From an uncultured Bacteroidota bacterium (GTDB taxonomy: Bacteria > Bacteroidota > Bacteroidia > Chitinophagales > Chitinophagaceae), in the NCBI GenBank assembly GCA_903887415.1, contig CAISPO010000044.1, positions 1 to 64,000 on the forward strand: DNA of 64,000 nucleotides. The letters run 5' to 3'. This document shows positions 1-64,000 of the stretch, in pieces (the first letter of the stretch is position 1; each line of letters starts with the position of its first letter). A program made the position numbers and the translations under genes. Below the pieces are notes generated by a model. The model had not been told where the DNA came from. It searched no databases and saw nothing but the letters and a program-made list of their open reading frames with translations.

Positions 1-266
1 GAAAAACAGGTATTTTTTACAGAAATTAACCCCTATCACTTGAAAACTAAAAAAAAATAATTTAACTTCGTAAAATCAAGAAACAATATCTAACAATAAG
101 TCCACTTTAGTTTGACTACATACAGACAAAAACAAATTACATAAATAATTCAATCTTTGAAACCCAAGCCAGACAATACAAATATTATAATAAATATGTA
201 ATGATCAGTACATATTTATTAATGCCATTTATTTAGGTCAAATTTGAGGTAATTGTAACTAAGACT

Positions 267-1067
267 TTAAATTAGCTCCCTCTCCATTGGTGTACTCATT
301 ATACCAAACCCGAAAAGTGCAAAATCATATTTAACTGGATCACTTGCGTCCAATATACGAAGATTGGTATCCAACTCAGCAACCGCTTTTGAATCATTTT
401 GTTTCCTTGTTAGTAACCCTAATTTCCGAGCAATGTTACCAGAGTGAACATCCAACGGACACGATAATTGTGATGGTTTAATTTTTCGCCACAATCCAAA
501 GTCTACGCCACGATTATCGACCCTAACAAGCCATCTAAGGTACATGTTGATTTTCTTTGCTGCCGAGCCTTTAAACGGGTCAGAAATGTGTTTTGTAGTT
601 CTTTGAGAATGTGGGATCTCAAAGAAGACTTTTTTAAATTGATGAATAGCTGTTTGAAGGCTTTCCTCAGTTGCATATTTATTAAATACTGCTTCTAATC
701 CTCCATGAACTTGATACAGATGTTTAAGAGCCTTGATGAAGAATTTAAAGTCCTCCTGATTAAAAGTTCGATGAACAAAGCCATTAAGTCTTTTTAATTG
801 TTTTGCATCATGTGACATTACAAAGTCAAACGGGGATTCACCAAGTAGATCAAGCATTTTATGACCATTCTTAACTATTATTTTCCGATTGCCCCAGGAT
901 ATTGTCGCTGCTAAGAATCCTGAAATTTCAATGTCTTCTTTTAAACTGTATCTATGAGGAATTGAAATGGGATCATTCTCAATAAAACTTGGTCTATTAT
1001 ACTGATCTACCTTATCGTTAAGAAACGCTATAATTTCTTCATCAATAAAGTAAGGTTTGACTTCCAT
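267..1067 (-). CDS. TIGR02757 (DUF2400) family protein
   Basis: The protein of about 266 residues matches the TIGR02757 family, common in Bacteroidota and of unknown biochemical role; conserved stretches include SGFLAATISWGNR, DPFKGSAAKK and MYLRWLVR followed by SQLSCPLDVH. The reading frame is open up to 1247, but the family normally begins near MEVKPYFIDEE, so I chose the ATG at 1067. A TACCTTTG -7 box sits 5 nt upstream of that ATG, which implies a leaderless or nearly leaderless mRNA. The gene is more AT-rich than the backbone to its right. It faces a truncated second copy of the same family that begins at 1146, so it may be an acquired replacement. Confidence 0.85.
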   Translation of the reverse strand: MEVKPYFIDEEIIAFLNDKVDQYNRPSFIENDPISIPHRYSLKEDIEISGFLAATISWGNRKIIVKNGHKMLDLLGESPFDFVMSHDAKQLKRLNGFVHRTFNQEDFKFFIKALKHLYQVHGGLEAVFNKYATEESLQTAIHQFKKVFFEIPHSQRTTKHISDPFKGSAAKKINMYLRWLVRVDNRGVDFGLWRKIKPSQLSCPLDVHSGNIARKLGLLTRKQNDSKAVAELDTNLRILDASDPVKYDFALFGFGIMSTPMERELI

Positions 1068-1072
1068 CTTTA

Positions 1073-1080
1073 CAAAGGTA
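1073..1080 (-). promoter_or_regulatory. Bacteroidota -7 promoter box for the TIGR02757 gene
   Basis: On the minus strand the sequence reads TACCTTTG, matching TAnnTTTG, 5 nt before the chosen ATG. No clear -33 element was identified. Confidence 0.5.
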
Positions 1081-1139
1081 GGTTTATAGTTGTAGTACAG
1101 GTTTTCTTGAGCAAAAAATATACTACTACAATTACCTGA

Positions 1140-1406
1140 ACCTACATGTACCTGCGATGGATGGTGCGAAAGGATGCCAATGGTGTTGATTTCGGGATAT
1201 GGAAAAAGATAAAGCCGACGCAGCTTGTGTGCCCGCTGGATGTGCACGTGGCGCGGGTAGCAGAGCGACTTGGCTTTCTGTATAATATAAAATCAAACTG
1301 GGCGAATGCGCTACAGCTTACGGCTCAACTTAAATTGCTGAACCCGCAAGACCCTGCGGTATATGACTATGCTCTCTTCGGGCTGGGGATGGCAGAACGA
1401 TTTTAG
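1140..1406 (+). pseudogene. C-terminal remnant of a second TIGR02757 gene
   Basis: The frame from 1146 encodes MYLRWMVRKDANGVDFGIW and continues through a PLDVH motif to MAERF. This aligns with the last third of the complete minus-strand copy at 267-1067. The upstream two thirds are missing and an in-frame TGA lies at 1137-1139. The fragment has the higher GC and codon style of the backbone genes to its right, so it is probably the original chromosomal gene, cut when the DNA to its left arrived or was inverted. An expressed 86-residue product is unlikely. Confidence 0.75.
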
Positions 1407-1411
1407 AAATG

Positions 1412-3184
1412 CTAGTGCTGAATGTTGTTGGTTTTGTCCACTACCTCTTTTATTATTTTGTCAAGGTCTTGTGTGGCTATGGTTAGTTTTTCCAGTATTT
1501 CTATATTGCTATCGTGGTGGGTTGCCTCGTAGTTGAACAGCGATGCGAGGCCCAGTATGCTGGCCACCGGGCCGCGTACTTTATGCGATTGTATCCAGGC
1601 TATTTCTCTCAGTTTTTCGTTTTGCTTCTGTATCTGTACAAACTGGTTTTTCTGTTCAGATATATCACGTGCTATACAGATAACACCCACTATCCGGCCG
1701 GAATCATCAACAATAGGGTTAGAGCTGATCTCCTTATGCAGGAGCGCCCCATCATAAAATTCCTCCACGAAAATAGTGAACGACTCCCCGGCCAAAGCGC
1801 GCTCATAGTCCTTTTTCCGGGTATTAAAGAACGATTCAGAACCCCATTCGCCCAGCACATAATCTCCGGGTTTGGGGATCACTCCGGCCAGCTCGTAAAT
1901 GAAATCCTGGTAGGCTTTGTTACAAAATACGATTTCCAGCTTTGAGTTTATAGACCATACCTGGTCCCGGGTATTATTTATTGTGGCGAGCAGGTTTTGC
2001 TCCGTATTGCGTATGGTTTCGGTCAGTTGCCGTTCTTTCGATATGTCGAATGTTACCCCATTAATTGTATCCGGTTCACCATCCGATCCTATCTTAAGGT
2101 TTATCTGCGATTTTAGGGTCTTTATTTCACCGGAAGGACACAGATATCTGAAAATGACCTCTGACGCGCCTTTCGTGTTTGCCTCTTTCAATGATTCGTA
2201 AACCAGCTCTATATCATACGGGTGAACAGCATTGTAAAACAGCCCTTTGTTTTTCATCATTTCATCGGCTGTATAACCGAATACTTTAAGATAGGCATTG
2301 TTCGGGTATGCATAAACAAGCTCAAATGTGTTTGCTTTCCTGGACCATATCGTATAACCCATAGCGTAAAGCAGGCTTTCCAATTGCTCTTTTTGCGCTT
2401 TTATCTGGCTGGTCAGTTCCTCATTTTGCTTTTCTACCTGTATGTTCTTGTTTACATCTATGGCAAAGTTGATCGTGGCATCTACGTTGCCGAATTGGGT
2501 GGCATGCGTGTATATGTGTGTATAAAAAGACTCCCCCTTCTTCGCCAGGAATTTTCTGTAACCAGCATCGTAGAAATCTTTCTTTTTCAGGCTTTCAAGC
2601 TCCGGAGCAAGTTCCTTTTCATCAGGCGGCAGTATATCGTAAATGGTCATCCGCCTGAACTCTTCTTTACTGTATCCATACTTTTCCACGGCGGCATTAT
2701 TCACGATCAGGAATTTCATGGTTGCAGAATCGATGATCCACATGGGGATGGGCCCGTTCTCGAAATGCCTTTTGTATTCGCGTACCGCAAATTCAGTTTT
2801 TACGGTAAGCGTTTTCCTTTCTGCAGCAAACAATATCGCTTTTTCCAGTTGCGCCGTGTCATACTTTCCATTCACCAGGAAATCCTGGGCGCCTTCCCTG
2901 ATGGCGATCACGGCATCTTCTTTATCGTCCTTGTCAGACAATACAATGACCGGTATGTTCTTAAAATGCTTTTGAAGTGCCTGTAATGACGATGGAATGC
3001 TGGCTGCCGGTGAAGAAACATCGACAATAATAATAAAGAACGCGTCCTTTGGGTGAGCTAGAGACTCATCGATAGAAAAGCTCCTCTGAATCCTTTCTTT
3101 TGAGTAGTGAAGTTCTGTGAGCTGTTTGTTTAGTGTCGCATACGTGGGCCCATTAGCTTCAATTACCAATAATCCTTTTTTCAT
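1412..3184 (-). CDS. Receiver-like / triple-PAS sensory protein without ATPase domain
   Basis: This 590-residue protein has a degenerate receiver-like domain (about residues 4-120, with IIIVDVSS at the strand that carries the phospho-Asp), then three PAS domains (about 134-250, 268-390 and 395-512). It ends in a HisKA-like helical segment (about 520-585) carrying WIQSHKVRGPVASILGL. The usual HATPase_c domain is absent: the gene stops only 65 residues after the HisKA histidine. Such PAS proteins in Bacteroidota act as sensors; without an ATPase this one could only dimerise, bind a ligand or serve as a phosphotransfer partner, which is inference. ATG at 3184 gives a natural MKKGLLVIEAN start. 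The neighbours are unrelated. Confidence 0.8.
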   Translation of the reverse strand: MKKGLLVIEANGPTYATLNKQLTELHYSKERIQRSFSIDESLAHPKDAFFIIIVDVSSPAASIPSSLQALQKHFKNIPVIVLSDKDDKEDAVIAIREGAQDFLVNGKYDTAQLEKAILFAAERKTLTVKTEFAVREYKRHFENGPIPMWIIDSATMKFLIVNNAAVEKYGYSKEEFRRMTIYDILPPDEKELAPELESLKKKDFYDAGYRKFLAKKGESFYTHIYTHATQFGNVDATINFAIDVNKNIQVEKQNEELTSQIKAQKEQLESLLYAMGYTIWSRKANTFELVYAYPNNAYLKVFGYTADEMMKNKGLFYNAVHPYDIELVYESLKEANTKGASEVIFRYLCPSGEIKTLKSQINLKIGSDGEPDTINGVTFDISKERQLTETIRNTEQNLLATINNTRDQVWSINSKLEIVFCNKAYQDFIYELAGVIPKPGDYVLGEWGSESFFNTRKKDYERALAGESFTIFVEEFYDGALLHKEISSNPIVDDSGRIVGVICIARDISEQKNQFVQIQKQNEKLREIAWIQSHKVRGPVASILGLASLFNYEATHHDSNIEILEKLTIATQDLDKIIKEVVDKTNNIQH

Positions 3185-3517
3185 TGAGTTCTTCTTTCGG
3201 TGAAATACCTGTCTTAATTCTATATTCTATATTAAACTATTATTTGTTGGCCATTAATTAATAACCCTCTACAAATTTACTCTCAATTTGGGAATTAAAT
3301 GCAAACCGGTTGTTAAGGCGCAATAAACTTGGCAGTAAGTATAATAAAACGTGATTCCATTGCACTTGCGAATATAAAGTAATTATTAGAGATTTATCTC
3401 GGGACGCTGGACTTCATAGTGAAATAACCCACCGTTCGACAAATCGGCTCTAGTAATAGGGTAAATGCCCTTTGCTATACTATGTATCTGGTCAACGTTC
3501 CTTATTTTTGCGGCACT
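3185..3517. other. Intergenic region between divergent PAS gene and glyS
   Basis: This stretch of about 333 bases is AT-rich and holds the promoter regions of the two divergent genes. No RNA gene or small ORF is supported. Confidence 0.5.
3503..3510 (+). promoter_or_regulatory. -7 promoter box for glyS
   Basis: TATTTTTG matches TAnnTTTG and lies 7 nt before the preferred glyS ATG at 3518. This supports that start over the in-frame ATG at 3482, which lies upstream of the box. Confidence 0.55.
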
Positions 3518-4951
3518 ATGGCAAATGATAATAAGCTCCAAAACATAATAGGACATTGCAAGGAATACGGTTTTATCTTCCAATCGAGCGAGATATATGA
3601 CGGCCTGAGCGCCGTGTATGATTACGGGCAATATGGGGTGGAGCTGAAAAAGAATATCCGCGAATACTGGTGGCGCAGCATGACGCAAATGAATGACAAT
3701 ATAGTGGGTATAGATGCCGCCATCTTTATGCACCCAACAGTATGGAAAGCAAGCGGCCACGTGGACAATTTCAGCGACCCCATGATAGACAATAAGGATA
3801 GCCAGAAACGCTACCGTGTTGACCACCTGATAGAAGGCTATGTAGAGACCCTGGATAAAGAAAAGGGAGACGCCATACTGCAGCAGATGGAACAGCTACT
3901 GGCTGCAAACGATTTTGCAGGGCTGAAAAAACTGATAGAAGATAATAAGATGGCCTGTGGCGTAAGCGGCACCAGCAACTGGACGGATGTACGCCAGTTC
4001 AACCTCATGTTCTCCACCGAGATAGGCTCTGTGGCTGAAGAGGCCAATGTGATCTACCTGCGGCCCGAAACAGCCCAAGGCATATTTGTGAACTTCCTGA
4101 ATGTGCAGAAGACCGGGCGTATGAAAATACCCTTCGGCATAGCGCAAACGGGCAAGGCGTTCCGTAATGAGATAGTGGCGAGGGGCTTCATCTTCCGCAT
4201 GCGGGAGTTTGAGCAGATGGAAATGCAGTTCTTCGTGAAGCCAGGTACGCAGAAGGAATGGTATGAGTACTGGAAAGAGGCCCGCATGAAGTGGCACATG
4301 AGCCTGGGCATAAGCCCGGACAAATACCGTTTCCATGACCATGTGAAGCTGGCGCACTATGCAGATATGGCGTGTGATATAGAATATGATTTCCCGATGG
4401 GCTTTAAGGAAGTGGAAGGCATACACAGCCGCACCGACTTTGACTTGAAGAACCACCAGGAATACAGCGGCAAGAAGCTCACTTACTTTGATACGGATAT
4501 CAACCAGCATTATGTACCTTATGTGGTAGAAACGTCCATAGGCCTGGACCGCACAGTAATGCTGATACTTAGCGAAGCCTATAAAGAAGAAGACCTGAGC
4601 ACTGCTGATAAACAGGATAGCCGGGTAGTGCTGAGCTTCCCGCCGATGCTGGCACCCATAAAACTGGCAGTGCTGCCACTTACCAAAAAAGATGGCCTCC
4701 CGGAGATAGCGCGTGAGCTGATAGACCAGTGCAAGCCGCATTTCAAATGCTTCTATGAAGAGAAAGATAGTATAGGCAAACGCTACCGCAGGCAGGATGC
4801 CATAGGCACCCCGTTCTGCATCACCATAGACCACCAGACCAAGGAAGACCAGACCGTGACCATCCGCTACCGGGATAGCATGACACAGGAGCGTATAGCG
4901 CTGGCTGATGTGAAGGCGCTGGTGCTTGGGAAAATAGCAATGTTTTTTTAA
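3518..4951 (+). CDS. glyS: Glycyl-tRNA synthetase (homodimeric class II type)
   Basis: The enzyme charges tRNA-Gly with glycine in the cytoplasm. The 477-residue length fits the single-chain alpha2 type used by Bacteroidota. Motif 2 is visible as FRNEIVARGFIFRMREFEQ, motif 3 as VVETSIGLDRT near the end of the catalytic domain, and the anticodon-binding domain occupies the last 110 residues or so (PIKLAVLPLTKK onward). The longest ORF starts at 3482, but MANDNKLQNIIGHCKEYGF at 3518 is the family start and follows a -7 box by 7 nt. The gene stands alone. Confidence 0.95.
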   Translation: MANDNKLQNIIGHCKEYGFIFQSSEIYDGLSAVYDYGQYGVELKKNIREYWWRSMTQMNDNIVGIDAAIFMHPTVWKASGHVDNFSDPMIDNKDSQKRYRVDHLIEGYVETLDKEKGDAILQQMEQLLAANDFAGLKKLIEDNKMACGVSGTSNWTDVRQFNLMFSTEIGSVAEEANVIYLRPETAQGIFVNFLNVQKTGRMKIPFGIAQTGKAFRNEIVARGFIFRMREFEQMEMQFFVKPGTQKEWYEYWKEARMKWHMSLGISPDKYRFHDHVKLAHYADMACDIEYDFPMGFKEVEGIHSRTDFDLKNHQEYSGKKLTYFDTDINQHYVPYVVETSIGLDRTVMLILSEAYKEEDLSTADKQDSRVVLSFPPMLAPIKLAVLPLTKKDGLPEIARELIDQCKPHFKCFYEEKDSIGKRYRRQDAIGTPFCITIDHQTKEDQTVTIRYRDSMTQERIALADVKALVLGKIAMFF

Positions 4952-5005
4952 TTGGGATTTGGTATTGGTATAAGGGGAATTTGGATTGTTTTCGTGGTAA
5001 AGTAA

Positions 5006-5152
5006 TTGCCCCGCCTGAAGGTCGGGGACCAGAAAAGAAGTTGATGCGGGCTTTAACCAAAATTGCACGCGCGCCTGTTCACTTGTTTAGCATTTTGGCT
5101 AAAGCCTGTGAGTGTGTTATCATACCTCCCCGACCTGTAGGCCGGGGGCAAC
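5006..5152. repeat. 147-bp palindromic MITE/REP-like element
   Basis: The outer arms, TTGCCCCGCCTGAAGGTCGG at 5006 and its near inverse complement ending in GGGGGCAA at 5152, pair with each other. Each arm is also a small palindrome. Inside, GGGCTTTAACCAAAAT (5048-5063) pairs with ATTTTGGCTAAAGCC (5092-5106). The whole element folds into one long imperfect hairpin. This is typical of non-autonomous transposable elements or paired REP sequences mobilised by REP-associated tyrosine transposases. No transposase gene is in the window. Confidence 0.65.
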
Positions 5153-5178
5153 TGATGTGAGTTAATGACCACTAACGT

Positions 5179-5502
5179 ATGGCCGACAATATTTTACAAG
5201 AAGCCGCAATCGCCCTGAGCCAGGACTGGGACCTGACGCTGCCCGATACTTTGTCGGAAGAGGCGATATTGAAGCTGCTGGCAGACCAGGTGGTTACTGT
5301 ACTGGAGCGCGGGCCTGAAACCTTTTTCCAGCTCATGTACCGGCTCGATATTTCGGAGAAGAAGCTCAATGCCATTTTGCTGGAAGACGATGTGGCAATG
5401 AAAATCGCCCGGCTGATCTATGATCGCCAACTGCAGAAGATACAGAGCAGAATGGCGCATAGGAAGACGCATGAAAGCGGCGACGCTGATTTAAAATGGT
5501 GA
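5179..5502 (+). CDS. Hypothetical small protein
   Basis: This 107-residue protein begins MADNILQEAAIALSQDW. It is mostly alpha-helical by composition, acidic in the first half, basic at the end, and lacks a signal peptide or membrane segment. I do not recognise the family. The reading frame has the codon style of the backbone, starts just after the palindromic element and ends 25 bp before the first M50-like gene, with which it may be co-transcribed. Confidence 0.6.
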   Translation: MADNILQEAAIALSQDWDLTLPDTLSEEAILKLLADQVVTVLERGPETFFQLMYRLDISEKKLNAILLEDDVAMKIARLIYDRQLQKIQSRMAHRKTHESGDADLKW

Positions 5503-5527
5503 TGGTTTAATAGTTAATCGCAACCCG

Positions 5528-6244
5528 ATGCTTCCACTGCTATTCCATAAGCGGTTGTTTTTACACCTGTTCCTGGGCTTTGTGCTTGCCGTTGTCACCG
5601 GCATTATGTCTCACGAGTGTGGTCACTGGCTTGTGGCAAGGTGTTACGGCTTTAAAGGTCAAACCATGGGCTATAATTATACCCATTATGGAACACCTTC
5701 CAAAGCCTGGCTCCGGCGGGATTCCGTATTGAGCCGGTATAATTCGGAGATCAATTCCGGCCAAAGCATTCACCGGAATGAATACAACAAACTGGCAGAA
5801 GCGAAAGAACGGGACGCCTTCCTGATAACGGCTGGTGGCCCGATGCAAACAATGCTTGCCGGAACCCTGGGGTTGATGCTGCTTTTTGTTTACCGCAGAA
5901 AGTTGTTTGCGGCAGACAGGCTATCATTTCTTCAATGGCTGATCATTTTCTTATCCTTATTCTGGCTGCGTGAAATATTTGACGTTGTAGTCGCGATCGT
6001 TCGTAAATGTACCGGCCACTTGTGGATGGAGGGTGACGAATTCACAATGGCAAAGTATCTTCACTTGCCTACTTGGAGTATTTTTATTGCCAGCGGTGTT
6101 GTGAGCCTGCTGATTTTATGGGTTGTAATGTTCCGGTTTGTTCCAACGAAACAACGGCTCACGTTTATTTTTGCGGGCCTTACCGGTGGGCTCACCGGCG
6201 CATATTTGTGGTTGGTATTGCTGGGGCCAAAGCTGATGCCATGA
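5528..6244 (+). CDS. M50-like integral membrane zinc metalloprotease, copy 1
   Basis: A 238-residue inner-membrane protein with about five hydrophobic segments. The first segment ends in SHECGHW, an HExxH zinc-binding motif at residues 29-33, the hallmark of site-2 protease/M50-type enzymes that cut substrates within the membrane. No classic second motif NxxPxxxxDG is visible; a conserved GDEF after the third segment could supply the third ligand, which is inference. The C-terminus LLGPKLMP is shared exactly with the next gene. It forms a tandem paralogous pair with 6287-6997. The substrate is unknown. Confidence 0.7.
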   Translation: MLPLLFHKRLFLHLFLGFVLAVVTGIMSHECGHWLVARCYGFKGQTMGYNYTHYGTPSKAWLRRDSVLSRYNSEINSGQSIHRNEYNKLAEAKERDAFLITAGGPMQTMLAGTLGLMLLFVYRRKLFAADRLSFLQWLIIFLSLFWLREIFDVVVAIVRKCTGHLWMEGDEFTMAKYLHLPTWSIFIASGVVSLLILWVVMFRFVPTKQRLTFIFAGLTGGLTGAYLWLVLLGPKLMP

Positions 6245-6286
6245 CAATGTACATTTGAAATACCAGGCTAAAAATAATTTGCTTTT

Positions 6287-6997
6287 ATGACGCCTAACAA
6301 ACGATTATTTTTTTTACTGTACATAGGTATCACAGTGACAACTGTTGCGGGTATTTTACTGCATGAATGCGGCCACTGGACTCTGCACGAGTATTTTGGT
6401 AACAAATCACGTATCGGGTATGATCACACATTGATTTATGAGCCTAACAAGATCACACACAGGCTCAGAGCCATAGAAGCAGAGTATCCCTATGCGACGG
6501 ACAATAATCTTGATTTCCCCTTGAGAAAAGAATATGAAGTGCTCGCCAAAGAGGCACGGAGAGAAGGTATGATAGGTGTTGCTGGCGGGCCGTTGGTTAC
6601 CATGTTTATTGTAACGACAGCACTTATTTTTTTGTTCCGGTATCGCAAAAAAAATGGCACCAAATCAACGCTGCCGGTTTCCCAATGGTTTTTTGTTTGC
6701 TTATCCCTGTTTTGCGTTCGCAACCTATACGGCTTGCTCATAGCCGGCATATCGTTCCATATCAGCAGGTATAAAAATATTCACGGAGATGAATTTGAGC
6801 TGTCTGATGGCTTTGGGTGGAATGCGTGGAGCCTTCCCGTTGCGATGGCTGTGATCAGCGTATTGATCATCTGCCTGGTAATATTTCGGATCGTACCGAA
6901 ACAGCAGCGCGCCGCATTCTTCTTTGCAGGGCTGCTAGCAGAGTTGAGTGTGTTATACTTCTGGATTATACTACTAGGCCCCAAGCTGATGCCGTAA
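6287..6997 (+). CDS. M50-like integral membrane zinc metalloprotease, copy 2
   Basis: A 236-residue paralogue of the preceding gene: the same layout of hydrophobic segments, LHECGHW (HExxH at residues 26-30) at the end of the first, a GGP in the second, GDEFE between the third and fourth, and the same LLGPKLMP end. The two proteins have diverged strongly outside these points, so the duplication is not recent. The gap between the genes is 42 bp, compatible with one transcript. Confidence 0.7.
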   Translation: MTPNKRLFFLLYIGITVTTVAGILLHECGHWTLHEYFGNKSRIGYDHTLIYEPNKITHRLRAIEAEYPYATDNNLDFPLRKEYEVLAKEARREGMIGVAGGPLVTMFIVTTALIFLFRYRKKNGTKSTLPVSQWFFVCLSLFCVRNLYGLLIAGISFHISRYKNIHGDEFELSDGFGWNAWSLPVAMAVISVLIICLVIFRIVPKQQRAAFFFAGLLAELSVLYFWIILLGPKLMP

Positions 6998-7027
6998 ACA
7001 TATATATCATAGCCATCTTTAATCAAT

Positions 7028-7043
7028 CCCGATAGTTATCGGG
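7028..7043. terminator. Small palindrome between convergent genes
   Basis: CCCGATAGTTATCGGG is a perfect short inverted repeat lying between the second M50-like gene (+) and the response regulator (-). It may terminate transcription from either side; there is no strong T-run. The same palindrome type is dispersed in many Bacteroidota genomes. Confidence 0.4.
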
Positions 7044-7054
7044 AAAGGTTCAGA

Positions 7055-7765
7055 CTACTTGGTAAACTTATACCCTATACCCCGTATCGAGTGAAAATGC
7101 TTTGGGTTGCGGCTGTCTTTCTCAAAGAATTTGCGGAAGTTGAGGATGAAGTTGTCAATGGTGCGGGTGGTGGGATAAACATTGTAGCCCCATACTATCT
7201 GCAATATCTGCTCGCGGCTCACCACTTCGCCCTCATGCTCAACCAGCAGCTTTAGCAGCGCCGCTTCTTTCTTGCTCAGTTCCTGGGTGTGTTTGTTTTT
7301 ATCTATGCACTCGTGGGCGGCAAAGTCTATTTTGCAGCCGGCAAACTCATAGGTGTCTCCCATCGTTTGCGGCTCTTTCATCTTCTTGTTCTTCGTTACC
7401 AGCTTATCCACCCGCAGCAATAACTCTTCGAGGTTGAATGGTTTGGTAAGATAATCATCGCCGCCTTTCTTCAGGCCTTCTACCCGGTCTGCACTGCTGT
7501 TGCGCGCCGACAGAAAGAGTATGGGCACATCATTATGCTGCATCCTGATGGTTTCACATACGGTGATGCCGTCCATATCGGGCAGCATTATGTCCAGCAC
7601 TATGAGGTCAAAGTATTCATTCTTCACAGTTTTTATCACCGCAGGCCCGTTGTCCACCGTGGTTACTTCATATCCCTCCAGCTCCAGGTTCAGCTTCAGG
7701 GCCTCACGCAGGCTCTCTTCATCTTCAGCTACGAGTATGGATGCTTTATATGATTTGGTTGCCAT
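7055..7765 (-). CDS. OmpR-family response regulator
   Basis: The 236-residue protein has a receiver domain (residues 8-122: acidic pair in AEDEE, phospho-acceptor Asp58 in LIVLDIMLPD, Lys in DYLTKPF) and a C-terminal winged-helix trans_reg_C domain (about 140-235, with TRTIDNFILNFRKFFE and SIRGIGYKF). It is a DNA-binding transcription factor controlled by phosphorylation. No histidine kinase gene is adjacent, so its partner is encoded elsewhere. The lipoprotein gene upstream on the same strand ends 23 bp before it and could share a transcript. Confidence 0.9.
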   Translation of the reverse strand: MATKSYKASILVAEDEESLREALKLNLELEGYEVTTVDNGPAVIKTVKNEYFDLIVLDIMLPDMDGITVCETIRMQHNDVPILFLSARNSSADRVEGLKKGGDDYLTKPFNLEELLLRVDKLVTKNKKMKEPQTMGDTYEFAGCKIDFAAHECIDKNKHTQELSKKEAALLKLLVEHEGEVVSREQILQIVWGYNVYPTTRTIDNFILNFRKFFEKDSRNPKHFHSIRGIGYKFTK

Positions 7766-7788
7766 TGGAATACTTTAGGGGATAAAAA

Positions 7789-8097
7789 TTAAAGCGGTGT
7801 GATCTGGATAACATTGTACAATTCCGGGCCGGGGTTTTGCCTGATGCCCATGTCCTTCATTACCACCTGCACCGAGTCGCCATCATAAGAATCGAGATTA
7901 ATACTTGTACTCTCTACCAGGTAGGCAGTAAAAGGACTTACCGTTACCAGGTGGGTACCGTAATTATAATTGGTAGTACCTTTGGGATTGATCCTGCCGT
8001 TTATTGTGGTTGTGGCATTGTCATTAGTAGTTCCGGCTTTGCAGGCAGCAAAAGCAACGGCAACGCCGAGGAAAAGCAATCGTTTTGAAAACCGCAT
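7789..8097 (-). CDS. Small putative lipoprotein
   Basis: From ATG 8097 the product is about 102 residues, beginning MRFSKRLLFLGVAVAFAAC, a lipoprotein signal peptide with Cys19 as the likely lipidated residue. The mature part is Thr/Asn-rich and unrecognised. The ORF is open upstream to 8172, but the extension lacks sense as a signal peptide and a TATTTTTG box lies at 8151-8158. It precedes the response regulator gene on the same strand. Confidence 0.65.
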   Translation of the reverse strand: MRFSKRLLFLGVAVAFAACKAGTTNDNATTTINGRINPKGTTNYNYGTHLVTVSPFTAYLVESTSINLDSYDGDSVQVVMKDMGIRQNPGPELYNVIQITPL

Positions 8098-8150
8098 AAC
8101 AGATCGTTTTTTACCGGAAGAAAACCGTGCGGTAATTTCTTGCCGGACTG

Positions 8151-8158
8151 CAAAAATA
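8151..8158 (-). promoter_or_regulatory. -7 promoter box for the lipoprotein/response regulator pair
   Basis: The minus strand reads TATTTTTG, matching TAnnTTTG, 53 nt before the lipoprotein ATG. Confidence 0.4.
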
Positions 8159-8262
8159 CAGAAAAAGCACATGCTTTCTTTTCTTGTTTATTTGGTATTT
8201 CATTTTGAGCTGAATTTCCCTACCTTTGCCGTCCCGGAAAAAAGCCTTCGGGAGAAGAAAAT

Positions 8263-8344
8263 GCGGGCGTGGTGAAATTGGTAGACACGCTAGACTTAGG
8301 ATCTAGTGCTTCGCGGCTTGGGGGTTCGAGTCCCTCCGCCCGCA
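8263..8344 (+). tRNA. tRNA-Leu (anticodon UAG)
   Basis: The acceptor arms GCGGGCG and CGCCCGC pair, followed by discriminator A. The anticodon arm is CTAGA-CTTAGGA-TCTAG, giving anticodon TAG. A long variable arm (class II tRNA) and the T-arm GGGGGTTCGAGTCCCTC are present. CCA is not encoded. A TACCTTTG promoter box lies at 8221-8228. The gene is followed by a terminator and then by a foreign-looking island. Confidence 0.95.
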
Positions 8345-8349
8345 CTTAA

Positions 8350-8379
8350 TTAGTAATCAAGCAGTTACACTTAAACGTA
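8350..8379 (+). other. Possible attachment-site core downstream of tRNA-Leu
   Basis: This segment matches 55558-55587, upstream of the second integrase, at 25 of 30 ungapped positions; 17 of the first 18 bases agree. It overlaps the left arm of the tRNA terminator. It may be the core used by an integrase; that reading is inference. Confidence 0.3.
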
Positions 8380-8390
8380 ACTGCTTTTTT
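8361..8390 (+). terminator. Intrinsic terminator of tRNA-Leu
   Basis: GCAGTTAC (8361-8368) pairs with GTAACTGC (8377-8384) across an 8-nt loop and is followed by a run of T. Confidence 0.8.
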
Positions 8391-8591
8391 ATTTTATTAA
8401 ATTTACAATTTGCACAAAAAATTGCACAAAAAATATAAATGATCCTCTTGATTGGGACTAATGTCTGGCGTGTCTATCAATTCCACCAAACACCCTGTCA
8501 GCAAGGTTTTACAGCAGTTATACTATGCTTTTAAATGTAGCAGTAGAAGGTGATTCGAGGCTCACACCGGATCTCCGATTTTCTGAACTTT

Positions 8592-9761
8592 TCATTTCGT
8601 TGCTACTTGAGCATATTCATTATCCAAAGCAACTTTTTTTTCTTCTAATCCAGCTATCTGTTCAGTTAGTTTTTCGCATTCTTTAATTAACATCGCGTCC
8701 GTCGAATAGATTTCATAAAACGTTTTCTTCCTTATCAACTCTAATTCTACTTGATGTAGCTCTTCTCTTATTTCGAACGAACGCATATATTTCTTATGAG
8801 ACTCCCCATTATACAATGCTGATGGTGTCTCGGTGACATAGCAACCGTTGCCGTTGTCTGTGAGGACAAGACTATATCGCGATCGTGTGCATCCAACATA
8901 CATGCACTTCCCCTCTGAGTCGTGATAACCACCATCGGGAATAATCACGTGGTCGAACTCCAATCCTTTCGCGCTATGATAAGTAAGAACATTCACCGAC
9001 TCTTCCTTGTTGAATATTAGATTATTAGCACCATTGTTCTTGTATCCTACCGGCTTGTTCTTTATATGCTTCTGAAAATACCTATAGTAATTCATCACTT
9101 TTTCGTTGCTACTTAATATCACAGCAATCGTCCCACCCATTTTGTGAGAAGCCAACGTGGCTATATACTCTTGCTCTTCTTCCATGGATTCAAAGTGTTC
9201 GACATCCGGTAGAATATCGCTCTGATTTAATATCGACTGACCCAGAGTGAATGCCGGTAAGATATTTCGTAGGAAGCGCCCAATTGGAGCGCTCAACCTC
9301 ATGTTTTGAGTTAACGTTATCAACGGGAATCCAGTTTCTTTACCGATCTCATCAATTGTTGCTTTCCGCTCATGCCAATCATATATCTGCTGGCTGTCGT
9401 CGCCGAAAAAATATACGCCTTTGCCTTTATGCCGGAGGATGTTTTTTATTGCATCCAGTGTAAAGTCCTGTACTTCGTCAACAATAAGATAGTCATAATC
9501 TTGTTCCAGGTAATCGTCCCATGTTGCATTGAAAACTTCCACGTTTTTGTTGTCTATTGCCTCGCGTATAAATTCACGTAACGCCTTAGTATAAATAATA
9601 ACTCCCACCTTATTTTCAGGAGCGAGTTTCTGGGCAAGCAATATAGCAAGCATCGTTTTGCCGGTACCAGCAGCACCGCTCACAATTACATTGGAAGGCC
9701 CTTCTAATATTGTGCGTTGCTCATTAGTAACATTAATGTTACAGAAGAAATTATTAACCAT
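8592..9761 (-). CDS. UvrD/Rep-like superfamily 1 helicase-type ATPase
   Basis: A 389-residue P-loop protein with the SF1 helicase motifs in order: Walker A GAAGTGKT (residues 29-36), Walker B VDEVQDF, GDDSQQIY, QNMR, TYHSAKGLEFDHV and YVGCTRSR (UvrD_C_2 type). It is shorter than true UvrD (over 650 residues) and ends in a Glu/Lys-rich probable coiled coil (about 325-389). Such compact helicases are frequent in defence and mobile loci. It is transcribed away from the vsr gene, with which it shares a 200-bp spacer. A TATTTTTG box at 9791-9798 precedes it. The function in this locus is inferred. Confidence 0.8.
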   Translation of the reverse strand: MVNNFFCNINVTNEQRTILEGPSNVIVSGAAGTGKTMLAILLAQKLAPENKVGVIIYTKALREFIREAIDNKNVEVFNATWDDYLEQDYDYLIVDEVQDFTLDAIKNILRHKGKGVYFFGDDSQQIYDWHERKATIDEIGKETGFPLITLTQNMRLSAPIGRFLRNILPAFTLGQSILNQSDILPDVEHFESMEEEQEYIATLASHKMGGTIAVILSSNEKVMNYYRYFQKHIKNKPVGYKNNGANNLIFNKEESVNVLTYHSAKGLEFDHVIIPDGGYHDSEGKCMYVGCTRSRYSLVLTDNGNGCYVTETPSALYNGESHKKYMRSFEIREELHQVELELIRKKTFYEIYSTDAMLIKECEKLTEQIAGLEEKKVALDNEYAQVATK

Positions 9762-9790
9762 GTTGTTGAGGCACGTCTATTCCACATTTC

Positions 9791-9798
9791 CAAAAATA
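9791..9798 (-). promoter_or_regulatory. -7 promoter box for the helicase gene
   Basis: The minus strand reads TATTTTTG, 29 nt before the ATG at 9761. Confidence 0.45.
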
Positions 9799-9961
9799 TG
9801 TCATTCCAGGTTGGTGGAGAATTTCTTCCCAGATAAGAAAGCATGCAGGTCAAGTACAGGTTCTCTTTAAAACTCTCAAAAGCCTCTTACATTATAATTT
9901 TTTAGGTGTAAATATTGACCTCTGCCGAAAGCGTTATACTTAATTCCACTAACTTTAGTAG

Positions 9962-10381
9962 ATGGCAGATACTCATGATAAAGCCACAAGAAGTTACAAC
10001 ATGAGTCAGATAAGGAGCAAGAACACTAAGCCAGAAGTTTTGGTTAGAAAGTTCTTATTTTCAAATGGCTTCCGGTATCGAATTCACGATAAAAGACTTC
10101 CCGGTAAACCGGATATTATTTTGCCAAAATACAAAGCCGCAATTTTTGTTAATGGATGTTTCTGGCATGCTCATGAGAACTGTAGGTTCCATGTTCTGCC
10201 CAAAAGCAACACAACTTATTGGTTTCCGAAAATCGAAAAAAATGTTCAACGAGACAGTATTAATTACAGCCGTCTCATTGCTTTAGGTTGGAAAGTCATT
10301 GTAGTATGGGAGTGTAATTTAAGACCGCCTTCCATCGAACAAACGTTAGAAATTTTGGTTGATGAAATAACGACTGTTTGA
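9962..10381 (+). CDS. vsr: Very short patch repair (Vsr) endonuclease
   Basis: The 139-residue length and motifs are those of Vsr: MSQIRSKNTKPEVLVRKFLF, LPGKPDIILP with the catalytic Asp51, FVNGCFWHAHENC with the zinc/catalytic His residues, and GWKVIVVWEC. Vsr nicks DNA at T:G mismatches that arise when 5-methylcytosine deaminates, so it is normally paired with a cytosine-5 methyltransferase. No methyltransferase gene is present in the window. The next gene (10490) is a GHKL ATPase of the kind known beside Vsr in restriction-type loci. Confidence 0.92.
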   Translation: MADTHDKATRSYNMSQIRSKNTKPEVLVRKFLFSNGFRYRIHDKRLPGKPDIILPKYKAAIFVNGCFWHAHENCRFHVLPKSNTTYWFPKIEKNVQRDSINYSRLIALGWKVIVVWECNLRPPSIEQTLEILVDEITTV

Positions 10382-10489
10382 AGAAAGTATTAGCTGTTTT
10401 TTTATGGCTGTTTCTTTCTATGTGTTTTCAAGTCAATTAATTACATTTACATTCCCGTAAATGCTTTTTTTAATATAATACCAAATCAC

Positions 10490-11527
10490 GTGGCTAAGCC
10501 TGAAATCGTTGCACCTAACGTTGAAAATTTCGTTGACTATTTAAGAGACATAGGATATTCGTTTGAAGTAGCTGTTGCTGACTTAATAGATAATAGTATT
10601 ACGGCAAAGGCTAACAATATACAGATATACACGGTTGCTAAACCTGATTTAATTTTTGCGCTTCTTGATAATGGAATAGGAATGACTGAGTCGGAACTTA
10701 TTGAAGCTATGCGATTAGCTACTAAAAATCCGAAGGAAAAAAGAGCAAAAAATGATTTGGGTAGATTCGGCCTGGGTTTGAAAACGGCTTCCTTTTCTCA
10801 ATGTAAAAAATTGACTGTCATATCCAAGAAAGCGGGAGAAATCTCTGCAAGACAGTGGGACTTGGACTACATCTCGAAAAGAAATGAATGGTATTTGCTT
10901 ACGCCGAGTAAGATCGAGGGGCTACCATTATTTGCCGAATTAAATTTGCAAAAAAATGGCACACTAATTTTATGGCAGGACTTAGATAGGTGCAATAAAG
11001 CAAATTTCACTAACTATATTGATAGATTGGTAAAACATTTATCATTAGTTTTTCACCGTTTTTTGGAAGGTATTGACAATCAAAAAGCTTTAAAGTTATT
11101 TGTCAATAGTAATAGCATCAAACCATTCAATCCATTTAATGTAAATCATCCGGCTACTCAACAAACTGCTGTTGAAAAAATCCGGCTATATGGCTCAACA
11201 ATAACAATCCAACCATTTATTTTACCACACCATTCGAAGTTATCTCAACAGGAATACGAATTATACGCGACGGAAGAAGGATACATCAAATCTCAAGGAT
11301 TTTATTTATACAGAGGAAACCGAATTCTCATTTATGGTACCTGGTGGGGATTGCATAGGGCTTTAGATGCACATAAGTTAGTCCGGATCAAAATTGACAT
11401 ACCAAACAGTATGGACGTAGAATTGCACCAATCTTTCGAATTCTATTATTGCTCCAATCAGATATGTATATATTGCCTGATTGGTCAACATTTACACCAA
11501 CAGCACCATTCAATTCAGCGTTGGTAG
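10490..11527 (+). CDS. MORC/MutL-like GHKL ATPase, 3'-truncated
   Basis: GTG start at 10490. The ATP-binding motifs of the GHKL fold are clear: N-box DLIDN (residues 31-35), G1 DNGIGM (60-65) and G2 GRFGLGLKTA (91-100). An S5-type transducer region follows, ending in KIDIPNSMD. Homologues continue well beyond this point, but here the frame passes at about 11,416-11,428 into reverse-strand NHL-repeat sequence and ends with an unrelated tail. Prokaryotic MORC-like ATPases are known next to Vsr, DNA methyltransferases and helicases in restriction-like operons. This copy is probably inactive or altered because its C-terminal part is lost. Confidence 0.75.
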   Translation: MAKPEIVAPNVENFVDYLRDIGYSFEVAVADLIDNSITAKANNIQIYTVAKPDLIFALLDNGIGMTESELIEAMRLATKNPKEKRAKNDLGRFGLGLKTASFSQCKKLTVISKKAGEISARQWDLDYISKRNEWYLLTPSKIEGLPLFAELNLQKNGTLILWQDLDRCNKANFTNYIDRLVKHLSLVFHRFLEGIDNQKALKLFVNSNSIKPFNPFNVNHPATQQTAVEKIRLYGSTITIQPFILPHHSKLSQQEYELYATEEGYIKSQGFYLYRGNRILIYGTWWGLHRALDAHKLVRIKIDIPNSMDVELHQSFEFYYCSNQICIYCLIGQHLHQQHHSIQRW

Positions 11528-12473
11528 CGGGTCCGCCATCACCTGCGTAAGCAAAGATACCATTACCTGCGATGGTTGTGATAATGCCAGAAGCATCAAC
11601 TTTACGAATGAGGCTATTGTTTGCATCAGCAATATATAAATTCCCTTCCTTGTCATTTCTAAGTCCCGTTGCTAGAGTTATTTCAGCAGCAGTGGCTGGA
11701 CCATTATCGCCAGTCCATCCTGAAGTACCATTGCCGACATACGTGGATATTATTCCAGCCGTGTTTACCTTTCTTATTCTTAAATTGTTTAGGTCTCCTA
11801 TATAAATATTACCAGCGTCATCAACACTTAAACCTTCAGGGGTATGTATTTGAGCAGAAGTCGCTGGCCCACCGTCTCCACTAAACCCAGGAACACCAGT
11901 TCCTGCAACTGTTGAAATAATCCCAGATGGGCTAACCTTACGAATCCTATGGTTTGAAGCATCTGCAATGTAAATGTTCCCTGACTTATCAATAGCCAAT
12001 TCCTCTGGATTATATATTTTAGCAGATGTAGCTGGTCCTCCATCTCCACTATAACCAGCAGAGTCTTTACCTGCATAAGTGGATATGATGCCTAGTGTAT
12101 CTATTTTGCGAATACTACTTCCTTCGCCAACATATAAGTTCCCGAAAGTGTCAGTTACAACCCCAGATGGATCAGTCATCCGAGCAATTGTTGCTGGTCC
12201 TCCATCTCCACTAAATCCAGCAGCTCCACTTCCTGCTAAAGTGGTAACAATGCCAGAGGGACTTACTTTGCGAACACGTTGATTGTTCCTATCAGTTATG
12301 TACATATTCCCATTTCTGTCAAAAGCGGTTTGACGAGGAGCGTATATTTCAGCTGCGGTAGCGGGACTTCCATCTCCACTAAATCCCCCTGTACCGTTAC
12401 CGACAATGGTAGTAATAATCTGCGCATCTGCAAGCACAGGCAGCACCAGCAATACGAACGATAACTTTTTCAT
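11388..12473 (-). CDS. Secreted NHL-repeat protein, C-terminally truncated
   Basis: The product starts with a signal peptide (MKKLSFVLLVLPVLADAQ) and then has six NHL-type units of about 56 residues carrying GDGGPAT and SGNIYIADxxNxRIRKV, which predict a beta-propeller. It lacks the Ig-like domains and T9SS sorting tail seen in its large relative at 33471-40631; the last residues (GAILRPYC and on) are out of pattern because the gene is joined there to the GHKL ATPase gene. It is therefore a broken gene whose product, if made, would be exported but not anchored by T9SS. Confidence 0.75.
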   Translation of the reverse strand: MKKLSFVLLVLPVLADAQIITTIVGNGTGGFSGDGSPATAAEIYAPRQTAFDRNGNMYITDRNNQRVRKVSPSGIVTTLAGSGAAGFSGDGGPATIARMTDPSGVVTDTFGNLYVGEGSSIRKIDTLGIISTYAGKDSAGYSGDGGPATSAKIYNPEELAIDKSGNIYIADASNHRIRKVSPSGIISTVAGTGVPGFSGDGGPATSAQIHTPEGLSVDDAGNIYIGDLNNLRIRKVNTAGIISTYVGNGTSGWTGDNGPATAAEITLATGLRNDKEGNLYIADANNSLIRKVDASGIITTIAGNGIFAYAGDGGPATNAELNGAVGVNVDQSGNIYISDWSNNRIRKIGAILRPYCLVCQF

Positions 12474-12700
12474 CGTGTCGTAAAGATAACAACTTCCACA
12501 ATACTTAACTATCCTTATGATGTCAGTAACGCTCCGCCCCTGCGTTGGCTAACTATACCATTGGTGGCAGCGCAGGCTAGGGCAAGTGTAGCGAGTGCGG
12601 ATTGCTGCGCAGGTGGGGCTGTGACGGCTAAATGAGTTGTACTACTAATTGTTTGCGGATCTTTTCTGCACAACATATTTTAGAAATGCGCAACTTTATT

Positions 12701-12708
12701 TAAATTTG
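12701..12708 (+). promoter_or_regulatory. -7 promoter box for the coiled-coil/TPR-like gene
   Basis: TAAATTTG fits TAnnTTTG, 21 nt before the ATG at 12730. Confidence 0.45.
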
Positions 12709-12729
12709 ACTATAGAAAAATCACCGCTT

Positions 12730-13356
12730 ATGAAAGCACTTATTATAACCTTCGTTATGGCCTGTTCGTTTATTGCCGCATCGGCACAGGATGCGGATAA
12801 AGTAAAAGAACTGGAGCAAAGAGTCCGGCAGCTTGAGGAGCGCATGGCGATGCTTGAGGGGCGGATGGCAAAAACAGAGGGCGGTTCTGCAGCCAACCAG
12901 CAAACGCCTGAGGCAAAAAAGATGCAGAAAGTATTTCTCCAGCATAAGGAGGAAGAGCGAAAGAACTTCAAAGCAGCGGACATCCAAAAAGCAGAAGAGC
13001 TGTATATCAGGGCCTCTAAGCTCATGCGCGAACATGGCAACCCTAAGACTGTGCTCGATAGCGTGGTTACCATGTATCCGCAACTCAACAGAGCCGGGTG
13101 TGCGGAGCTTTATCTCGCACAGCAGGAAACGGGACAGGAAAAGGAACGGCTGCTGAAAGATTGCATTGCGCGGTTCAGCACCTGCTACTACGGCGATGGC
13201 GCACAGGTGGGGCCCTTAGCCATGCTCCAGCTCGCATCCTACTACCAGCAAACAGGCAGGGATGAGGATGCCCGCAAGCTCTTTAAGCGGCTGGGGAAAG
13301 AAAGCCCGGATGCCGTAGGGCATGATGGAGAATTGCTGGTGGAAAAAATTGATTAG
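12730..13356 (+). CDS. Periplasmic coiled-coil, TPR-like protein
   Basis: From ATG 12730 the 208-residue product has a signal peptide (MKALIITFVMACSFIAASAQ), a coiled coil (about residues 24-50: VKELEQRVRQLEERMAMLE), and a helical C-terminal half with a TPR-like unit (LAMLQLASYYQQTGRDEDAR). This layout resembles YbgF/CpoB-type envelope proteins, though the similarity is general only. The longer frame from 12649 is rejected because it puts 27 residues before the signal peptide. It converges with the T9SS gene that ends at 13387. Confidence 0.7.
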   Translation: MKALIITFVMACSFIAASAQDADKVKELEQRVRQLEERMAMLEGRMAKTEGGSAANQQTPEAKKMQKVFLQHKEEERKNFKAADIQKAEELYIRASKLMREHGNPKTVLDSVVTMYPQLNRAGCAELYLAQQETGQEKERLLKDCIARFSTCYYGDGAQVGPLAMLQLASYYQQTGRDEDARKLFKRLGKESPDAVGHDGELLVEKID

Positions 13357-13386
13357 TCATATAGCAGTAATGCCTTGTCCGGACAA

Positions 13387-14334
13387 TTACTCTTTCACAA
13401 ACTTTCGCACTTCCGCTCCATTGACCTTTACAAAGTAAATCCCAGCTGGCAGGTCTGCAATACCCACCTCCACTTTTGCAGCGTTGCACTGCTGCCTGTA
13501 AACAGTTTGGCCGAGGAGGTTGGTGATCGATATCCCGGTTATCGGCTCATTGTCATTTTGCACCGTAAGTTCATTATAGGCCGGATTTGGGAAAACAGAG
13601 ATCGCGTGGCTATCGTTCACCTGCGGCACACCTGTCCCACAGCCCGTAAATTCTACCTTTATAGAATCTATCATCCACCCCGAAAGAGAATCAACGGTGG
13701 AATCACTTACAAAACGAAACCTAATATAAATAGCGTTATTGTAAAGCATAAAATCAGGAAAGCAGCTCGTTGCCGTTGTTCGTTCTGCCGCACAATTCAT
13801 TAACTGGAATCGCGATAATTGCTCGCCATTGCCCGTGCCCATAAAGGCTGGCTGCCCGGTTAGGAGTGTATCGGTCGTTGAGTAGAAATTCTGCGTGGCT
13901 ATGCCGGAACAGGCAGCAATGTTCATCCAGGTACCGCCGCTGTCGGTAGAAAACTCCACTATACCACCGGCATGTGCACTGTCTGTTTCATATTTATGCC
14001 AAAAATCAATGATGCAGTTATACGGCCGCAGCAATTTCAGCACAAAAAAATCATTTGCGTTCGCGGGGTATTGGTGCAGGGTATCTGTCATAAGGCCGTG
14101 CATCGCTGTTGTGTCGTTAGAGAATATAGGTTTTATTGTATTCCCTAGCTGCCATAAAGTTGTGCCTGAAGTATCAATTATCACTGTCGAACCTTCGAAA
14201 GGCACGAAGTGCACCAATGAATCTTCGCTTGAAAAAGTAAACACGGTAGAATCAAAAAAAGGCCCCCAATAATTAAAAAACTGGGCCTGCCCGGCGAGCG
14301 GCAGTAACAGCAACAGAAGTAATAGTTTTTTCAT
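13387..14334 (-). CDS. T9SS-sorted secreted protein
   Basis: A 315-residue protein with a signal peptide (MKKLLLLLLLLPLAGQAQ), a beta-rich central domain resembling an MAM/jelly-roll segment (FSTDSGGTWMNIAACSG), and a C-terminal type IX secretion sorting domain of about 75 residues (SVFPNPAYNELTV, LLGQTVYR, LPAGIYFVKV). It is predicted to cross the outer membrane through T9SS and be attached or released. The ligand or substrate is unknown. Confidence 0.85.
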   Translation of the reverse strand: MKKLLLLLLLLPLAGQAQFFNYWGPFFDSTVFTFSSEDSLVHFVPFEGSTVIIDTSGTTLWQLGNTIKPIFSNDTTAMHGLMTDTLHQYPANANDFFVLKLLRPYNCIIDFWHKYETDSAHAGGIVEFSTDSGGTWMNIAACSGIATQNFYSTTDTLLTGQPAFMGTGNGEQLSRFQLMNCAAERTTATSCFPDFMLYNNAIYIRFRFVSDSTVDSLSGWMIDSIKVEFTGCGTGVPQVNDSHAISVFPNPAYNELTVQNDNEPITGISITNLLGQTVYRQQCNAAKVEVGIADLPAGIYFVKVNGAEVRKFVKE

Positions 14335-14538
14335 AAAGTCTGGTGGTTTATTGTATAGACGTAGAAACCGCCCTAAATGTTAGTAAAATCCGCCGTATTC
14401 TTCCCCCATTTATAAACTAACAAAATTTCTGTATTTGGGATAAATATATACTATTCCTTGCTTACGTTTGACCGTAAAATAATACCAGAATCGCATATCA
14501 ATTTCCCAACTTTTGCCCCAATTTAACACTGAATATCT

Positions 14539-14546
14539 TACCTTCG
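14539..14546 (+). promoter_or_regulatory. Possible -7 box for trigger factor
   Basis: TACCTTCG differs from TAnnTTTG by one base and lies upstream of a leader hairpin before the tig start. Confidence 0.35.
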
Positions 14547-14566
14547 CCGCCCAAAATAATGCATAG

Positions 14567-14593
14567 CAGCCCGCTAAACTGCGGCTGTTTTTT
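14567..14593 (+). terminator. Terminator-like hairpin in the trigger factor leader
   Basis: CAGCCCGC (14567-14574) pairs with GCGGCTG (14581-14587) with one bulge and is followed by TTTTTT. It lies about 25 nt before the tig ATG, with no plus-strand gene upstream, so it may act as an attenuator or end a short RNA. Confidence 0.5.
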
Positions 14594-14617
14594 AAACACT
14601 AAAAAATATAAAAGACT

Positions 14618-16000
14618 ATGGCGACGGTTATACGCGAAAACATAGGTACACTGCACGATAAACTGATTGTGAAGCTGAGCAAGGACGACTACATGCCGGC
14701 TTTTGAAAAAAACCTGAAACAATACGCAAAGACCGCCAATGTACCAGGATTCCGGAAAGGAATGGTGCCTGCAGGAATGGTGCGCAAAATGCACGGACAA
14801 ACCATACTCAACGAAGAAGTAGTGCGCGCGGCCGGCAAAAAGCTGGAAGACTATATGACCGCGGAAAAACTGGCCATATTCGCCCAGCCTATGGTGCTGC
14901 CTGACCAGGCCCGCACCCAGCCGGATATGAGCAAGCCAGAAGATATCGACTTCGCTTTTGAAGTGGGGCTGAAACCGGAATTTGATGTGCCTGCTGTTGC
15001 TAATAAGGCCACTCTTACCCGGTATAAAATAACGGTAACCGATAAGATGATGGATGATGAGGTGGAACGCATTACACGCCGCTATGGTAAGGTGGAATCG
15101 CAGGACGCTGTTACCGCTAAAGAAGACATCATCTATGCCAAGTATGAACCCTGTGATGCTGATGGCAATGTAACCGGCGAAGGCAATGAAATAGCGGACA
15201 CCGAAATGCAGGATAAAATGCCTGCAAAGCTGAAGGAAATGGTAATGGGTAAGAAGGCTGGCGACACGCTGGTGTTCCGCCCGGCTGATGTATGCACTGC
15301 CGATGAGCTAAAGGCGTTCCTGAAAGACCCGCTGAAAGCTGGTGAAGAGGCCGGAGAGCACTACTACAAGTTGACCATAAATAAAGTAGGCCGCCTGATA
15401 CCTATGGAGGTGGGCCCTGAGCTGTACGCGCAGGTATTCCAGAATACGGAAGTAAAGGATGAGGCGGAATTCCGCGAGAAGATAAAGGCGGAATTGTCGC
15501 GCGAGTTTGACCGGATCACCGGTGAGCGCCTGCATAATGAGATATATGAGCTGCTGGTGCACAACACACCGATAAATCTGCCGGTTGCCTTCCTGAAGCG
15601 CTGGATGCGCGAAGGCGGCGAAACCAGGAAATCTGCACAGGAAGTGGAGCATGAATTTGGCGGCTTTGAGCACCAGCTCCGCTGGCAGCTTATCTCCGAC
15701 AAGCTGATGCAGGAACATGCCATCAGTGTGGATATGCAGGACGTGAAAAAGGATATAAAAACACGTGTGCTCGCCTACTTCGGCCTCGGGCCGGATGATG
15801 AGGACCAGGCACCCTGGATGGAAGGCTATATGGCCAAAATACAGAAGGATGAAAAGATGATCGACGAAACTTATCGCCGCCTGTTGTTTGCCAAGCTGTT
15901 CAGCTTCCTGGAAACCCAGTTCACCATAGAGGAAAAAGAAATAGAAGAAGAAGCGTTCTTCAAGCTGGGCGATGCGCATGCAGCACACCACCACCATTAA
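14618..16000 (+). CDS. tig: Trigger factor, ribosome-associated chaperone
   Basis: Trigger factor binds the ribosome exit tunnel and helps nascent chains fold. The N-terminal ribosome-binding domain carries the signature NVPGFRKGMVP (about residues 41-51). A PPIase-type middle region covers roughly 150-255, and the helical chaperone arms take up the rest. The 460-residue length is normal. The middle domain is weakly conserved, as in other Bacteroidota, so isomerase activity is uncertain. The protein ends in a natural histidine run (HAAHHHH). The gene has a leader hairpin upstream and tandem terminators downstream. Confidence 0.93.
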   Translation: MATVIRENIGTLHDKLIVKLSKDDYMPAFEKNLKQYAKTANVPGFRKGMVPAGMVRKMHGQTILNEEVVRAAGKKLEDYMTAEKLAIFAQPMVLPDQARTQPDMSKPEDIDFAFEVGLKPEFDVPAVANKATLTRYKITVTDKMMDDEVERITRRYGKVESQDAVTAKEDIIYAKYEPCDADGNVTGEGNEIADTEMQDKMPAKLKEMVMGKKAGDTLVFRPADVCTADELKAFLKDPLKAGEEAGEHYYKLTINKVGRLIPMEVGPELYAQVFQNTEVKDEAEFREKIKAELSREFDRITGERLHNEIYELLVHNTPINLPVAFLKRWMREGGETRKSAQEVEHEFGGFEHQLRWQLISDKLMQEHAISVDMQDVKKDIKTRVLAYFGLGPDDEDQAPWMEGYMAKIQKDEKMIDETYRRLLFAKLFSFLETQFTIEEKEIEEEAFFKLGDAHAAHHHH

Positions 16001-16022
16001 GCATTCTCTGTTACAAATAATA

Positions 16023-16057
16023 AACTCAGCCCTTGCGATGCAGGGGCTGAGTTATTT
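16023..16057 (+). terminator. Trigger factor terminator, copy 1
   Basis: AACTCAGCCC (16023-16032) pairs with GGGCTGAGTT (16044-16053), followed by ATTTT. Confidence 0.7.
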
Positions 16058-16115
16058 TGAGGTTGAGCATATGCGGTACACAGCCCGCATAAGGTATGAA
16101 TTGCCGCAAATAGCA

Positions 16116-16151
16116 AACTCAGCCCAAGCGATGCAAGGGCTGAGTTATTTT
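16116..16151 (+). terminator. Trigger factor terminator, copy 2
   Basis: AACTCAGCCC (16116-16125) pairs with GGGCTGAGTT (16137-16146), followed by a T-rich tail. Loop and tail closely match copy 1, located 93 bp upstream, so the terminator was duplicated in tandem. Confidence 0.65.
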
Positions 16152-16169
16152 ATATTTTAAGCAGGATTA

Positions 16170-16520
16170 TTAATACCAATAATCACGGCCATGCCAGCCC
16201 CAGCCCCACCAGTCGTGGCTGTAACCGCCGGTGCGGTGGTCGTTCTCCAGCATATCACGCTTCCATGCTTTGCGGTAAGCCGCGCGCATTTTTCTTTCAG
16301 CAGCCCATGGACGGTAGTGCTCCATATCTTCAGCCTGCATTTCTTTTCTTCTGATCTTCATGTCCTTTCTCCAGGCCCTGTAGCAATGGTAGTCGCCCTT
16401 GAAGTGGCCGTCGAGGCAGGAAGTTTCGTCATTGGATTCCTTGCCTTTGTCCTGCGCAGAAGCACTTCCTGCTGCAAGGAACATTAAAGCTACAAATGGA
16501 ATCAGGATGCGTTTTTTCAT
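16170..16520 (-). CDS. Small secreted basic protein, paralogue A
   Basis: From ATG 16520 the product is 116 residues with a signal peptide (MKKRILIPFVALMFLAAGSASAQ). The mature part is charged and aromatic, with CYRAWRKDMKIRRKEMQA and AERKMRAAYRKAW, ending in a Trp/Gly/His-rich tail. It shares the CYRAW.KDMK....E.QA....RP..AER block with the neighbour at 16620-16976. The family is not recognised; the composition suggests a periplasmic helical protein. The ORF extends upstream to 16571 without a plausible start. Confidence 0.65.
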   Translation of the reverse strand: MKKRILIPFVALMFLAAGSASAQDKGKESNDETSCLDGHFKGDYHCYRAWRKDMKIRRKEMQAEDMEHYRPWAAERKMRAAYRKAWKRDMLENDHRTGGYSHDWWGWGWHGRDYWY

Positions 16521-16619
16521 ACAATGGTTAATTTTTGTGAACAAAGTAATTGATCGGTAGCGTAAATTCAAATTTTTATCCGGAAAATAATATTATTTTA
16601 TTGTATTGATGCTCGGATA

Positions 16620-16976
16620 TTAATTCCAGTAGTCGTGGTGGTCGCCCGCGTCTTTATGCGCTGTTTCCATCTGGTCTCTCTTCCACGCTTTCATTTCCGC
16701 TCTTTTTCTTTTTCTTTCTGCGGAGAGCGGACGGCTTGTTTCGAGCGCCTTGGCCTGGCATTCTTTTTTCTTGCGCTTCATGTCCTTTTTCCAAGCACGG
16801 TAGCATTTGTATTCGCTGTTGTTATACTCATCGTAGTGAGCGGTATAAGAGTATTTCGCGATGCAGTCGCAGTAAGCTGCGTGCATGGCATCGTCACTTT
16901 TTCCCTGTGCGGAGGCCTTTGTGCCGCCCAGCAAAGCAATGGATAAAAAGGAGATAAGCAGGTAATGTTTCGTCAT
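16620..16976 (-). CDS. Small secreted basic protein, paralogue B
   Basis: A 118-residue product with a signal peptide (MTKHYLLISFLSIALLGGTKASAQ). Three cysteines sit at the start of the mature protein (AAYCDCIAKY and YKCYRAWKK), followed by a strongly basic helix (KKDMKRKKKECQA, SAERKRKRAEMKAW). It is a tandem paralogue of the 16170-16520 product, 99 bp away in the same orientation. The function is unknown. Confidence 0.65.
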   Translation of the reverse strand: MTKHYLLISFLSIALLGGTKASAQGKSDDAMHAAYCDCIAKYSYTAHYDEYNNSEYKCYRAWKKDMKRKKKECQAKALETSRPLSAERKRKRAEMKAWKRDQMETAHKDAGDHHDYWN

Positions 16977-17150
16977 AGTTTTTCAATTTCGAGTACAAAA
17001 TAAATAATTGGCTATACATATCCAAATAATTGCAGAAAGAAATATTTTTACCTTCACCGTCAGGTGCCCCGCATCTTTGAGGCGTAGGGTGCCGATGGAG
17101 TTGGTGTGCCACACCTAACTACGCCGTATATTTACACAAAAAGGGATCTT

Positions 17151-19031
17151 TTGCCGGACGTAATTCAATTATTATCAGACCATATAGCCAACCAGATAGC
17201 TGCCGGCGAGGTGATACAGCGCCCTGCATCGGCTGTAAAGGAGCTGTTGGAGAATGCCATAGATGCCGGGGCGTCAGAGATACAACTGATCGTAAAGGAT
17301 GCCGGCAAGGAGCTGATACAAGTAACCGACAATGGCAAGGGCATGAGCCCCACCGATGCGCGCATGAGCTTTGAGCGGCACGCCACCTCCAAAATACGCA
17401 GCATAGAAGACCTGTTCAAAATACGCACCATGGGCTTCAGGGGTGAAGCGCTGGCATCAATAGCCGCAGTGACCCAGGTGGAGCTCAAGACCCGCCAGGC
17501 TGCAAGCGATGTGGGCACCCGCATAGTGATAGAAGGTACAGAAGTAAAGGTGCAGGAACCCTGCGCGGTAAATCCAGGCACGACGATCAGTGTAAAAAAC
17601 CTGTTTTATAATGTACCCGCGCGGCGCCACTTCCTGAAGAGCGCCAGCACGGAGCTTCGGCATATACTAGATGAATTCACACGGGTGGCACTGGCATACC
17701 CTGCTATTGGTTTTCGGTTTTGGAACAACGGTACGGAGCAGTTTCACCTGGAGCCCGGCAATATGAAGGAGCGTGTAGTTGCTTTGCTGGGCAATTCCTA
17801 TGAAAAGAACCTGGTACCGGTAGCCGAGAAGACCGATATGCTGAACATATACGGCTTCATAGGCAAGCCCACTGCCGCTACACGCACCCGCGGTATGCAG
17901 TTCTTCTTTATCAATGGCCGGTTCATACGCAACCATTATCTGAACCACGCGGTAGTGCAGGCCTATGAAGGCTTGATAGAAAAAGACGCCTTCCCGTTCT
18001 ATGTACTGTTCCTGGAAGTTGATCCCGCGCGAGTAGATGTAAACGTACACCCCACGAAGCAGGAGGTAAAGTTTGAAGATGACCGTATGATGTATTCGTA
18101 CCTTAACAGCGCCGTAAAGCACTCGCTGGCCCGCTACAATATTGCCCCGTCTCTTGATTTTACCCTTAGCCCGGAGATACAGCAACTGCCTTCAGTTCAG
18201 TTACCCTATACCGAAACACAAAAACAGGAGACACAAAGGGGTTATCTGTACAGCGCATTCAGCGACAAAGACCAGGCACACATCATAGAGCGCAAAGACA
18301 GCCTTAAACGATGGAAAGAACTTTACGAGATCGCAAAAACACCCGTTGACAGTTCGCAGTTTGCAGTTCAAAGCCCGCAGACGGCAGACGGTTCGTTCGA
18401 TTCCGCAGCCAATGACAACCCGCCGAGGCAAGGCAGCTTGCTTGGTGGTGCGGAAACCGAGAGCAAGGGCGGTAACGGCATGATGCTGATACATGGCGCT
18501 ATGCTGGCTACCACCGTGAAAAGCGGGATGATGATGATCCACATCCGCCGCGCGCAGGAGCGTATATGGTATGAACGCCTGCTGGACCAGTGGAACAACC
18601 AAAACACGCCATCGCAGCAGGTATTATTCCCTGTTTCTTACGAGACAAGCCCGCAGGATGCCCTATTGCTGACCAGCGTACTGCCTGACCTTGCCCGCAT
18701 AGGTTTTGATATAGCTCCCTTCGGAAAAAATACTTTTGCTGTGCAGGGCGTACCCAGCGGACTGCCTGATGGCGAAGAAAGAAATGTACTCGATGAAGTG
18801 ATAGACCACCTGAAACATGAAGCGCCGGATGCCGTAAATAAGCGTACGGAAATGTTGCTTGCCCATATGGCCCGCCGCCTCAGCCGCAACAAGCACGCCA
18901 TCCTGCAGCCCGAAGGCCAGCAAGGACTTATAGATGAGCTCTTTGCCTGCTCACAACCAGAGTACACACCCGATGGCAAAAAGGTATTTGTGATCATCAG
19001 GAAAGAAGAACTGGAAGGAATGCTTGGATGA
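17151..19031 (+). CDS. mutL: DNA mismatch repair protein MutL
   Basis: The N-terminal GHKL ATPase domain (about residues 1-330) has ELLENAIDAGA, DNGKGM and FRGEALASI; the C-terminal dimerisation domain begins about residue 430. The frame is open from 17106, but homologues start with (M)PDVIQLL, which corresponds to a TTG at 17151; a TATATTTA box lies at 17127. In the C-terminal domain the position of the endonuclease motif DQHA/DQQRAxER reads HIRRAQER, so the metal-binding Asp is replaced by His. The variable linker contains a CAGTT-type repeat tract (18346-18391). The protein couples mismatch recognition to strand removal; nicking activity here is doubtful. Confidence 0.93.
   Translation: MPDVIQLLSDHIANQIAAGEVIQRPASAVKELLENAIDAGASEIQLIVKDAGKELIQVTDNGKGMSPTDARMSFERHATSKIRSIEDLFKIRTMGFRGEALASIAAVTQVELKTRQAASDVGTRIVIEGTEVKVQEPCAVNPGTTISVKNLFYNVPARRHFLKSASTELRHILDEFTRVALAYPAIGFRFWNNGTEQFHLEPGNMKERVVALLGNSYEKNLVPVAEKTDMLNIYGFIGKPTAATRTRGMQFFFINGRFIRNHYLNHAVVQAYEGLIEKDAFPFYVLFLEVDPARVDVNVHPTKQEVKFEDDRMMYSYLNSAVKHSLARYNIAPSLDFTLSPEIQQLPSVQLPYTETQKQETQRGYLYSAFSDKDQAHIIERKDSLKRWKELYEIAKTPVDSSQFAVQSPQTADGSFDSAANDNPPRQGSLLGGAETESKGGNGMMLIHGAMLATTVKSGMMMIHIRRAQERIWYERLLDQWNNQNTPSQQVLFPVSYETSPQDALLLTSVLPDLARIGFDIAPFGKNTFAVQGVPSGLPDGEERNVLDEVIDHLKHEAPDAVNKRTEMLLAHMARRLSRNKHAILQPEGQQGLIDELFACSQPEYTPDGKKVFVIIRKEELEGMLG
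18346..18391 (+). repeat. CAGTT-type tract inside the mutL linker
   Basis: TTGACAGTTCGCAGTTTGCA and the following CGCAGACGGCAGACGG form a degenerate array of (G/T)CAGTT/GCAGACGG units, in frame within the non-conserved MutL linker. Related tracts occur at 25336-25369 and 26751-26800. Confidence 0.5.
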
Positions 19032-19089
19032 TTTGAAAATGTGCAGATTTGAAAATTTGAAAATGTCTGCCGTAAGCACCACATGTTTC

Positions 19090-20373
19090 TCAAAACACCT
19101 CGCCGATATTCACGAATAACCCGCCGGAACCGTTGAGGCCAAAACCATAATCGAGGGCTACATTCGTTCTTGAAAACTTGTCGAGCTTGAGCCTTATGCC
19201 CGCGCCCCAGCCGGGAGCTATTGTTTCAAATCTTCCGGAAGTTTGTTCAGTTACAGACTCAGCATTGGCAAATACCACTCCGCCTATCAGCCCGTTATTG
19301 GTAAGCCCGAAGCGGTATTCACCTTCTGCGTAAATCATGTTGTTTCCCCTGAAGCGTCCCAGGATGTAGCCCCTGCCGGTATTGCTGTATGGATCGCCGC
19401 CGGTATTGGGCATCATCAGGTAGGGTGCCTGGCCAGTAACGGTAAACCAATCGTAAGTCCAGAAGGCAAGCACATTTTCTGAGTTGTACGGAAAGGGAAT
19501 ATACTTACGTGCATCTATGACCAGCGATCGCCAGCTATAGTTGTTGCCCAGGGAGACAACATTAGTACGGTAAATGACGTTGACAAAATTCCCTTTTTCA
19601 GGGTTTAGCGGGTTCGACCGGTCGTCATACAGGTAATTGAACGTGATACCGGAAGAGAACTCGGTTTTGTTCACAATCTTGCTCAGCTCATATCGTTCGA
19701 AATCCGTTATTTTCCCTGCAGGAGGGTTGAGTTCCTCTATGTTGTAAAAATAATCCATGTTGTAGCCTATACCGGCATACATATGGGGCTTTATCATCCG
19801 CAACAGCGTAGAGTGGAGACGGATGGCAGAATAGTTGATCAGGTAACCATCGCTGATTGTAGTATAGCCACCAAGCCCGTAGGTATAGGACGGGAATTTT
19901 ACATAGCGCCAATCTGTAACGATATTGTATTTGTTATCGCCCGTCCAGATGCTGGTGATCAGCGGCAATATGATCTGGTTGCGGACGGTATAGGTAAAGC
20001 TGGTGACCATAGTGGATGTATTGGCATCTACATTGGTGCGAAAAATGGCATTGGCGGCAACCAGGGCTGCAAGCCCTGTAGCCAGGGAGTAGCCGGCTGC
20101 AGGCACAGCGGAAACACGCAGTTTTGTGTTTACTACTTCCCCTGTGTCTATACGTTTTGCCACCTTTCTGCCTGTAGCGTCATGCCACAGGTCTCCGGCC
20201 AGGTCTTTGAAATCGAGTTCATCTTTATAGTTTCGTTTTACACAAAAGCTATCGTTGCCACAGGTATCGCGGGGAGGCAGTATGGGAATAGCATGATTAT
20301 CACTTTGCGCACTGCTCCGCAATGCGGGTAGAATGCACAAAAAAATTGCAGCAAACTGTTTTGCTAATTTCAA
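19090..20373 (-). CDS. BamA/TamA-family outer-membrane beta-barrel protein
   Basis: A 427-residue protein with a signal peptide (MKLAKQFAAIFLCILPALRSSAQ) and a C-terminal half matching the bacterial surface antigen (Omp85 barrel) family: FNYLYDDRSNPLNPEKGNFV is the typical barrel signature, and the last strand ends in Phe (VNIGEVF). No POTRA repeats are visible, so it is a short Omp85-like barrel rather than BamA itself. It probably resides in the outer membrane; its partner or cargo is unknown. It converges with mutL, whose stop lies 58 bp away. Confidence 0.8.
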   Translation of the reverse strand: MKLAKQFAAIFLCILPALRSSAQSDNHAIPILPPRDTCGNDSFCVKRNYKDELDFKDLAGDLWHDATGRKVAKRIDTGEVVNTKLRVSAVPAAGYSLATGLAALVAANAIFRTNVDANTSTMVTSFTYTVRNQIILPLITSIWTGDNKYNIVTDWRYVKFPSYTYGLGGYTTISDGYLINYSAIRLHSTLLRMIKPHMYAGIGYNMDYFYNIEELNPPAGKITDFERYELSKIVNKTEFSSGITFNYLYDDRSNPLNPEKGNFVNVIYRTNVVSLGNNYSWRSLVIDARKYIPFPYNSENVLAFWTYDWFTVTGQAPYLMMPNTGGDPYSNTGRGYILGRFRGNNMIYAEGEYRFGLTNNGLIGGVVFANAESVTEQTSGRFETIAPGWGAGIRLKLDKFSRTNVALDYGFGLNGSGGLFVNIGEVF

Positions 20374-20499
20374 TCAGGCTTTTTTTAAATGTACTGGAAG
20401 GCCATGCCGGAAACGTTAAGACTACAATACGAGGCAAAGGTTAAAATCTAAACCTTAATATAATCCTAATTTCATATTACGTGGATATGCAAAAACAAT

Positions 20500-20525
20500 G
20501 CCCCCGGGTAACGGGGGCAAAGAAA
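20500..20525 (-). terminator. Terminator of the DUF4476 gene
   Basis: GCCCCCGTTACCCGGGGGC on the minus strand (20518-20500) is a strong GC hairpin 28 bp after the stop of the DUF4476 gene, followed by ATTGTTTTT. Confidence 0.7.
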
Positions 20526-20545
20526 AACAAAAAAGGGTGCAAATA

Positions 20546-21457
20546 CTACCTGCCGCCATTGCTGACAAAATTATTCAGTTCGGTTTTGCTGGCATCAAAA
20601 TCGAAAACGTTGTTCACTTTAAAATAATTGCCCTTGTCGGTAGTTTTGCTGTAGGCGAATTTTGCGAAATTGAGTTTAGATGCTTCAAAAGAGAAGAGCT
20701 TGCAGATCTGCATTACCTGCTCCGCGGAAACACAATTGCCGCCGAGTATAGATTTTGCCGTAGAAAGTTTTGTGTCTTCGAAGCTCGCTTTTTCCACTGT
20801 TTCTTTTGCCGACTTAAAACTGCCAAAATCCATAGGATACTGGCAGCCCGCAGCTTGTACCGGTTGCTCCTGGCTGTACCCATTATCGGAAGTACTGGTA
20901 GTGGTGCTTCTTGTTACTGTAGTCTGTGTTGTGGTGGTGCTCATATTTGCATCCGGCATGTTGACGGTCATACTGACGCCGCCGGCGTTTACATTCATGG
21001 ATGTATTAGGGTTTACCTGTGTTGTGGTAACCGTTGTCTGGGTTACTGTATTTGCCGCCGGAGCCGGCTGGCCATAGTGCATCACATAAACATCGGCGGG
21101 CGGTGTATAATTGGGCTGCACCGGCTGTGCAGAAAAGTACCGGAGCTTCATATCTCCATCCTTGTTCTTGATCTTATAAACTACGTCTGCATTTGCATTG
21201 GTCGCCGGGTCATTTACAGGGATACTTTTATCAATATCTCCTTTGGCCTTGTCCTCGAAGACGATCTTTGCCTTGTAATAGGGCTGTGTGAGACCATCTA
21301 TACGCACATTGGCATGTGGTAGTTCGTTTTGTTTCTGGCCGTTAAGCAAGAGGTAGAATTTGTCTCCGTCTTCGGAGAAAATAGTGATGCTGCTTTGTGC
21401 AAAAGAGAAGAGCGGCAGCAGCACAATACATGCCAATAAAGCAAATTTTATTTTCAT
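20546..21457 (-). CDS. DUF4476 domain secreted protein
   Basis: A 303-residue protein with a signal peptide (MKIKFALLACIVLLPLFSFAQ), an N-terminal beta domain (about 22-105: SITIFSEDGDKFYLLLNG), a long low-complexity Thr/Asn linker (about 135-195), and a C-terminal DUF4476 domain (about 205-300: FGSFKSAKETVEKASFED, ILGGNCVSAEQVMQICKLF). DUF4476 is widespread in Bacteroidota and of unknown function; the signal peptide places this protein in the periplasm or outside. It has its own terminator. Confidence 0.85.
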   Translation of the reverse strand: MKIKFALLACIVLLPLFSFAQSSITIFSEDGDKFYLLLNGQKQNELPHANVRIDGLTQPYYKAKIVFEDKAKGDIDKSIPVNDPATNANADVVYKIKNKDGDMKLRYFSAQPVQPNYTPPADVYVMHYGQPAPAANTVTQTTVTTTQVNPNTSMNVNAGGVSMTVNMPDANMSTTTTQTTVTRSTTTSTSDNGYSQEQPVQAAGCQYPMDFGSFKSAKETVEKASFEDTKLSTAKSILGGNCVSAEQVMQICKLFSFEASKLNFAKFAYSKTTDKGNYFKVNNVFDFDASKTELNNFVSNGGR

Positions 21458-21571
21458 AATCCATTCTTTTTGTGTCGCAAGGATAATAAAAATGTCTTAA
21501 TTGCTATGTTTTTAGAATGTTAAAGAAAGCTGTTTGAAAGCAAAATTTTTTCTCACAGAATTAGTATTTTT

Positions 21572-22141
21572 ATGAAAACGACAATTATGCTGGAACTTAA
21601 CTTCCATCCATTCCCGACTCTAACTACGGAGCGATTAGTGCTACGGCAATTAGATAAAACCGATGCCGATGAAATGTTTTTCCTGAGATCAGACGAACGG
21701 GTGATGAAATACCTTGACCGGGCTCCGGCACAGTCGATTGACGAGGCCGTGGCGTTCATACAGATGATAAATACTGTGATCGCCAATAATGAGTCTATTA
21801 ATTGGGCGATAACGCTGCAGGGAGGCACAAAAATTATTGGCGATATTTGTTTCTGGAGGATAGACGCGCCGAACTATCGTGCAGAAGTAGGATACAGGCT
21901 GCACCCGGCCCAACATGGGAAAGGGCTAATGAATGAGGCGCTGAAAACGGTACTTGATTATGGCTTTAATGTCATGAAGCTACACTCAGTAGAGGCAAAT
22001 ACAAACCCCGAAAACAAGGAATCCATACGGTTGCTGGAAAGAAATGGGTTCATCCGAGAAGGGTACTTTAAAGAGAATTATTTCTATGACGGGCGGTTTT
22101 TGGATTCAGCGGTTTATTCGCTAGTGGCGCCTGTGAAATAA
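21572..22141 (+). CDS. GNAT-family N-acetyltransferase (RimJ/RimL-like)
   Basis: A 189-residue Acetyltransf_3-type GNAT protein with TERLVLRQL at the start, the acetyl-CoA-binding segment RLHPAQHGKGLMNEAL (a GxGxx-like pyrophosphate loop), and NPENKESIRLLERNGF. Family members acetylate ribosomal protein N-termini or small amines; the substrate cannot be told here. A second in-frame ATG at 21587 (MLELNFHPF) fits the family start equally well, so the true start may be 15 bp downstream. Confidence 0.85.
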   Translation: MKTTIMLELNFHPFPTLTTERLVLRQLDKTDADEMFFLRSDERVMKYLDRAPAQSIDEAVAFIQMINTVIANNESINWAITLQGGTKIIGDICFWRIDAPNYRAEVGYRLHPAQHGKGLMNEALKTVLDYGFNVMKLHSVEANTNPENKESIRLLERNGFIREGYFKENYFYDGRFLDSAVYSLVAPVK

Positions 22142-22229
22142 AACGCTGATGGCGACGATCATACTAGTTCGGGCCGCAGTTGCGTATTGGAAATCACGTT
22201 AACTGGAAATTTTAGTTAACAAACAAACC

Positions 22230-22760
22230 CTACCGGATCACATCCAGCACCTCCACATCAAACACAAGAATAGAATTGGCAGGGATCTGCGGTTTCGTCC
22301 GCTCTCCATAAGCCAGGCCGGATGGGATATACAACGTGGCGACAGCACCTCTTTTCAATAGTTGTACGCCCTTATCATAACCTTTTATCACCAGGCCCTT
22401 GCCCACCTCAAATATCAGCGGGTCGGTATGATGAAACGCCGGATCGGTATTAGAGTCGAACACCGTGCCATCCAGCAGTCTCCCTGTATAGTTCAGGCTT
22501 ACGGTCTCGCCAGCAAGTATCTTATTGCCGGTTCCCTCTTTGGAAATGGTATAGTACACCCCAAGCGGTGTTTTCGAGGGCGTGATATGTTTTTTCGTAA
22601 AGAATTCCTGCAGTAGTTTTTCATCCGTCGCCTTTTGAGCAGCTATCTTTTTATCATCGCCGGCCGCCAGGTCGGCATGTGGATGCTGTGCCAGTGCCGG
22701 GAAGGCAGCCGCAACGGTCCAAAAGCAGAAGAATAAATATATTGAAAATAACAGCTTCAT
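22230..22760 (-). CDS. FKBP-type peptidyl-prolyl isomerase, periplasmic
   Basis: A 176-residue protein with a signal peptide (to about residue 24, ALAQ), a short helical N-terminal region, and an FKBP domain (about 65-176): VSLNYTGRLLDGTVFDSN, FEVGKGLVIKGYDKGVQLL, GAVATLYIPSGLAYGE and ILVFDVEVLDV. It is a cis-trans prolyl isomerase aiding protein folding in the periplasm. It lies 9 bp after the hypothetical gene at 22770-23105 and is likely co-transcribed with it. Confidence 0.9.
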   Translation of the reverse strand: MKLLFSIYLFFCFWTVAAAFPALAQHPHADLAAGDDKKIAAQKATDEKLLQEFFTKKHITPSKTPLGVYYTISKEGTGNKILAGETVSLNYTGRLLDGTVFDSNTDPAFHHTDPLIFEVGKGLVIKGYDKGVQLLKRGAVATLYIPSGLAYGERTKPQIPANSILVFDVEVLDVIR

Positions 22761-22769
22761 AAACGCGCT

Positions 22770-23105
22770 TTATGAGGGTTGAATTTTTGTGATTGCCGGT
22801 TTGGGTTCATTAAAAGCCGCTGGCAGCAATTCAATATTATGCTTGGCGGCTACCTTTATAAGTATTGGCATCAGTATAGATGCGCCGGGAATCAGTACAA
22901 ACGGTACCACCACTCCTGCTATCTTCAGCGTATCCACGAATTGTGTTTTCAGGATGTGTTCTTCCTCCGGCGTTATCTTGCCTTCCTTCAGGTATTTCTC
23001 CATGATCTGGCCTGCCTCTTTGGTATTGCCATATTCTGTCTTTATGCAGAACAGAAAGTGGTGAGCGCTCTCTTCTATTATAGCAATGATGTGCATCTTT
23101 TCCAT
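22770..23105 (-). CDS. Hypothetical protein with a hydrophobic C-terminal segment
   Basis: A 111-residue protein. A helical acidic region (GQIMEKYLKEGKITPEEEHIL) is followed by a hydrophobic stretch (IAGVVVPFVLIPGASILMPILIKVAAKHNIELLPAAF) with an I-P-G-A/I-L-P-I pattern loosely reminiscent of LETM1-like segments. That resemblance is weak and I do not assign a function. It is probably co-transcribed with the FKBP gene. Confidence 0.6.
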   Translation of the reverse strand: MEKMHIIAIIEESAHHFLFCIKTEYGNTKEAGQIMEKYLKEGKITPEEEHILKTQFVDTLKIAGVVVPFVLIPGASILMPILIKVAAKHNIELLPAAFNEPKPAITKIQPS

Positions 23106-23149
23106 ATACAGAATAAAATTAAGAAGTTATGGCTTAACTGTAGGGCACA

Positions 23150-23183
23150 AAAAAGAGACTGTTGAAAACAGCCTCTTTTTTAA
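23150..23183 (-). terminator. Terminator after the rplU-rpmA-histone-like genes
   Basis: AAAAAAGAGACTGTT pairs with AACAGCCTCTTTTTT around a short loop, 15 bp beyond the histone-like stop, with a T-run on the minus strand. Confidence 0.65.
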
Positions 23184-23197
23184 GTTCGCTAAAACAA

Positions 23198-23419
23198 TTA
23201 TTTCTTTTTAGCGGCTGCCTTCTTAGGGCCAGCATTCTTTTTAGCTGCTGCTTTCTTAGGAGCTGCTGCTTTTTTTGGTGCTGCCTTCTTTGCAGGTGCA
23301 GCCTTCTTTGGTGCAGCTTTTTTAGGAGCTGCTTTCTTTGCTGGTGCTGCCTTCTTAGGGGCTGCTTTTTTTGCAGGTGCTGCTTTTTTCGCAGGAGCTG
23401 CCTTCTTTGCTGTTGCCAT
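23198..23419 (-). CDS. Histone H1-like Lys/Ala/Pro-rich protein
   Basis: From ATG 23419 the product is 73 residues made almost entirely of repeats of KKAAPAKKAAP and KKAAPKK, with no hydrophobic core. It resembles the C-terminal tail of eukaryotic histone H1 and the bacterial Hc1/AlgP-type DNA-compaction proteins. It probably binds DNA or RNA non-specifically. The frame upstream to 23461 lacks a good start. It follows rpmA by 56 bp on the same strand, so it may be expressed with ribosomal protein genes. Repeats of this kind vary readily in copy number. Confidence 0.75.
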   Translation of the reverse strand: MATAKKAAPAKKAAPAKKAAPKKAAPAKKAAPKKAAPKKAAPAKKAAPKKAAAPKKAAAKKNAGPKKAAAKKK

Positions 23420-23475
23420 AACTGTGAATTTAAGGGTTAAACAAAAACCTTTATATGGCAAAATCGCCGTTGGGG

Positions 23476-23748
23476 TTAGGCCTCGGCGATTGCTGTATTA
23501 ACTTCTTTAACTGATATTAACGTTTTGGTACGTGTTTTCCGAAACTCTACTATCCCGTCGGTCAGGGCGTAGATCGTAAAGTCTTTACCCAGTCCCACAT
23601 TATTACCCGGATGGTAAACTGTGCCGCGCTGACGTACTATTATATTACCGTTGATAGCTGGTTGGCCACCAAATATTTTTACACCTAACCTTTTACTGTG
23701 AGAATCCCGGCCGTTCCTTACACTGCCTTCACCTTTTTTGTGTGCCAT
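23476..23748 (-). CDS. rpmA: 50S ribosomal protein L27
   Basis: The 90-residue protein has the L27 signature [20 protein letters not shown] and [11 protein letters not shown], then [19 protein letters not shown]. It is a component of the large subunit near the peptidyl-transferase centre. The gene follows rplU by 58 bp, the usual order. Confidence 0.96.
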
Positions 23749-23806
23749 TGTTTACTTTATTACTATTACTAATTATTGCTGTATAAAATTAAGAATAAAA
23801 TTAAAA

Positions 23807-24106
23807 CTATGCAATTGCATTAATTTTTATTTTCGTCAGGCACTGGCGATGGCCATTCTTTTTCTGATAGCCCTTCCTGCGATTCTTTTTGAAGATGATC
23901 ACCTTATCACCCTTCAAATGATCTACGATCTCAGCCTGAACTGATTTGCTGTGCTTTCCTACGGTGATGCCGCCTTCGTTGCTAACCATAAGGATGTCGG
24001 AAAATTCAACCTTGTCACCGGCATTGCCCTCGAGGCGATGCACGAACAATTCATCGTTCTGTTTCACTTTGAACTGCTGCCCTGCTATTGTTACTATTGC
24101 AAACAT
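23807..24106 (-). CDS. rplU: 50S ribosomal protein L21
   Basis: From ATG 24106 the 99-residue product reads MFAIVTIAGQQFKVKQNDE and ends with KKNGHRQCLTKIKINAIA, containing the L21 motif KKNRRKGYQKKNGHRQ. The eight-residue upstream extension in the open frame is not conserved. TACCTTTG at 24128-24135 gives a 21-nt leader. First gene of rplU-rpmA-histone-like. Confidence 0.95.
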   Translation of the reverse strand: MFAIVTIAGQQFKVKQNDELFVHRLEGNAGDKVEFSDILMVSNEGGITVGKHSKSVQAEIVDHLKGDKVIIFKKNRRKGYQKKNGHRQCLTKIKINAIA

Positions 24107-24127
24107 GATGTACCTAAAATATTTTCG

Positions 24128-24135
24128 CAAAGGTA
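24128..24135 (-). promoter_or_regulatory. -7 promoter box of the rplU operon
   Basis: The minus strand reads TACCTTTG, an exact TAnnTTTG match, 21 nt before the rplU ATG. Confidence 0.6.
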
Positions 24136-24186
24136 ATGTACTTTTTCATTTCAAACAACAAAAATTCATTATTATTTAAAAATTTT

Positions 24187-25626
24187 TTATCGCTCCGTAT
24201 TTTCTGTACGCTGAAAACGATGCCAGTAAAATTGGATAATAATAATGGCATTAGTGGCTGGAAGCAGCCAGAACACACGGTTTTGATACCTTGACAGCAC
24301 TGTAGAAAATGTTGCAGCTACAAATGCGTTGAGCAATAAAAAAAGGAAAAGACAAGAGTAAATAAATAAAATTTCTTTACTCAAAACGCGGTAGTGAAAC
24401 AATATCCAGCACGAAGACAGGATAAAAAAAAGGTAGTAAATATAGTTACTGCCGGTACCCGAAAGTCCATCACCATATTGCTTACAGGTACAAAATTCGT
24501 TCAGCTCATCGCCGAAATAAGTGCCTATACGCTGCCACGGCGATGACCATTTTCCCATGGGACTCGTTCGCTCCGGCACCTGTACCTGGGATAGCTGGCG
24601 AAGGGTAGCCGTAGCCGAATTGCGCGCAAACAACTTCATATACCTGGGCGTGGTGAACACATCGTGTATGATAGTATTGTACTCCACTTTGTTACTGTCC
24701 CACCCACCGGTTTTATACAGCGGGCTCTCACCGTCCCAGATAAAATCCCATGAATAATCGGGCATATGGTCTTTGTAGTTGCATATCTTCAGATTTTTTT
24801 TGCCGCAGTTTTCGTCAAGGTAAGCATTGAGCAAGCCCATTTCCACAAACTTACCCATCATAAAAACATGGCTGCCCCGCGAATAAGTAAAGTTATAACC
24901 ATTCACAGCGTTCACAGTACACATCAGCAACCAACTCATCACCGAAAGGCATAGCAGTACAATACTTCTTTTTAAGATCGTCTTGTGTTTTTTAATTACG
25001 GCCCATACAAATAATGCAAGCGAAAAAGGCGCGACAATAAGAAAATGAGAGTTGTGTACAATGATCGACACGAAGATGATGAGGGCATAAATCACCAACT
25101 GCAGCCGCTTCTTTTCGCGATATGAAAGAAACAACAGGATGCCCAGCAGCAATATGCCGGCAAATACATCGGGCATCAGGTAGCTCGCTACCCACGATAC
25201 ACAGGTAAAGGAAACGATAACAATAATGGTGAAAAGCGTGAATCGCGCTTCACTGGAATTGGGTTCTTCGGCTCCGCTCAGGATGACACCATCGGAATTT
25301 GGATTGTTTCCAGGCCCTTCGGCTTTGCTATGTGCAACTGCCGACTGAAAACTGAAAACTGTCAATTGGTTAATGAACTTAAGCAGCACATATCCCAGCA
25401 GCAGGCACTGCGCAAACAACGCATACCACAACGATGACCACATACTCGTGTACCTGATGAACCAGCCGTAAAACGGGGAGCGGTCGTTAGGAATAATGTT
25501 AAGGATGCCTTTTTCTATGTAAGCCCCGGTATCGTTTTCTGTAAGCCCGAAGCCATTATATAGCGCAACTACCATCAGCATGAGCGATGTAGTGAGAAGC
25601 AGCAATATAAAGGCCTTCGTTTTCAT
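24187..25626 (-). CDS. Polytopic membrane protein, paralogue A (GT-C-like topology)
   Basis: A protein of about 479 residues with roughly 10-12 hydrophobic helices. After the first helix comes YNGFGLTENDTGAYIEKG and RSPFYGWFIRY, an acidic loop like those at the active site of GT-C membrane glycosyltransferases; this is an inference and no family is assigned. It shares its length, loops and motifs (GGWDSNKVEYNTIIHDVFTTPRY, YIYYLFF) with the neighbour at 25633-27060. A non-conserved loop (about residues 98-125) is encoded by dispersed repeat sequence. ATG 25626 lies 7 bp from the neighbour's stop; the frame also allows GTG at 25632. Confidence 0.7.
   Translation of the reverse strand: MKTKAFILLLLTTSLMLMVVALYNGFGLTENDTGAYIEKGILNIIPNDRSPFYGWFIRYTSMWSSLWYALFAQCLLLGYVLLKFINQLTVFSFQSAVAHSKAEGPGNNPNSDGVILSGAEEPNSSEARFTLFTIIVIVSFTCVSWVASYLMPDVFAGILLLGILLFLSYREKKRLQLVIYALIIFVSIIVHNSHFLIVAPFSLALFVWAVIKKHKTILKRSIVLLCLSVMSWLLMCTVNAVNGYNFTYSRGSHVFMMGKFVEMGLLNAYLDENCGKKNLKICNYKDHMPDYSWDFIWDGESPLYKTGGWDSNKVEYNTIIHDVFTTPRYMKLFARNSATATLRQLSQVQVPERTSPMGKWSSPWQRIGTYFGDELNEFCTCKQYGDGLSGTGSNYIYYLFFILSSCWILFHYRVLSKEILFIYSCLFLFLLLNAFVAATFSTVLSRYQNRVFWLLPATNAIIIIQFYWHRFQRTENTER
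25264..25286 (-). repeat. Dispersed TCATCCTGAGCGGAGCCGAA repeat within a gene
   Basis: On the minus strand this reads TCATCCTGAGCGGAGCCGAA, a short sequence type scattered in many Bacteroidota genomes, usually between genes. Here it is in frame and encodes part of the variable loop of the membrane protein. Confidence 0.5.
25336..25369 (-). repeat. CAGTTTTCAGT-type tract within a gene
   Basis: The minus strand reads GACAGTTTTCAGTTTTCAGT followed by CGGCAGTTGC, in frame inside the same variable loop. It shares CAGTCGGCAGTT with the tract at 26751-26800. Confidence 0.5.
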
Positions 25627-25632
25627 AAGCAC

Positions 25633-27060
25633 CTAGCTGTTTGTTGTTGTTTTCCGGGTTTTGTAATAGTGGTATTTAAGGATCACAAGGGCATTGGTGG
25701 CCGGCAGCAACCAGGCCACACGGTACTGAAACCGGTAAGTAATAGCAGACAGCGATGCCGTGACAAAAGCATTGACCACTAGGAACAATACGATGCAGCA
25801 ATACATAAATGCAAGTTCCTTATTCATCACCCTTTGATAAAACATCAGCACCCACAGCGATGATAGCACCAGGAAAAGGTAATAGATAAAATTGCAGGAG
25901 CCTCCGCTCAGCACATTATTGCTTTGCAGTGACGTAGCATATGCAGGCAATTCATCAGCAAAATATTTTTTTACCTTCCCCCATGTCTCTGAGTCCTTGC
26001 CCTGAACGTTTACTTTATCCGGCGCATGTATCTGCGTTAGTTGTTTCAGTGTACCGGTTATTGATTTTTGCGCGAACATAGAAAGGTAGCGAGGGCTTGT
26101 AAATACATTGTGAACTATGGTTTGATATTCCACACGGTTACTGTCCCAGCCACCCATTTTAAATACCGGCCCTTCGCCAGATGTAAGAAATTCATTGATA
26201 TTGCCGGGTAGCTGATTTTTATAATTACACATTTGCAACGGCCTTTTGCCGCAGTTGTCATCGAGGTAAGTTTTAAGAATACCTGTTTCTGCAAATTTTG
26301 CTACCAGCATAATATCCCTGCCCCTGGAAAAAGTAAACCCGTGTTTTTTTACCGCGTTCATGCTACACATGATCCCCCAAACCATTCCACACACCACAAG
26401 CAGCGCAAGGTTTTTGTTAATCAGCCGTTTTTGTTTTTTGGCCAAAGCCCATGCCAGTAAAACAGAGGAGAACAGCAATAATATCGGGAAGTGAGCATTG
26501 TGCATCAGCATAGCCAGGAACACAAAGAAGATGTAAATAGCCTGCGGCCTTGCATTGCCTGTTTTTTCAGTAATAAAAAGAAGTGCCGCGAGCAATAATA
26601 TCGCTCCAAACATGTCTGGCATCAGGTAAGAAACCACCCACGAAACGCAAGTGAAGGAGATGATAGCAATAACCGCAATGAGAGAAAAATTAAAAGCAAA
26701 AATATCGTCTGTTGTATCAGATTTTGATACTACAGACTCATTCACCGGAGCTGCTGACTGCGAACTGCCGACTGCAAACTGTAAGCTGCCAACTGTAAAC
26801 CGCCCTATAAATTTCAGCAGCAGATAAGCAAGCATCATGCACTGCACGAAAATAGTAAACCACAATGACGTCCACAGGCTAGAAACGCGAACGAACATAC
26901 CATAAAAAGGTGTACGCTCAGGTGTAAAGTGCGGGTAAATGGCCTGCTCTATATATGCCCCGCTGTCTGTATCCACAAGCGGATACCCATTATATAACGC
27001 TACCGCCATCAACGAAACCGCTGTGATGAAGAGGAGCGCTAAAAACTTTTTAAAGTCCAT
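25633..27060 (-). CDS. Polytopic membrane protein, paralogue B (GT-C-like topology)
   Basis: A 475-residue integral membrane protein parallel in layout to paralogue A: YNGYPLVDTDSGAYIEQA and RTPFYGMFVR after the first helix, GGWDSNRVEYQTIVHNVFTSPRY in the large periplasmic loop, and a C-terminal helix bundle. It likely acts on an envelope component, but the substrate cannot be judged. It also carries a CAGTT-type repeat-encoded loop at the equivalent position. It is upstream of A in what looks like a two-gene operon. Confidence 0.7.
   Translation of the reverse strand: MDFKKFLALLFITAVSLMAVALYNGYPLVDTDSGAYIEQAIYPHFTPERTPFYGMFVRVSSLWTSLWFTIFVQCMMLAYLLLKFIGRFTVGSLQFAVGSSQSAAPVNESVVSKSDTTDDIFAFNFSLIAVIAIISFTCVSWVVSYLMPDMFGAILLLAALLFITEKTGNARPQAIYIFFVFLAMLMHNAHFPILLLFSSVLLAWALAKKQKRLINKNLALLVVCGMVWGIMCSMNAVKKHGFTFSRGRDIMLVAKFAETGILKTYLDDNCGKRPLQMCNYKNQLPGNINEFLTSGEGPVFKMGGWDSNRVEYQTIVHNVFTSPRYLSMFAQKSITGTLKQLTQIHAPDKVNVQGKDSETWGKVKKYFADELPAYATSLQSNNVLSGGSCNFIYYLFLVLSSLWVLMFYQRVMNKELAFMYCCIVLFLVVNAFVTASLSAITYRFQYRVAWLLPATNALVILKYHYYKTRKTTTNS
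26751..26800 (-). repeat. CAGTTTGCAGT-type tract within a gene
   Basis: The minus strand contains TACAGTTTGCAGTCGGCAGT and flanking CAGTTGGCAGC / TTCGCAGTCAGCAG units, in frame within the variable loop of paralogue B. Confidence 0.5.
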
Positions 27061-27125
27061 AATTTAGACAAAGGGGAATTATGCGGCCAGGCTGTTAAAG
27101 GTAAAAATAAGCATGTAATTAGTAT

Positions 27126-27133
27126 TAACTTTG
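27126..27133 (+). promoter_or_regulatory. -7 promoter box for the GH3-family gene
   Basis: TAACTTTG fits TAnnTTTG, 20 nt before the ATG at 27154. Confidence 0.5.
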
Positions 27134-27153
27134 GGTTTGAACAAATTTAGAGA

Positions 27154-28650
27154 ATGAATATCAAATCCTTTCTCGCCAGGCCTTACGCATCCCGCATACA
27201 CGCAAAGGTGCGCAAAGGCATGGCAACTGCGGTAGCCGACCAGCAGGCCGTTTTGCAATATTTGATAAAGCACGGCAGCCGCACGGTTTTTGGGAAAGAG
27301 CACGACCTGCAGCATATAAAGACCTACGAAGACTACAAACAGGCCGTACCGATAAGGGACTATGAGTCATTTGTGCCTTACATAGACAAAATAAAAAGCG
27401 GCGAACAAAATGTGCTGTGGAAAGGCAAGCCCATATACTTTGCCAAAACATCAGGTACTACCAGCGGCGCCAAATATATACCCATTACAAAAGACTCCAT
27501 ACCCTATCATATCAATGGTGCGCGCGACGCCCTGCTCTGCTATATGGCAGAAAGCGGAAACGCGAACTTTGCCAATGGAAGAATGATATTTCTTTCCGGC
27601 TCACCGGAGCTGGAGCGGGTGGGAGGCATTCCTACAGGCCGGCTCAGTGGAATTGTGAACCACTATATCCCACGCTACCTGCGCGGCAATCAGTTGCCAT
27701 CCTACGAAACCAACTGCATAGAAGACTGGGAAACCAAGCTAGATAAGATAGTGCAGGAAACTATGAAGGAAAATATGACCCTCATTAGTGGCATACCACC
27801 CTGGATGCAGATGTATTTCGACTGGCTGAGCCAGCGCAGTGAGGGCAAAAAGATAAAAGATCTGTTTCCCGAACTGCAGGTGATAGTACATGGCGGCGTA
27901 AACTTTGAGCCGTACAAAGCCAAGTTGCTCGATAGTCTTGGCGGACATGTGGACATGATAGAAACATTCCCCGCTTCCGAGGGCTTCTTTGCCTTCCAGG
28001 ATACTGTGGAGAACAACGGACTGCTGCTCAACACCAATGCAGGTATGTTCTATGAATTTGTACCGGCATCGGAAATAACCAATGAAAACCCTACGCGCTT
28101 ATCGCTGGGAGACGTGAAAGTGGGAGAGAACTATGCGCTGATCGTAAGTACCAATGCAGGCCTGTGGGCATACAATATTGGCGATACAGTTCGGTTTGTA
28201 AGCACGGACCCATACCGCCTGGTAGTTACAGGCCGCATCAAGCATTTTATATCCGCATTTGGCGAGCATGTGATCGGCGAGGAAGTAGAGTATGCAATTA
28301 TGAACGCCTCGAAAGATTTTAATACGCACATCATAGAGTTCACTATAGCCCCTGCTATACAGGTAACCGAAGGGCTGCCATACCATGAATGGTTTATAGA
28401 ATTTGAAAATGCCCCAACCGATTTGACTGCATTCGCAGAGTCCGTAAACAAGTATCTTGCCGGGAAGAACATTTATTACGAAGACCTCATATCCGGCGGC
28501 ATATTACAGACACTGAAAGTGCGGCCAATGAAGAAGAATGCCTTTATAGAATACATGAAATCAATAGGTCGCCTCGGTGGGCAGAACAAAGTACCCCGCC
28601 TCGGCAATGACCGCAAAATAGCAGATGCGTTAGCGCCATGGGTGGCGTAA
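27154..28650 (+). CDS. GH3 (auxin-promoter) family acyl-adenylating enzyme
   Basis: A 498-residue member of the GH3 family of the ANL adenylating superfamily. Motifs: FAKTSGTTSGAKYIPIT (P-loop-like motif 1, about residues 94-110), ETFPASEGFFA (motif 2) and YNIGDTVRF with VVTGRIKHFISAFGEHV (motif 3 and the hinge). Plant GH3 enzymes join amino acids to hormones; bacterial ones have no settled substrate, so only acyl or amino-acid conjugation can be proposed. It is a single gene with its own promoter and a strong terminator shared with the convergent gene. Confidence 0.9.
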   Translation: MNIKSFLARPYASRIHAKVRKGMATAVADQQAVLQYLIKHGSRTVFGKEHDLQHIKTYEDYKQAVPIRDYESFVPYIDKIKSGEQNVLWKGKPIYFAKTSGTTSGAKYIPITKDSIPYHINGARDALLCYMAESGNANFANGRMIFLSGSPELERVGGIPTGRLSGIVNHYIPRYLRGNQLPSYETNCIEDWETKLDKIVQETMKENMTLISGIPPWMQMYFDWLSQRSEGKKIKDLFPELQVIVHGGVNFEPYKAKLLDSLGGHVDMIETFPASEGFFAFQDTVENNGLLLNTNAGMFYEFVPASEITNENPTRLSLGDVKVGENYALIVSTNAGLWAYNIGDTVRFVSTDPYRLVVTGRIKHFISAFGEHVIGEEVEYAIMNASKDFNTHIIEFTIAPAIQVTEGLPYHEWFIEFENAPTDLTAFAESVNKYLAGKNIYYEDLISGGILQTLKVRPMKKNAFIEYMKSIGRLGGQNKVPRLGNDRKIADALAPWVA

Positions 28651-28688
28651 GAGTACCTCATGTTTCATTCAGATTTGACAAATTCAAA

Positions 28689-28723
28689 GAATAATGGCTA
28701 ACCGTGCCGGTTAGCCATTATTC
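28689..28723. terminator. Bidirectional terminator
   Basis: GAATAATGGCTAACCG (28689-28704) pairs with CGGTTAGCCATTATTC (28708-28723). It lies between the convergent GH3 and DUF5606-like genes. Confidence 0.8.
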
Positions 28724-28751
28724 TTAAAGCGTATTGTAGAGATACAATGAA

Positions 28752-29402
28752 TTACTCTTCGGTTTTCTTTTTCTTAGGTGCTGCTTTCTTAGCCGGCTTT
28801 TCTTCATTTTCTGTAGCCTCTTCGCCTTCAGCTTTTTTCTTTTTGGCTACTTTCTTTGGCTTTTCTTCGCCTGCCGTAGCATCCATATCATCTGCTTTTT
28901 TGGCCTTTGCTTTTTTAGCAGGTTTTTCTTCGGCTACTTCTGGCGTAGCCTCTCCTATGGTGGTTTCAGCCGCTGGTTCTGCCTTATCTTCAGCCACTGG
29001 CTCTTCTTCTGCTTCGAAACGGAGGAGATCATTAGCTTTCAGTATCTCATACCACTTCAGCATTTTCTTCATATCGCTCACATACACGCGCTCCTGGTCG
29101 AACTCAGGGAAGATGGAGGTGAAGTAGGTCTTAATGACATTGTTATCCGTGCTTTTTGCATCAATCGGAGGCACGCTGGCTTCATGCTCCAGCATTTTCT
29201 GGAACACATTGTGCAGGCGTACATTATCGCCTGTAGTATATACTTCTATGCTTTCCAGGGGTGTTACATTGTGCTGGCGCGCAGAAATGAATTTTGTTGT
29301 TTTGTCTGCCACGTTGCGCACTATGGCGCCATCGCTCTTTGTGGTCAGCAATTGGTAAAGTCCGCCGAGGCCAGTAACTGCTACTATTTCTCTATATTCC
29401 AT
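28752..29402 (-). CDS. DUF5606-like protein with a lysine-rich tail
   Basis: From ATG 29402 the 216-residue product has a globular N-terminal part (about 1-120: MEYREIVAVTGLGGLYQLL, SARQHNVTPLESIEVYT, VPPIDAKSTDNNVIKTYF) typical of a conserved Bacteroidota family that I read as DUF5606. A low-complexity Glu/Lys/Ala tail follows (KPAKKAKAKKADD, KKVAKKKKAEGEE). The tail resembles the nearby histone-like protein, suggesting contact with nucleic acid; this is inference. The start is supported by a TATTTTTG box 19 nt upstream. Confidence 0.8.
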   Translation of the reverse strand: MEYREIVAVTGLGGLYQLLTTKSDGAIVRNVADKTTKFISARQHNVTPLESIEVYTTGDNVRLHNVFQKMLEHEASVPPIDAKSTDNNVIKTYFTSIFPEFDQERVYVSDMKKMLKWYEILKANDLLRFEAEEEPVAEDKAEPAAETTIGEATPEVAEEKPAKKAKAKKADDMDATAGEEKPKKVAKKKKAEGEEATENEEKPAKKAAPKKKKTEE

Positions 29403-29421
29403 AATCCGTATTAAAGGGGAG

Positions 29422-29429
29422 CAAAAATA
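29422..29429 (-). promoter_or_regulatory. -7 promoter box for the DUF5606-like gene
   Basis: The minus strand reads TATTTTTG, 19 nt before the ATG at 29402. Confidence 0.5.
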
Positions 29430-29545
29430 GGTTAAAAAGTTAAAAGGATGCACAGTTAACAAATTAAAAGCTATTCACATTTCGGGGCCGCTGCATTTTT
29501 TGTCAAAAAAACTCTTCCGGCATCCAGTTAGGGACAAGATTATTA

Positions 29546-29553
29546 TATATTTG
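29546..29553 (+). promoter_or_regulatory. -7 promoter box for dcd
   Basis: TATATTTG fits TAnnTTTG and ends only 4 nt before the dcd ATG, so the transcript probably begins at or next to the start codon. Confidence 0.55.
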
Positions 29554-29557
29554 CCCT

Positions 29558-30094
29558 ATGATTCTTTCTGATTCCCGCATACTTGAAGAAATAGAAAAAG
29601 GTACTATTGTCATAGAGCCTTACGATCGCAAAAACCTGGGTTCCAACTCTTATGATGTGCACCTGGGTAAGTACCTGGCCATGTATAATGACGCTATGCT
29701 TGATGCCAAAAAGCACAATACTATATCTCATTTCGAAATACCTGAAGAAGGCTACGTACTGCTGCCAGGCAACCTGTACCTGGGCGTTACTGATGAATAC
29801 ACAGAGACCCACGCGCATGTGCCATTCCTGGAAGGGAAATCGTCCACCGGCAGGCTGGGGATAGACATACATGCCACTGCAGGCAAAGGCGATGTGGGCT
29901 TCTGCAACGCCTGGACACTGGAAATATCCTGTGTGATGCCGGTAAGGGTCTATGCCGGAATGCCTATAGGACAACTTATATACTTCCCTGCTGAAGGCGA
30001 GGTGCTCAATAAATACAACAAGAAAGAGGGCGCTAAGTACACCGGCCGGACAAATAAGCCGGTGGAAAGCATGATGTGGAAAAACAAGTTTTAA
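29558..30094 (+). CDS. dcd: dCTP deaminase
   Basis: The 178-residue enzyme converts dCTP to dUTP in pyrimidine nucleotide synthesis. It has the family signature LEGKSSTGRLGIDIHATAG followed by GDVGFCNAWTLEI, with the catalytic Glu expected in TLEISC, plus NLGSNSYDVHLG near the start and QLIYFPAEG at the end. The length is usual. It stands alone; the spacing to its -7 box implies a leaderless mRNA. Confidence 0.94.
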   Translation: MILSDSRILEEIEKGTIVIEPYDRKNLGSNSYDVHLGKYLAMYNDAMLDAKKHNTISHFEIPEEGYVLLPGNLYLGVTDEYTETHAHVPFLEGKSSTGRLGIDIHATAGKGDVGFCNAWTLEISCVMPVRVYAGMPIGQLIYFPAEGEVLNKYNKKEGAKYTGRTNKPVESMMWKNKF

Positions 30095-30262
30095 CTCCTG
30101 GCAACCTCTCCCACCTCTGACCCCTCCCTATAGAAATCGGGACCTTGTTCCGGGGGACCATCTATTTGGCGTTATTGCTATTTTCAACTCCCTGAAGTAA
30201 TTGGGCTAAATTATTTGCTCTAGATTCTGTGCAGATAATGGACCTTTTTTTGACTGGCTCGA

Positions 30263-30724
30263 TTACCGCTGCAGGCTGGAGCGGATGTCTTGTTTGCCTT
30301 CGTAGTTTACGGGTACCCTCACGTAGATGCCGCGGCGGCCCGCCCTTATCGTGCCTGTGAGCTTTATGTCCACATCGCTTTTTAAAAACATTTGGAGGGC
30401 ATTGGGGAGGACGTTTTTCATGTCCACATTGAGCGTTACGGGCATTAAAAACGTATCAAGGCCTGGAACCGAGCATTGGTTGTTAACGCACATTTTGCCC
30501 AACAAAGTGCCGTTGACGAAGACATCCACGTCTGCATTCTTCAGCTTCATACTATAGCTGTTGGGGTTATACATGCGAATGTCCAGGCTTACACCGGATT
30601 GCTGCAGGCCTGCATTTTGCAGCTTGAAATGCTGTATATCTTTGTACACCAGTGCCTTGGGGTGGCTGCAGGAGCAAAGCAACAAGGCTGGTAAAAGTGA
30701 AAGGGCGCCTATCTTCATTTTCAT
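30263..30724 (-). CDS. LEA type 2 (WHy domain) lipoprotein
   Basis: A 153-residue protein beginning MKMKIGALSLLPALLLCSC, a lipoprotein signal peptide with Cys19 as the likely anchor. The rest is a single LEA_2/WHy beta-sandwich (VSLDIRMYNPNSYSMKLKNADVDVFVNG, VPGLDTFLMPVTLNVD). Such proteins are periplasmic and often of unknown role, sometimes linked to desiccation or envelope stress. It marks the last clear backbone gene before the gene-poor accessory region. Confidence 0.8.
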   Translation of the reverse strand: MKMKIGALSLLPALLLCSCSHPKALVYKDIQHFKLQNAGLQQSGVSLDIRMYNPNSYSMKLKNADVDVFVNGTLLGKMCVNNQCSVPGLDTFLMPVTLNVDMKNVLPNALQMFLKSDVDIKLTGTIRAGRRGIYVRVPVNYEGKQDIRSSLQR

Positions 30725-31112
30725 TCTATTGAACTATAAATAGCAATATTAGAACTTCTACAGCTATAAATTCCATACTGTATTCTTAAAACCATTTTCT
30801 AATAATGCCCGTTGTGTTACGCTTTACTATTGAGTGTTGTTAACTGCTAACATGCATAAAATATAGCTGTTGACTTGAAACCGTATTTGATCCCTTTTAC
30901 TTTATTTTGCACTATTATCGAGGGGTAGCCCGTCTCAAAAGAAACCTGTACAATGTAGTAGTACATGTGCACTACACTACTTCATCTGGTGTACAGTAAA
31001 GAAAATACAACATAACCCTCCTGCCAGCTGACCTGATACAACACCTGATACACCCAACTGCATCATACCGTATAGGCGGTGTATATACCAGTCATTGTAA
31101 TGGCAACTATCT
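30725..31112. other. Gene-free spacer at the start of the accessory region
   Basis: No supported ORF, RNA gene or clear repeat in about 390 bases. Runs of short CCTGATAC and TGTAC words are present but form no defined structure. Confidence 0.45.
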
Positions 31113-31358
31113 TCATGCAGGTGGCTGTGTAGTCAGTGCTTCATTGAACAACACCTGCACAAGACATTTTACATTCTGGTTTTGTCTGGCGCATACCTCA
31201 AAGCATTTATCCATAAGGGCATTCCTGATTGTCCTTTCTTCTTCACTATACCTCCCCGGCCTGTTCAGTTCCTCGAATGGGTTACTGTCTCCGATCTCTG
31301 CTGATAGCTGCAGGACGAATTCTATAACGTCAATGACGTTGTGGATTTTCTTAATCAT
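31113..31358 (-). CDS. Hypothetical small protein
   Basis: An 81-residue frame beginning MIKKIHNVIDVIEFVLQLSAE, with a helical and acidic composition and no signal peptide. It sits alone in a gene-poor stretch with no neighbours to inform its role. The family is not recognised and it could be a chance ORF. Confidence 0.4.
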   Translation of the reverse strand: MIKKIHNVIDVIEFVLQLSAEIGDSNPFEELNRPGRYSEEERTIRNALMDKCFEVCARQNQNVKCLVQVLFNEALTTQPPA

Positions 31359-32656
31359 AGACTTTGTTTTATGGGTTATTCGATAGCATTACTGTACATG
31401 GGGCTGTTGACATTCTCGCTCAAAAAAAGAAAGGAAGCAGGATTGCCTATGCGTTAATGCGGAAGAAAAGAAAAGGGTATCTCCAACCTGCCGGATAAGA
31501 ACACCCAAAGATGTTAATGGTGTTTTCCGAAAGTGTACAGAAGTGATCCCCCTGCTGCAAAACCCATTAATATCTGCGGGGTAACACTTGTGGGTATCTG
31601 AGGGCAGTATTATACCTTACTCTCTCCCGCCCCCTGGAATGGCCTGTGTGTGGCTTATAAACTATTCCTACAGTTGCAGCGTTGGCAGAAAGCAAGTGTT
31701 AGTGACTGAACTGCATTTTTCACCCATAGCCCCTGTGTGTAGCCGTGAAACAATGAAGTGAAGGAGCTAACTCTTGCTGTGGGGTGCAAAGGGGAATGCT
31801 GTAGTGTGTTAGCCATTGTGGGTGGGACAGCTTTCACCTGCACTTGCCGGACAAATAGATATATAGTTGCGGGTAGCCGTGTGTGGGCCGCCAAACTAAC
31901 CAAATAGCAGGATGGGAGCATACCTAATCATAGTACTGCTGCTGTAAATCAGATCATCAGCCCTAATAACTTGCAGGTGCCTAATAGTAGCAAATGCGAA
32001 ATCCGGCTGTATTGGGGTTAGTAGCAGGGGGCGGAAAAACGATAAAAGGAGGCAATGTAGATAAGGCGTGTGTTGGCATGTTTACATAAGCGTAGGAATA
32101 GCCTTAGATACAGTATTGCCGGAAGTGTGGCAATGCAACAGACAAACAATCATTCGTCCATTTCTTGCATTGAACACACACCGATGAACCTGTTTTGGGT
32201 ATAAAGCAGGTGAAGGGTTGGCATAGTGTGATGGCTACCTGCGGCATACCCAATCATTAGATGCGCTTCCTATTGCTTTGATAGTGTATTGATGCGGTAC
32301 AGGATTAGTGATACAGCTAAATCAAGGAACTGCTGCTGGATGGTGGTGTCTTGATGCTGCTGATGGTTCTCGATACTGCTTAATCAAGGTACTGATGCTG
32401 GTAGGTATCTCAACAGCTTATGGGTAGGCCGCTTATGGGATCACACGGGAAGAAAGTCGTTACTACCGGAAGTTTTTACTGCTGCTAACTGCCGGGGGTG
32501 TTCCCCCTTTTCCAGTAGACGGGGTGCAAGACAATGGTAGGGTGTCACACGCACGAATACACATCATTTTTTTTGGGAAAAATTATACTGGTGGACAGGA
32601 TGGAATTTATTGACGAACATTACTAATCCAGTAGCTGTTGACAACGGTATTGTTCG
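31359..32656. other. 1.3-kb stretch without a supported gene
   Basis: All frames are broken. The only ORF over 80 codons (31655-31921, minus) has no protein-like features. The base composition is not AT-rich like a normal intergenic region, and short words recur: TAAATCAAGG (about 32320), TTAATCAAGG (about 32378), and GTGTGT plus AGCCGTG near 31730-31890. It could be a decayed gene, a structured RNA or an element end. Confidence 0.4.
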
Positions 32657-32664
32657 TAAATTTG
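32657..32664 (+). promoter_or_regulatory. -7 promoter box for the 32669 gene
   Basis: TAAATTTG fits TAnnTTTG and ends 4 nt before the ATG at 32669; a TTG at 32638-32640 lies near the -33 position. Confidence 0.5.
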
Positions 32665-32668
32665 ATAT

Positions 32669-33304
32669 ATGTATAAGCCCTTCAAGTCTCCTGATCTTAA
32701 CGCTCCCCGAAAACGGAAAAAAGCAATTAACCTTATTGCCTACCCGGATGAAGACCGGTATGGATTTTTCGCTGCTGCAAAAGAACAATATCCAAGCCTT
32801 GCAGAACTCACTAACAAGCAGATAGCCGAGGTGATAAAGGCATTTCTTATACACTATGCCGATGAAGTTGTCAATAACAGGTATGGTGTACGGTTACCTG
32901 GGAAGTTGGGCGCTGTTATTGTTGGACTTAGTAAGCCGTCCCAGAAGACAAGGGCAAACAATATTGACTATGCTGCTTCACGGGAGCTAGGGATACAGGT
33001 ATCTCACCGGAACGGTAATACTGATGGCTATATAGCCAAAATCAACTACTTCAGCAACGTCCCCAGGGACAGGTTGCCGTTTCATCACAGAATACGTTTT
33101 AAAGCCTGTAGGAAGCTAAAAAGGGCGGTTTCTGCTGTTATGAAAACATCTAACCCCAACAGGTATATCTTCTTTTCAAAAAGCACTCCTGTACGTTATT
33201 TGTTCCGTAAGCGGCATAAACCCCCAATGGACAAATCCCCGGCTATACCACATGCAGTTCTGAATAAGATACCTGCCGACTATGACGAGTTCCGGTTTGA
33301 CTAA
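32669..33304 (+). CDS. Mobile-element-associated hypothetical protein
   Basis: A 211-residue basic protein. A central block, NNRYGVRLPGKLGAVIVGL, is followed by NIDYAASRELG and HRNGNTDGYIAKINYF, a layout I associate with uncharacterised phage or mobile-element proteins; the link is tentative. There is no signal peptide or membrane segment. A -7 box ends 4 nt from the ATG. It lies between the gene-free stretch and the giant surface-protein gene, which runs the other way. Confidence 0.6.
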   Translation: MYKPFKSPDLNAPRKRKKAINLIAYPDEDRYGFFAAAKEQYPSLAELTNKQIAEVIKAFLIHYADEVVNNRYGVRLPGKLGAVIVGLSKPSQKTRANNIDYAASRELGIQVSHRNGNTDGYIAKINYFSNVPRDRLPFHHRIRFKACRKLKRAVSAVMKTSNPNRYIFFSKSTPVRYLFRKRHKPPMDKSPAIPHAVLNKIPADYDEFRFD

Positions 33305-33470
33305 CTATACAGCTAAAAACCAAAATATAGCTATATACGGCACTATTGAAACCCCGATGTTGTTTCGATTGGTAAAACATGGGTTTAAGGCTGTTTTGTG
33401 CCTGTCCTTCACATACACACACGAATAGTTTATCTCACCTTTCAGGTAGCATGTTTTGTTTCAAAGCCTT

Positions 33471-36400
33471 TTATTGCTCAACAACAACATGAAACATTTT
33501 CACCTCATTGCCTGAAATAATAGTCAATAGGTACATTCCATTCGCAATACTATTACCAAGCTGTATGCCTTCATTTATCATACCTTCCTTGGTAATCAAT
33601 TGCCTTTTATATACTGTTTGCCCCAACATACTTGACACTTCAATCGTCACTACATTGTCGCTCATTCCCGCAAATGTTCCCTTGACTGTGAATAAACCTT
33701 TGTTTGGATTTGGTATAACTGAAATGTCTGTAGCGCCTGAAGATAAATCAACTGCTGTGGTACAATCACCTGCCTGACGCACGAATATTGGTTTTTTTGC
33801 AATGGCCGAACCACATGAATTGGTAACAGTATACCGAACAGTATCAACTCCAGAATGTAGGCCTGTAACCAGACCTGTAGAAGATACAGTTGCAGCACCA
33901 GTTATACTGCTCCATATGCCGCCTGCGGCTGTATCACTTAGCATTATGCTCATTCCAGCACATAATGTGTCCAACCCTGTGATTGTTCCAGCATGAGGCA
34001 AAGGTTCAACGACAATCCCGTATTCAGCAACCGCCGTACCACAACTGTTTGATACTGTATATTTGATTGTATCTATCCCTGAGCTTACACCGGAAACAGT
34101 ACCGGAAGCTACAGTTGCATCTCCATTTGAAGACGACCAAGTGCCTCCTGGCGATAAGTCGGTAAGAGTAACATGTGCGTCAACACATACCGAGCTTGCT
34201 CCACTAATACTACCTGCATTTGGAGATGCATTTACTGTAACAATCTTACTAGCAAAAGATGATCCGCAAGCATTTGTTACGATATATTTTATTGTGTCCA
34301 AACCTCCTGCCATGCCTATCACTACGCCAAGGCTACTGACTATCCCATTGGAATTAGATGAAGTCCATAGGCCTCCAACTACTGCATCAGTTAAAGCAAT
34401 GCTGCTACCAGTACACACAGTTGCCACCCCTGTAATCGTACCTGCGTTTGGTATTGTAGTTATTGTAATAACCTGAACTGCAGTATCAGAACCACAACTA
34501 TTAACTACTATGTACCTAACGGTATCAAATCCGGTAACTAACCCGGTAACAACCCCTGTAGAACCAATTGAAGCATTGGCATTAGTAATAGACCAGATAC
34601 CGCCAGCACTCATATCAGTTAGCATTATGCCGGAGCTTACACATACTGCGGACGATCCGGAAATACTACCTGCATTTGGCAGTGGATTAATGGTGACAGT
34701 TTTACTCGACATTGCGGAACCACAGCTATTTGATGTATGGTAGTATATTGTATCTACACCGTATGTCAGGCCATAAACACCCCCGGTACTAGAAACCGTT
34801 GCATTACTGTTACTCGCTGACCATACTCCACCAACAGCCGTATCTGAAAGAATTATCGTGCTACCAGCGCATACTGATGACGAACCTGTTATTGTACCTG
34901 CTGAGGGCAAGGGATTAACTGTTATGTTCTTGGTAGAATAAGATGTGCCACAGGTGTTTGTTACTGCATAGCTTATTGTTGTTGTTCCAGATGATATACC
35001 GCTTACTGTACCAGTTGAACCAACCGTACCGTATAATGTGGCTGATGACGACCAGATACCTCCTGTTGTGGCATCACTCAGGGTAATGTTAGCTCCAACG
35101 CATACTGTTGAAGTTCCCGTTATTGTGCCTGACGATGGCAAAGCATTTACCGTGACAATTTTGGTGGCAGTTGCTGCACCGCATGAATTCGTGATAGTAT
35201 AACTTATTGTGTCTATTCCTGCTGTCATACCAAGTACAACGCCTGTACTGGTTATATCAGCATTGGTATTGCTTGCTGTCCATATACCACCGGCAGTGGC
35301 ATCACTCAGGGTTGTGTTAGAACCAGCACATACAGAGGTAACCCCTAAAATACTACCAGCATTAGGTAATGGATTTACAACAACTGAATGTATTGCTATA
35401 GCACTCCCACAGCTATTCGTAACAGTATAACTGATAGTTGAAGTACCTGCTGCAACACCTGTTACTATTCCTGTGCTCCCTACTGTTGCGAATAAGACAG
35501 GTGAGGATGTCCATACACCACTGGGTACAACATCCGAAAGTGTCGTAAAGCTTCCTGCACATAGGGATGCTGAACCAGTAATAGAACCAGCATTAGGTAG
35601 AGGATTAATAGTAACGATTTTGGTAGTTGTAGCTGTCCCACAACTATTGGTAAATGAATAAATGATAGTATCAATGCCTATAGTCATACCATAAATACTA
35701 CCACCGCTGGTAATAATGGCATTCCCATTAATCGCAGCCCATGTACCACCAATAATGCCATCTGTTAATGCAGTTGAGGAACCCACACATAAGTTAGATG
35801 CTCCACTGATAGTTCCTGCGTTAGGTAAAGGATTAACAGTAACGATTTTGGTAGTTGTAGCTGTCCCACAACTATTGGTAAATGAATAAATGATAGTTGT
35901 GGTTCCGGCATTAACTCCAATTACAATACCAGAACCACTAATAGTTCCAATTGCTGTATTACTGCTGTTCCATGTGCCACCGCTTACTATGTCGCTTAAA
36001 GTAATTGTACTACTCACACATACGTTTGTTAAACCACTGATAGTTCCTGCGTTAGGTAAAGGATTAACAGTAACAATTTTTGTAGCAACTGCTGTTCCAC
36101 AAATATTTGTAACAGAATAAACAACTGTATCAATGCCAGCTATAATACCATAAACCACTCCACCACTTGTAATAGCAGAATTGCCATTAGTAGCGGACCA
36201 TGCTCCACCAATTGTGAGGTCGGTTAATAATATCGTGCTTCCAACACAAACTGTTGCCGATCCTGTAATTGTCCCGGCTGTTGGTAATGGATTAACCGTT
36301 ATTAGCTGTGTGGAATAAGCCGTACCGCAGGTGTTTGTTACTGCATAACTTATTACTGCTGTGCCTGCAGATATACCGGTTACATTCCCGGCAGAACCAA

Positions 36401-39400
36401 CAGTAGCTATTGTTGTAATGGATGATGACCAGGTACCTCCAATCACTCCATCGGAAAGATTTATGGAACTACTTTGGCAAACGGATATTAAACCTGATAT
36501 CGAACCAGCAATTGGTGATGGATTAATAGTTACAGTTTTACTTACTGTTGCCGCTCCACAAGAATTAATAACAATATATTCGATTGTATCAATACCAGAA
36601 GATACCCCTGTAACTAATCCTCCTGATACTATGGCGTTGCCATTAGTCGTACTCCATAAACCTCCAGAAGAAGCATCAGCTAAGGTAATTGTTGAACCAG
36701 TACAAACTATTGACGGGCCTGAAATAGTTCCCGGATTGGGTAATGGATTTATAGTAACTAGAAGGGAAGCCGTTGCCGTTCCACAAACATTCGTTACCGA
36801 GTATTTTACTGTATCAACACCTGCAGATATACCTGTAACCAATCCACCTGAAACTGTTGCGTTTGCACTCGTTACTGACCATATACCTCCCGGAGCAATA
36901 TCTGTTAAAGTTGTTGTAGCTCCAGTACATATAGCTGAAATGCCTAGAATTGTACCAGCATTAGGTAACGGATTAATTGTAACAATTTTATTGACAGTAG
37001 TTGTTCCACAAGTATTTAAAACACTATAGCTTATCGTATCTATCCCTAAAGATACACCTGTAACAACTCCGGTGGTTAAAATAGTTGCATCGCCGTTACT
37101 TACACTCCATACACCACCAGTAATACTATCATTTAGTATTGTACTTAATCCGGAGCATATAGTTGACGAGCCTGCTATGGGTGCAAGCTCATATAGATAT
37201 GAAGATAGCTTACGAATACGATTATTGGTATTATCTGAAATGAATATATTCCCAATACCATCAATTGCGATTTCTTCCGCATAATTAAATTCTGCACTTA
37301 ATGCATTTCCTCCATCACCACTAAAACCGATAATACCATTCCCGGCAATAGTATTAATTATCCCTGATGAATTGACTTTACGAATACGTTGGTTATTTCT
37401 ATCATTAATAATCAAATTGCCATCTGCATCCAAAATAACAGCAGCTGGATAATTTAATGTTGCTCCAGAAGCTATTCCCGCATCTCCACTAAAAGCAGAA
37501 GTCCCATTGCCTACTACAGTTGAAATGAAACCAAATGTATCAATTTTTCGAATACGGTTATTTAATGCGTCTGAAATGTAAATTTCGCCAATGGAAGAAA
37601 CTGAAACTTGAATAGGTTGATTTAACAAGGCAGCCGTTGCAGGTCCACCATCACCCCCATATCCAGCTGTTCCATTTCCGGCAACCGTGCTGATGATTCC
37701 TGCATTGGATACTTTCCTAATTCGGCTATTGCTATAGTCAGCAATAAATAGGTTACCGTTATTATCAACAAAAACAGAAGTTGGCCCACTTATCTCTGCA
37801 GAAGTAGCAGGGCCACCATCGCCGCTAAAACCGCCTATTCCATTACCAGCCACCGTAGTAATTATCCCAAACGTATCAACTTTTCGAATTCTGTTATTTC
37901 CATAATCGGAAATGAATAAATTACCGACCGCATCAACTGCAATTCCATTACAATTTAATTTAGCAGAAGTTGCCGGCCCTCCATCCCCACTGAAGCCAAC
38001 AACACCATTACCTGCAACGGTTGTAATAATTCCAGAATTGCTTATTTTTCTAACTATGGGGCCATCTCCAATATAAACCTCACCTAATGAATTAACAGCA
38101 ACTCCCCAAGGTAAATTAATTTCTGCAGCAGTTGCCAACCCACCGTCACCCGAATAACCTGCTACTCCGTTACCAGCAATGGTACTAATAAAATAACATG
38201 AAGAAGAACTGCCACCAGAATAGCCAATTGTATCAATATAGGTAGTAGTTGCGCTCCCACAAGCATTGGTAACAGTATAACTGATAGTATCAATTCCTGT
38301 CGAATTACCTGTTAGCACTCCCGACGAAGATATTGTTGCATTTGTATTACTCGCTGACCAAATTCCTCCTGAAATTGCATCACTAAGTATAATTGAGGCA
38401 CCAGTTGTAATTGAAGATAAGCCGGTTATTGTCCCAGCATCTGGCGAGCAGGATGCGTTATATAGCTGCGTAATTTCACAAGGAGTTAACGCCCTGCTCC
38501 AAATACCAATGTCATCAATTGCACCGACAAATCCAAATGTTCCATTTCCATTATTTCCAAATGTCAATAATCCATGTGCTGGAGAAATGTTTCCTAATGG
38601 CCCACTGAAAAAGAAAATTCCATTTTTATAGACAAGAAAAGAATCAGCAACTTGATTGAAAACAATTACAATATTATACCATTGATTAATTGCCAATGTA
38701 TCTGGGCTACAAGCTGATGGGTTGTAGAATGGATAATCTTGAACAGCCATTGTCTTACCATCACATCCCGAGTGGTTACTAAATACATCATAGTTACTGA
38801 CATTCGATATTGTATCATCGGTACACTGCCAGATAACACTTGCAGAGTTATCAAATTTTTTAAACCAAAATGAAGTAGAGTAATAATTAGAAGATGAAGG
38901 CATAAACGAACTTGGTAAGAGGATTTGGAGCATCGAACTGCCATTAAAATAATATGCTCTATTAGCGTTACCAAACCTATCATAAGTTAAAGACGCTCCA
39001 GAGTTTGTAAGATTATTTCCGTTACCACTACTATCTAAATCATTCCCTGTAAACGGATACCATGAAACAAGGTCAGCGGATGACACATAACATGGCAACA
39101 TAGCAGCAATTGAAATTTCCTTTACTGCTGTCATGCTACCGCAGCCGTTTGTTACTGTGTATTTTATTGTGTCAATTCCCAGTGATATAGGCATCACAAT
39201 GCCGGAGCTTCCTACAGTTGCAATTGACGAATATTCTGACGACCATACGCCACCCGATGTAAGATCGGATAGTGTAATAGTGCTTCCTATATAGGCCACT
39301 GATGCACCAGCGATTGGGCCAACTACAGGCAAAGGATTGACTGTAATAATGTGAGTTGATATCATAGACCCACATGCACTACTTACGGTGTAACTGATTG

Positions 39401-40631
39401 TTGTTGTTCCATCTGTTACACCAAAAACAGAGCCACTTGTTGATCCGATAGTTGCAACTGATGGATTGGATGATAGCCATGTGCCACCAGGTGTTGCATC
39501 TGTTAATGTTGTATTACTCCCAGCACAAAGATTTATTCCGGGGATAGAAACCGTTGTTGGCGTTAAATTGACTTTTCTTACTCGTTGCAAATCTGTAAAA
39601 TAAATATTTCCGGTGGCATCATGACTTATGCCACCGGGACCAGATAGAGTTGCAGATGTAGCCGGTCCTCCATCGCCACTATATCCAACACTTCCATTAC
39701 CTGCGAATGTTTCAATTATACCCGATGTATTGATAATGCGAATGCTATAACTGTTATAATCAGCGATGTAAATATTACTGCATCCATCAACAGTAACGCT
39801 CAAATAAGGATTGATTTGGGCACTTGTAGCAGAGCCTCCATCACCACTATAACCTGCAACACCTGTACCAGCTATTGTTGTTATTATTCCTGCGGTGGAA
39901 ACTTCCCTTATTCGATCATTTCCAACGTCAGCAATATATATGTTACCATTTAGATCAATTGCCAATCCATATGGATCATTAATACTTGCACTTACTGCGG
40001 GTCCACCATCTCCTGAAAAACTTGGCGTTCCGTTACCTGCAATTGTATTGATTAATCCTGATGTATTTATTTTACGAACCCGATTACTGTGATCGGCAAC
40101 AAACACATTACCGAAAGTATCAACTGCAATACCTAATGGTCGATAAAGTGTAGCACTTGTAGCTGCCCCACCATCACCGCTGTAGCTACCTGCACCAAAA
40201 CCTATAGCTCCAGAACCAGCAATGGTATTGATAATACCCGATGTATTTATTTCACGTATGCGATTATTCCATTGGTCAGCAATGTATATATTGCCGCTTT
40301 TATCAATTGTAATGCCGTAAGGGTACCATAGATTGGCACTTACTGCTGGTCCACCATCTCCTGAAAAACCACCGGTGCCCGTTCCAGCTATGGTAGTTAT
40401 AACACCCGATGTATTTATTTTGCGTATTCGGTGATTCCAATAATCAACAATGTAAACATTGCCTGCGGCATCAACCGCAGTACCTGATGGTTTATTTAAC
40501 TCAGCAGATGTTGCTGTCCCCCCATCTCCACTAAAACTTTGTGTGCCATTGCCTGCAATTGTTGTAATAATCTGCGCCTTAGAACATAAGGCAGTCGTTA
40601 AGATAAATAACGTAATAAAAATGTGTTTCAT
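33471..40631 (-). CDS. Giant NHL / Ig-like / LamG surface protein with T9SS sorting tail
   Basis: A 2386-residue secreted protein. After a signal peptide (MKHIFITLFILTTALCSKAQ) come an NHL propeller array (about 20-350), two Ig-like repeats (355-505), a LamG/concanavalin-like domain (about 515-720: LVSWYPFTGNDLDSSGNGNNL), one Ig-like repeat, a second NHL array (about 810-1150), fifteen tandem Ig-like repeats of about 76 residues (1155-2294), and a type IX sorting domain (2300-2386: VIPNPNKGLFTV, LGQTVYKRQL). Nearly every tandem Ig repeat has a Cys near its start and an SCG or TCG near its end, suggesting one disulfide per domain. It is a likely adhesin or matrix protein exported by T9SS. The truncated protein at 11388-12473 is a relative. 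Confidence 0.9.
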   Translation of the reverse strand: MKHIFITLFILTTALCSKAQIITTIAGNGTQSFSGDGGTATSAELNKPSGTAVDAAGNVYIVDYWNHRIRKINTSGVITTIAGTGTGGFSGDGGPAVSANLWYPYGITIDKSGNIYIADQWNNRIREINTSGIINTIAGSGAIGFGAGSYSGDGGAATSATLYRPLGIAVDTFGNVFVADHSNRVRKINTSGLINTIAGNGTPSFSGDGGPAVSASINDPYGLAIDLNGNIYIADVGNDRIREVSTAGIITTIAGTGVAGYSGDGGSATSAQINPYLSVTVDGCSNIYIADYNSYSIRIINTSGIIETFAGNGSVGYSGDGGPATSATLSGPGGISHDATGNIYFTDLQRVRKVNLTPTTVSIPGINLCAGSNTTLTDATPGGTWLSSNPSVATIGSTSGSVFGVTDGTTTISYTVSSACGSMISTHIITVNPLPVVGPIAGASVAYIGSTITLSDLTSGGVWSSEYSSIATVGSSGIVMPISLGIDTIKYTVTNGCGSMTAVKEISIAAMLPCYVSSADLVSWYPFTGNDLDSSGNGNNLTNSGASLTYDRFGNANRAYYFNGSSMLQILLPSSFMPSSSNYYSTSFWFKKFDNSASVIWQCTDDTISNVSNYDVFSNHSGCDGKTMAVQDYPFYNPSACSPDTLAINQWYNIVIVFNQVADSFLVYKNGIFFFSGPLGNISPAHGLLTFGNNGNGTFGFVGAIDDIGIWSRALTPCEITQLYNASCSPDAGTITGLSSITTGASIILSDAISGGIWSASNTNATISSSGVLTGNSTGIDTISYTVTNACGSATTTYIDTIGYSGGSSSSCYFISTIAGNGVAGYSGDGGLATAAEINLPWGVAVNSLGEVYIGDGPIVRKISNSGIITTVAGNGVVGFSGDGGPATSAKLNCNGIAVDAVGNLFISDYGNNRIRKVDTFGIITTVAGNGIGGFSGDGGPATSAEISGPTSVFVDNNGNLFIADYSNSRIRKVSNAGIISTVAGNGTAGYGGDGGPATAALLNQPIQVSVSSIGEIYISDALNNRIRKIDTFGFISTVVGNGTSAFSGDAGIASGATLNYPAAVILDADGNLIINDRNNQRIRKVNSSGIINTIAGNGIIGFSGDGGNALSAEFNYAEEIAIDGIGNIFISDNTNNRIRKLSSYLYELAPIAGSSTICSGLSTILNDSITGGVWSVSNGDATILTTGVVTGVSLGIDTISYSVLNTCGTTTVNKIVTINPLPNAGTILGISAICTGATTTLTDIAPGGIWSVTSANATVSGGLVTGISAGVDTVKYSVTNVCGTATASLLVTINPLPNPGTISGPSIVCTGSTITLADASSGGLWSTTNGNAIVSGGLVTGVSSGIDTIEYIVINSCGAATVSKTVTINPSPIAGSISGLISVCQSSSINLSDGVIGGTWSSSITTIATVGSAGNVTGISAGTAVISYAVTNTCGTAYSTQLITVNPLPTAGTITGSATVCVGSTILLTDLTIGGAWSATNGNSAITSGGVVYGIIAGIDTVVYSVTNICGTAVATKIVTVNPLPNAGTISGLTNVCVSSTITLSDIVSGGTWNSSNTAIGTISGSGIVIGVNAGTTTIIYSFTNSCGTATTTKIVTVNPLPNAGTISGASNLCVGSSTALTDGIIGGTWAAINGNAIITSGGSIYGMTIGIDTIIYSFTNSCGTATTTKIVTINPLPNAGSITGSASLCAGSFTTLSDVVPSGVWTSSPVLFATVGSTGIVTGVAAGTSTISYTVTNSCGSAIAIHSVVVNPLPNAGSILGVTSVCAGSNTTLSDATAGGIWTASNTNADITSTGVVLGMTAGIDTISYTITNSCGAATATKIVTVNALPSSGTITGTSTVCVGANITLSDATTGGIWSSSATLYGTVGSTGTVSGISSGTTTISYAVTNTCGTSYSTKNITVNPLPSAGTITGSSSVCAGSTIILSDTAVGGVWSASNSNATVSSTGGVYGLTYGVDTIYYHTSNSCGSAMSSKTVTINPLPNAGSISGSSAVCVSSGIMLTDMSAGGIWSITNANASIGSTGVVTGLVTGFDTVRYIVVNSCGSDTAVQVITITTIPNAGTITGVATVCTGSSIALTDAVVGGLWTSSNSNGIVSSLGVVIGMAGGLDTIKYIVTNACGSSFASKIVTVNASPNAGSISGASSVCVDAHVTLTDLSPGGTWSSSNGDATVASGTVSGVSSGIDTIKYTVSNSCGTAVAEYGIVVEPLPHAGTITGLDTLCAGMSIMLSDTAAGGIWSSITGAATVSSTGLVTGLHSGVDTVRYTVTNSCGSAIAKKPIFVRQAGDCTTAVDLSSGATDISVIPNPNKGLFTVKGTFAGMSDNVVTIEVSSMLGQTVYKRQLITKEGMINEGIQLGNSIANGMYLLTIISGNEVKMFHVVVEQ

Positions 40632-40685
40632 GGTTTGAATGTATTATGATTATAAAATAAAATACCCGGACATTGACATATACCG

Positions 40686-40795
40686 GTATCTGAGGGGGTC
40701 GAATCCCTGTACTACTCAGTAAAGCAACATCCAGGCATACCTGGACATTTGCTAAACTTTCTAGTAGTACGTGAATTTTTCGACCTTTCAGATAC
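40686..40795. repeat. 110-nt imperfect hairpin
   Basis: The outer ends GTATCTGA and TCAGATAC pair exactly. Further inward GGTCGAA pairs with TTCGACC, GTACTACT with AGTAGTAC, AGCAA with TTGCT, and the tip is CCAGG-CATA-CCTGG. Five helices separated by bulges make a single extended stem-loop. It lies 54 bp upstream of the giant gene's start codon in a gene-free gap. Confidence 0.65.
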
Positions 40796-41297
40796 AGGAA
40801 CAGTTTGCTAATGCAAAATCTATATTTTTTACCTCTCTATTTTTCTTATACGCTGTTGATTTAATACAAATGTAGTCAGCAACTGAATACGATGTACATG
40901 CAGATGCGGGATTGTTGTTATTGCTGGCCAGTAACTACTGCCAAACCGTCAAACCGACAATTCCGCCACTGGTATATTTCATCTGCTGCTATCTGCTATA
41001 CTCATTGTTTTACACTCTATATCAGGTATGGCAGGCTATCAGTAATAACAGATATACCTTACAGATATACAGGTATATCAGACACTCTGAATCGTTGAAC
41101 TAATAACCTATATCTGGATGGAGAATTCAATACTAAATCCGCATTAGCAGTAGTAGGTAGTTGACTATCTGTATCTGCTATATACCAGATGAATATACTT
41201 ACCTGTATCTGGACAGGAAGGAAATAAGTACCTATGGCGGTTTTGGCGGTTTGTCGGAAATGCCGGATTGTTTTTGACATCCGGCACTCCAACATGC
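40796..41297. other. Gene-free, TATCTG-rich region
   Basis: No supported gene. TATCTG or its complement CAGATA occurs seven times between about 40,988 and 41,220, in extended forms such as ACAGATATAC (twice, 13 bp apart). The hairpin just to the left ends in the same word. The region lies downstream of the DUF3987 ATPase gene and could be an iteron-like replication or binding region of the element; that is inference. Confidence 0.4.
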
Positions 41298-42629
41298 CTA
41301 TTTCTTCTTCTTGTACTTGCCGTGGCCTATCTTTTCTATTCGCTCATCTTCTTTCAGATACCTTTCTACGCTTCTGCTGCCAATACAAAGTTTCGCTGCA
41401 ATTTTAACGGCCTCCTTTTTCTCAAACTCATCTGGCATGGCGTCATAGAAGGTTTGCATATTGCCCGGTGTTATGCCCTGTCCTGCAGCAGGTAGCATTG
41501 TGTGTATGGTTTCAGCGTTATCATAAAGTTTATTAATGATCGCCAGTGTATTTGTAAAGTCTTTGTCATCACACATCACCTGTACCGGTGGGTTTTCATC
41601 ATAGTGTACATCATAGTGCCTGTAGAACGCCAATATCATAGCTATACGGAAACCTATAACCCCCAGCCTATTCACGCTACCTTCAAGTCCATCAGCCTCA
41701 CGTTTCGCCTTACTGAAGAACGCATTATATACCTGCTTCTGACCTGTAGTAAAGTGAAAAGATATTGGTTCTCTACAGCTATACAGGTAGTCGTACTTAC
41801 GTTCAATAGATTCACCGAGGCTGATGAAGTATTCTTTATGGAATTTTTTCTCATCAGAAAATACATCTCTGAACTCGTTATTCGCGGGTAGCAGGTAGTA
41901 AGCAAACCTGCTGACCAGACCGTTATCCGCTGATTTTATTAGTTTCCGGAATTGGTCAAATGTGCTGCTGATAACCACGGCGAGCCTTGGTTCAGGGACT
42001 TCCTTGTATTCCTTATCCTGCCGCCTCAGCAGTGATATGTACTCATGATGGAAAGCTTTACGCAGTATATCTGAGTATGCTCCGTAATCCTGTTTTAGTG
42101 CTGATGCCAGGGTATCTCCTTCGGTCTCGAAAATGATACCACCCCATTTGTTGTCATTAATAGAATCTATCAATGCAGACTTCGAACTATCTGCGGGAAA
42201 GTAAAGCATTTCATTTGCAGGAATTGGTATGGCGGAAATGGCGGCTTTGTCGGTATCTCCCTTTTTCCCTTTCGGTAACGCCTTTACCTGATGCAAGTAT
42301 CGGGTCATACTTTCTCTGCTTCTGGTTCTCTTTGCTGTCTGAATTTTATCACCCATGTACTTGGCAAATATCATGGAGCCTTTGCCGGTTCCATAGGGTG
42401 CCAGCACATAGATGTACAGATGCGGTGAATACCATCTGCTATCGTAGTGGCCTATATAGTTAGGCAAACAGCCACTGAGCACACCCAGGGCGGCATACAA
42501 GAACAGTTCTTGCTCTGTTGGATCACTGAACTTATTACATGCCTGTTTCAGAATTTCAGGCAGATTCTCAATGATATTATGGTTATCTTTGGGGTGCAAA
42601 TCCGGGGAGGTATGTCGTGTTATCTGCAT
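41298..42629 (-). CDS. DUF3987-type P-loop protein of a mobile element
   Basis: A 443-residue protein with a Walker A-like APYGTGKGS (about residues 76-84) and the overall pattern of DUF3987 ATPases (SGCLPNYIGHYDSRWYSPHLY, GGIIFETEGDTL). These accompany primase or excision genes in Bacteroidota integrative elements and phages and probably act in element DNA replication. It overlaps the HTH gene upstream by 10 bp, so the two are translationally coupled. The C-terminus carries a short HTH-like, Lys-rich segment. Confidence 0.8.
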   Translation of the reverse strand: MQITRHTSPDLHPKDNHNIIENLPEILKQACNKFSDPTEQELFLYAALGVLSGCLPNYIGHYDSRWYSPHLYIYVLAPYGTGKGSMIFAKYMGDKIQTAKRTRSRESMTRYLHQVKALPKGKKGDTDKAAISAIPIPANEMLYFPADSSKSALIDSINDNKWGGIIFETEGDTLASALKQDYGAYSDILRKAFHHEYISLLRRQDKEYKEVPEPRLAVVISSTFDQFRKLIKSADNGLVSRFAYYLLPANNEFRDVFSDEKKFHKEYFISLGESIERKYDYLYSCREPISFHFTTGQKQVYNAFFSKAKREADGLEGSVNRLGVIGFRIAMILAFYRHYDVHYDENPPVQVMCDDKDFTNTLAIINKLYDNAETIHTMLPAAGQGITPGNMQTFYDAMPDEFEKKEAVKIAAKLCIGSRSVERYLKEDERIEKIGHGKYKKKK

Positions 42630-42925
42630 GACCAGCCTCCTTTCTTTTTAAGCGTTACATAACTTGTTGCCTCTGCTTCTATATCAGCACTTGTTTTCAC
42701 TGGCTTACCTAATAACCATGCTTGTAACTGCGCACGATCAAAAAACAGGTTCTTGCCCAGGGGCTTACTGTGCGGTATAATACCGGCACTGGTTAGCTTG
42801 TATAGGTAGGACTTTGAAAAGCCTGTAAATAAGGCTGTTTCATCCAACGTCAGTACCTCTTTTGAGGCTATCTGATTACTCAAAATCTCTGTGAGCTGTT
42901 GCTCGATACTCTTTAACGTGTCCAT
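42620..42925 (-). CDS. Excisionase-like helix-turn-helix protein
   Basis: A 101-residue protein with a MerR/Xis-type HTH (about residues 23-75): VLTLDETALFTGFSKSYLYKL and IIPHSKPLGKNLFFDRAQLQAWL. This is the standard Bacteroidota helix_turn_helix_17 protein found beside integrases, serving as an excision or regulatory factor. It overlaps the DUF3987 gene by 10 bp and lies downstream of the hypothetical gene and integrase. Confidence 0.88.
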   Translation of the reverse strand: MDTLKSIEQQLTEILSNQIASKEVLTLDETALFTGFSKSYLYKLTSAGIIPHSKPLGKNLFFDRAQLQAWLLGKPVKTSADIEAEATSYVTLKKKGGWSCR

Positions 42926-43143
42926 TTTTTAGAACGTTTTAAATTGTTGTAAAATGGACATTGGCCAATGTCTACACTCCATCGTGAAGTGATAAGCAAA
43001 AGTAGACACCAAGAGAAACTAAGGACAAAATTGGAAATGGAGCACATGCTATGAAATCCAATACAGGAAAGCATTTGAGTAATCGACCTAAATATTATTG
43101 GAAATGGAATTGGCAATAATATTGCCGTTATTGGAAATATCTT

Positions 43144-44097
43144 TTATTGTATAAAATCGATCCACAGAAAGAATGCAGATAATTTGTTGTTATTCCTGTA
43201 GGCGTGTTGCAATTGTTTGGTAAACTTTACACCATACCTCTTTTCAAAGAATGGTTTACAAGTTTTGGCTACCCAGTTCTCGTATCCGATCTTCTTGTGG
43301 ATAATATACCCTTTGATCAGCAGCCTATTGATTAAGCCAGCGCATTCATCTAAAGTTCTAGGTGGTATCCATTTACCGTGCTTATCAATATACTTTTCGT
43401 CCAACAGACGTTTTTCAATCTCCTTATATTTTTCCGCTGCATCTGGTAGGAATATTTCAACAAGGCTATCCGTTTCATAATCGGTTGAAAAATTACTTTT
43501 ACTAAGTTTAGCCGCTGGTGCAACAACCATACCTGTAGACACGGCTGCCTTATTAAAGATGTGCTCTAATACTTTCAATTTTTTATTAAAGTCGTTATCC
43601 AATCTCCACTCACATTTACGCATAAAACTGTTTGTTACGCTAATATATTCTGCGTCAGTTTTCCTGTCGTAATCTTGTTGATTCTCCACTTCCTCTTTAA
43701 CCCAAACCTTTACATCTTCTATTATTGATTCGAAAACTTTATAATCTGCACTTGCTCCGGCTTCGTCAATAATTTCTTTTGTTGTTGATATTATCTTGTC
43801 AATTACACCAACACCACATACTTTACTTTTTGAATACCCTTTACTAAACCAGAATGCATCAAAATCTACAGGCTTAAAAGAATTATCTAAAACGTGTTCC
43901 CTTTCTTCCGGCGATAATTTTTGTAGATACTCTTCACTTGGGGTATTATCAATTACATAGTAGTCTTCGCCATCAACACATAGTTGTTCAAATTCTTTCT
44001 TTATATTCTGAAACCAGAACCTATCCAATACAGCAACAAGCTTTTTAATTCTTGCTGCTGTATCGTCAAAGTTTGTAGTGCGGTATGGAATAAACAT
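43144..44097 (-). CDS. Element hypothetical protein
   Basis: A 317-residue soluble protein, largely helical and charged, starting MFIPYRTTNFDDTAARIKKL. The C-terminal 90 residues (KWIPPRTLDECAGLINRLLIKGYI, FEKRYGVKFTKQLQHAYRNNNK) form a compact region often seen in uncharacterised proteins beside Bacteroidota integrases. It starts 12 bp after the integrase stop and is probably co-transcribed. The function is unknown. Confidence 0.7.
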   Translation of the reverse strand: MFIPYRTTNFDDTAARIKKLVAVLDRFWFQNIKKEFEQLCVDGEDYYVIDNTPSEEYLQKLSPEEREHVLDNSFKPVDFDAFWFSKGYSKSKVCGVGVIDKIISTTKEIIDEAGASADYKVFESIIEDVKVWVKEEVENQQDYDRKTDAEYISVTNSFMRKCEWRLDNDFNKKLKVLEHIFNKAAVSTGMVVAPAAKLSKSNFSTDYETDSLVEIFLPDAAEKYKEIEKRLLDEKYIDKHGKWIPPRTLDECAGLINRLLIKGYIIHKKIGYENWVAKTCKPFFEKRYGVKFTKQLQHAYRNNNKLSAFFLWIDFIQ

Positions 44098-44109
44098 AAA
44101 AGGGTGTTT

Positions 44110-45180
44110 TTATAAATCAATGCCTGGTAAGTTATTCACTGCGTTTCGTTTTAACTCTTCGGCTATGTGGGCATACCTTTGGGTGTATTTCAATGTGCTG
44201 TGTCCCAAAAGCTTTGCTACTATCGTTACATCAGTCTTATAATAGATCAGATTTGTAGCGAATGAATGACGCGCACAGTGCCAGGTAATATGCTTTTGGA
44301 GTTTCGCTTTACCTACCCAGAATTTTAGCGATTTCAAGGCACCTGCATTAGTTGGCAGGGTAAATACTGGGTCCTGCGGTTTCCCGGCCTCAGGCAGCAT
44401 CGAAAGGGCTGTGGGGTTTAAGCTAACAACTGTCTCTGTATCTGTTTTGGCTCTCACTTTTGTTAGTATCTGGTTTCTCAGGTTTATATGTTTCCATTTC
44501 AACTCCTTTACATCAATCCAACTAAGCCCTGTAAAACAACAAAATAAAAAGGCATTTTTTATCTCTGGATTGGTAATAGGTGTTTTTGCAAGTATCTTGA
44601 TTTCATCTATAGTAAGCACGTCTTTCACAATACTGTCTTCTCTTTTAATACTCACATCTGCAGCAGGGTTGCTTAGTATCACTTTTTCCCTTACTGCCTG
44701 TTTTATCATTTTCTTGAACCGCTTGAAATAGCTGCTGGCACCTTCACCGGCAGATATTTCGCTAAGATATTCAGCATACCCGTGTATTATATTCTCTGTA
44801 AGTTGTTTCATGGTCAGGCTCCTGATGCCCTCTTTCTTCATATAGTCCTTGAACTTATTACAGGCTCCCTCCATGTTCCTCTTGTCCCTCTTTGTGTACT
44901 TGCTTATGTAGTGTTCAAAATACTCGATAAAGTCAACATTACTTTTGAACGAGGCTAATACGTCATATCCCTGGCTTACCAGCTCCTGCGCTCTCTTAAT
45001 AGCAATGTTCTCGGCAAGTTCCAGTGTCTCTTTGTTATGTTTCCGGTCAACTGCATTGGCAGGTTTGTATAATTTGCAGTCATTGAGGTATTCTTTGTGT
45101 CTCTTTTTGTTGTGGTAAACATCAAGATAAAGTGATATACTGCCATCACTGTTCGGTTTCTTTCTAAGTGTAACGCTCAT
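44110..45180 (-). CDS. Tyrosine integrase, IntDOT-like (Ser at the Arg I position)
   Basis: A 356-residue site-specific recombinase: N-terminal arm-type DNA-binding domain (about 1-85, SISLYLDVYHNKKRHKEYL), SAM-like core-binding domain (about 95-185) and catalytic domain (about 190-356). The catalytic HxxR is HCARHSFAT, the second His lies in LLGHST and the nucleophile Tyr in QRYAHI. The first catalytic arginine is replaced by serine (CCFTGLSWIDV), as in the CTnDOT integrase, so the enzyme may still be active. It is the first gene of the integrase-hypothetical-HTH-DUF3987 series. Confidence 0.92.
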   Translation of the reverse strand: MSVTLRKKPNSDGSISLYLDVYHNKKRHKEYLNDCKLYKPANAVDRKHNKETLELAENIAIKRAQELVSQGYDVLASFKSNVDFIEYFEHYISKYTKRDKRNMEGACNKFKDYMKKEGIRSLTMKQLTENIIHGYAEYLSEISAGEGASSYFKRFKKMIKQAVREKVILSNPAADVSIKREDSIVKDVLTIDEIKILAKTPITNPEIKNAFLFCCFTGLSWIDVKELKWKHINLRNQILTKVRAKTDTETVVSLNPTALSMLPEAGKPQDPVFTLPTNAGALKSLKFWVGKAKLQKHITWHCARHSFATNLIYYKTDVTIVAKLLGHSTLKYTQRYAHIAEELKRNAVNNLPGIDL

Positions 45181-45348
45181 GGTATCTATGTTTTCGTTTG
45201 TTTTCCTTTGGTTGGATAAAGTTATGTAAACTAAATTTGTCCCCCAACACCGGGGGACACAGGAGGGACAAAAGTTGTGAAAAGAAAGGAAATTAAAATA
45301 TAATGAAAGGAAAGGAAGTGCTGATTTTCAATAGTATAGGCATAAAAA

Positions 45349-45370
45349 AAGCACCTCATAAGAGGTGCTT
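45349..45370 (-). terminator. Intrinsic terminator next to the tRNA-like fragment
   Basis: AAGCACCTC pairs with GAGGTGCTT around ATAA, and the minus strand continues with TTTTTTT. It looks like the original terminator of the tRNA whose 3' end lies beside it. Confidence 0.7.
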
Positions 45371-45371
45371 A

Positions 45372-45399
45372 GTGCCCCAGACGGGAAAGTTATCGAACC
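45372..45399 (-). other. tRNA 3'-end-like fragment (att candidate)
   Basis: Read on the minus strand, GGTTCGAT is followed 6 nt later by CCCGTCTGGGGCAC, resembling the T-loop and acceptor end of a tRNA. The 5' arm of the T-stem does not pair and no upstream tRNA body is present. A tRNA 3' fragment beside an integrase and a terminator is typical of an attachment site. Confidence 0.4.
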
Positions 45400-45502
45400 A
45401 ATTGATGGCCATTTTGAGGCGTATATATGAATTGGATAGGATTTGGAGGAAATAGCCAAAATAAAAGGGAGAATAATACTAGGTCTTCTTTTAAGAGGAA
45501 TG

Positions 45503-45510
45503 TATCTTTG
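45503..45510 (+). promoter_or_regulatory. -7 promoter box for the DUF262 cassette
   Basis: TATCTTTG fits TAnnTTTG, 22 nt before the ATG at 45533. Confidence 0.5.
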
Positions 45511-45532
45511 TTAAAATACCATTTATTGCTGT

Positions 45533-46699
45533 ATGATTGATGACAACAAAGAAACTTTGGAGGAATCGGATATTGAGCCGGAAATCGGCAATGAGAATAT
45601 CAAGATAGAAGTACCATTCAATCCTGAAGACATCAATATAAAAATTATCCCTAGAAATATAGGGCAGTTAGTAGAATTGCTAGAAGATAACCAGATATTA
45701 ATTCCGAAATATCAACGTCTACCAAATTTATGGAGTGAGACTAAAAAAAGTAGATTTATAGAATCTTTGATGTTAGGATTACCAATTCCATTATTCTATT
45801 TTGATGAGGGGGAAAGTAAAAAATGGTATGTAGTGGACGGGTTGCAAAGAATGAGTACGCTTGAACACTTTATTCTTGGAATTGGCAGTATCGGAAAGAA
45901 TAAAGAAAAGTTCAGACTAAAAAATCTTGAATACCTAACGGCTTATAATGAGAAAATGTGGGATGAATTACCCAAATTTATTAAGAGATCTATAAATACT
46001 AATCAAATCACAATCAATTTAATTGGCAAAGGCACTCCTGATGAGGTAAAATATACTATTTTTAGCAGAATCAATCAAGGTGACGTCCCACTTAAACCTC
46101 AGGAAATTCGCACCGCATTATTTCAAGGTTATAGAGTCGATTTTTTAGAAAGATTAGTATCTAAAGAAAGCGAAATCGGACAGCTTTTTCATAAGGTTAC
46201 CGACAATTCAATAAAATACAACAGACAAGAGGATCTTGATTTTATTTCAAGATTTGTTGCATTTTATTTACAAGACTTTAATTATTATGAGCCAGACATG
46301 GATAGATTTGTAACAACTGGAACAAAACTCATTCCAGAAAGTCCTAACGAACAGGAGCGTATCGTGGAAGATTTAAAAAGGTCACTTGATTTGACCTGGA
46401 ATCTTTTTGGAGAAGACTCGTTTAGAAAGCGTGTTAATTTGGATGCGGGTAGGAAACCTATTAATAAGTCAATCTTTGAGGTGCTTTCGTCCGTATTTGC
46501 TAAAATTGAAAAATCCTCGGCCGATATTTTAGAGTTATACAAAGATGATTTTAGAATAAATTTTATTGAATTTCAAAAATCAAACCTGAAATTTTGGAAC
46601 GCGGTAACAACGGGTACGGCAACAAAAGAAAGGGTGATAAATAGACATCAAGAGTTCAAGGTATTTTTAAATAACTTCATAGATGGTAAGAGTACTTAA
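45533..46699 (+). CDS. DUF262 (GmrS/ParB-like nuclease-fold) protein
   Basis: A 388-residue protein with a DUF262 domain at about residues 45-240: ILIPKYQRLPNLW, IESLMLGLPIPLFYF and the nucleotide-handling motif VVDGLQRMSTL (a DGQQR variant). DUF262 is the N-terminal module of GmrSD-type restriction enzymes, where it senses or hydrolyses nucleotides. The DUF1524 His-Me nuclease domain usual in GmrD is absent. The gene overlaps the AAA gene by 17 bp, indicating tight coupling. It is AT-rich compared with the backbone. Confidence 0.85.
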   Translation: MIDDNKETLEESDIEPEIGNENIKIEVPFNPEDINIKIIPRNIGQLVELLEDNQILIPKYQRLPNLWSETKKSRFIESLMLGLPIPLFYFDEGESKKWYVVDGLQRMSTLEHFILGIGSIGKNKEKFRLKNLEYLTAYNEKMWDELPKFIKRSINTNQITINLIGKGTPDEVKYTIFSRINQGDVPLKPQEIRTALFQGYRVDFLERLVSKESEIGQLFHKVTDNSIKYNRQEDLDFISRFVAFYLQDFNYYEPDMDRFVTTGTKLIPESPNEQERIVEDLKRSLDLTWNLFGEDSFRKRVNLDAGRKPINKSIFEVLSSVFAKIEKSSADILELYKDDFRINFIEFQKSNLKFWNAVTTGTATKERVINRHQEFKVFLNNFIDGKST

Positions 46700-47870
46700 A
46701 CTTGTAAATTTCAAATCTCACAGGGATACGACGATAGAGCTAAATAATCTCACGATTCTTTGTGGTTCTAATGGAGTTGGTAAATCTTCCATCATACAAA
46801 TACTACTTTTACTGAGAGAAGCCTTCATTAAAGATAAGTCCTTTGATATTCTCGACCTAAAATCTAATCCTGTTAAAGTAGGAACAGCTAACGATGCAAT
46901 TTATGAATTTGGGGAGTTTGATGGAATAAAAATTGATTTGACGTTTGACGAAAAATTAAATTGCAACTTTTGCTATGAAGCGTCTACTGAAATTGAACGT
47001 GTGAAATCGTTTTTATCTCTAAATAAGGGAAAGACTATTAAAAATGAACAATTTGACATTTATAATCCTTCCCTTATCCAGCAGAATTTTGGCAAAATTA
47101 GTCTATTTAATGTAGCATTTCAGTACATAAGCGCAGCAAGGAAAGGACCGTTGGAAAGTTATCCCAAGGACGATAAGATTGTAGATGTTTTCAGGCAAAT
47201 TTCTGTCATCGAAGGACAAGCGGAGTATTTTGCTCATTTTCTTGATAGATATAGGAATGAGGATGTACTCGATGCTATCTGTCGTTTAGAAAACGAACCT
47301 TTTAAAGACTTATATACGCAAGTGCTTCTTTGGGAGAAATATATTTTTGATGGCGCTAGTGCGAATCTACAAGATGTAGGAAAGCTAGGTTACGTATTGA
47401 AATTTTCTTTTGATGTAGAAGAGGGTGTTAGAAAGAAAACAGCAGATTATGATGCAAAAAATGTAGGGTTTGGTTTAACCTATGTGCTTCCATTATTGAT
47501 TGCAATACTTTCCTCAAAAAAAGATTCAATTGTTATTATCGAGAATCCAGAAGCACATTTACATCCGGGGGGAATAGCTCGACTTACAGAACTTATCTGC
47601 ATAGCAGCTCAGGCCGGTGTTCAAATGATTATAGAAACTCATTCAGATCACGTCATTAACGGAGTTTTAGTACAATCAAAAAAGTTTGAAGATACTAAAG
47701 GCCAGATAGGAATTTTTCGAGAAAATATTAGTATTTATCAATTTGATAGAAATGATTCTAATCATAGCACTGTGGCAACAAGAATTATTGTTGAGGAAGA
47801 TGGGCGGGTTTACGATAAACCAGCAGGATTTTTTGACCAGATAGCAATTGATTTAAGGGAATTGATTTAA
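46683..47870 (+). CDS. OLD/ABC-like AAA ATPase with DUF3696
   Basis: A 395-residue ATPase beginning MVRVLKLVNFKSHRDTTIEL. Walker A is GSNGVGKSS (residues 28-36), Walker B IVIIENPEAHLHPGG and the H-loop/switch IETHSDHV. The final segment (GRVYDKPAGFFDQ) matches DUF3696, which follows this type of AAA domain. Related ATPases power defence systems such as Septu, Gabija and retron effectors. No TOPRIM or nuclease domain is fused here, so an effector would be one of the partner genes. It overlaps the gene before it by 17 bp and is followed 2 bp later by the third gene. Confidence 0.88.
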   Translation: MVRVLKLVNFKSHRDTTIELNNLTILCGSNGVGKSSIIQILLLLREAFIKDKSFDILDLKSNPVKVGTANDAIYEFGEFDGIKIDLTFDEKLNCNFCYEASTEIERVKSFLSLNKGKTIKNEQFDIYNPSLIQQNFGKISLFNVAFQYISAARKGPLESYPKDDKIVDVFRQISVIEGQAEYFAHFLDRYRNEDVLDAICRLENEPFKDLYTQVLLWEKYIFDGASANLQDVGKLGYVLKFSFDVEEGVRKKTADYDAKNVGFGLTYVLPLLIAILSSKKDSIVIIENPEAHLHPGGIARLTELICIAAQAGVQMIIETHSDHVINGVLVQSKKFEDTKGQIGIFRENISIYQFDRNDSNHSTVATRIIVEEDGRVYDKPAGFFDQIAIDLRELI

Positions 47871-47872
47871 CT

Positions 47873-48601
47873 ATGACAACATTTCTTATCGTGTTTCCAA
47901 CTAAAGATGATAGAATCGAAAACATTGTTATCGATAAACAATCCGGCAACAATTTTGTGAAAGAAATGATGATGATTTTGGACAGAATAGATTGCGAGAA
48001 AGATATAGAGGTTTATATAAATTCTAGTAACAAAGATAAATTTATTGATGACTACAAAACACTAGAAGACTTAATAAATCAAAGAATAGGGTTGTATAAT
48101 ATAGAAGATGCCTTGAGAAGCTTTATTACACAAAATGCAATTAGAATATTGCATGCTGAGAATTTTGAACCGGATATTTATTTTCAAATAGCAGATGGAT
48201 TTCGTAGGGTAGATAACATATTTACAGAAAGAAATGGGAATAGAATATTGAATCAAAATGATTTTAGACATTGTGAAAATCATCCAGGCTATTTACATCA
48301 TAAAAGTCCTTTAATTGGCGGGACGGCTGGTTTTGCAAATGTAAGTGAACTGCTGCCTTCAGCCATTGGAGACAATAAAGCTAATAGAGGTATTTTGCTA
48401 AACATTGACACGAACAATAGTGATTTTATTGTTCGTTACGAAGATGAAAACTTCAATAATCAATATCATGCTTTCCATTTAGTTAAAAATGTCAACAATG
48501 ATTATATCGTAGATGCAGCAAAAATTCAGTTATTACAGTCCTCAAGGAAAAATCTAAAAAGACCTTTAATGTTGGTTCGGTATAGGCATCTCATTGCATG
48601 A
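47873..48601 (+). CDS. Unknown protein, third member of the DUF262/AAA cassette
   Basis: A 242-residue protein with no recognised domain. The N-terminal half (TTFLIVFPTKDDRIENIVIDK) resembles a mixed alpha/beta fold. The centre has a His-rich stretch DFRHCENHPGYLHHKSPLIGG, which could bind metal, and the end is basic (LQSSRKNLKRPLMLVRYRH). No signal peptide or membrane helix. It begins 2 bp after the ATPase stop, so it is almost certainly co-translated with it and is a candidate effector or specificity partner. The function is not assigned. Confidence 0.75.
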   Translation: MTTFLIVFPTKDDRIENIVIDKQSGNNFVKEMMMILDRIDCEKDIEVYINSSNKDKFIDDYKTLEDLINQRIGLYNIEDALRSFITQNAIRILHAENFEPDIYFQIADGFRRVDNIFTERNGNRILNQNDFRHCENHPGYLHHKSPLIGGTAGFANVSELLPSAIGDNKANRGILLNIDTNNSDFIVRYEDENFNNQYHAFHLVKNVNNDYIVDAAKIQLLQSSRKNLKRPLMLVRYRHLIA

Positions 48602-48696
48602 TTGCCGCAATCCCTTAGATCCACATAATTTTCCTATTAAATTCCATTTTCCGAACTCAAACTGAGATATTTAAATTTCCAATTATAGATATAAAC

Positions 48697-48720
48697 AAAA
48701 ACCGCTCCGAGAGCGGTTTT
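48697..48720 (-). terminator. Terminator after the tRNA-like sequence
   Basis: ACCGCTC (48701-48707) pairs with GAGCGGT (48711-48717), with A- and T-runs on both sides; on the minus strand it follows the tRNA-like 3' end. Confidence 0.7.
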
Positions 48721-48727
48721 GTAATTT

Positions 48728-48770
48728 GCGCCCCGAACAGGAATCGAACCTGCACTTCTTTCGAAAACCA
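48728..48770 (-). other. tRNA 3'-half-like fragment
   Basis: On the minus strand GTGCAGGTTCGATTCCTGTT followed by CGGGGCGC looks like a T-arm and acceptor end; upstream lies CTGGTTTTCGAAAGAAG, part of what could be an anticodon or variable arm. I could not find a 5' half that pairs with the acceptor, so it is either a remnant or a highly unusual tRNA. Confidence 0.35.
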
Positions 48771-48901
48771 GTTTTTTTGTCCAAAAGACGTGTTCTTTTA
48801 CTCGAATGAGCACTGTGCCCGCACGAGTCAACCACCCCCGTTCAAAAACAGGAGGGGAGGTGTTACGCACTCTCATTTTGCAGATAAAGAGCAATTAAAA
48901 A

Positions 48902-48921
48902 ACGGGAGCATTCGCTCCCGT
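48902..48921 (-). terminator. Terminator of the transketolase subunit gene
   Basis: ACGGGAGC pairs with GCTCCCGT around ATTC, 24 bp after the stop, with T/A-runs on both sides so it can work in both directions. Confidence 0.75.
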
Positions 48922-48944
48922 TTTTATACCTGAAAATCATTTCC

Positions 48945-49904
48945 TTATCTCTTCCTCCCAATCGCTTTCTCCGCCGCAGCCACGATATGCGCAGTAGTGA
49001 GGCCATATTTTTCAAGCAGTTGTTTTGGCGTACCGCTTTCGCCGAAGGTGTCCATTACGGCTACGTATTCGTGCGGCACGGGGCATTCGCGGGCGGCAAC
49101 GCCGGCGATGCTGTCGCCGAGGCCACCGTTGATCTGGTGCTCTTCGGCGGTAACGATGCAGCCGGTCTTTTTTATGGAGGCTATAACCGCAGCTTCATCG
49201 AGCGGCTTTATAGTGTGTATGTTTATGAGATCAACTGAGATGCCTTTTTCAGCGAGTATTTTGGCGGCTTCTACTGCCAGCCATACCATGTGGCCACAGG
49301 CAAAGATGGAGATGTCAGTGCCCTCGGCCAGTACCTGTGCCTTACCTACTTCAAACTTCTGGTCTTCGGCGGTGAAGTTGGGCCACTTCGGCCTGCCAAA
49401 ACGCAGGTAAACAGGGCCTTCGTACTCAGCAATAGCTATGGTTGCGGCCTTGGTCTGGTTGAAGTCGCAGGGGACTATGACAGCCATACCCGGCAGCATT
49501 TTCATCATGCCTATGTCTTCCAGCACCTGGTGGGTAGCGCCATCTTCGCCCAAGGTGAGCCCGGCATGTGATGCGCATATTTTTACGTTCTTGCCGCTAT
49601 AGGCTACCGACTGGCGTATCTGGTCAAGTACACGGGTGGTAGAGAAGTTGGCAAAAGTGGTGGTGTAGGGTATCTTGCCGCCTATGGTGAGGCCCGCAGC
49701 TACGCCTATCATATTGGCCTCGGCAATACCGCATTGTATATAACGGTCGGGGAATTCTTTTATGAATGCATTGAGCTTCAGTGAGCCGGCGAGATCGGCA
49801 GTGAGCGCTACAACGTTGGGGTTGCGGCGGCCAGCTTCCAGAATCCCTTCTCCGAAACCACCGCGGGTTTCTTTCTCGTTAAGTATTACGATATCGTTGA
49901 GCAT
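48945..49904 (-). CDS. Transketolase C-terminal subunit
   Basis: A 319-residue protein covering the pyrimidine-binding and C-terminal domains of a split transketolase: ALTADLAGSLKLNAF, RYIQCGIAEANMIGVAAGL with the catalytic Glu, and SHAGLTLGEDGATHQ, then a transketolase_C domain (about 190-310). It should pair with a separate N-terminal, TPP-binding subunit, as in many Bacteroidota; that gene is not in this window. The enzyme transfers two-carbon units in the pentose phosphate pathway. The frame begins MLNDIVILNEKETRGGFGE at 49904. Confidence 0.92.
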   Translation of the reverse strand: MLNDIVILNEKETRGGFGEGILEAGRRNPNVVALTADLAGSLKLNAFIKEFPDRYIQCGIAEANMIGVAAGLTIGGKIPYTTTFANFSTTRVLDQIRQSVAYSGKNVKICASHAGLTLGEDGATHQVLEDIGMMKMLPGMAVIVPCDFNQTKAATIAIAEYEGPVYLRFGRPKWPNFTAEDQKFEVGKAQVLAEGTDISIFACGHMVWLAVEAAKILAEKGISVDLINIHTIKPLDEAAVIASIKKTGCIVTAEEHQINGGLGDSIAGVAARECPVPHEYVAVMDTFGESGTPKQLLEKYGLTTAHIVAAAEKAIGRKR

Positions 49905-49925
49905 GTGTGCAAATTCAAAAGTAAA

Positions 49926-49948
49926 AACCTGCCTGCCGCAGGCAGGTT
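49926..49948. repeat. CCTGCCTGCCGCAGGCAGG palindrome
   Basis: A near-perfect palindrome (AACCTGCC-TGCCGCA-GGCAGGTT) upstream of the transketolase gene; this sequence type is dispersed in many Bacteroidota genomes. It may be a REP-like unit or a binding site. Confidence 0.5.
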
Positions 49949-50132
49949 CAAAAATAAATAATGGGCAAAAGTAAGTAAAGACGAATAATAATAAGGAGAA
50001 TTATGAAAGGACTGGTGGGCAACAAAATACAATAAATGTAACTTTGTATTATCTGGTAATAAAATGTTACTTTCCGTTATGAGGGCTTGCCCCTTTAGAT
50101 AGTACAACTAAAACCCTTATTTTAGCACCCTC

Positions 50133-51098
50133 ATGCAACTGGACATCTCTATCGTAGTGCCGCTTTATAATGAAGAAGAATCCCTGCCGGAACTGGTGGC
50201 ATGGATAGAGCGTGTGTGCCAGGAACATAAGTACTCGCACGAGGTGATCATGATAGATGACGGCAGTACGGATAATAGCTGGGAGGTGGTGAAACAGCTT
50301 TCGGCACAATATCCTGCTGTGAAAGCAATCCGGTTCCAGCGCAATTATGGTAAGAGCCCTGCGCTGTATATGGGCTTTAAGGCCGCAACCGGCAATGTGG
50401 TGATCACCATGGATGCCGACCTGCAGGATAGCCCGGATGAGATACCCGGCCTGTATGATATGATAATGAAAGACGGCTACGACCTGGTGAGCGGCTGGAA
50501 AAAAGTGCGCTACGACAATGCCGTAACAAAAAATCTTCCCTCAAAACTATATAATGCGGTGAACCGCCAGTTGAGCGGCATAAAGCTGCATGATATGAAC
50601 TGCGGCCTGAAATCTTACAAACGCAAGGTGGTAAAAAGCATAGAAGTGTATGGAGAGATGCACCGCTTCATACCTGTGCTGGCGAAACATGCGGGCTTTA
50701 AGAAGATAGGCGAGAAGGTGGTGCAGCACAGGCCCCGGAAGTATGGTGTATCTAAGTTTGGCTGGGAACGGTTTATTAACGGCTTCCTGGACCTGCTTTC
50801 CATACAGTTTGTGAGCAGGTTTGGCAAAAAACCGATGCACCTGTTTGGTACGCTCGGGTCGTTTACATTTCTTATTGGGTTCTTTATTGTTTTCTGGCTT
50901 ATCATAGAGCGGCTGAGAGAAGGCGCCAGCTTCGGGCTTACGCATAAAGTGGGCTTTTATCTTGCCCCGCCTATTATGATAATAGGTACTTTATTTTTTC
51001 TTACCGGCTTTTTAGCGGAGCTGATCGTGCGCAATGCGGCAGACAGGAATGTGTACCTTACAGAGGAGGTGATAGGGCTTAGTGATATGAAATCTTAA
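50133..51098 (+). CDS. GT2 family glycosyltransferase (GtrB/dolichyl-phosphate mannosyltransferase-like)
   Basis: A 321-residue membrane enzyme. The GT-A domain (1-235) has VVPLYNEEESLPEL, the UDP-sugar-binding DDGSTDNS and the DxD-type MDADLQDSP. Two C-terminal membrane helices follow (about 238-262 and 275-300). Relatives such as GtrB and DPM1 add a sugar to a polyprenyl phosphate carrier for envelope polysaccharides or glycoproteins. The sugar and acceptor are unknown. No clear operon partner. Confidence 0.9.
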   Translation: MQLDISIVVPLYNEEESLPELVAWIERVCQEHKYSHEVIMIDDGSTDNSWEVVKQLSAQYPAVKAIRFQRNYGKSPALYMGFKAATGNVVITMDADLQDSPDEIPGLYDMIMKDGYDLVSGWKKVRYDNAVTKNLPSKLYNAVNRQLSGIKLHDMNCGLKSYKRKVVKSIEVYGEMHRFIPVLAKHAGFKKIGEKVVQHRPRKYGVSKFGWERFINGFLDLLSIQFVSRFGKKPMHLFGTLGSFTFLIGFFIVFWLIIERLREGASFGLTHKVGFYLAPPIMIIGTLFFLTGFLAELIVRNAADRNVYLTEEVIGLSDMKS

Positions 51099-51223
51099 TG
51101 CCCCCCATTCTGAGGGATATTGCAACGTATTAGTTTTGCATATTGCCCTATTAACAATCTTTTATCCGGGCAAAAGCGTATTTCTCGCTTATTTCCTTGA
51201 ATTTTGCGCCACTTAGTTATTAT

Positions 51224-53896
51224 ATGTATATACTCAGACACTCCCTTGCCATACTGGTACTATGTTTATTTGCACTGCCCATGTATGCCCAGCCGGCACC
51301 ACCGCCTGCGGGCAGTATTACCGGTAAGCTGGTGGACGCCAAAAACAACCCGGTATCTTATGCCACGGTAACCCTGCTGCGCCCGGACTCAACGGTGGCA
51401 AACGGTGACCTTTCTAAAGATGATGGTTCGTTCAGCATAGCTAATGTGCCGGTTGGTAATTACCGCCTCCGCATAGAATCGATAGGTGTGGCCACGAAGT
51501 TTGTGAATGTGCAGATCACCGCAGATGCGCCTGCCAAAAAGATGGGCAATATAAAGCTCACGGAAACAGAAAATACCTTGGGCACAGTAAGCATCGTAGG
51601 TGAAAAACCCATTATGGAGCTGAAGGTGGACAAGAAAGTGTTCAATGTAGAAAAGAACACCACTACCGCGGGGGGCAGCGCTACGGATGTGTTGCAGAAT
51701 GTGCCTTCGGTGTCGGTGGATGCAGACGGCAATGTGAGCCTGAGAGGGAAAAGCGATGTGACGATACTGATAGACGGAAAACCATCAACACTGCTGGGCA
51801 CGGATGTGGCATCGGCACTGCAGAGCTTGCCCGCTAACAGCATAGAAAGTGTGGAAGTAATAACTAATCCATCGGCGAAGTATGATGCACAAGGCACAAG
51901 CGGGATAATTAATATCATCACCAAAAAAGATGGCCGTTTTGGTATGAACGGCAATATTACATTAGGCGCCGGAACAGGCAATAAATATAACGGCAACTTT
52001 GGCATCAATGCGCGGAAAGGCAAGTGGAACGTATTCCTTAACAGCAGCTTCCGTATCAACAATACTTACAACAATGTAACTACTGACCGCAGCGATAAGG
52101 ATTCTACGATCACTTACGGGGTGGATTCTGTCAGGCACGCAGCCCAGCAATCTTACCATACCTATGAGCATGTGCCCCGCGTTTTCGACGGCTCTTTCAA
52201 CACACTTGGTGCCTCTTTCGACCCGGATAAATACAACTCCTTTACGCTGACAGAGAACGTAAATGCCATGGGTTTCTCGTTTAAGGATACCTCCAATTAT
52301 CACGTTTACGGCACTCCCGGGGAAGCAGGCACACCCAGCTTCGACCAGCAGCGCGACTCCTATTTCTCAGGCAGGCCTACGTCCCTTTCAACAGCGCTCG
52401 ACTACAAACATAAATTCAAAAAGAAAGATGAAGAGCTGAGTGTGGATGCTACTTATGCCACCACGCAATTCAAGCGCACGCAGGATTATACCACGCTGAT
52501 AGATACCGTGACAAATGGCGCTACCACAGCAAAGCCATACAACCCCATCATAGAGCATGCGCCGGGTTTTGGCACCAATAATACGCTCAATGTTTGGGCC
52601 GATTATACCGACCCCCTGACAAAAAACGGCAAACTGGGCCTGGGCTTTAAATCGCAGTTTTACTGGTTCAACAGCACGGTTAACCCAATAGTGGACTCTA
52701 CTGGCATTGACCCGTTGGGAACAAATAAGCATCTTGATTCCGCCCTTTTATCTATTTACAATTATACACAGCAAATACATGCAGGATATGTGAACTGGAA
52801 TGACCAGCTTGGTAAATTCAGCTATCAGGCGGGGCTGCGCGTGGAAGATGCTTCTTACAGCGGCACCGGGCAAACACCCAGGCCAGCGAACTATCATAAC
52901 GATTTCTTCGACTGGTTCCCTTCAGCATTCGTTTCTTACCAGCTGGCCAACCAGCAAAGTATTTATCTCAATTACAGCCGCCGCACCAACCGGCCCGGCT
53001 TTATGCAACTGCTGCCGTTTGTAGATTTGTCTAACCCCGGCACCGTGAACACTGGCAACCCGAAATTGGTTCCCGAATATATCAACAATGTAGAATTCAG
53101 CTACAGCAAGAGCGATAAAAGAGGCGATAACTATATTCTCAGCGCTTACTACAATTACACTCAGAACCTGATCGAAAAAGAGACGATCCCGCTTTCTGCG
53201 CTTCATCCTGGTGAACAGACTAACCAGTATGGCGTACCGGAAACCGACCTGTTTTCACAGCCGGTTAATATTGCATCCGGCACTACCTATGGCTTAGAGG
53301 GTACCGGCCATTTCCAGATAATACCGATTTGGGATGCAACGATTAACGCCAACTTTTTCGAGAACCAGTTAGTTGTCGGTGGCGATTCAATACAGCGGAA
53401 GTATCTGTCCAACAACAGCGGTTTTACCTGGTTTGGGAAAATAAATACCAACCTCAAGCTGCCGAAAAATTTCTCGTTTCAGGTAAATGCGAATTACGAG
53501 TCGCCCAAAGTGATCACACAAGGAACGCTGAAAGAAACTTACTGGGTGGATGTGGCGCTGAAGAAGAACTTCTGGAAAAACAAGGCTACACTTGTATTGA
53601 ACTGTTCAGACATTTTCAAAACACACGTTTTTGTGACCAATTACAACCTGCCTTATTATGATGAGACCATAAACCGTGTAAAAGAAACGCGGATAGGCAA
53701 TCTGCAGTTCACTTACCGTTTTGGCAAGCAGGACTTAGGTAAGGCCGGCGGGAAACAAAAACCCGCTGATGAGAAGCTGAAACCTGTGAAACCGACAGAT
53801 GAGGATCGGGAAAAGAACATGAAAGAGGGTGACGATAACGACCAGGGCGGTGGTGGCCCTCCGGGCGGCGGCAAAGGCGGCGGTAAGCAGCAGTAG
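51224..53896 (+). CDS. TonB-type outer-membrane beta-barrel protein with CarboxypepD_reg domain
   Basis: From ATG 51224 the 890-residue product has a signal peptide (MYILRHSLAILVLCLFALPMYAQ), a CarboxypepD_reg-like beta-sandwich (about 30-115: ITGKLVDAKNNPVSYATVTL), a plug domain (about 125-235: VLQNVPSVSVDADGNVSLRG, IEVITNPSAKYDAQGTSGIINI) and an OMP_b-brl_3 barrel with aromatic strands. The last 50 residues are low-complexity, Lys-rich then Gly/Pro-rich. There is no obvious TonB box. It is probably an outer-membrane transporter or receptor; the ligand is unknown. The open frame to 51197 begins with TTG and is not preferred. Confidence 0.88.
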   Translation: MYILRHSLAILVLCLFALPMYAQPAPPPAGSITGKLVDAKNNPVSYATVTLLRPDSTVANGDLSKDDGSFSIANVPVGNYRLRIESIGVATKFVNVQITADAPAKKMGNIKLTETENTLGTVSIVGEKPIMELKVDKKVFNVEKNTTTAGGSATDVLQNVPSVSVDADGNVSLRGKSDVTILIDGKPSTLLGTDVASALQSLPANSIESVEVITNPSAKYDAQGTSGIINIITKKDGRFGMNGNITLGAGTGNKYNGNFGINARKGKWNVFLNSSFRINNTYNNVTTDRSDKDSTITYGVDSVRHAAQQSYHTYEHVPRVFDGSFNTLGASFDPDKYNSFTLTENVNAMGFSFKDTSNYHVYGTPGEAGTPSFDQQRDSYFSGRPTSLSTALDYKHKFKKKDEELSVDATYATTQFKRTQDYTTLIDTVTNGATTAKPYNPIIEHAPGFGTNNTLNVWADYTDPLTKNGKLGLGFKSQFYWFNSTVNPIVDSTGIDPLGTNKHLDSALLSIYNYTQQIHAGYVNWNDQLGKFSYQAGLRVEDASYSGTGQTPRPANYHNDFFDWFPSAFVSYQLANQQSIYLNYSRRTNRPGFMQLLPFVDLSNPGTVNTGNPKLVPEYINNVEFSYSKSDKRGDNYILSAYYNYTQNLIEKETIPLSALHPGEQTNQYGVPETDLFSQPVNIASGTTYGLEGTGHFQIIPIWDATINANFFENQLVVGGDSIQRKYLSNNSGFTWFGKINTNLKLPKNFSFQVNANYESPKVITQGTLKETYWVDVALKKNFWKNKATLVLNCSDIFKTHVFVTNYNLPYYDETINRVKETRIGNLQFTYRFGKQDLGKAGGKQKPADEKLKPVKPTDEDREKNMKEGDDNDQGGGGPPGGGKGGGKQQ

Positions 53897-53933
53897 GCCG
53901 ATAATTTTAACAACTGGTGTTAAAAGCCGGTAC

Positions 53934-53941
53934 TATTTTTG
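53934..53941 (+). promoter_or_regulatory. -7 promoter box for the DUF4197 gene
   Basis: TATTTTTG fits TAnnTTTG, 23 nt before the ATG at 53965. Confidence 0.5.
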
Positions 53942-53964
53942 AACTGGTTAATAAAAATAGACTT

Positions 53965-54717
53965 ATGGCAATCAAAGGGTTATGGGCGCTAGCCGCGTTA
54001 TTGTGTATTTCAGTAACGAGCAGGGCGCAGTTTGGCAATCTTATAAAAGACGCCGAGAAGAAGGCGAGCGATATTGAAAACACCGGCGGCGGCAAAAAAG
54101 GCGGATCGCTAAGCCAGTCCGATATTTCAGCAGGCCTGAAGCAGGCGCTGCAGGTGGGCGCTAAAAATGCTACCGGCAAGGTATCCGTTGCCAACGGTTT
54201 CTTTGGAGATGCCTTGATAAAGGTGCTGATGCCGCCCGAGGCAAAGAAAGTGGAAAACACGCTCCGCGAAGTAGGCATGGGCCAGTATGTGGACGACGCA
54301 ATACTTTCTATGAATCGTGCAGCGGAGGATGCATCAGGTAAGGCATTGGACATATTTGTGAATGCCATAACCAGCATGTCGATACAGGATGCGCTGTCTA
54401 TTCTGAACGGGGGCGACGATGCTGCGACGCAATATCTGAAGGCAAAAACGTCAGCACAACTTACCGCCGCTTTCAAACCGGTTATTCAGCAGTCGTTGGA
54501 TAAAGTGAACGCCACCAAGTATTGGGCTACGGTATTCAATACCTATAACGAATTGCCGACTACTTTTAATAAAGTGAACCCAGATCTACCTGCTTATGTA
54601 ACGGAGCGGGCGCTGAATGGTGTGTTTGTTTATATAGCCAAGGAAGAAGCAAAAATACGTAAGGACCCTGCAGCACAGGTAACTGACTTGCTGAAGAAGG
54701 TGTTTGGAGGGAAATAA
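53965..54717 (+). CDS. DUF4197 secreted protein
   Basis: From ATG 53965 the 250-residue product has a signal peptide (MAIKGLWALAALLCISVTSRAQ), a short Gly/Lys-rich linker, and a DUF4197 domain (about 48-245): ISAGLKQALQVGAKNAT, FGDALIKVLMPPEAKKVE, ALSILNGGDDAATQYLKAKT. DUF4197 proteins are periplasmic or outer-membrane-associated helical proteins of unknown function. The preceding barrel gene is 68 bp upstream, but this gene has its own promoter box. Confidence 0.88.
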   Translation: MAIKGLWALAALLCISVTSRAQFGNLIKDAEKKASDIENTGGGKKGGSLSQSDISAGLKQALQVGAKNATGKVSVANGFFGDALIKVLMPPEAKKVENTLREVGMGQYVDDAILSMNRAAEDASGKALDIFVNAITSMSIQDALSILNGGDDAATQYLKAKTSAQLTAAFKPVIQQSLDKVNATKYWATVFNTYNELPTTFNKVNPDLPAYVTERALNGVFVYIAKEEAKIRKDPAAQVTDLLKKVFGGK

Positions 54718-54829
54718 TCGATAAGGATTTTTTGATTGGAGGATTTTAGGATGTATCATGCGTCTTAAAATCCTCTGATCATTTTATCCTGGTTCAGACA
54801 GTTTTTTTTACTTTTACTGAAACCGATAT

Positions 54830-55465
54830 ATGCATTTACCCCATACACTGCTTGTCAAATTGATTCTCTCTGTGCTGATTGGCGGGGTGATAGGCATTGA
54901 GCGGGAGATCAGGAGCAAGTCGGCGGGGTTTCGTACGATCATATTGATCTGCCTGGGCGCTACGCTGTTTACTATTTTTTCGAAAGTGCTTGGCTTCCCT
55001 AACAATATGGACCGAATTGCATCAAACATAGTGACCGGTATAGGTTTCCTTGGAGCAGGTGTCATTTTCCGAAGCAATAACCGGGTGAATGGAATAACTA
55101 CTGCTGCATCCATTTGGCTCTCAGCGGCACTGGGCATGGGCATAGGCTGCGACTATTACACCATTTCTATTGAAGGATGTGCGCTGGTAATGGCGGTGCT
55201 AGCCATTTTTTCCTTCATGGACAGATTCCTGGACCGGATAAACCAGGTACGCGAATATAAGATCACCTATCCCTATGAAGAGAGTATGGAACATAAATAT
55301 GAGGATGTGATCAACGAATTCAAGCTGACTATCAGGAGCAGGGCAAATGAGAAAATTGGCAACATCATTACCGGGTCATGGGTTGTAACAGGCAGCGAAA
55401 AGGAGCATCACCGGTTTATTGAGGTTGTTTTACATGACCCGGCTGTTACAGGTTTTAGTTACTGA
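54830..55465 (+). CDS. MgtC/SapB family membrane protein
   Basis: A 211-residue inner-membrane protein with four N-terminal helices carrying the MgtC signature: GGVIGIEREIRSKSAGFRT, IVTGIGFLGAGVIFR and GITTAASIWLSAALGMGIG. A soluble C-terminal domain of about 80 residues (EDVINEFKLTIRSRANEK) follows. MgtC proteins modulate ATP synthase or magnesium balance in pathogens; here the role is not known. It is the last backbone gene before the second integrative element. Confidence 0.9.
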   Translation: MHLPHTLLVKLILSVLIGGVIGIEREIRSKSAGFRTIILICLGATLFTIFSKVLGFPNNMDRIASNIVTGIGFLGAGVIFRSNNRVNGITTAASIWLSAALGMGIGCDYYTISIEGCALVMAVLAIFSFMDRFLDRINQVREYKITYPYEESMEHKYEDVINEFKLTIRSRANEKIGNIITGSWVVTGSEKEHHRFIEVVLHDPAVTGFSY

Positions 55466-55557
55466 GCTTTTCGCGCTGTCGGATGGTGAGAAAGATTTGA
55501 CAACTTTTAGAACGAAGTCAAAAAATCGAAACAGAAGTAATCCCACCTAAATACTCC

Positions 55558-55587
55558 TTAATAATCAAGCAGTTAGATTAAAACGAA
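55558..55587 (+). other. Possible attachment core upstream of the second integrase
   Basis: TTAATAATCAAGCAGTTA and the following bases match the sequence just after tRNA-Leu (8350-8379) at 25 of 30 positions. It lies about 170 bp before the integrase start, where a left att site is expected. Confidence 0.35.
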
Positions 55588-55756
55588 TTTAGTCTTAAAT
55601 AGACCCATTTAGGTCTGTTTATGTGTTTTTTGTTACTCCCTTGTTACCCGGCAATCTTCCAAAGGTTCACGAACATTCAGGAACCAAAGGTAAGCCTTTA
55701 TGTCGTTCTAATTTTAGTGCGATTAAGGGGATTGTCAAACATCAAAACAAAAATCA

Positions 55757-56905
55757 ATGGGAGTTTATTTAAGAGAAAAGAAGCTGGAGGCAGGGCAAGT
55801 ATCGTTTTATCTTGACATCTACCACAACAAAAAACGCTGGTACGAGTTTCTCGAAATCCGTATCAGCAAGAGCCGTCCATCGCAGCAGGATAAAGAAAAA
55901 AAGCGGCTGGCACAGGAGATAAGAGCCAAACGGGAAAATGAGTTAATAGTTCAGGACAATGGCCTCGTGGATAAAGTAAAGCGCAAAGCCGATTTTGTAC
56001 AATGGTTTGAGCAATATATGAAAGACAGAAACCTTAACTACAGCCACAACCGTTCTTCTTTGCTATATCTGCAACGGTATCTTAATGGGAAAGCTTTACC
56101 GTTTAACTCATTAACGCCCGAATGGATAAGAGAATTTACAAAATACCTGCTTACCAAAGTGAGTAATAATACATCGGGGGATTACCTCAGAAATATATCT
56201 ACAGCCCTTGAAGATGCGGTAAGACAGGAAATTATCTTAGTAAACCCTTTTCGCAAAATCCCACGTCACGAACGGTTAAGACACAAGCAGATATTCAGGA
56301 ACGCTTTTACGCTTGCTGATCTGCAACTATTGTTAGATACACCCTGCAAAATGGAGCCGCAATTCAAACAAGCCTACCTGTTTTCCTGTTTTACCGGGCT
56401 GAGATGGAGTGATGTAAATCCCCTGCGCTGGTCGGAAATAATCAGGAAAACAATAGACGGTAAAGAGGAATGGTTTATGTATTTCGAGCAGGAAAAGACG
56501 GAAGATATTGAGTATTTGCCAATATCAGAACAGGCGATTGCCATATTACAAGACCGGGAAAGGGAACAACTTGAAAATAACGAAAGTAGCCAGTATGTCT
56601 TTCCTCTTGCAAAGGATGACCCGGAGACCCGCAAATTAAGCAAGCTGATAAATTACTACCTGAAAAAGTGGGCAAAGGCGGCAGGGCTTGACCCGAAAAA
56701 AATGCACTTTCATAGCTCACGGCATACCTTCGCTACCAATGTGCTTGAAAACTGCCCTGACGGTGATTTGTGGACAGTATCCAAACTGCTTGGACACAAG
56801 AGCATACAGTCCACGCAGATTTACACCCATGTGAGGGACAACAAAAAGAAAGCAGCGGTAAAGGCATTGCCAATGTTGAAAGCAGCAAGCCCTGAGGCCG
56901 CCTGA
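55757..56905 (+). CDS. Tyrosine integrase of the second element
   Basis: A 382-residue site-specific recombinase: arm-binding domain (1-85, QVSFYLDIYHNKKRWYEFLEI), SAM-like domain (about 95-190) and catalytic domain. The catalytic residues are complete: Arg in SCFTGLRWSDV, HxxR in HSSRHTFAT, His in LLGHKS and Tyr in TQIYTHV. This contrasts with the serine-bearing integrase at 44110-45180. A hairpin terminator follows at 56931. It begins the second element; the far end lies beyond the window. Confidence 0.94.
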   Translation: MGVYLREKKLEAGQVSFYLDIYHNKKRWYEFLEIRISKSRPSQQDKEKKRLAQEIRAKRENELIVQDNGLVDKVKRKADFVQWFEQYMKDRNLNYSHNRSSLLYLQRYLNGKALPFNSLTPEWIREFTKYLLTKVSNNTSGDYLRNISTALEDAVRQEIILVNPFRKIPRHERLRHKQIFRNAFTLADLQLLLDTPCKMEPQFKQAYLFSCFTGLRWSDVNPLRWSEIIRKTIDGKEEWFMYFEQEKTEDIEYLPISEQAIAILQDREREQLENNESSQYVFPLAKDDPETRKLSKLINYYLKKWAKAAGLDPKKMHFHSSRHTFATNVLENCPDGDLWTVSKLLGHKSIQSTQIYTHVRDNKKKAAVKALPMLKAASPEAA

Positions 56906-56930
56906 AAAGGTCGAAGAAAACAATAGCCTA

Positions 56931-56962
56931 AAAGCGGTGAGCGAAAGTTCACCGCTTTTTTT
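56931..56962 (+). terminator. Hairpin after the integrase (module copy 1)
   Basis: AAAGCGGTGA (56931-56940) pairs with TCACCGCTTT (56949-56958), then a T-run. The arms are identical to those at 58707-58733. Confidence 0.75.
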
Positions 56963-56975
56963 AAAGCAAAAACAG

Positions 56976-57001
56976 ACGTTACAGTCGTCAAATAGCCGTC
57001 A
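56976..57001 (+). repeat. Triple CGTCA-type repeat, cluster 1
   Basis: ACGTTA, TCGTCA and CCGTCA start at 56976, 56985 and 56996, spaced 9 and 11 bp, just after the hairpin. The cluster precedes the 57099 gene by about 100 bp. Confidence 0.5.
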
Positions 57002-57098
57002 GAACAGCAGCAAATAAGAAAGAACTGAATATACAAGACGGAACACAACAACTCAGGACACGCCTGATAAAGCCAAAAACAAAGCATATTTTTGGGGC

Positions 57099-57986
57099 AT
57101 GGGAGAGAATAATTACAGCATAAATCTTAGAGACCTTTCGATATATGAAAGTCTCCTTTTTCCCGATTCATTTAAGGAGTATAGTGAGATGGCTGAATTT
57201 CTGCTTCGGAAAAAGAGTATGTTCATATTGGAAGATAATCTTATTGAGTTATATAGGGAAGAGCCGGAAGTAAAAGATCTTATGGAACTGGGTAATATTC
57301 CAATAGGCGCGATAACAGCGGCTTTTCCCAACAGGTTTGTACGGGAAGCCATACACCCCAAAACAGGTGGCGAAGAAGATGAAGGCGTATGGGGATGGAT
57401 GGATTTATGGAGCGATTATATTATTACCCAACACGATGAATTGTACGATCTTTTCTTTACCTACAAACTCCGTCAAACCGACCTGATGGAACTGGATAAT
57501 ATCCTGATTTTTTTTCTTGAAAACAATAGCGGCGATAATAAAACACAGTTTATCCGGTTCCTGAAATTAACCCTGCGGAAACACAGCAAAAAACTGCTGC
57601 AACCGGAACAAATTGATACAATCAACGAATGGATTACAGAGCAGGAAAAAGAACCTGCTTTATCGGGAACTATAGAACCAAAAATCAAAGGCAGGATAAA
57701 ACGGGAACGGGACGATAAAGTAACCCTGCTCAACCAGGAGCAAACAGCCCTTCTGATATATTGCCTTCGTAAAACTAAAGTGATTCTAATAGACGAGTTT
57801 CTGAATAACAAAGAAGCCGGAGTTGCATTTTCAATACTTACAGGCTATAGTGCCGACACCATCAGGCAGAACCTAAGCAAAACAGAACTGCATAAAACAG
57901 CAACCGCTAAAAATGTTGAGATGGTTGAAAAGGCACTCAAAGAAGTTCTGAAGTACATAGAAAAGCAGGTCAAACCAGAAGAATAG
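57099..57986 (+). CDS. Element hypothetical protein
   Basis: A 295-residue charged, helical protein. The C-terminal 80 residues (LNQEQTALLIYCLRKTKVI, FSILTGYSADTIRQNLSKTEL) form a domain often found in Bacteroidota element proteins near integrases, somewhat like RteC-type C-terminal regions. The resemblance is not strong enough to name a family. The gene sits between integrase and HTH genes, as the 43144 gene does in the other element, but the two sequences do not obviously match. Confidence 0.7.
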   Translation: MGENNYSINLRDLSIYESLLFPDSFKEYSEMAEFLLRKKSMFILEDNLIELYREEPEVKDLMELGNIPIGAITAAFPNRFVREAIHPKTGGEEDEGVWGWMDLWSDYIITQHDELYDLFFTYKLRQTDLMELDNILIFFLENNSGDNKTQFIRFLKLTLRKHSKKLLQPEQIDTINEWITEQEKEPALSGTIEPKIKGRIKRERDDKVTLLNQEQTALLIYCLRKTKVILIDEFLNNKEAGVAFSILTGYSADTIRQNLSKTELHKTATAKNVEMVEKALKEVLKYIEKQVKPEE

Positions 57987-58076
57987 AAGTCTCCTACCCT
58001 TCACGAACCTTCAAGTATCGAACAGAACCTAAAAAACGGTAACATCTTTGCTCCCGGAAACTAAAATCCGTGAGCA

Positions 58077-58412
58077 ATGAGTGTACAATTTTTAACGAAT
58101 ATTAATGAACAGGAATTCAGGGAATTCCTAAAGGATGCGCTAAAAGAAATTTTGGAAGGTAAGCTGGGCGCATTAAAAGAACAGCAACCCGAAATCCTTG
58201 ATGTAGAGCAAGCCGCCCGGCTGCTTAAAATGAAAATCACCACGCTGTACGAAAAAACATCCCGCAAGCTGATACCACATTTCAAAAAAGGAAACAAGCT
58301 CTATTTCCATCTTACCGAATTACAGCAGTGGATTAAAAAGGGGAAAGTAAAAACCTGCGAGGAAATAGCATGTGAGGCTATAACCTTTACGCTAAATAAA
58401 AGAGCCGCCTGA
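58077..58412 (+). CDS. Excisionase-like helix-turn-helix protein
   Basis: A 111-residue protein with an N-terminal helix and an Xis/MerR-type HTH (about residues 42-90): ILDVEQAARLLKMKITTLYEK and LIPHFKKGNKLYFHLTELQQW. It belongs to the helix_turn_helix_17 proteins beside Bacteroidota integrases that help excision or regulate the element. The start MSVQFLTNINEQEFREFLK is typical. Next comes a small acidic protein gene 44 bp away. Confidence 0.88.
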   Translation: MSVQFLTNINEQEFREFLKDALKEILEGKLGALKEQQPEILDVEQAARLLKMKITTLYEKTSRKLIPHFKKGNKLYFHLTELQQWIKKGKVKTCEEIACEAITFTLNKRAA

Positions 58413-58456
58413 ACAGCAATCTAACAAAAACAAGTTTACAATTAAAACCAGATAAA

Positions 58457-58684
58457 ATGAGAAAAGCAGAGTTTGCAGTACCATCCGAAGTGATGGCTGA
58501 ATTTGCCAATGAAATGGCAGAACGTGAATTGGACAACAAGGTTGTCGGTACGAGTGAGGATGATGAAATCCTTGTAGAAGTGACCTACGAGAAAGAAGAA
58601 ACGAAAAGTGTGGATGAGCTTGAAGCAATCCTGGACAATCTGCGTGAGCAGATTGAGGAAGAAGACGAAGAGGACGAGAACTAA
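58457..58684 (+). CDS. Small acidic element protein
   Basis: A 75-residue, strongly acidic protein (MRKAEFAVPSEVMAEFANEM, ending EEEDEEDEN) with a probable amphipathic helix in the second half. There is no known family. It lies between the HTH and ATPase genes on the same strand and ends just before a hairpin terminator. It could be a DNA mimic or partner of a neighbour, which is speculation. Confidence 0.6.
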   Translation: MRKAEFAVPSEVMAEFANEMAERELDNKVVGTSEDDEILVEVTYEKEETKSVDELEAILDNLREQIEEEDEEDEN

Positions 58685-58706
58685 GTAAATCAGGTACAGC
58701 AGCAAA

Positions 58707-58736
58707 AAAGCGGTGATAAAATTTCACCGCTTTTTT
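58707..58736 (+). terminator. Hairpin after the small acidic gene (module copy 2)
   Basis: AAAGCGGTGA (58707-58716) pairs with TCACCGCTTT (58724-58733) and is followed by TTTTTT. The stem is identical to the one at 56931-56958. Confidence 0.75.
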
Positions 58737-58752
58737 AAAGAGCAGAAAAGTG

Positions 58753-58777
58753 ACGTCAGAGACGTCATTAAACGTCA
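58753..58777 (+). repeat. Triple ACGTCA repeat, cluster 2
   Basis: ACGTCA occurs at 58753, 58762 and 58772 (spacing 9 and 10 bp), right after the hairpin and 23 bp before the ATPase ATG. Confidence 0.6.
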
Positions 58778-58799
58778 AGGGCAGTTTAAAAGAACGGAT

Positions 58800-60242
58800 A
58801 TGGAAGCAAGGAAATGTAAATATTGCAGTGGGGCAATCCCACCTGAAAAAAGAGCGGACACCAAATTTTGCAGCAACTCCTGCAAGGCAAATTATTGGGA
58901 AGAAAACAAGGACAAAAAACAAGTTCCTGAAGGGAAGGTCATACCTGAACGGGTATCGCTCAAAGTCCCCGAAAAGCCATTGGACGGGCTTCGTGGGGTT
59001 ATTGAAAATAAGCCCCAATCAGACGTCATAGCCGTCAAAGAGCCGTCTATCTGTATTGAAAACGAACAAATAACGCCAGTTGCAATAAAAAGAGAAACAC
59101 AGGCATACATGAATGCTATGGCAAAAAAGGGAAAGGCGGAATCAGAGTATCTGCGTACCCAAAACCTTTATGGTAGGTGTAAAAATTATTTGCAGGGATG
59201 GTTAAGTGAAAAGGACAAACTGAAATATACGCAACCCTTAAACCGTGTTGAGGCAATGAATGTTGATGCAATGGCTATACAGGCTAACTGTTCGGAAGAA
59301 GTTTGGGAATCTGACAATCGAAGCGAACGGCAAAAAGAAATGGAGAAAAAAATGGCTGTACTCAATGATTGTAAATACAAACTGGAGCAACGGCTGCCTT
59401 TTGCTAAGGAAAGATACGAAGCAGCCGAACTAAGTCTATCCTCTATTCCGCAGTATGAAACAGTGAAACAAAATTCAGGAATCTCAACCTTAAACTTTCT
59501 TAGAGAAACCGGACAGATAAAATTACAGCAGGAAGAACAGCAGCCGGAACAGGCAGTAGAAAAACAAGAGGATGAAAGAATAGGTGAAAACTATACGGCT
59601 ATTCAGACAAACAGCAAGCTGATAAGCAGCCGTGAACTTCTGGAGATGAATTACAAGTGTCTGAACTTTCAGGGAAGATGGATGGAATTTTTCGGGTTGC
59701 CTGCTGTTGTTTTTAATCTTGCCGTTCATGGCAAGCCGGGTGAAGGCAAATCCACTTTCTGCATACAGTTTGCAGATTACCTTGCCAAGAATTTTGGTCA
59801 GGTGGTTTACATCAGCGGGGAGGAAGGTTTTTCAAAAACGCTAAGAGATAAGGTTGTCAACAACAAAATTGATAACCCTTCCCTGTTCTTTGCCGATATA
59901 AACTCCTATGAAGAAATCAAAAATGAAATCGGAAATAATCAGTTCCATTTTATTTTCATAGACAGTTTAGACACCCTTCGTATTGATGCAACCCGCCTGC
60001 GTGAGCTTAGGGAGTATTATTCGCAATCGGCTTTCATAACTATTTCGCAGTCCACAAAGGATGGAAAAATGCGCGGTTCTCAGGAAATCACCCACGATAC
60101 CGATATTGCCGTAAAGGTTGAAGATGGTGTGGCTACTACTACGAAAAACAGGTTTCATCCAAGAGGTACAGAATTCCAGGTTTTTCCAACTGCCGGAAAA
60201 CCTGCTAATAAGATGATAGATGAACCGAGAAACTTGATATGA
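58800..60242 (+). CDS. Zinc-finger RecA-like ATPase (RepA/KaiC-like) of the element
   Basis: From ATG 58800 the 480-residue product has an N-terminal Cys4 zinc finger (CKYCSGAIPPEKRADTKFC and SNSC), a helical, Gln/Glu-rich middle and a RecA-fold ATPase domain (about 285-470). The latter has Walker A HGKPGEGKST, VVYISGEEGFSKTL and Walker B FIFIDSLDTL. It probably serves replication or mobilisation of the element, like RepA/RadA-type ATPases. The open frame upstream to 58713 starts inside a terminator hairpin and is rejected. A third CGTCA cluster lies inside the coding region (59023-59048). Confidence 0.8.
   Translation: MEARKCKYCSGAIPPEKRADTKFCSNSCKANYWEENKDKKQVPEGKVIPERVSLKVPEKPLDGLRGVIENKPQSDVIAVKEPSICIENEQITPVAIKRETQAYMNAMAKKGKAESEYLRTQNLYGRCKNYLQGWLSEKDKLKYTQPLNRVEAMNVDAMAIQANCSEEVWESDNRSERQKEMEKKMAVLNDCKYKLEQRLPFAKERYEAAELSLSSIPQYETVKQNSGISTLNFLRETGQIKLQQEEQQPEQAVEKQEDERIGENYTAIQTNSKLISSRELLEMNYKCLNFQGRWMEFFGLPAVVFNLAVHGKPGEGKSTFCIQFADYLAKNFGQVVYISGEEGFSKTLRDKVVNNKIDNPSLFFADINSYEEIKNEIGNNQFHFIFIDSLDTLRIDATRLRELREYYSQSAFITISQSTKDGKMRGSQEITHDTDIAVKVEDGVATTTKNRFHPRGTEFQVFPTAGKPANKMIDEPRNLI
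59023..59048 (+). repeat. Triple CGTCA-type repeat, cluster 3 (in CDS)
   Basis: ACGTCA, CCGTCA and CCGTCT start at 59023, 59032 and 59043 (spacing 9 and 11 bp), the same layout as clusters 1 and 2 but inside the ATPase gene and without a hairpin. Confidence 0.45.
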
Positions 60243-60305
60243 GTGGAATTGATTTAAATACTTTAAGGTCATTCCGGCTATACGCTTATAATGCTCGTGC
60301 ATAAG

Positions 60306-60337
60306 TTTTATACATGATGGGCTTGTCATGTATAAAA
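60306..60337. promoter_or_regulatory. Operator-like palindrome upstream of fic
   Basis: TTTTATACATGA (60306-60317) and TCATGTATAAAA (60326-60337) form a perfect 12-bp inverted repeat with an 8-bp spacer, over the expected -33 region. A further half-site TATACATGA lies at 60381-60389, across the start codon. Confidence 0.6.
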
Positions 60338-60345
60338 AATAGACT

Positions 60346-60353
60346 TATTTTTG
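60346..60353 (+). promoter_or_regulatory. -7 promoter box for fic
   Basis: TATTTTTG fits TAnnTTTG, between the palindrome and the half-site at the start codon. Confidence 0.55.
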
Positions 60354-60385
60354 CATGATAAAGAGGTCATTCATAAACATTATAC

Positions 60386-61483
60386 ATGAAGAAGATAGAC
60401 AAAGTAGATACCGAAAAGGCTTTTAATGACTTGCCTTTTTTGCCACCAGCAAAGGAAAAGATTGAGACAATAAAGGTATTGCGCCAATTGGTTAAATCGT
60501 CTGTAGCACTGGCGGAATTGAAGGGACTTGCAAATACACTCCCCAACCCCAACATACTATTAAATGCTATCATTCTGAAAGAGGCAAGGGCAAGTTCTGA
60601 AATTGAAAACGTGATAACAACGCAGGATAAATTGTATCAGGCATTATCGGCGAAAAACACTCAAATAGATTCTGCAACAAAGGAAGTGCTGCGCTATCGT
60701 GAGGCTATGCTATTTGGGTTTCATCTCATTCAGAAGAGAGGCTTTTTAAATACCAATGCCATAATTGAAACTCAAAAAGTATTGGAAGAAAACAATGCCG
60801 GAATCCGTAAACTACCCGGCACTGCATTAAGAAATGCTGCAACAGGAAAGGTGATATATACTCCGCCGGATGATTATGATGCCATACTCCGGCTAATGAA
60901 AAATCTGGAAGAATACTTAAACGAAGACGATGATATTTCACCATTGATTAAACTGGCGGTTCAGCACTACCAGTTCGAGAGCATTCATCCTTTTTATGAT
61001 GGCAATGGACGAACCGGGCGAATCATTAACGTGCTATACCTTATCCTTCATAATCTGCTTGAAAGCCCTATTCTTTATTTGAGCGCCTACATCATTGATA
61101 ACAAAGCTGACTATTACCGGCTATTACAGGAAATACGCCTGAAAGATAATTGGGAAGAATGGATATTATACATACTAAAAGGAGTTGAAGTTACCGCAAA
61201 AGAGACCATTAGTCAGGTTCAGGAAATAAACAAGCTCTTTATAAAAACACAAGAAAAAGTAAAGAGCGAAGCCGAGAAATCATATAATAAGGAATTATTA
61301 GAGCTGTTATTTGAACACCCTTACAGCAAAATAGATTACCTGATTGAAAGGCTTAAAATTTCAAGGATCACTGCATCCAAATATCTTAAAGAGCTTGAAA
61401 AATTAGGCATACTGCAATCCAAGAAAGTTTGGAAAGAGACATTATATATCAATACAGAGCTTTTTGATCTTCTTAAAAAGTGA
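60386..61483 (+). CDS. Fic-family AMPylase-type protein with C-terminal winged helix
   Basis: A 365-residue Fic protein: N-terminal Fic_N region with the inhibitory helix motif SSEIEN (residues 70-75, class II type), the Fic core with complete active site HPFYDGNGRTGR (201-212), and a C-terminal winged helix (about 300-362: YSKIDYLIERLKISRITASKYLKEL). Fic enzymes transfer AMP or other nucleotides to protein hydroxyls. The self-contained inhibitory motif means no separate antitoxin is needed. The palindromic site at its promoter suggests autoregulation through the winged helix. It is cargo of the second element. Confidence 0.93.
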   Translation: MKKIDKVDTEKAFNDLPFLPPAKEKIETIKVLRQLVKSSVALAELKGLANTLPNPNILLNAIILKEARASSEIENVITTQDKLYQALSAKNTQIDSATKEVLRYREAMLFGFHLIQKRGFLNTNAIIETQKVLEENNAGIRKLPGTALRNAATGKVIYTPPDDYDAILRLMKNLEEYLNEDDDISPLIKLAVQHYQFESIHPFYDGNGRTGRIINVLYLILHNLLESPILYLSAYIIDNKADYYRLLQEIRLKDNWEEWILYILKGVEVTAKETISQVQEINKLFIKTQEKVKSEAEKSYNKELLELLFEHPYSKIDYLIERLKISRITASKYLKELEKLGILQSKKVWKETLYINTELFDLLKK

Positions 61484-61591
61484 ACTTGTTGATTGCGTCT
61501 TTATTTTTAATGCAAGCTGCGGCCAGTTGGGAAAACTTGCCAACCTTTGATGATATTTTCGGGGAAGCGAAAAGGAATTTCAAATTATAGA

Positions 61592-61745
61592 CAAGCAGTC
61601 AATCAAAAGAACGAGACGGTAAAGAGGCAAGGCTCGTAGGAAATTCCACGATACCTATATGGCTATGAAGGTTGAATATGCCGTAGCTATGACTACAAAA
61701 AACAGGTATCACCCAAGAGATACGGAATTCCGGGGTTTCCATGAT
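61592..61745 (+). pseudogene. Decayed duplicate of the element ATPase 3' end
   Basis: The plus strand encodes, with frame damage, KQSIK then HDTYMAMKVEYAVAMTTKNR and HPRDTEFRGF. This matches the ATPase at about 60040-60190 (SQSTKDGK, HDTDIAVKVEDGVATTTKNR, HPRGTEFQVF). It has no start and lies just after fic, so it is a partial, mutated copy. Confidence 0.8.
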
Positions 61746-61772
61746 GACGAATTAATTATCGGAAAATTTGGG

Positions 61773-62366
61773 TTAAATACAATCAGGTCTCGGAACACCT
61801 AAAATTAAAAACAATTGCTCCCTATCATTGTCAGAAACTCCATTATCATTCGCCATTTCAAGTGCTTCCTGATAAGTCGGAGTTGTATTAAAAAATTTTC
61901 TGTTGAAATAGTCGTACTTAATATAAGACCAAAAATAGTAATAAACTCCTTTTTGTTCTATCATTATTGCTGCATTCAAATATTCTTCAATTTTATCAAT
62001 AGTGGGTCGTTGTGTTAAAAATGCTTTATTTCCTTTCAATAAGCAAACCGCTGCATAAAAGTAGGTTTCTGAATTATCAAAATCATTTTCAATTGCATTT
62101 TCAAATGCTGCTATCGCTTTATCATATAATTTCAACTTCAAATAACACATTGCAATTGAAGTATTCAAAACTTGATTGTCAGGATTATCAGTTAATGCCT
62201 TTTTATAAGTGTTCGCATACTTATTCACATCCAAAAGTGACATTGAGTACACACTGTTAAAAGATGAAATAACTATTGGATTGTGGCAGAACATACATTC
62301 ATTTTGCTGTGTTGTAACACGAGCTCCACATCCAGGACATGTTAATTCAACTATTTGCTGTACCAT
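61773..62366 (-). CDS. Zinc-ribbon and TPR protein
   Basis: A 197-residue protein with an N-terminal zinc ribbon (CPGC and CMFC, about residues 10-28) and TPR-like helices (about 45-150: NTSIAMCYLKLKLYDKAIAAFENAI, ETYFYAAVCLLKG). Last gene of a three-gene minus-strand set behind an SPFH protein and a membrane protein, with a 21-bp gap. It probably serves as a scaffold; the role is inferred only from architecture. Confidence 0.75.
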   Translation of the reverse strand: MVQQIVELTCPGCGARVTTQQNECMFCHNPIVISSFNSVYSMSLLDVNKYANTYKKALTDNPDNQVLNTSIAMCYLKLKLYDKAIAAFENAIENDFDNSETYFYAAVCLLKGNKAFLTQRPTIDKIEEYLNAAIMIEQKGVYYYFWSYIKYDYFNRKFFNTTPTYQEALEMANDNGVSDNDREQLFLILGVPRPDCI

Positions 62367-62387
62367 ATTTCAGTTTTCTTGCTGTTT

Positions 62388-63068
62388 TTAATTTAAGAGT
62401 TTTAATTGCCTGTTGCGATCTTCTGCTAATGTGCATATTTTTTTTACAATACCAATTATTTGCTCAGGATTGTTTTGTCCAACCGCTTCCCTAAGATTTT
62501 CAATTTCATCTATTACCTCTTGTTCAATTGCTTGGACTTCGTATGATGACTTTACGGGACTGCTTTTTATTAAGTCATAAGCATATTCCACTTTTTTAAT
62601 CATCTTATTGTCTGATATTTGTCTAAGAATTGAATTCAGTTTAGCAGAGGATTCTTTTATATATTGCAACTCAATTTCATGCCTAATTACACTATCTGCC
62701 GTATATTCATTTGCTATTAAATTTGACAACAAAAAATAAGCATAAATAGCAGTAACAACAATTTGTATAGTTAATATTAATTTTATATTTGCCGTTGTAA
62801 TCAGAATAAAAATTATTCCTGTGATTAATTCAACTAAAAAGTATGTATATGATATTGAGTATAATGGTCTGCCATAAAACGAAGATGCACCTCCACCTCT
62901 TACAAAGTAAGGAGTTGCCAAAAGCATTAAATAGGAGAAATGTATTAATCCATAAGAAATCCAAACTGTAGCTGAATGATCCTTACCTCCAAGCATAAAA
63001 AAAAGCGCATTAAATGCAATCAAAAAGATTAGGTTTAAGGAAGCCCAAAGAATATTTATTTTTTTCAT
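62388..63068 (-). CDS. Membrane protein with a C-terminal helical domain
   Basis: A 226-residue protein with four hydrophobic segments in the first 125 residues (INILWASLNLIFLIAFNALFF, LITGIIFILITTANIKLIL and others) and a charged helical C-terminal half (DSVIRHEIELQYIKESSAKL). No family is recognised. It lies between the SPFH and zinc-ribbon-TPR genes with gaps of 14 and 21 bp, so it is almost certainly co-transcribed and may anchor the complex. Confidence 0.7.
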   Translation of the reverse strand: MKKINILWASLNLIFLIAFNALFFMLGGKDHSATVWISYGLIHFSYLMLLATPYFVRGGGASSFYGRPLYSISYTYFLVELITGIIFILITTANIKLILTIQIVVTAIYAYFLLSNLIANEYTADSVIRHEIELQYIKESSAKLNSILRQISDNKMIKKVEYAYDLIKSSPVKSSYEVQAIEQEVIDEIENLREAVGQNNPEQIIGIVKKICTLAEDRNRQLKLLN

Positions 63069-63082
63069 AAAATTTTAAAATT

Positions 63083-64000
63083 TTACATTCGGCTAAGAAT
63101 TTCTTGCTTTTTTGCTTCAAATTCCTCTTTGGTAATTACTTCAAGCTCAAGCATTTCTTTCAATTGTTTAATTTTCTGGACAGGATTATCATTTGATGAA
63201 TTATTTTCGTTTTGAGACCCGGATTTTGGGGGCAATTGTTCAGAAGGCACTTGCGGCGGTGCAGGTTGTTTTGGAACAAATACTTGATGTGCCATTTCAC
63301 CAAAAGCACCACCAGCAGCGAAACCCATACCTAAGCCTGCCCCAGCAGCAGCAACACCACCGGCTCCGGGGTTATTAGCAAGGTCAGAAAGTATATTAAC
63401 AGATTGCTGACGTGTCCAATCATCACCAAGAATTCCAAAAACAGATTTTTCGGCTTGTGCATTCCTAATCTTTGCAATAGCATCCATGCCTATTTCATCG
63501 TATTTTTTTCTAATTTCATTATCATCAATGTCAATTGCTGAAATTGAAAATTTTGCTAATTTCAAACCATAATCATCAAGTATTTCCTTAATAAAAGGTG
63601 CTATTGCATCAGAAAATTCATCCAGCCTGGAATCAATACCTAAAAGTTCCTGGGTTGACTCATTAGCTGCCCGTGCAATACAGGATTTGATTTTACTTTG
63701 GAATTCATTTATGAAATACTTATTTAGCTCTTCCTGAAATTGAAATGGAATGTTATTGCCAATTAATTTTTCCAGAAATTTTACCGGATTATCTATCTGC
63801 AATTTATATGCGCCTCTTGCACGCAGCTTAGTTGCAATACCTAAGAGTTTATCCCGAACCTGAATTGGAGAATCGGTACCCCACAAAATTTCTTTAGAAT
63901 GTGCTTTTCTTACAAAATAAACAACACAATTAAATGTACTTACACCACCTGTAAAAGCATTTCGTAGCCGACTGATAAAAGGATAGTTTTCGGTTGAAAG
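63083..64000 (-). CDS. SPFH/virion-core-like protein, 5' end outside the window
   Basis: The frame is open to the window edge, so the start is missing. Upstream of the first possible internal start (63886) it still reads FTGGVSTFNCVVYFVRKAHS and EILWGTDSPIQVRD, the typical SPFH_2 / virion core protein beginning. The SPFH domain is followed by a coiled region (KIRNAQAEKSVFGILG), a Gly/Ala-rich stretch, a Pro/Gln/Ser linker and a C-terminal SHOCT-like segment (KIKQLKEMLELEVITKEEFE). Such proteins oligomerise at membranes, and some belong to stress or defence clusters. First gene of the three-gene set. Confidence 0.85.
   Translation of the reverse strand, partial: LSTENYPFISRLRNAFTGGVSTFNCVVYFVRKAHSKEILWGTDSPIQVRDKLLGIATKLRARGAYKLQIDNPVKFLEKLIGNNIPFQFQEELNKYFINEFQSKIKSCIARAANESTQELLGIDSRLDEFSDAIAPFIKEILDDYGLKLAKFSISAIDIDDNEIRKKYDEIGMDAIAKIRNAQAEKSVFGILGDDWTRQQSVNILSDLANNPGAGGVAAAGAGLGMGFAAGGAFGEMAHQVFVPKQPAPPQVPSEQLPPKSGSQNENNSSNDNPVQKIKQLKEMLELEVITKEEFEAKKQEILSRM

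What the first reader, a model, noticed from the sequence alone, without database searches (positions are those of the whole stretch)
56931..59048. Repeated regulatory module: identical hairpin plus three CGTCA repeats
The stem AAAGCGGTGA/TCACCGCTTT occurs at 56931 and 58707. In each case it is followed about 20 bp later by three N-CGTCA units spaced 9-11 bp, then a gene start. A third triple lies at 59023. One-turn spacing suggests cooperative binding by an element protein. A terminator next to such sites could be a nut-like antitermination or operator module.
Basis: partly seen in the sequence, partly recalled or inferred. Interest (0 to 1): 0.65.

Follow-up and report, generated by a model that had tools for sequence, protein, structure and literature searches.

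The report
Repeated protein-binding arrays in integrative element
[quoted passage not shown] they look like cooperative docking sites for the element's own excision/regulator protein, while the hairpins next to two of them are ordinary transcription terminators.

Summary
The repeats are real and look selected. They belong to a ~12-kb Bacteroidetes integrative element (window 55499 to contig position ~67556; the right end lies outside the window). In three genomes of this genus every CGTCA triple with one-turn spacing (5/5, 2/2, 2/2 matches) falls in this element family, and arrays recur at the same places in an orthologue with ~77% DNA identity. A fourth array, four TGACGTCA-like units exactly 10 bp apart, lies ~310 bp inside the right end. 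It is kept in two derivatives, carrying little besides the integrase and foreign cargo, that lost the gene B, HTH, 75-aa and ATPase genes. So the arrays go with integrase plus ends, not with the hairpins. The hairpins are intrinsic terminators whose stem is not constant between elements. A nut-like role is unlikely: the arrays lie downstream of the terminators, two arrays have no terminator, and one is inside a coding sequence. Best reading: cooperative binding sites of a recombination directionality factor (Apl/Cox/RdfS-like) that both helps excision and regulates promoters; the element's HTH_17 excisionase-family protein (58077-58412) is the best candidate. Which protein binds is inferred. 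Rivals: integrase accessory sites, or replication iterons. Interest is moderate.

The parts
55499..55519 (+). left end of the element: GACAACT-TTTAGAA-CGAAGTC (attL-like core); the right partner GACTTCG-TTTAGAA-AGTTGTT lies at contig ~67543-67563, outside the window
   Evidence: direct reading of both ends plus the same layout in G299 and G373
55611..55652 (+). AGGTCTGTTTATG followed by TTGTTACTCC/TTGTTACCCG, two repeats 11 bp apart; the same block recurs near the right end (contig ~67447-67490); probable integrase arm-type sites
   Evidence: function inferred
55666..55688 (+). second shared operator-like motif TTCACGAACATTCAGGAACCAAA upstream of the integrase gene (recurs at 58000-58022 upstream of the HTH gene)
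55757..56905 (+). tyrosine integrase (Arm-DNA-bind_5, Phage_int_SAM_5, Phage_integrase)
   Evidence: Pfam
56931..56958 (+). intrinsic terminator 1, after the integrase gene
56977..57001 (+). array 1: CGTTA, CGTCA, CGTCA at 9 and 11 bp (orthologues L003 and L037 have four exact CGTCA)
57099..57986 (+). gene B, 295 aa, no family; promoter-like TATTTTTG at 57087-57094
   Evidence: promoter by eye
58000..58022 (+). copy of the operator-like motif, TTCACGAACCTTCAAGTATCGAA, upstream of the HTH gene
58077..58412 (+). HTH_17 / excisionase-family DNA-binding protein, 111 aa; best candidate to bind the arrays
   Evidence: Pfam HTH_17 5.9e-12; TIGR01764 'excise' 1.8e-6, just under its cut-off; phrog_66 'excisionase and transcriptional regulator' 1.5e-6
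58457..58684 (+). 75-aa acidic protein, unknown
58707..58733 (+). intrinsic terminator 2, after the 75-aa gene
58751..58777 (+). array 2: TGACGTCA / AGACGTCA / AAACGTCA, 9 and 10 bp apart; conserved in L003 while parts of the neighbouring intergenic DNA diverged
58800..60242 (+). treble-clef zinc finger + coiled coil + RecA-like (RadA/KaiC-type) ATPase, 480 aa; start ATG at 58800, not the GTG at 58713
59022..59049 (+). array 3 inside the ATPase coding sequence: GACGTCATAGCCGTCAAAGAGCCGTC; sequence type of array 1
60386..61483 (+). cargo: SoFic-like Fic protein (replaced by another gene in L003)
61569..61739 (+). decayed second copy of the 3' end of the ATPase gene

Best explanation
The CGTCA arrays are clustered binding sites for an element-encoded DNA-binding protein that covers them cooperatively, one protomer per helical turn, and bends the DNA. 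That protein is most likely the HTH_17 excisionase-family protein at 58077-58412, acting as a recombination directionality factor with a second job as transcription regulator, in the manner of phage 186 Apl, P2 Cox or ICE RdfS. At the right-end array (contig 67205-67242, ~310 bp from the crossover) it would help excision and/or control the outward promoter (TATATTTG, contig ~67345) that faces the integrase gene once the element is circular. At arrays 1-3 it would regulate gene B and the ATPase. The hairpins are plain terminators that insulate the integrase and 75-aa genes from what follows. Shown: arrays, their spacing, conservation, restriction to the element family in this genus, positions relative to the ends and genes, and the family of the HTH protein. 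Inferred: which protein binds, cooperativity and bending, the excision role and the direction of regulation.
For: Arrays recur at the same places in the orthologous element L003 (four, three and three units), in the truncated second copy in the same genome (L037, four units) and, at array 1 and the right end, in G299 and G351. Array 2 stays intact where nearby intergenic blocks are ~40-75% identical; array 3 sits in the longest run of identical codons of the first half of the ATPase gene (9 codons against a 64% mean) and matches array 1 over 27 bp. Home genome: 5 of 5 triple matches lie in the elements. Spacing is 9-11 bp, exactly 10 bp at the right end. Published: RDF sites are direct repeats one helical turn apart, bound cooperatively, at both att and promoters (PMC7498355); RdfS binds about one molecule per 10 bp at attP and promoters (PMC11963761). 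The HTH protein matches the excisionase model TIGR01764 and phrog_66 'excisionase and transcriptional regulator'.
Against: G299 and G351 keep array 1 and the right-end array without this HTH gene; G351 has no homologue at E<=1e-5 and G299 only 31-36% ones, so there the factor must act from another element, or the sites serve Int, or the loss is recent. The right-end array is ~310 bp from the crossover, further than in lambda or P2 (from memory). Its units are palindromic (TGACGTCA), which RDF sites need not be. The element also has another operator-like motif, upstream of int and of the HTH gene, that could equally be the HTH protein's site. Gene B and the zinc-finger ATPase are not excluded as binders. 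No binding data exist.
Confidence: 0.5

Rival explanations
1. The arrays are accessory (arm-type or enhancer-like) sites of the integrase itself. Int binds them through its arm domain, so they persist wherever an int gene and the ends persist.
For: Int is the only protein shared by all copies that keep arrays, including derivatives without the HTH gene. Int has an arm-DNA-binding domain. Direct repeats one turn apart also suit arm sites.
Against: Better arm-site candidates exist: TTGTTACC repeats in the same layout ~85-140 bp from both crossovers. Arrays 1-3 lie 1.4-3.5 kb from the left end. The G373 mini-element lost both arrays, although its int gene is also broken.
Confidence: 0.17
2. The arrays are iterons of a replication origin of the excised circle, bound by an initiator (gene B or the zinc-finger RecA-like ATPase), as in satellite P4 or phage lambda, where iterons lie at separate places or inside the initiator gene.
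For: Array 2 is directly upstream of the ATPase gene and array 3 inside it. The ATPase has a treble-clef-like zinc finger and a RadA/DnaB-like ATPase domain. Repeats at several distant places resemble P4 ori/crr (from memory; no relevant paper found).
Against: Derivatives keep arrays but lost the ATPase and gene B. No primase or relaxase was recognised. An AT-rich unwinding element was not looked for systematically.
Confidence: 0.18
3. The arrays are operators for a regulator other than the HTH_17 protein (for example gene B or the ATPase zinc finger) with no role in recombination.
For: Array 2 lies immediately upstream of the ATPase gene; array 1 and the right-end array lie ~86 and ~103 bp upstream of promoter-like TAnnTTTG boxes.
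Against: Gene B and ATPase are missing in derivatives that keep the arrays; the site geometry is the RDF type.
Confidence: 0.1
4. Hairpin plus array is an RNA-level nut-like antitermination or attenuation module.
For: The terminator-array block occurs twice and the two blocks are 81% identical over 63 bp.
Against: The arrays follow the terminators instead of preceding them; arrays 3 and R have no terminator; array R is palindromic DNA near the element's end; stems change between elements; no Rfam match.
Confidence: 0.03

Closest known systems
Phage 186 Apl / P2 Cox operators (recombination directionality factors)
   Same: multiple short direct repeats 10-11 bp apart, at the attachment region and at promoters; a small excisionase-family HTH protein encoded by the element
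   Different: here some units lie in a coding sequence, right-end units are palindromic TGACGTCA, the array is ~310 bp from the crossover, and the binding protein is not proven
ICEMlSym R7A RdfS
   Same: wHTH factor binding several regions of an integrative element, including attP and promoters, about 10 bp per protomer
   Different: RdfS has no consensus motif; here the motif is sharp. No conjugation genes were recognised here
CTnDOT/NBU1-type Bacteroidetes elements
   Same: Bacteroidetes tyrosine integrase with arm-binding domain and an HTH_17-type small gene downstream; crossover spacers can differ between the two ends (comparison partly from memory)
   Different: no relaxase or conjugation genes recognised; cargo-carrying, with deletion derivatives reduced to integrase, ends and cargo
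Satellite P4 / SaPI iterons
   Same: short repeats at several separate places, some next to or inside a replication gene (from memory)
   Different: kept in derivatives without the putative replication gene

Membership tests
RDF (Apl/Cox/Xis-type) operator array | direct repeats one helical turn apart | tested here: met
   9-11 bp spacing in all arrays
RDF (Apl/Cox/Xis-type) operator array | sites both near the attachment site and near promoters | tested here: inconclusive
   right-end array ~310 bp from the crossover (a long distance); arrays 1 and 2 upstream of genes
RDF (Apl/Cox/Xis-type) operator array | cognate excisionase-family protein encoded in the same element | tested here: inconclusive
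   met in the window element and L003, not met in the derivatives G299 and G351
RDF (Apl/Cox/Xis-type) operator array | cooperative binding, DNA bending and excision stimulation | not testable with these tools
   needs protein
nut-like antitermination module | recognition site lies upstream of the terminators it overrides | tested here: not met
   arrays begin ~20 bp downstream of each terminator
nut-like antitermination module | conserved RNA stem-loop with constant sequence | tested here: not met
   stem sequence changes between elements and the hairpin is a terminator
Integrase arm-type sites | flank the crossover on both sides at short range | tested here: not met
   CGTCA arrays lie ~310 bp and 1.4-3.5 kb away; TTGTTACC repeats fit better
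Replication iterons | initiator gene present with the repeats | tested here: inconclusive
   met in the window element and L003 if gene B or the ATPase is the initiator; both absent in the G299 and G351 elements that keep arrays; trans supply not excluded
Intrinsic terminator (hairpins) | GC-rich stem followed by a T-run, after a gene end | tested here: met

The most novel reading that the evidence does not exclude
The arrays are the shared cis-acting identity tag of a helper/satellite network: one protein made by complete elements recognises CGTCA arrays at both edges of the cargo region and mobilises (excises or replicates) stripped-down derivatives in trans, so that cargo genes are exchanged between array-marked ends.
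Probability: 0.12. Interest if true: 0.65.

Novelty: new variant of a known kind. Interest (0 to 1): 0.42.

Why it matters
It gives cis-acting sites and a likely factor for a family of cargo-carrying Bacteroidetes integrative elements for which I found no description in the papers searched. The same sites mark complete elements and stripped derivatives, so they are a usable signature for finding such elements, and they make excision control and trans-mobilisation directly testable.

Tried and rejected
No relatives of gene B, ATPase, HTH, the 75-aa protein or integrase were found in IMG/VR viral contigs, nor array or right-end DNA there; phages (gene B only) gave nothing and plasmids gave only distant ATPase/integrase hits. 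Gene B occurs in 2 of 394 family genomes (home plus a relic) and in no genome other than the home genome in a 395-genome phylum sample. The 75-aa protein led to unrelated loci. ATPases ~36% identical in other elements have no CGTCA array and other N-termini. Structure models of gene B and the ATPase are low confidence (mean pLDDT 48 and 52), so no fold search was made. An empty-site check by flanking synteny was uninformative because gene order is not kept downstream of the right-flank M16 gene. Considered and rejected: host regulon (arrays confined to elements), chance, MetJ-type 8-bp tandem boxes (the period here is 10 bp).
Full report
Observation. Both hairpins are exactly where stated (56931-56958, 58707-58733), and no other hairpin with this 10-bp stem and a 3-12 bp loop exists in the 4.73-Mb genome. 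The repeats are CGTTA/CGTCA/CGTCA (56977, 56986, 56997), CGTCA x3 (58754, 58763, 58773) and CGTCA/CGTCA/CGTCT (59024, 59033, 59044). So 7 of the 9 units are exact, and the third triple lies inside the ATPase coding sequence without a hairpin. The GTG-started ORF that would cover hairpin 2 and array 2 is not the gene: homology with L003 places the start at ATG 58800.

More than chance. The element holds seven same-strand CGTCA pairs 9-11 bp apart, the rest of the 79 kb of contig examined none, and shuffled element DNA 0.02 on average. Over 394 genomes of the family only 15 contain any CGTCA triple with 9-11 bp steps. In the home genome all five matches, and in G299 and G351 both matches, lie in this element family; hits in other genomes have no homologue of the element's proteins in the DNA fetched around them.

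What the element is. The window copy begins at ~55499 and ends outside the window at contig position ~67556 (L099 = contig 60000-79000). Evidence: (a) left-end and right-end sequences are homologous to those of compact copies in G299 (3.3 kb, L097) and G373 (1.55 kb, L118), where both ends lie close together; (b) both ends carry a tyrosine-recombinase-like core, GACAACT-TTTAGAA-CGAAGTC on the left and GACTTCG-TTTAGAA-AGTTGTT on the right, with a shared direct block AGGTCTGTTTATG...TTGTTAC repeats inside; (c) G+C is 30-45% throughout 55.5-67.5 kb, against mostly 43-51% in the flanks. That the left and right ends in this contig belong to one insertion is likely but not proven, because flanking synteny was uninformative. 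Genes: integrase, gene B (unknown), HTH_17/excisionase-family protein, 75-aa protein, zinc-finger RecA-like ATPase, then variable cargo (a SoFic-like Fic protein here, a DUF4357 protein in L003). No relaxase or conjugation gene was recognised.

Where the arrays are. Array 1 follows the integrase terminator; array 2 precedes the ATPase ATG; array 3 is in the ATPase gene. Array R lies at contig 67205-67242, ~310 bp inside the right end: TGACGTCA-tc-TGACGTTT-gt-TGACGTCA-ga-TGACGTCT, exactly 10 bp per unit. The orthologous element L003 (75-77% DNA identity) has the same three internal arrays, with four exact units in array 1; its contig stops before the right end. The second, truncated copy in the home genome (L037) has four exact units in array 1. 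G299 has arrays 1 and R but neither gene B, HTH, 75-aa nor ATPase. G351 has a decayed array 1 (CGTTA, CGTCA, CGTAA), a stub of the ATPase 3' end, foreign cargo and a perfect array R. G373 has lost both arrays and the 3' end of int. L038 is a relic interrupted after the first CGTCA. Arrays therefore go with integrase plus ends and flank the cargo region; they do not go with the hairpins.

Selection on arrays. Between the window and L003, array 2 is identical apart from one inserted base, while neighbouring intergenic blocks are 40-75% identical. Array 3 lies in a run of nine identical codons, against a gene mean of 64%, and matches array 1 over 27 bp.

Hairpins. All eight hairpins tested fold with z of -5.2 to -9.5. 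Stem sequence varies (AAAGCGGTGA, GGCGGTGG, AAGTGGTGAG, GGCGGTGAGC) with pairing kept. They are ordinary intrinsic terminators.

Mechanism. One-turn direct repeats, at the attachment region and at promoters, bound cooperatively by a small excisionase-family HTH protein, are the published hallmark of recombination directionality factors (PMC7498355; PMC11963761). The element encodes such a protein (TIGR01764 'excise', just under its cut-off; phrog_66 'excisionase and transcriptional regulator'). I therefore propose that this protein binds the arrays, promotes excision at array R and regulates gene B, the ATPase and the right-end promoter. The distances from array 1 and array R to the next promoter-like TAnnTTTG box are 86 and ~103 bp, which would suit upstream activation (inference). 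The weak point is that G299 and G351 keep arrays without this gene. Either they are mobilised in trans, or the loss is recent (G299's int is 99% identical to the window's; G351's left end is 96.5% identical to L003's), or Int itself uses the arrays.

Rejected. Nut-like antitermination fails on order (site after terminator), on arrays without terminators and on changing stems. Chance and host-regulon explanations fail on the genome-wide distribution. Int arm sites are better filled by the TTGTTACC repeats. Iterons remain possible.

Verdict. Real protein-binding-type arrays under apparent selection; most likely operators of a dual-role excisionase/regulator in a cargo-carrying Bacteroidetes integrative element; the binding protein is not shown.

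Noticed in passing
window 55666-55688 and 58000-58022; L003 1865-1887 and 4196-4218: A second shared operator-like motif (TTCAYGAACGTTCAGGAACC) upstream of the integrase gene and of the HTH gene; in L003 both copies start 36 bp upstream of a GTAATTTT promoter-like box.
   Followed up: partly
window 61569-61739; L098 4001-4048: Fragments of the ATPase 3' end recur at cargo junctions (after Fic in the window, soon after array 1 in G351). The ATPase 3' end has the longest run of identical codons (14, codons 445-461), so cargo may be swapped by recombination there.
   Followed up: partly
window 55499-55519; L097 6704-6741 and 9946-9983; L118: The element appears to insert into palindromic targets (GATTTGACAACT-N7-AGTTGTCAAATC in G299 and G373; around CCCCTTTAGGGG in the L003/L037/L098 subfamily), with 7-bp crossover spacers that differ between the two ends in G299 and G373.
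   Followed up: partly
L037 9446-9952 (G000:C42): Second copy of the element in the same genome: gene B is cut after 71 residues and runs in frame into an unrelated gene that looks Smr/MutS2-like by eye; the right end is missing.
   Followed up: partly
L118 (G373:C2): 1.55-kb mini-element: left end, integrase truncated at residue ~339, fused directly to the right end; arrays lost.
   Followed up: yes
L038 860-960 and 4036-4515 (G089:C52): Relic: integrase 3' end, terminator and one CGTCA, then ~3 kb with a 917-aa gene, then a decayed gene B; the break falls at array 1.
   Followed up: no
window 42644-42949 and 44110-45180: Another integrase gene with a nearby HTH_17 relic (37% identical to the element's HTH, one stop): probably a second, decayed integrative element in the window.
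   Followed up: no
L099 6272-6553 and 6597-6929 (contig ~66.3-66.9 kb): An HU-family protein gene and an ArsR-family regulator gene lie inside the predicted element next to the right-end array; the ArsR relatives in four genus genomes sit elsewhere without the HU gene alongside, so possibly captured host genes.
   Followed up: partly
right ends L097, L098, L099, L118: A conserved outward promoter-like TATATTTGC followed by TTGAGCTTCTTTGAAATATTGCCG; after circularisation it would read across the attachment site towards the integrase gene.
   Followed up: no
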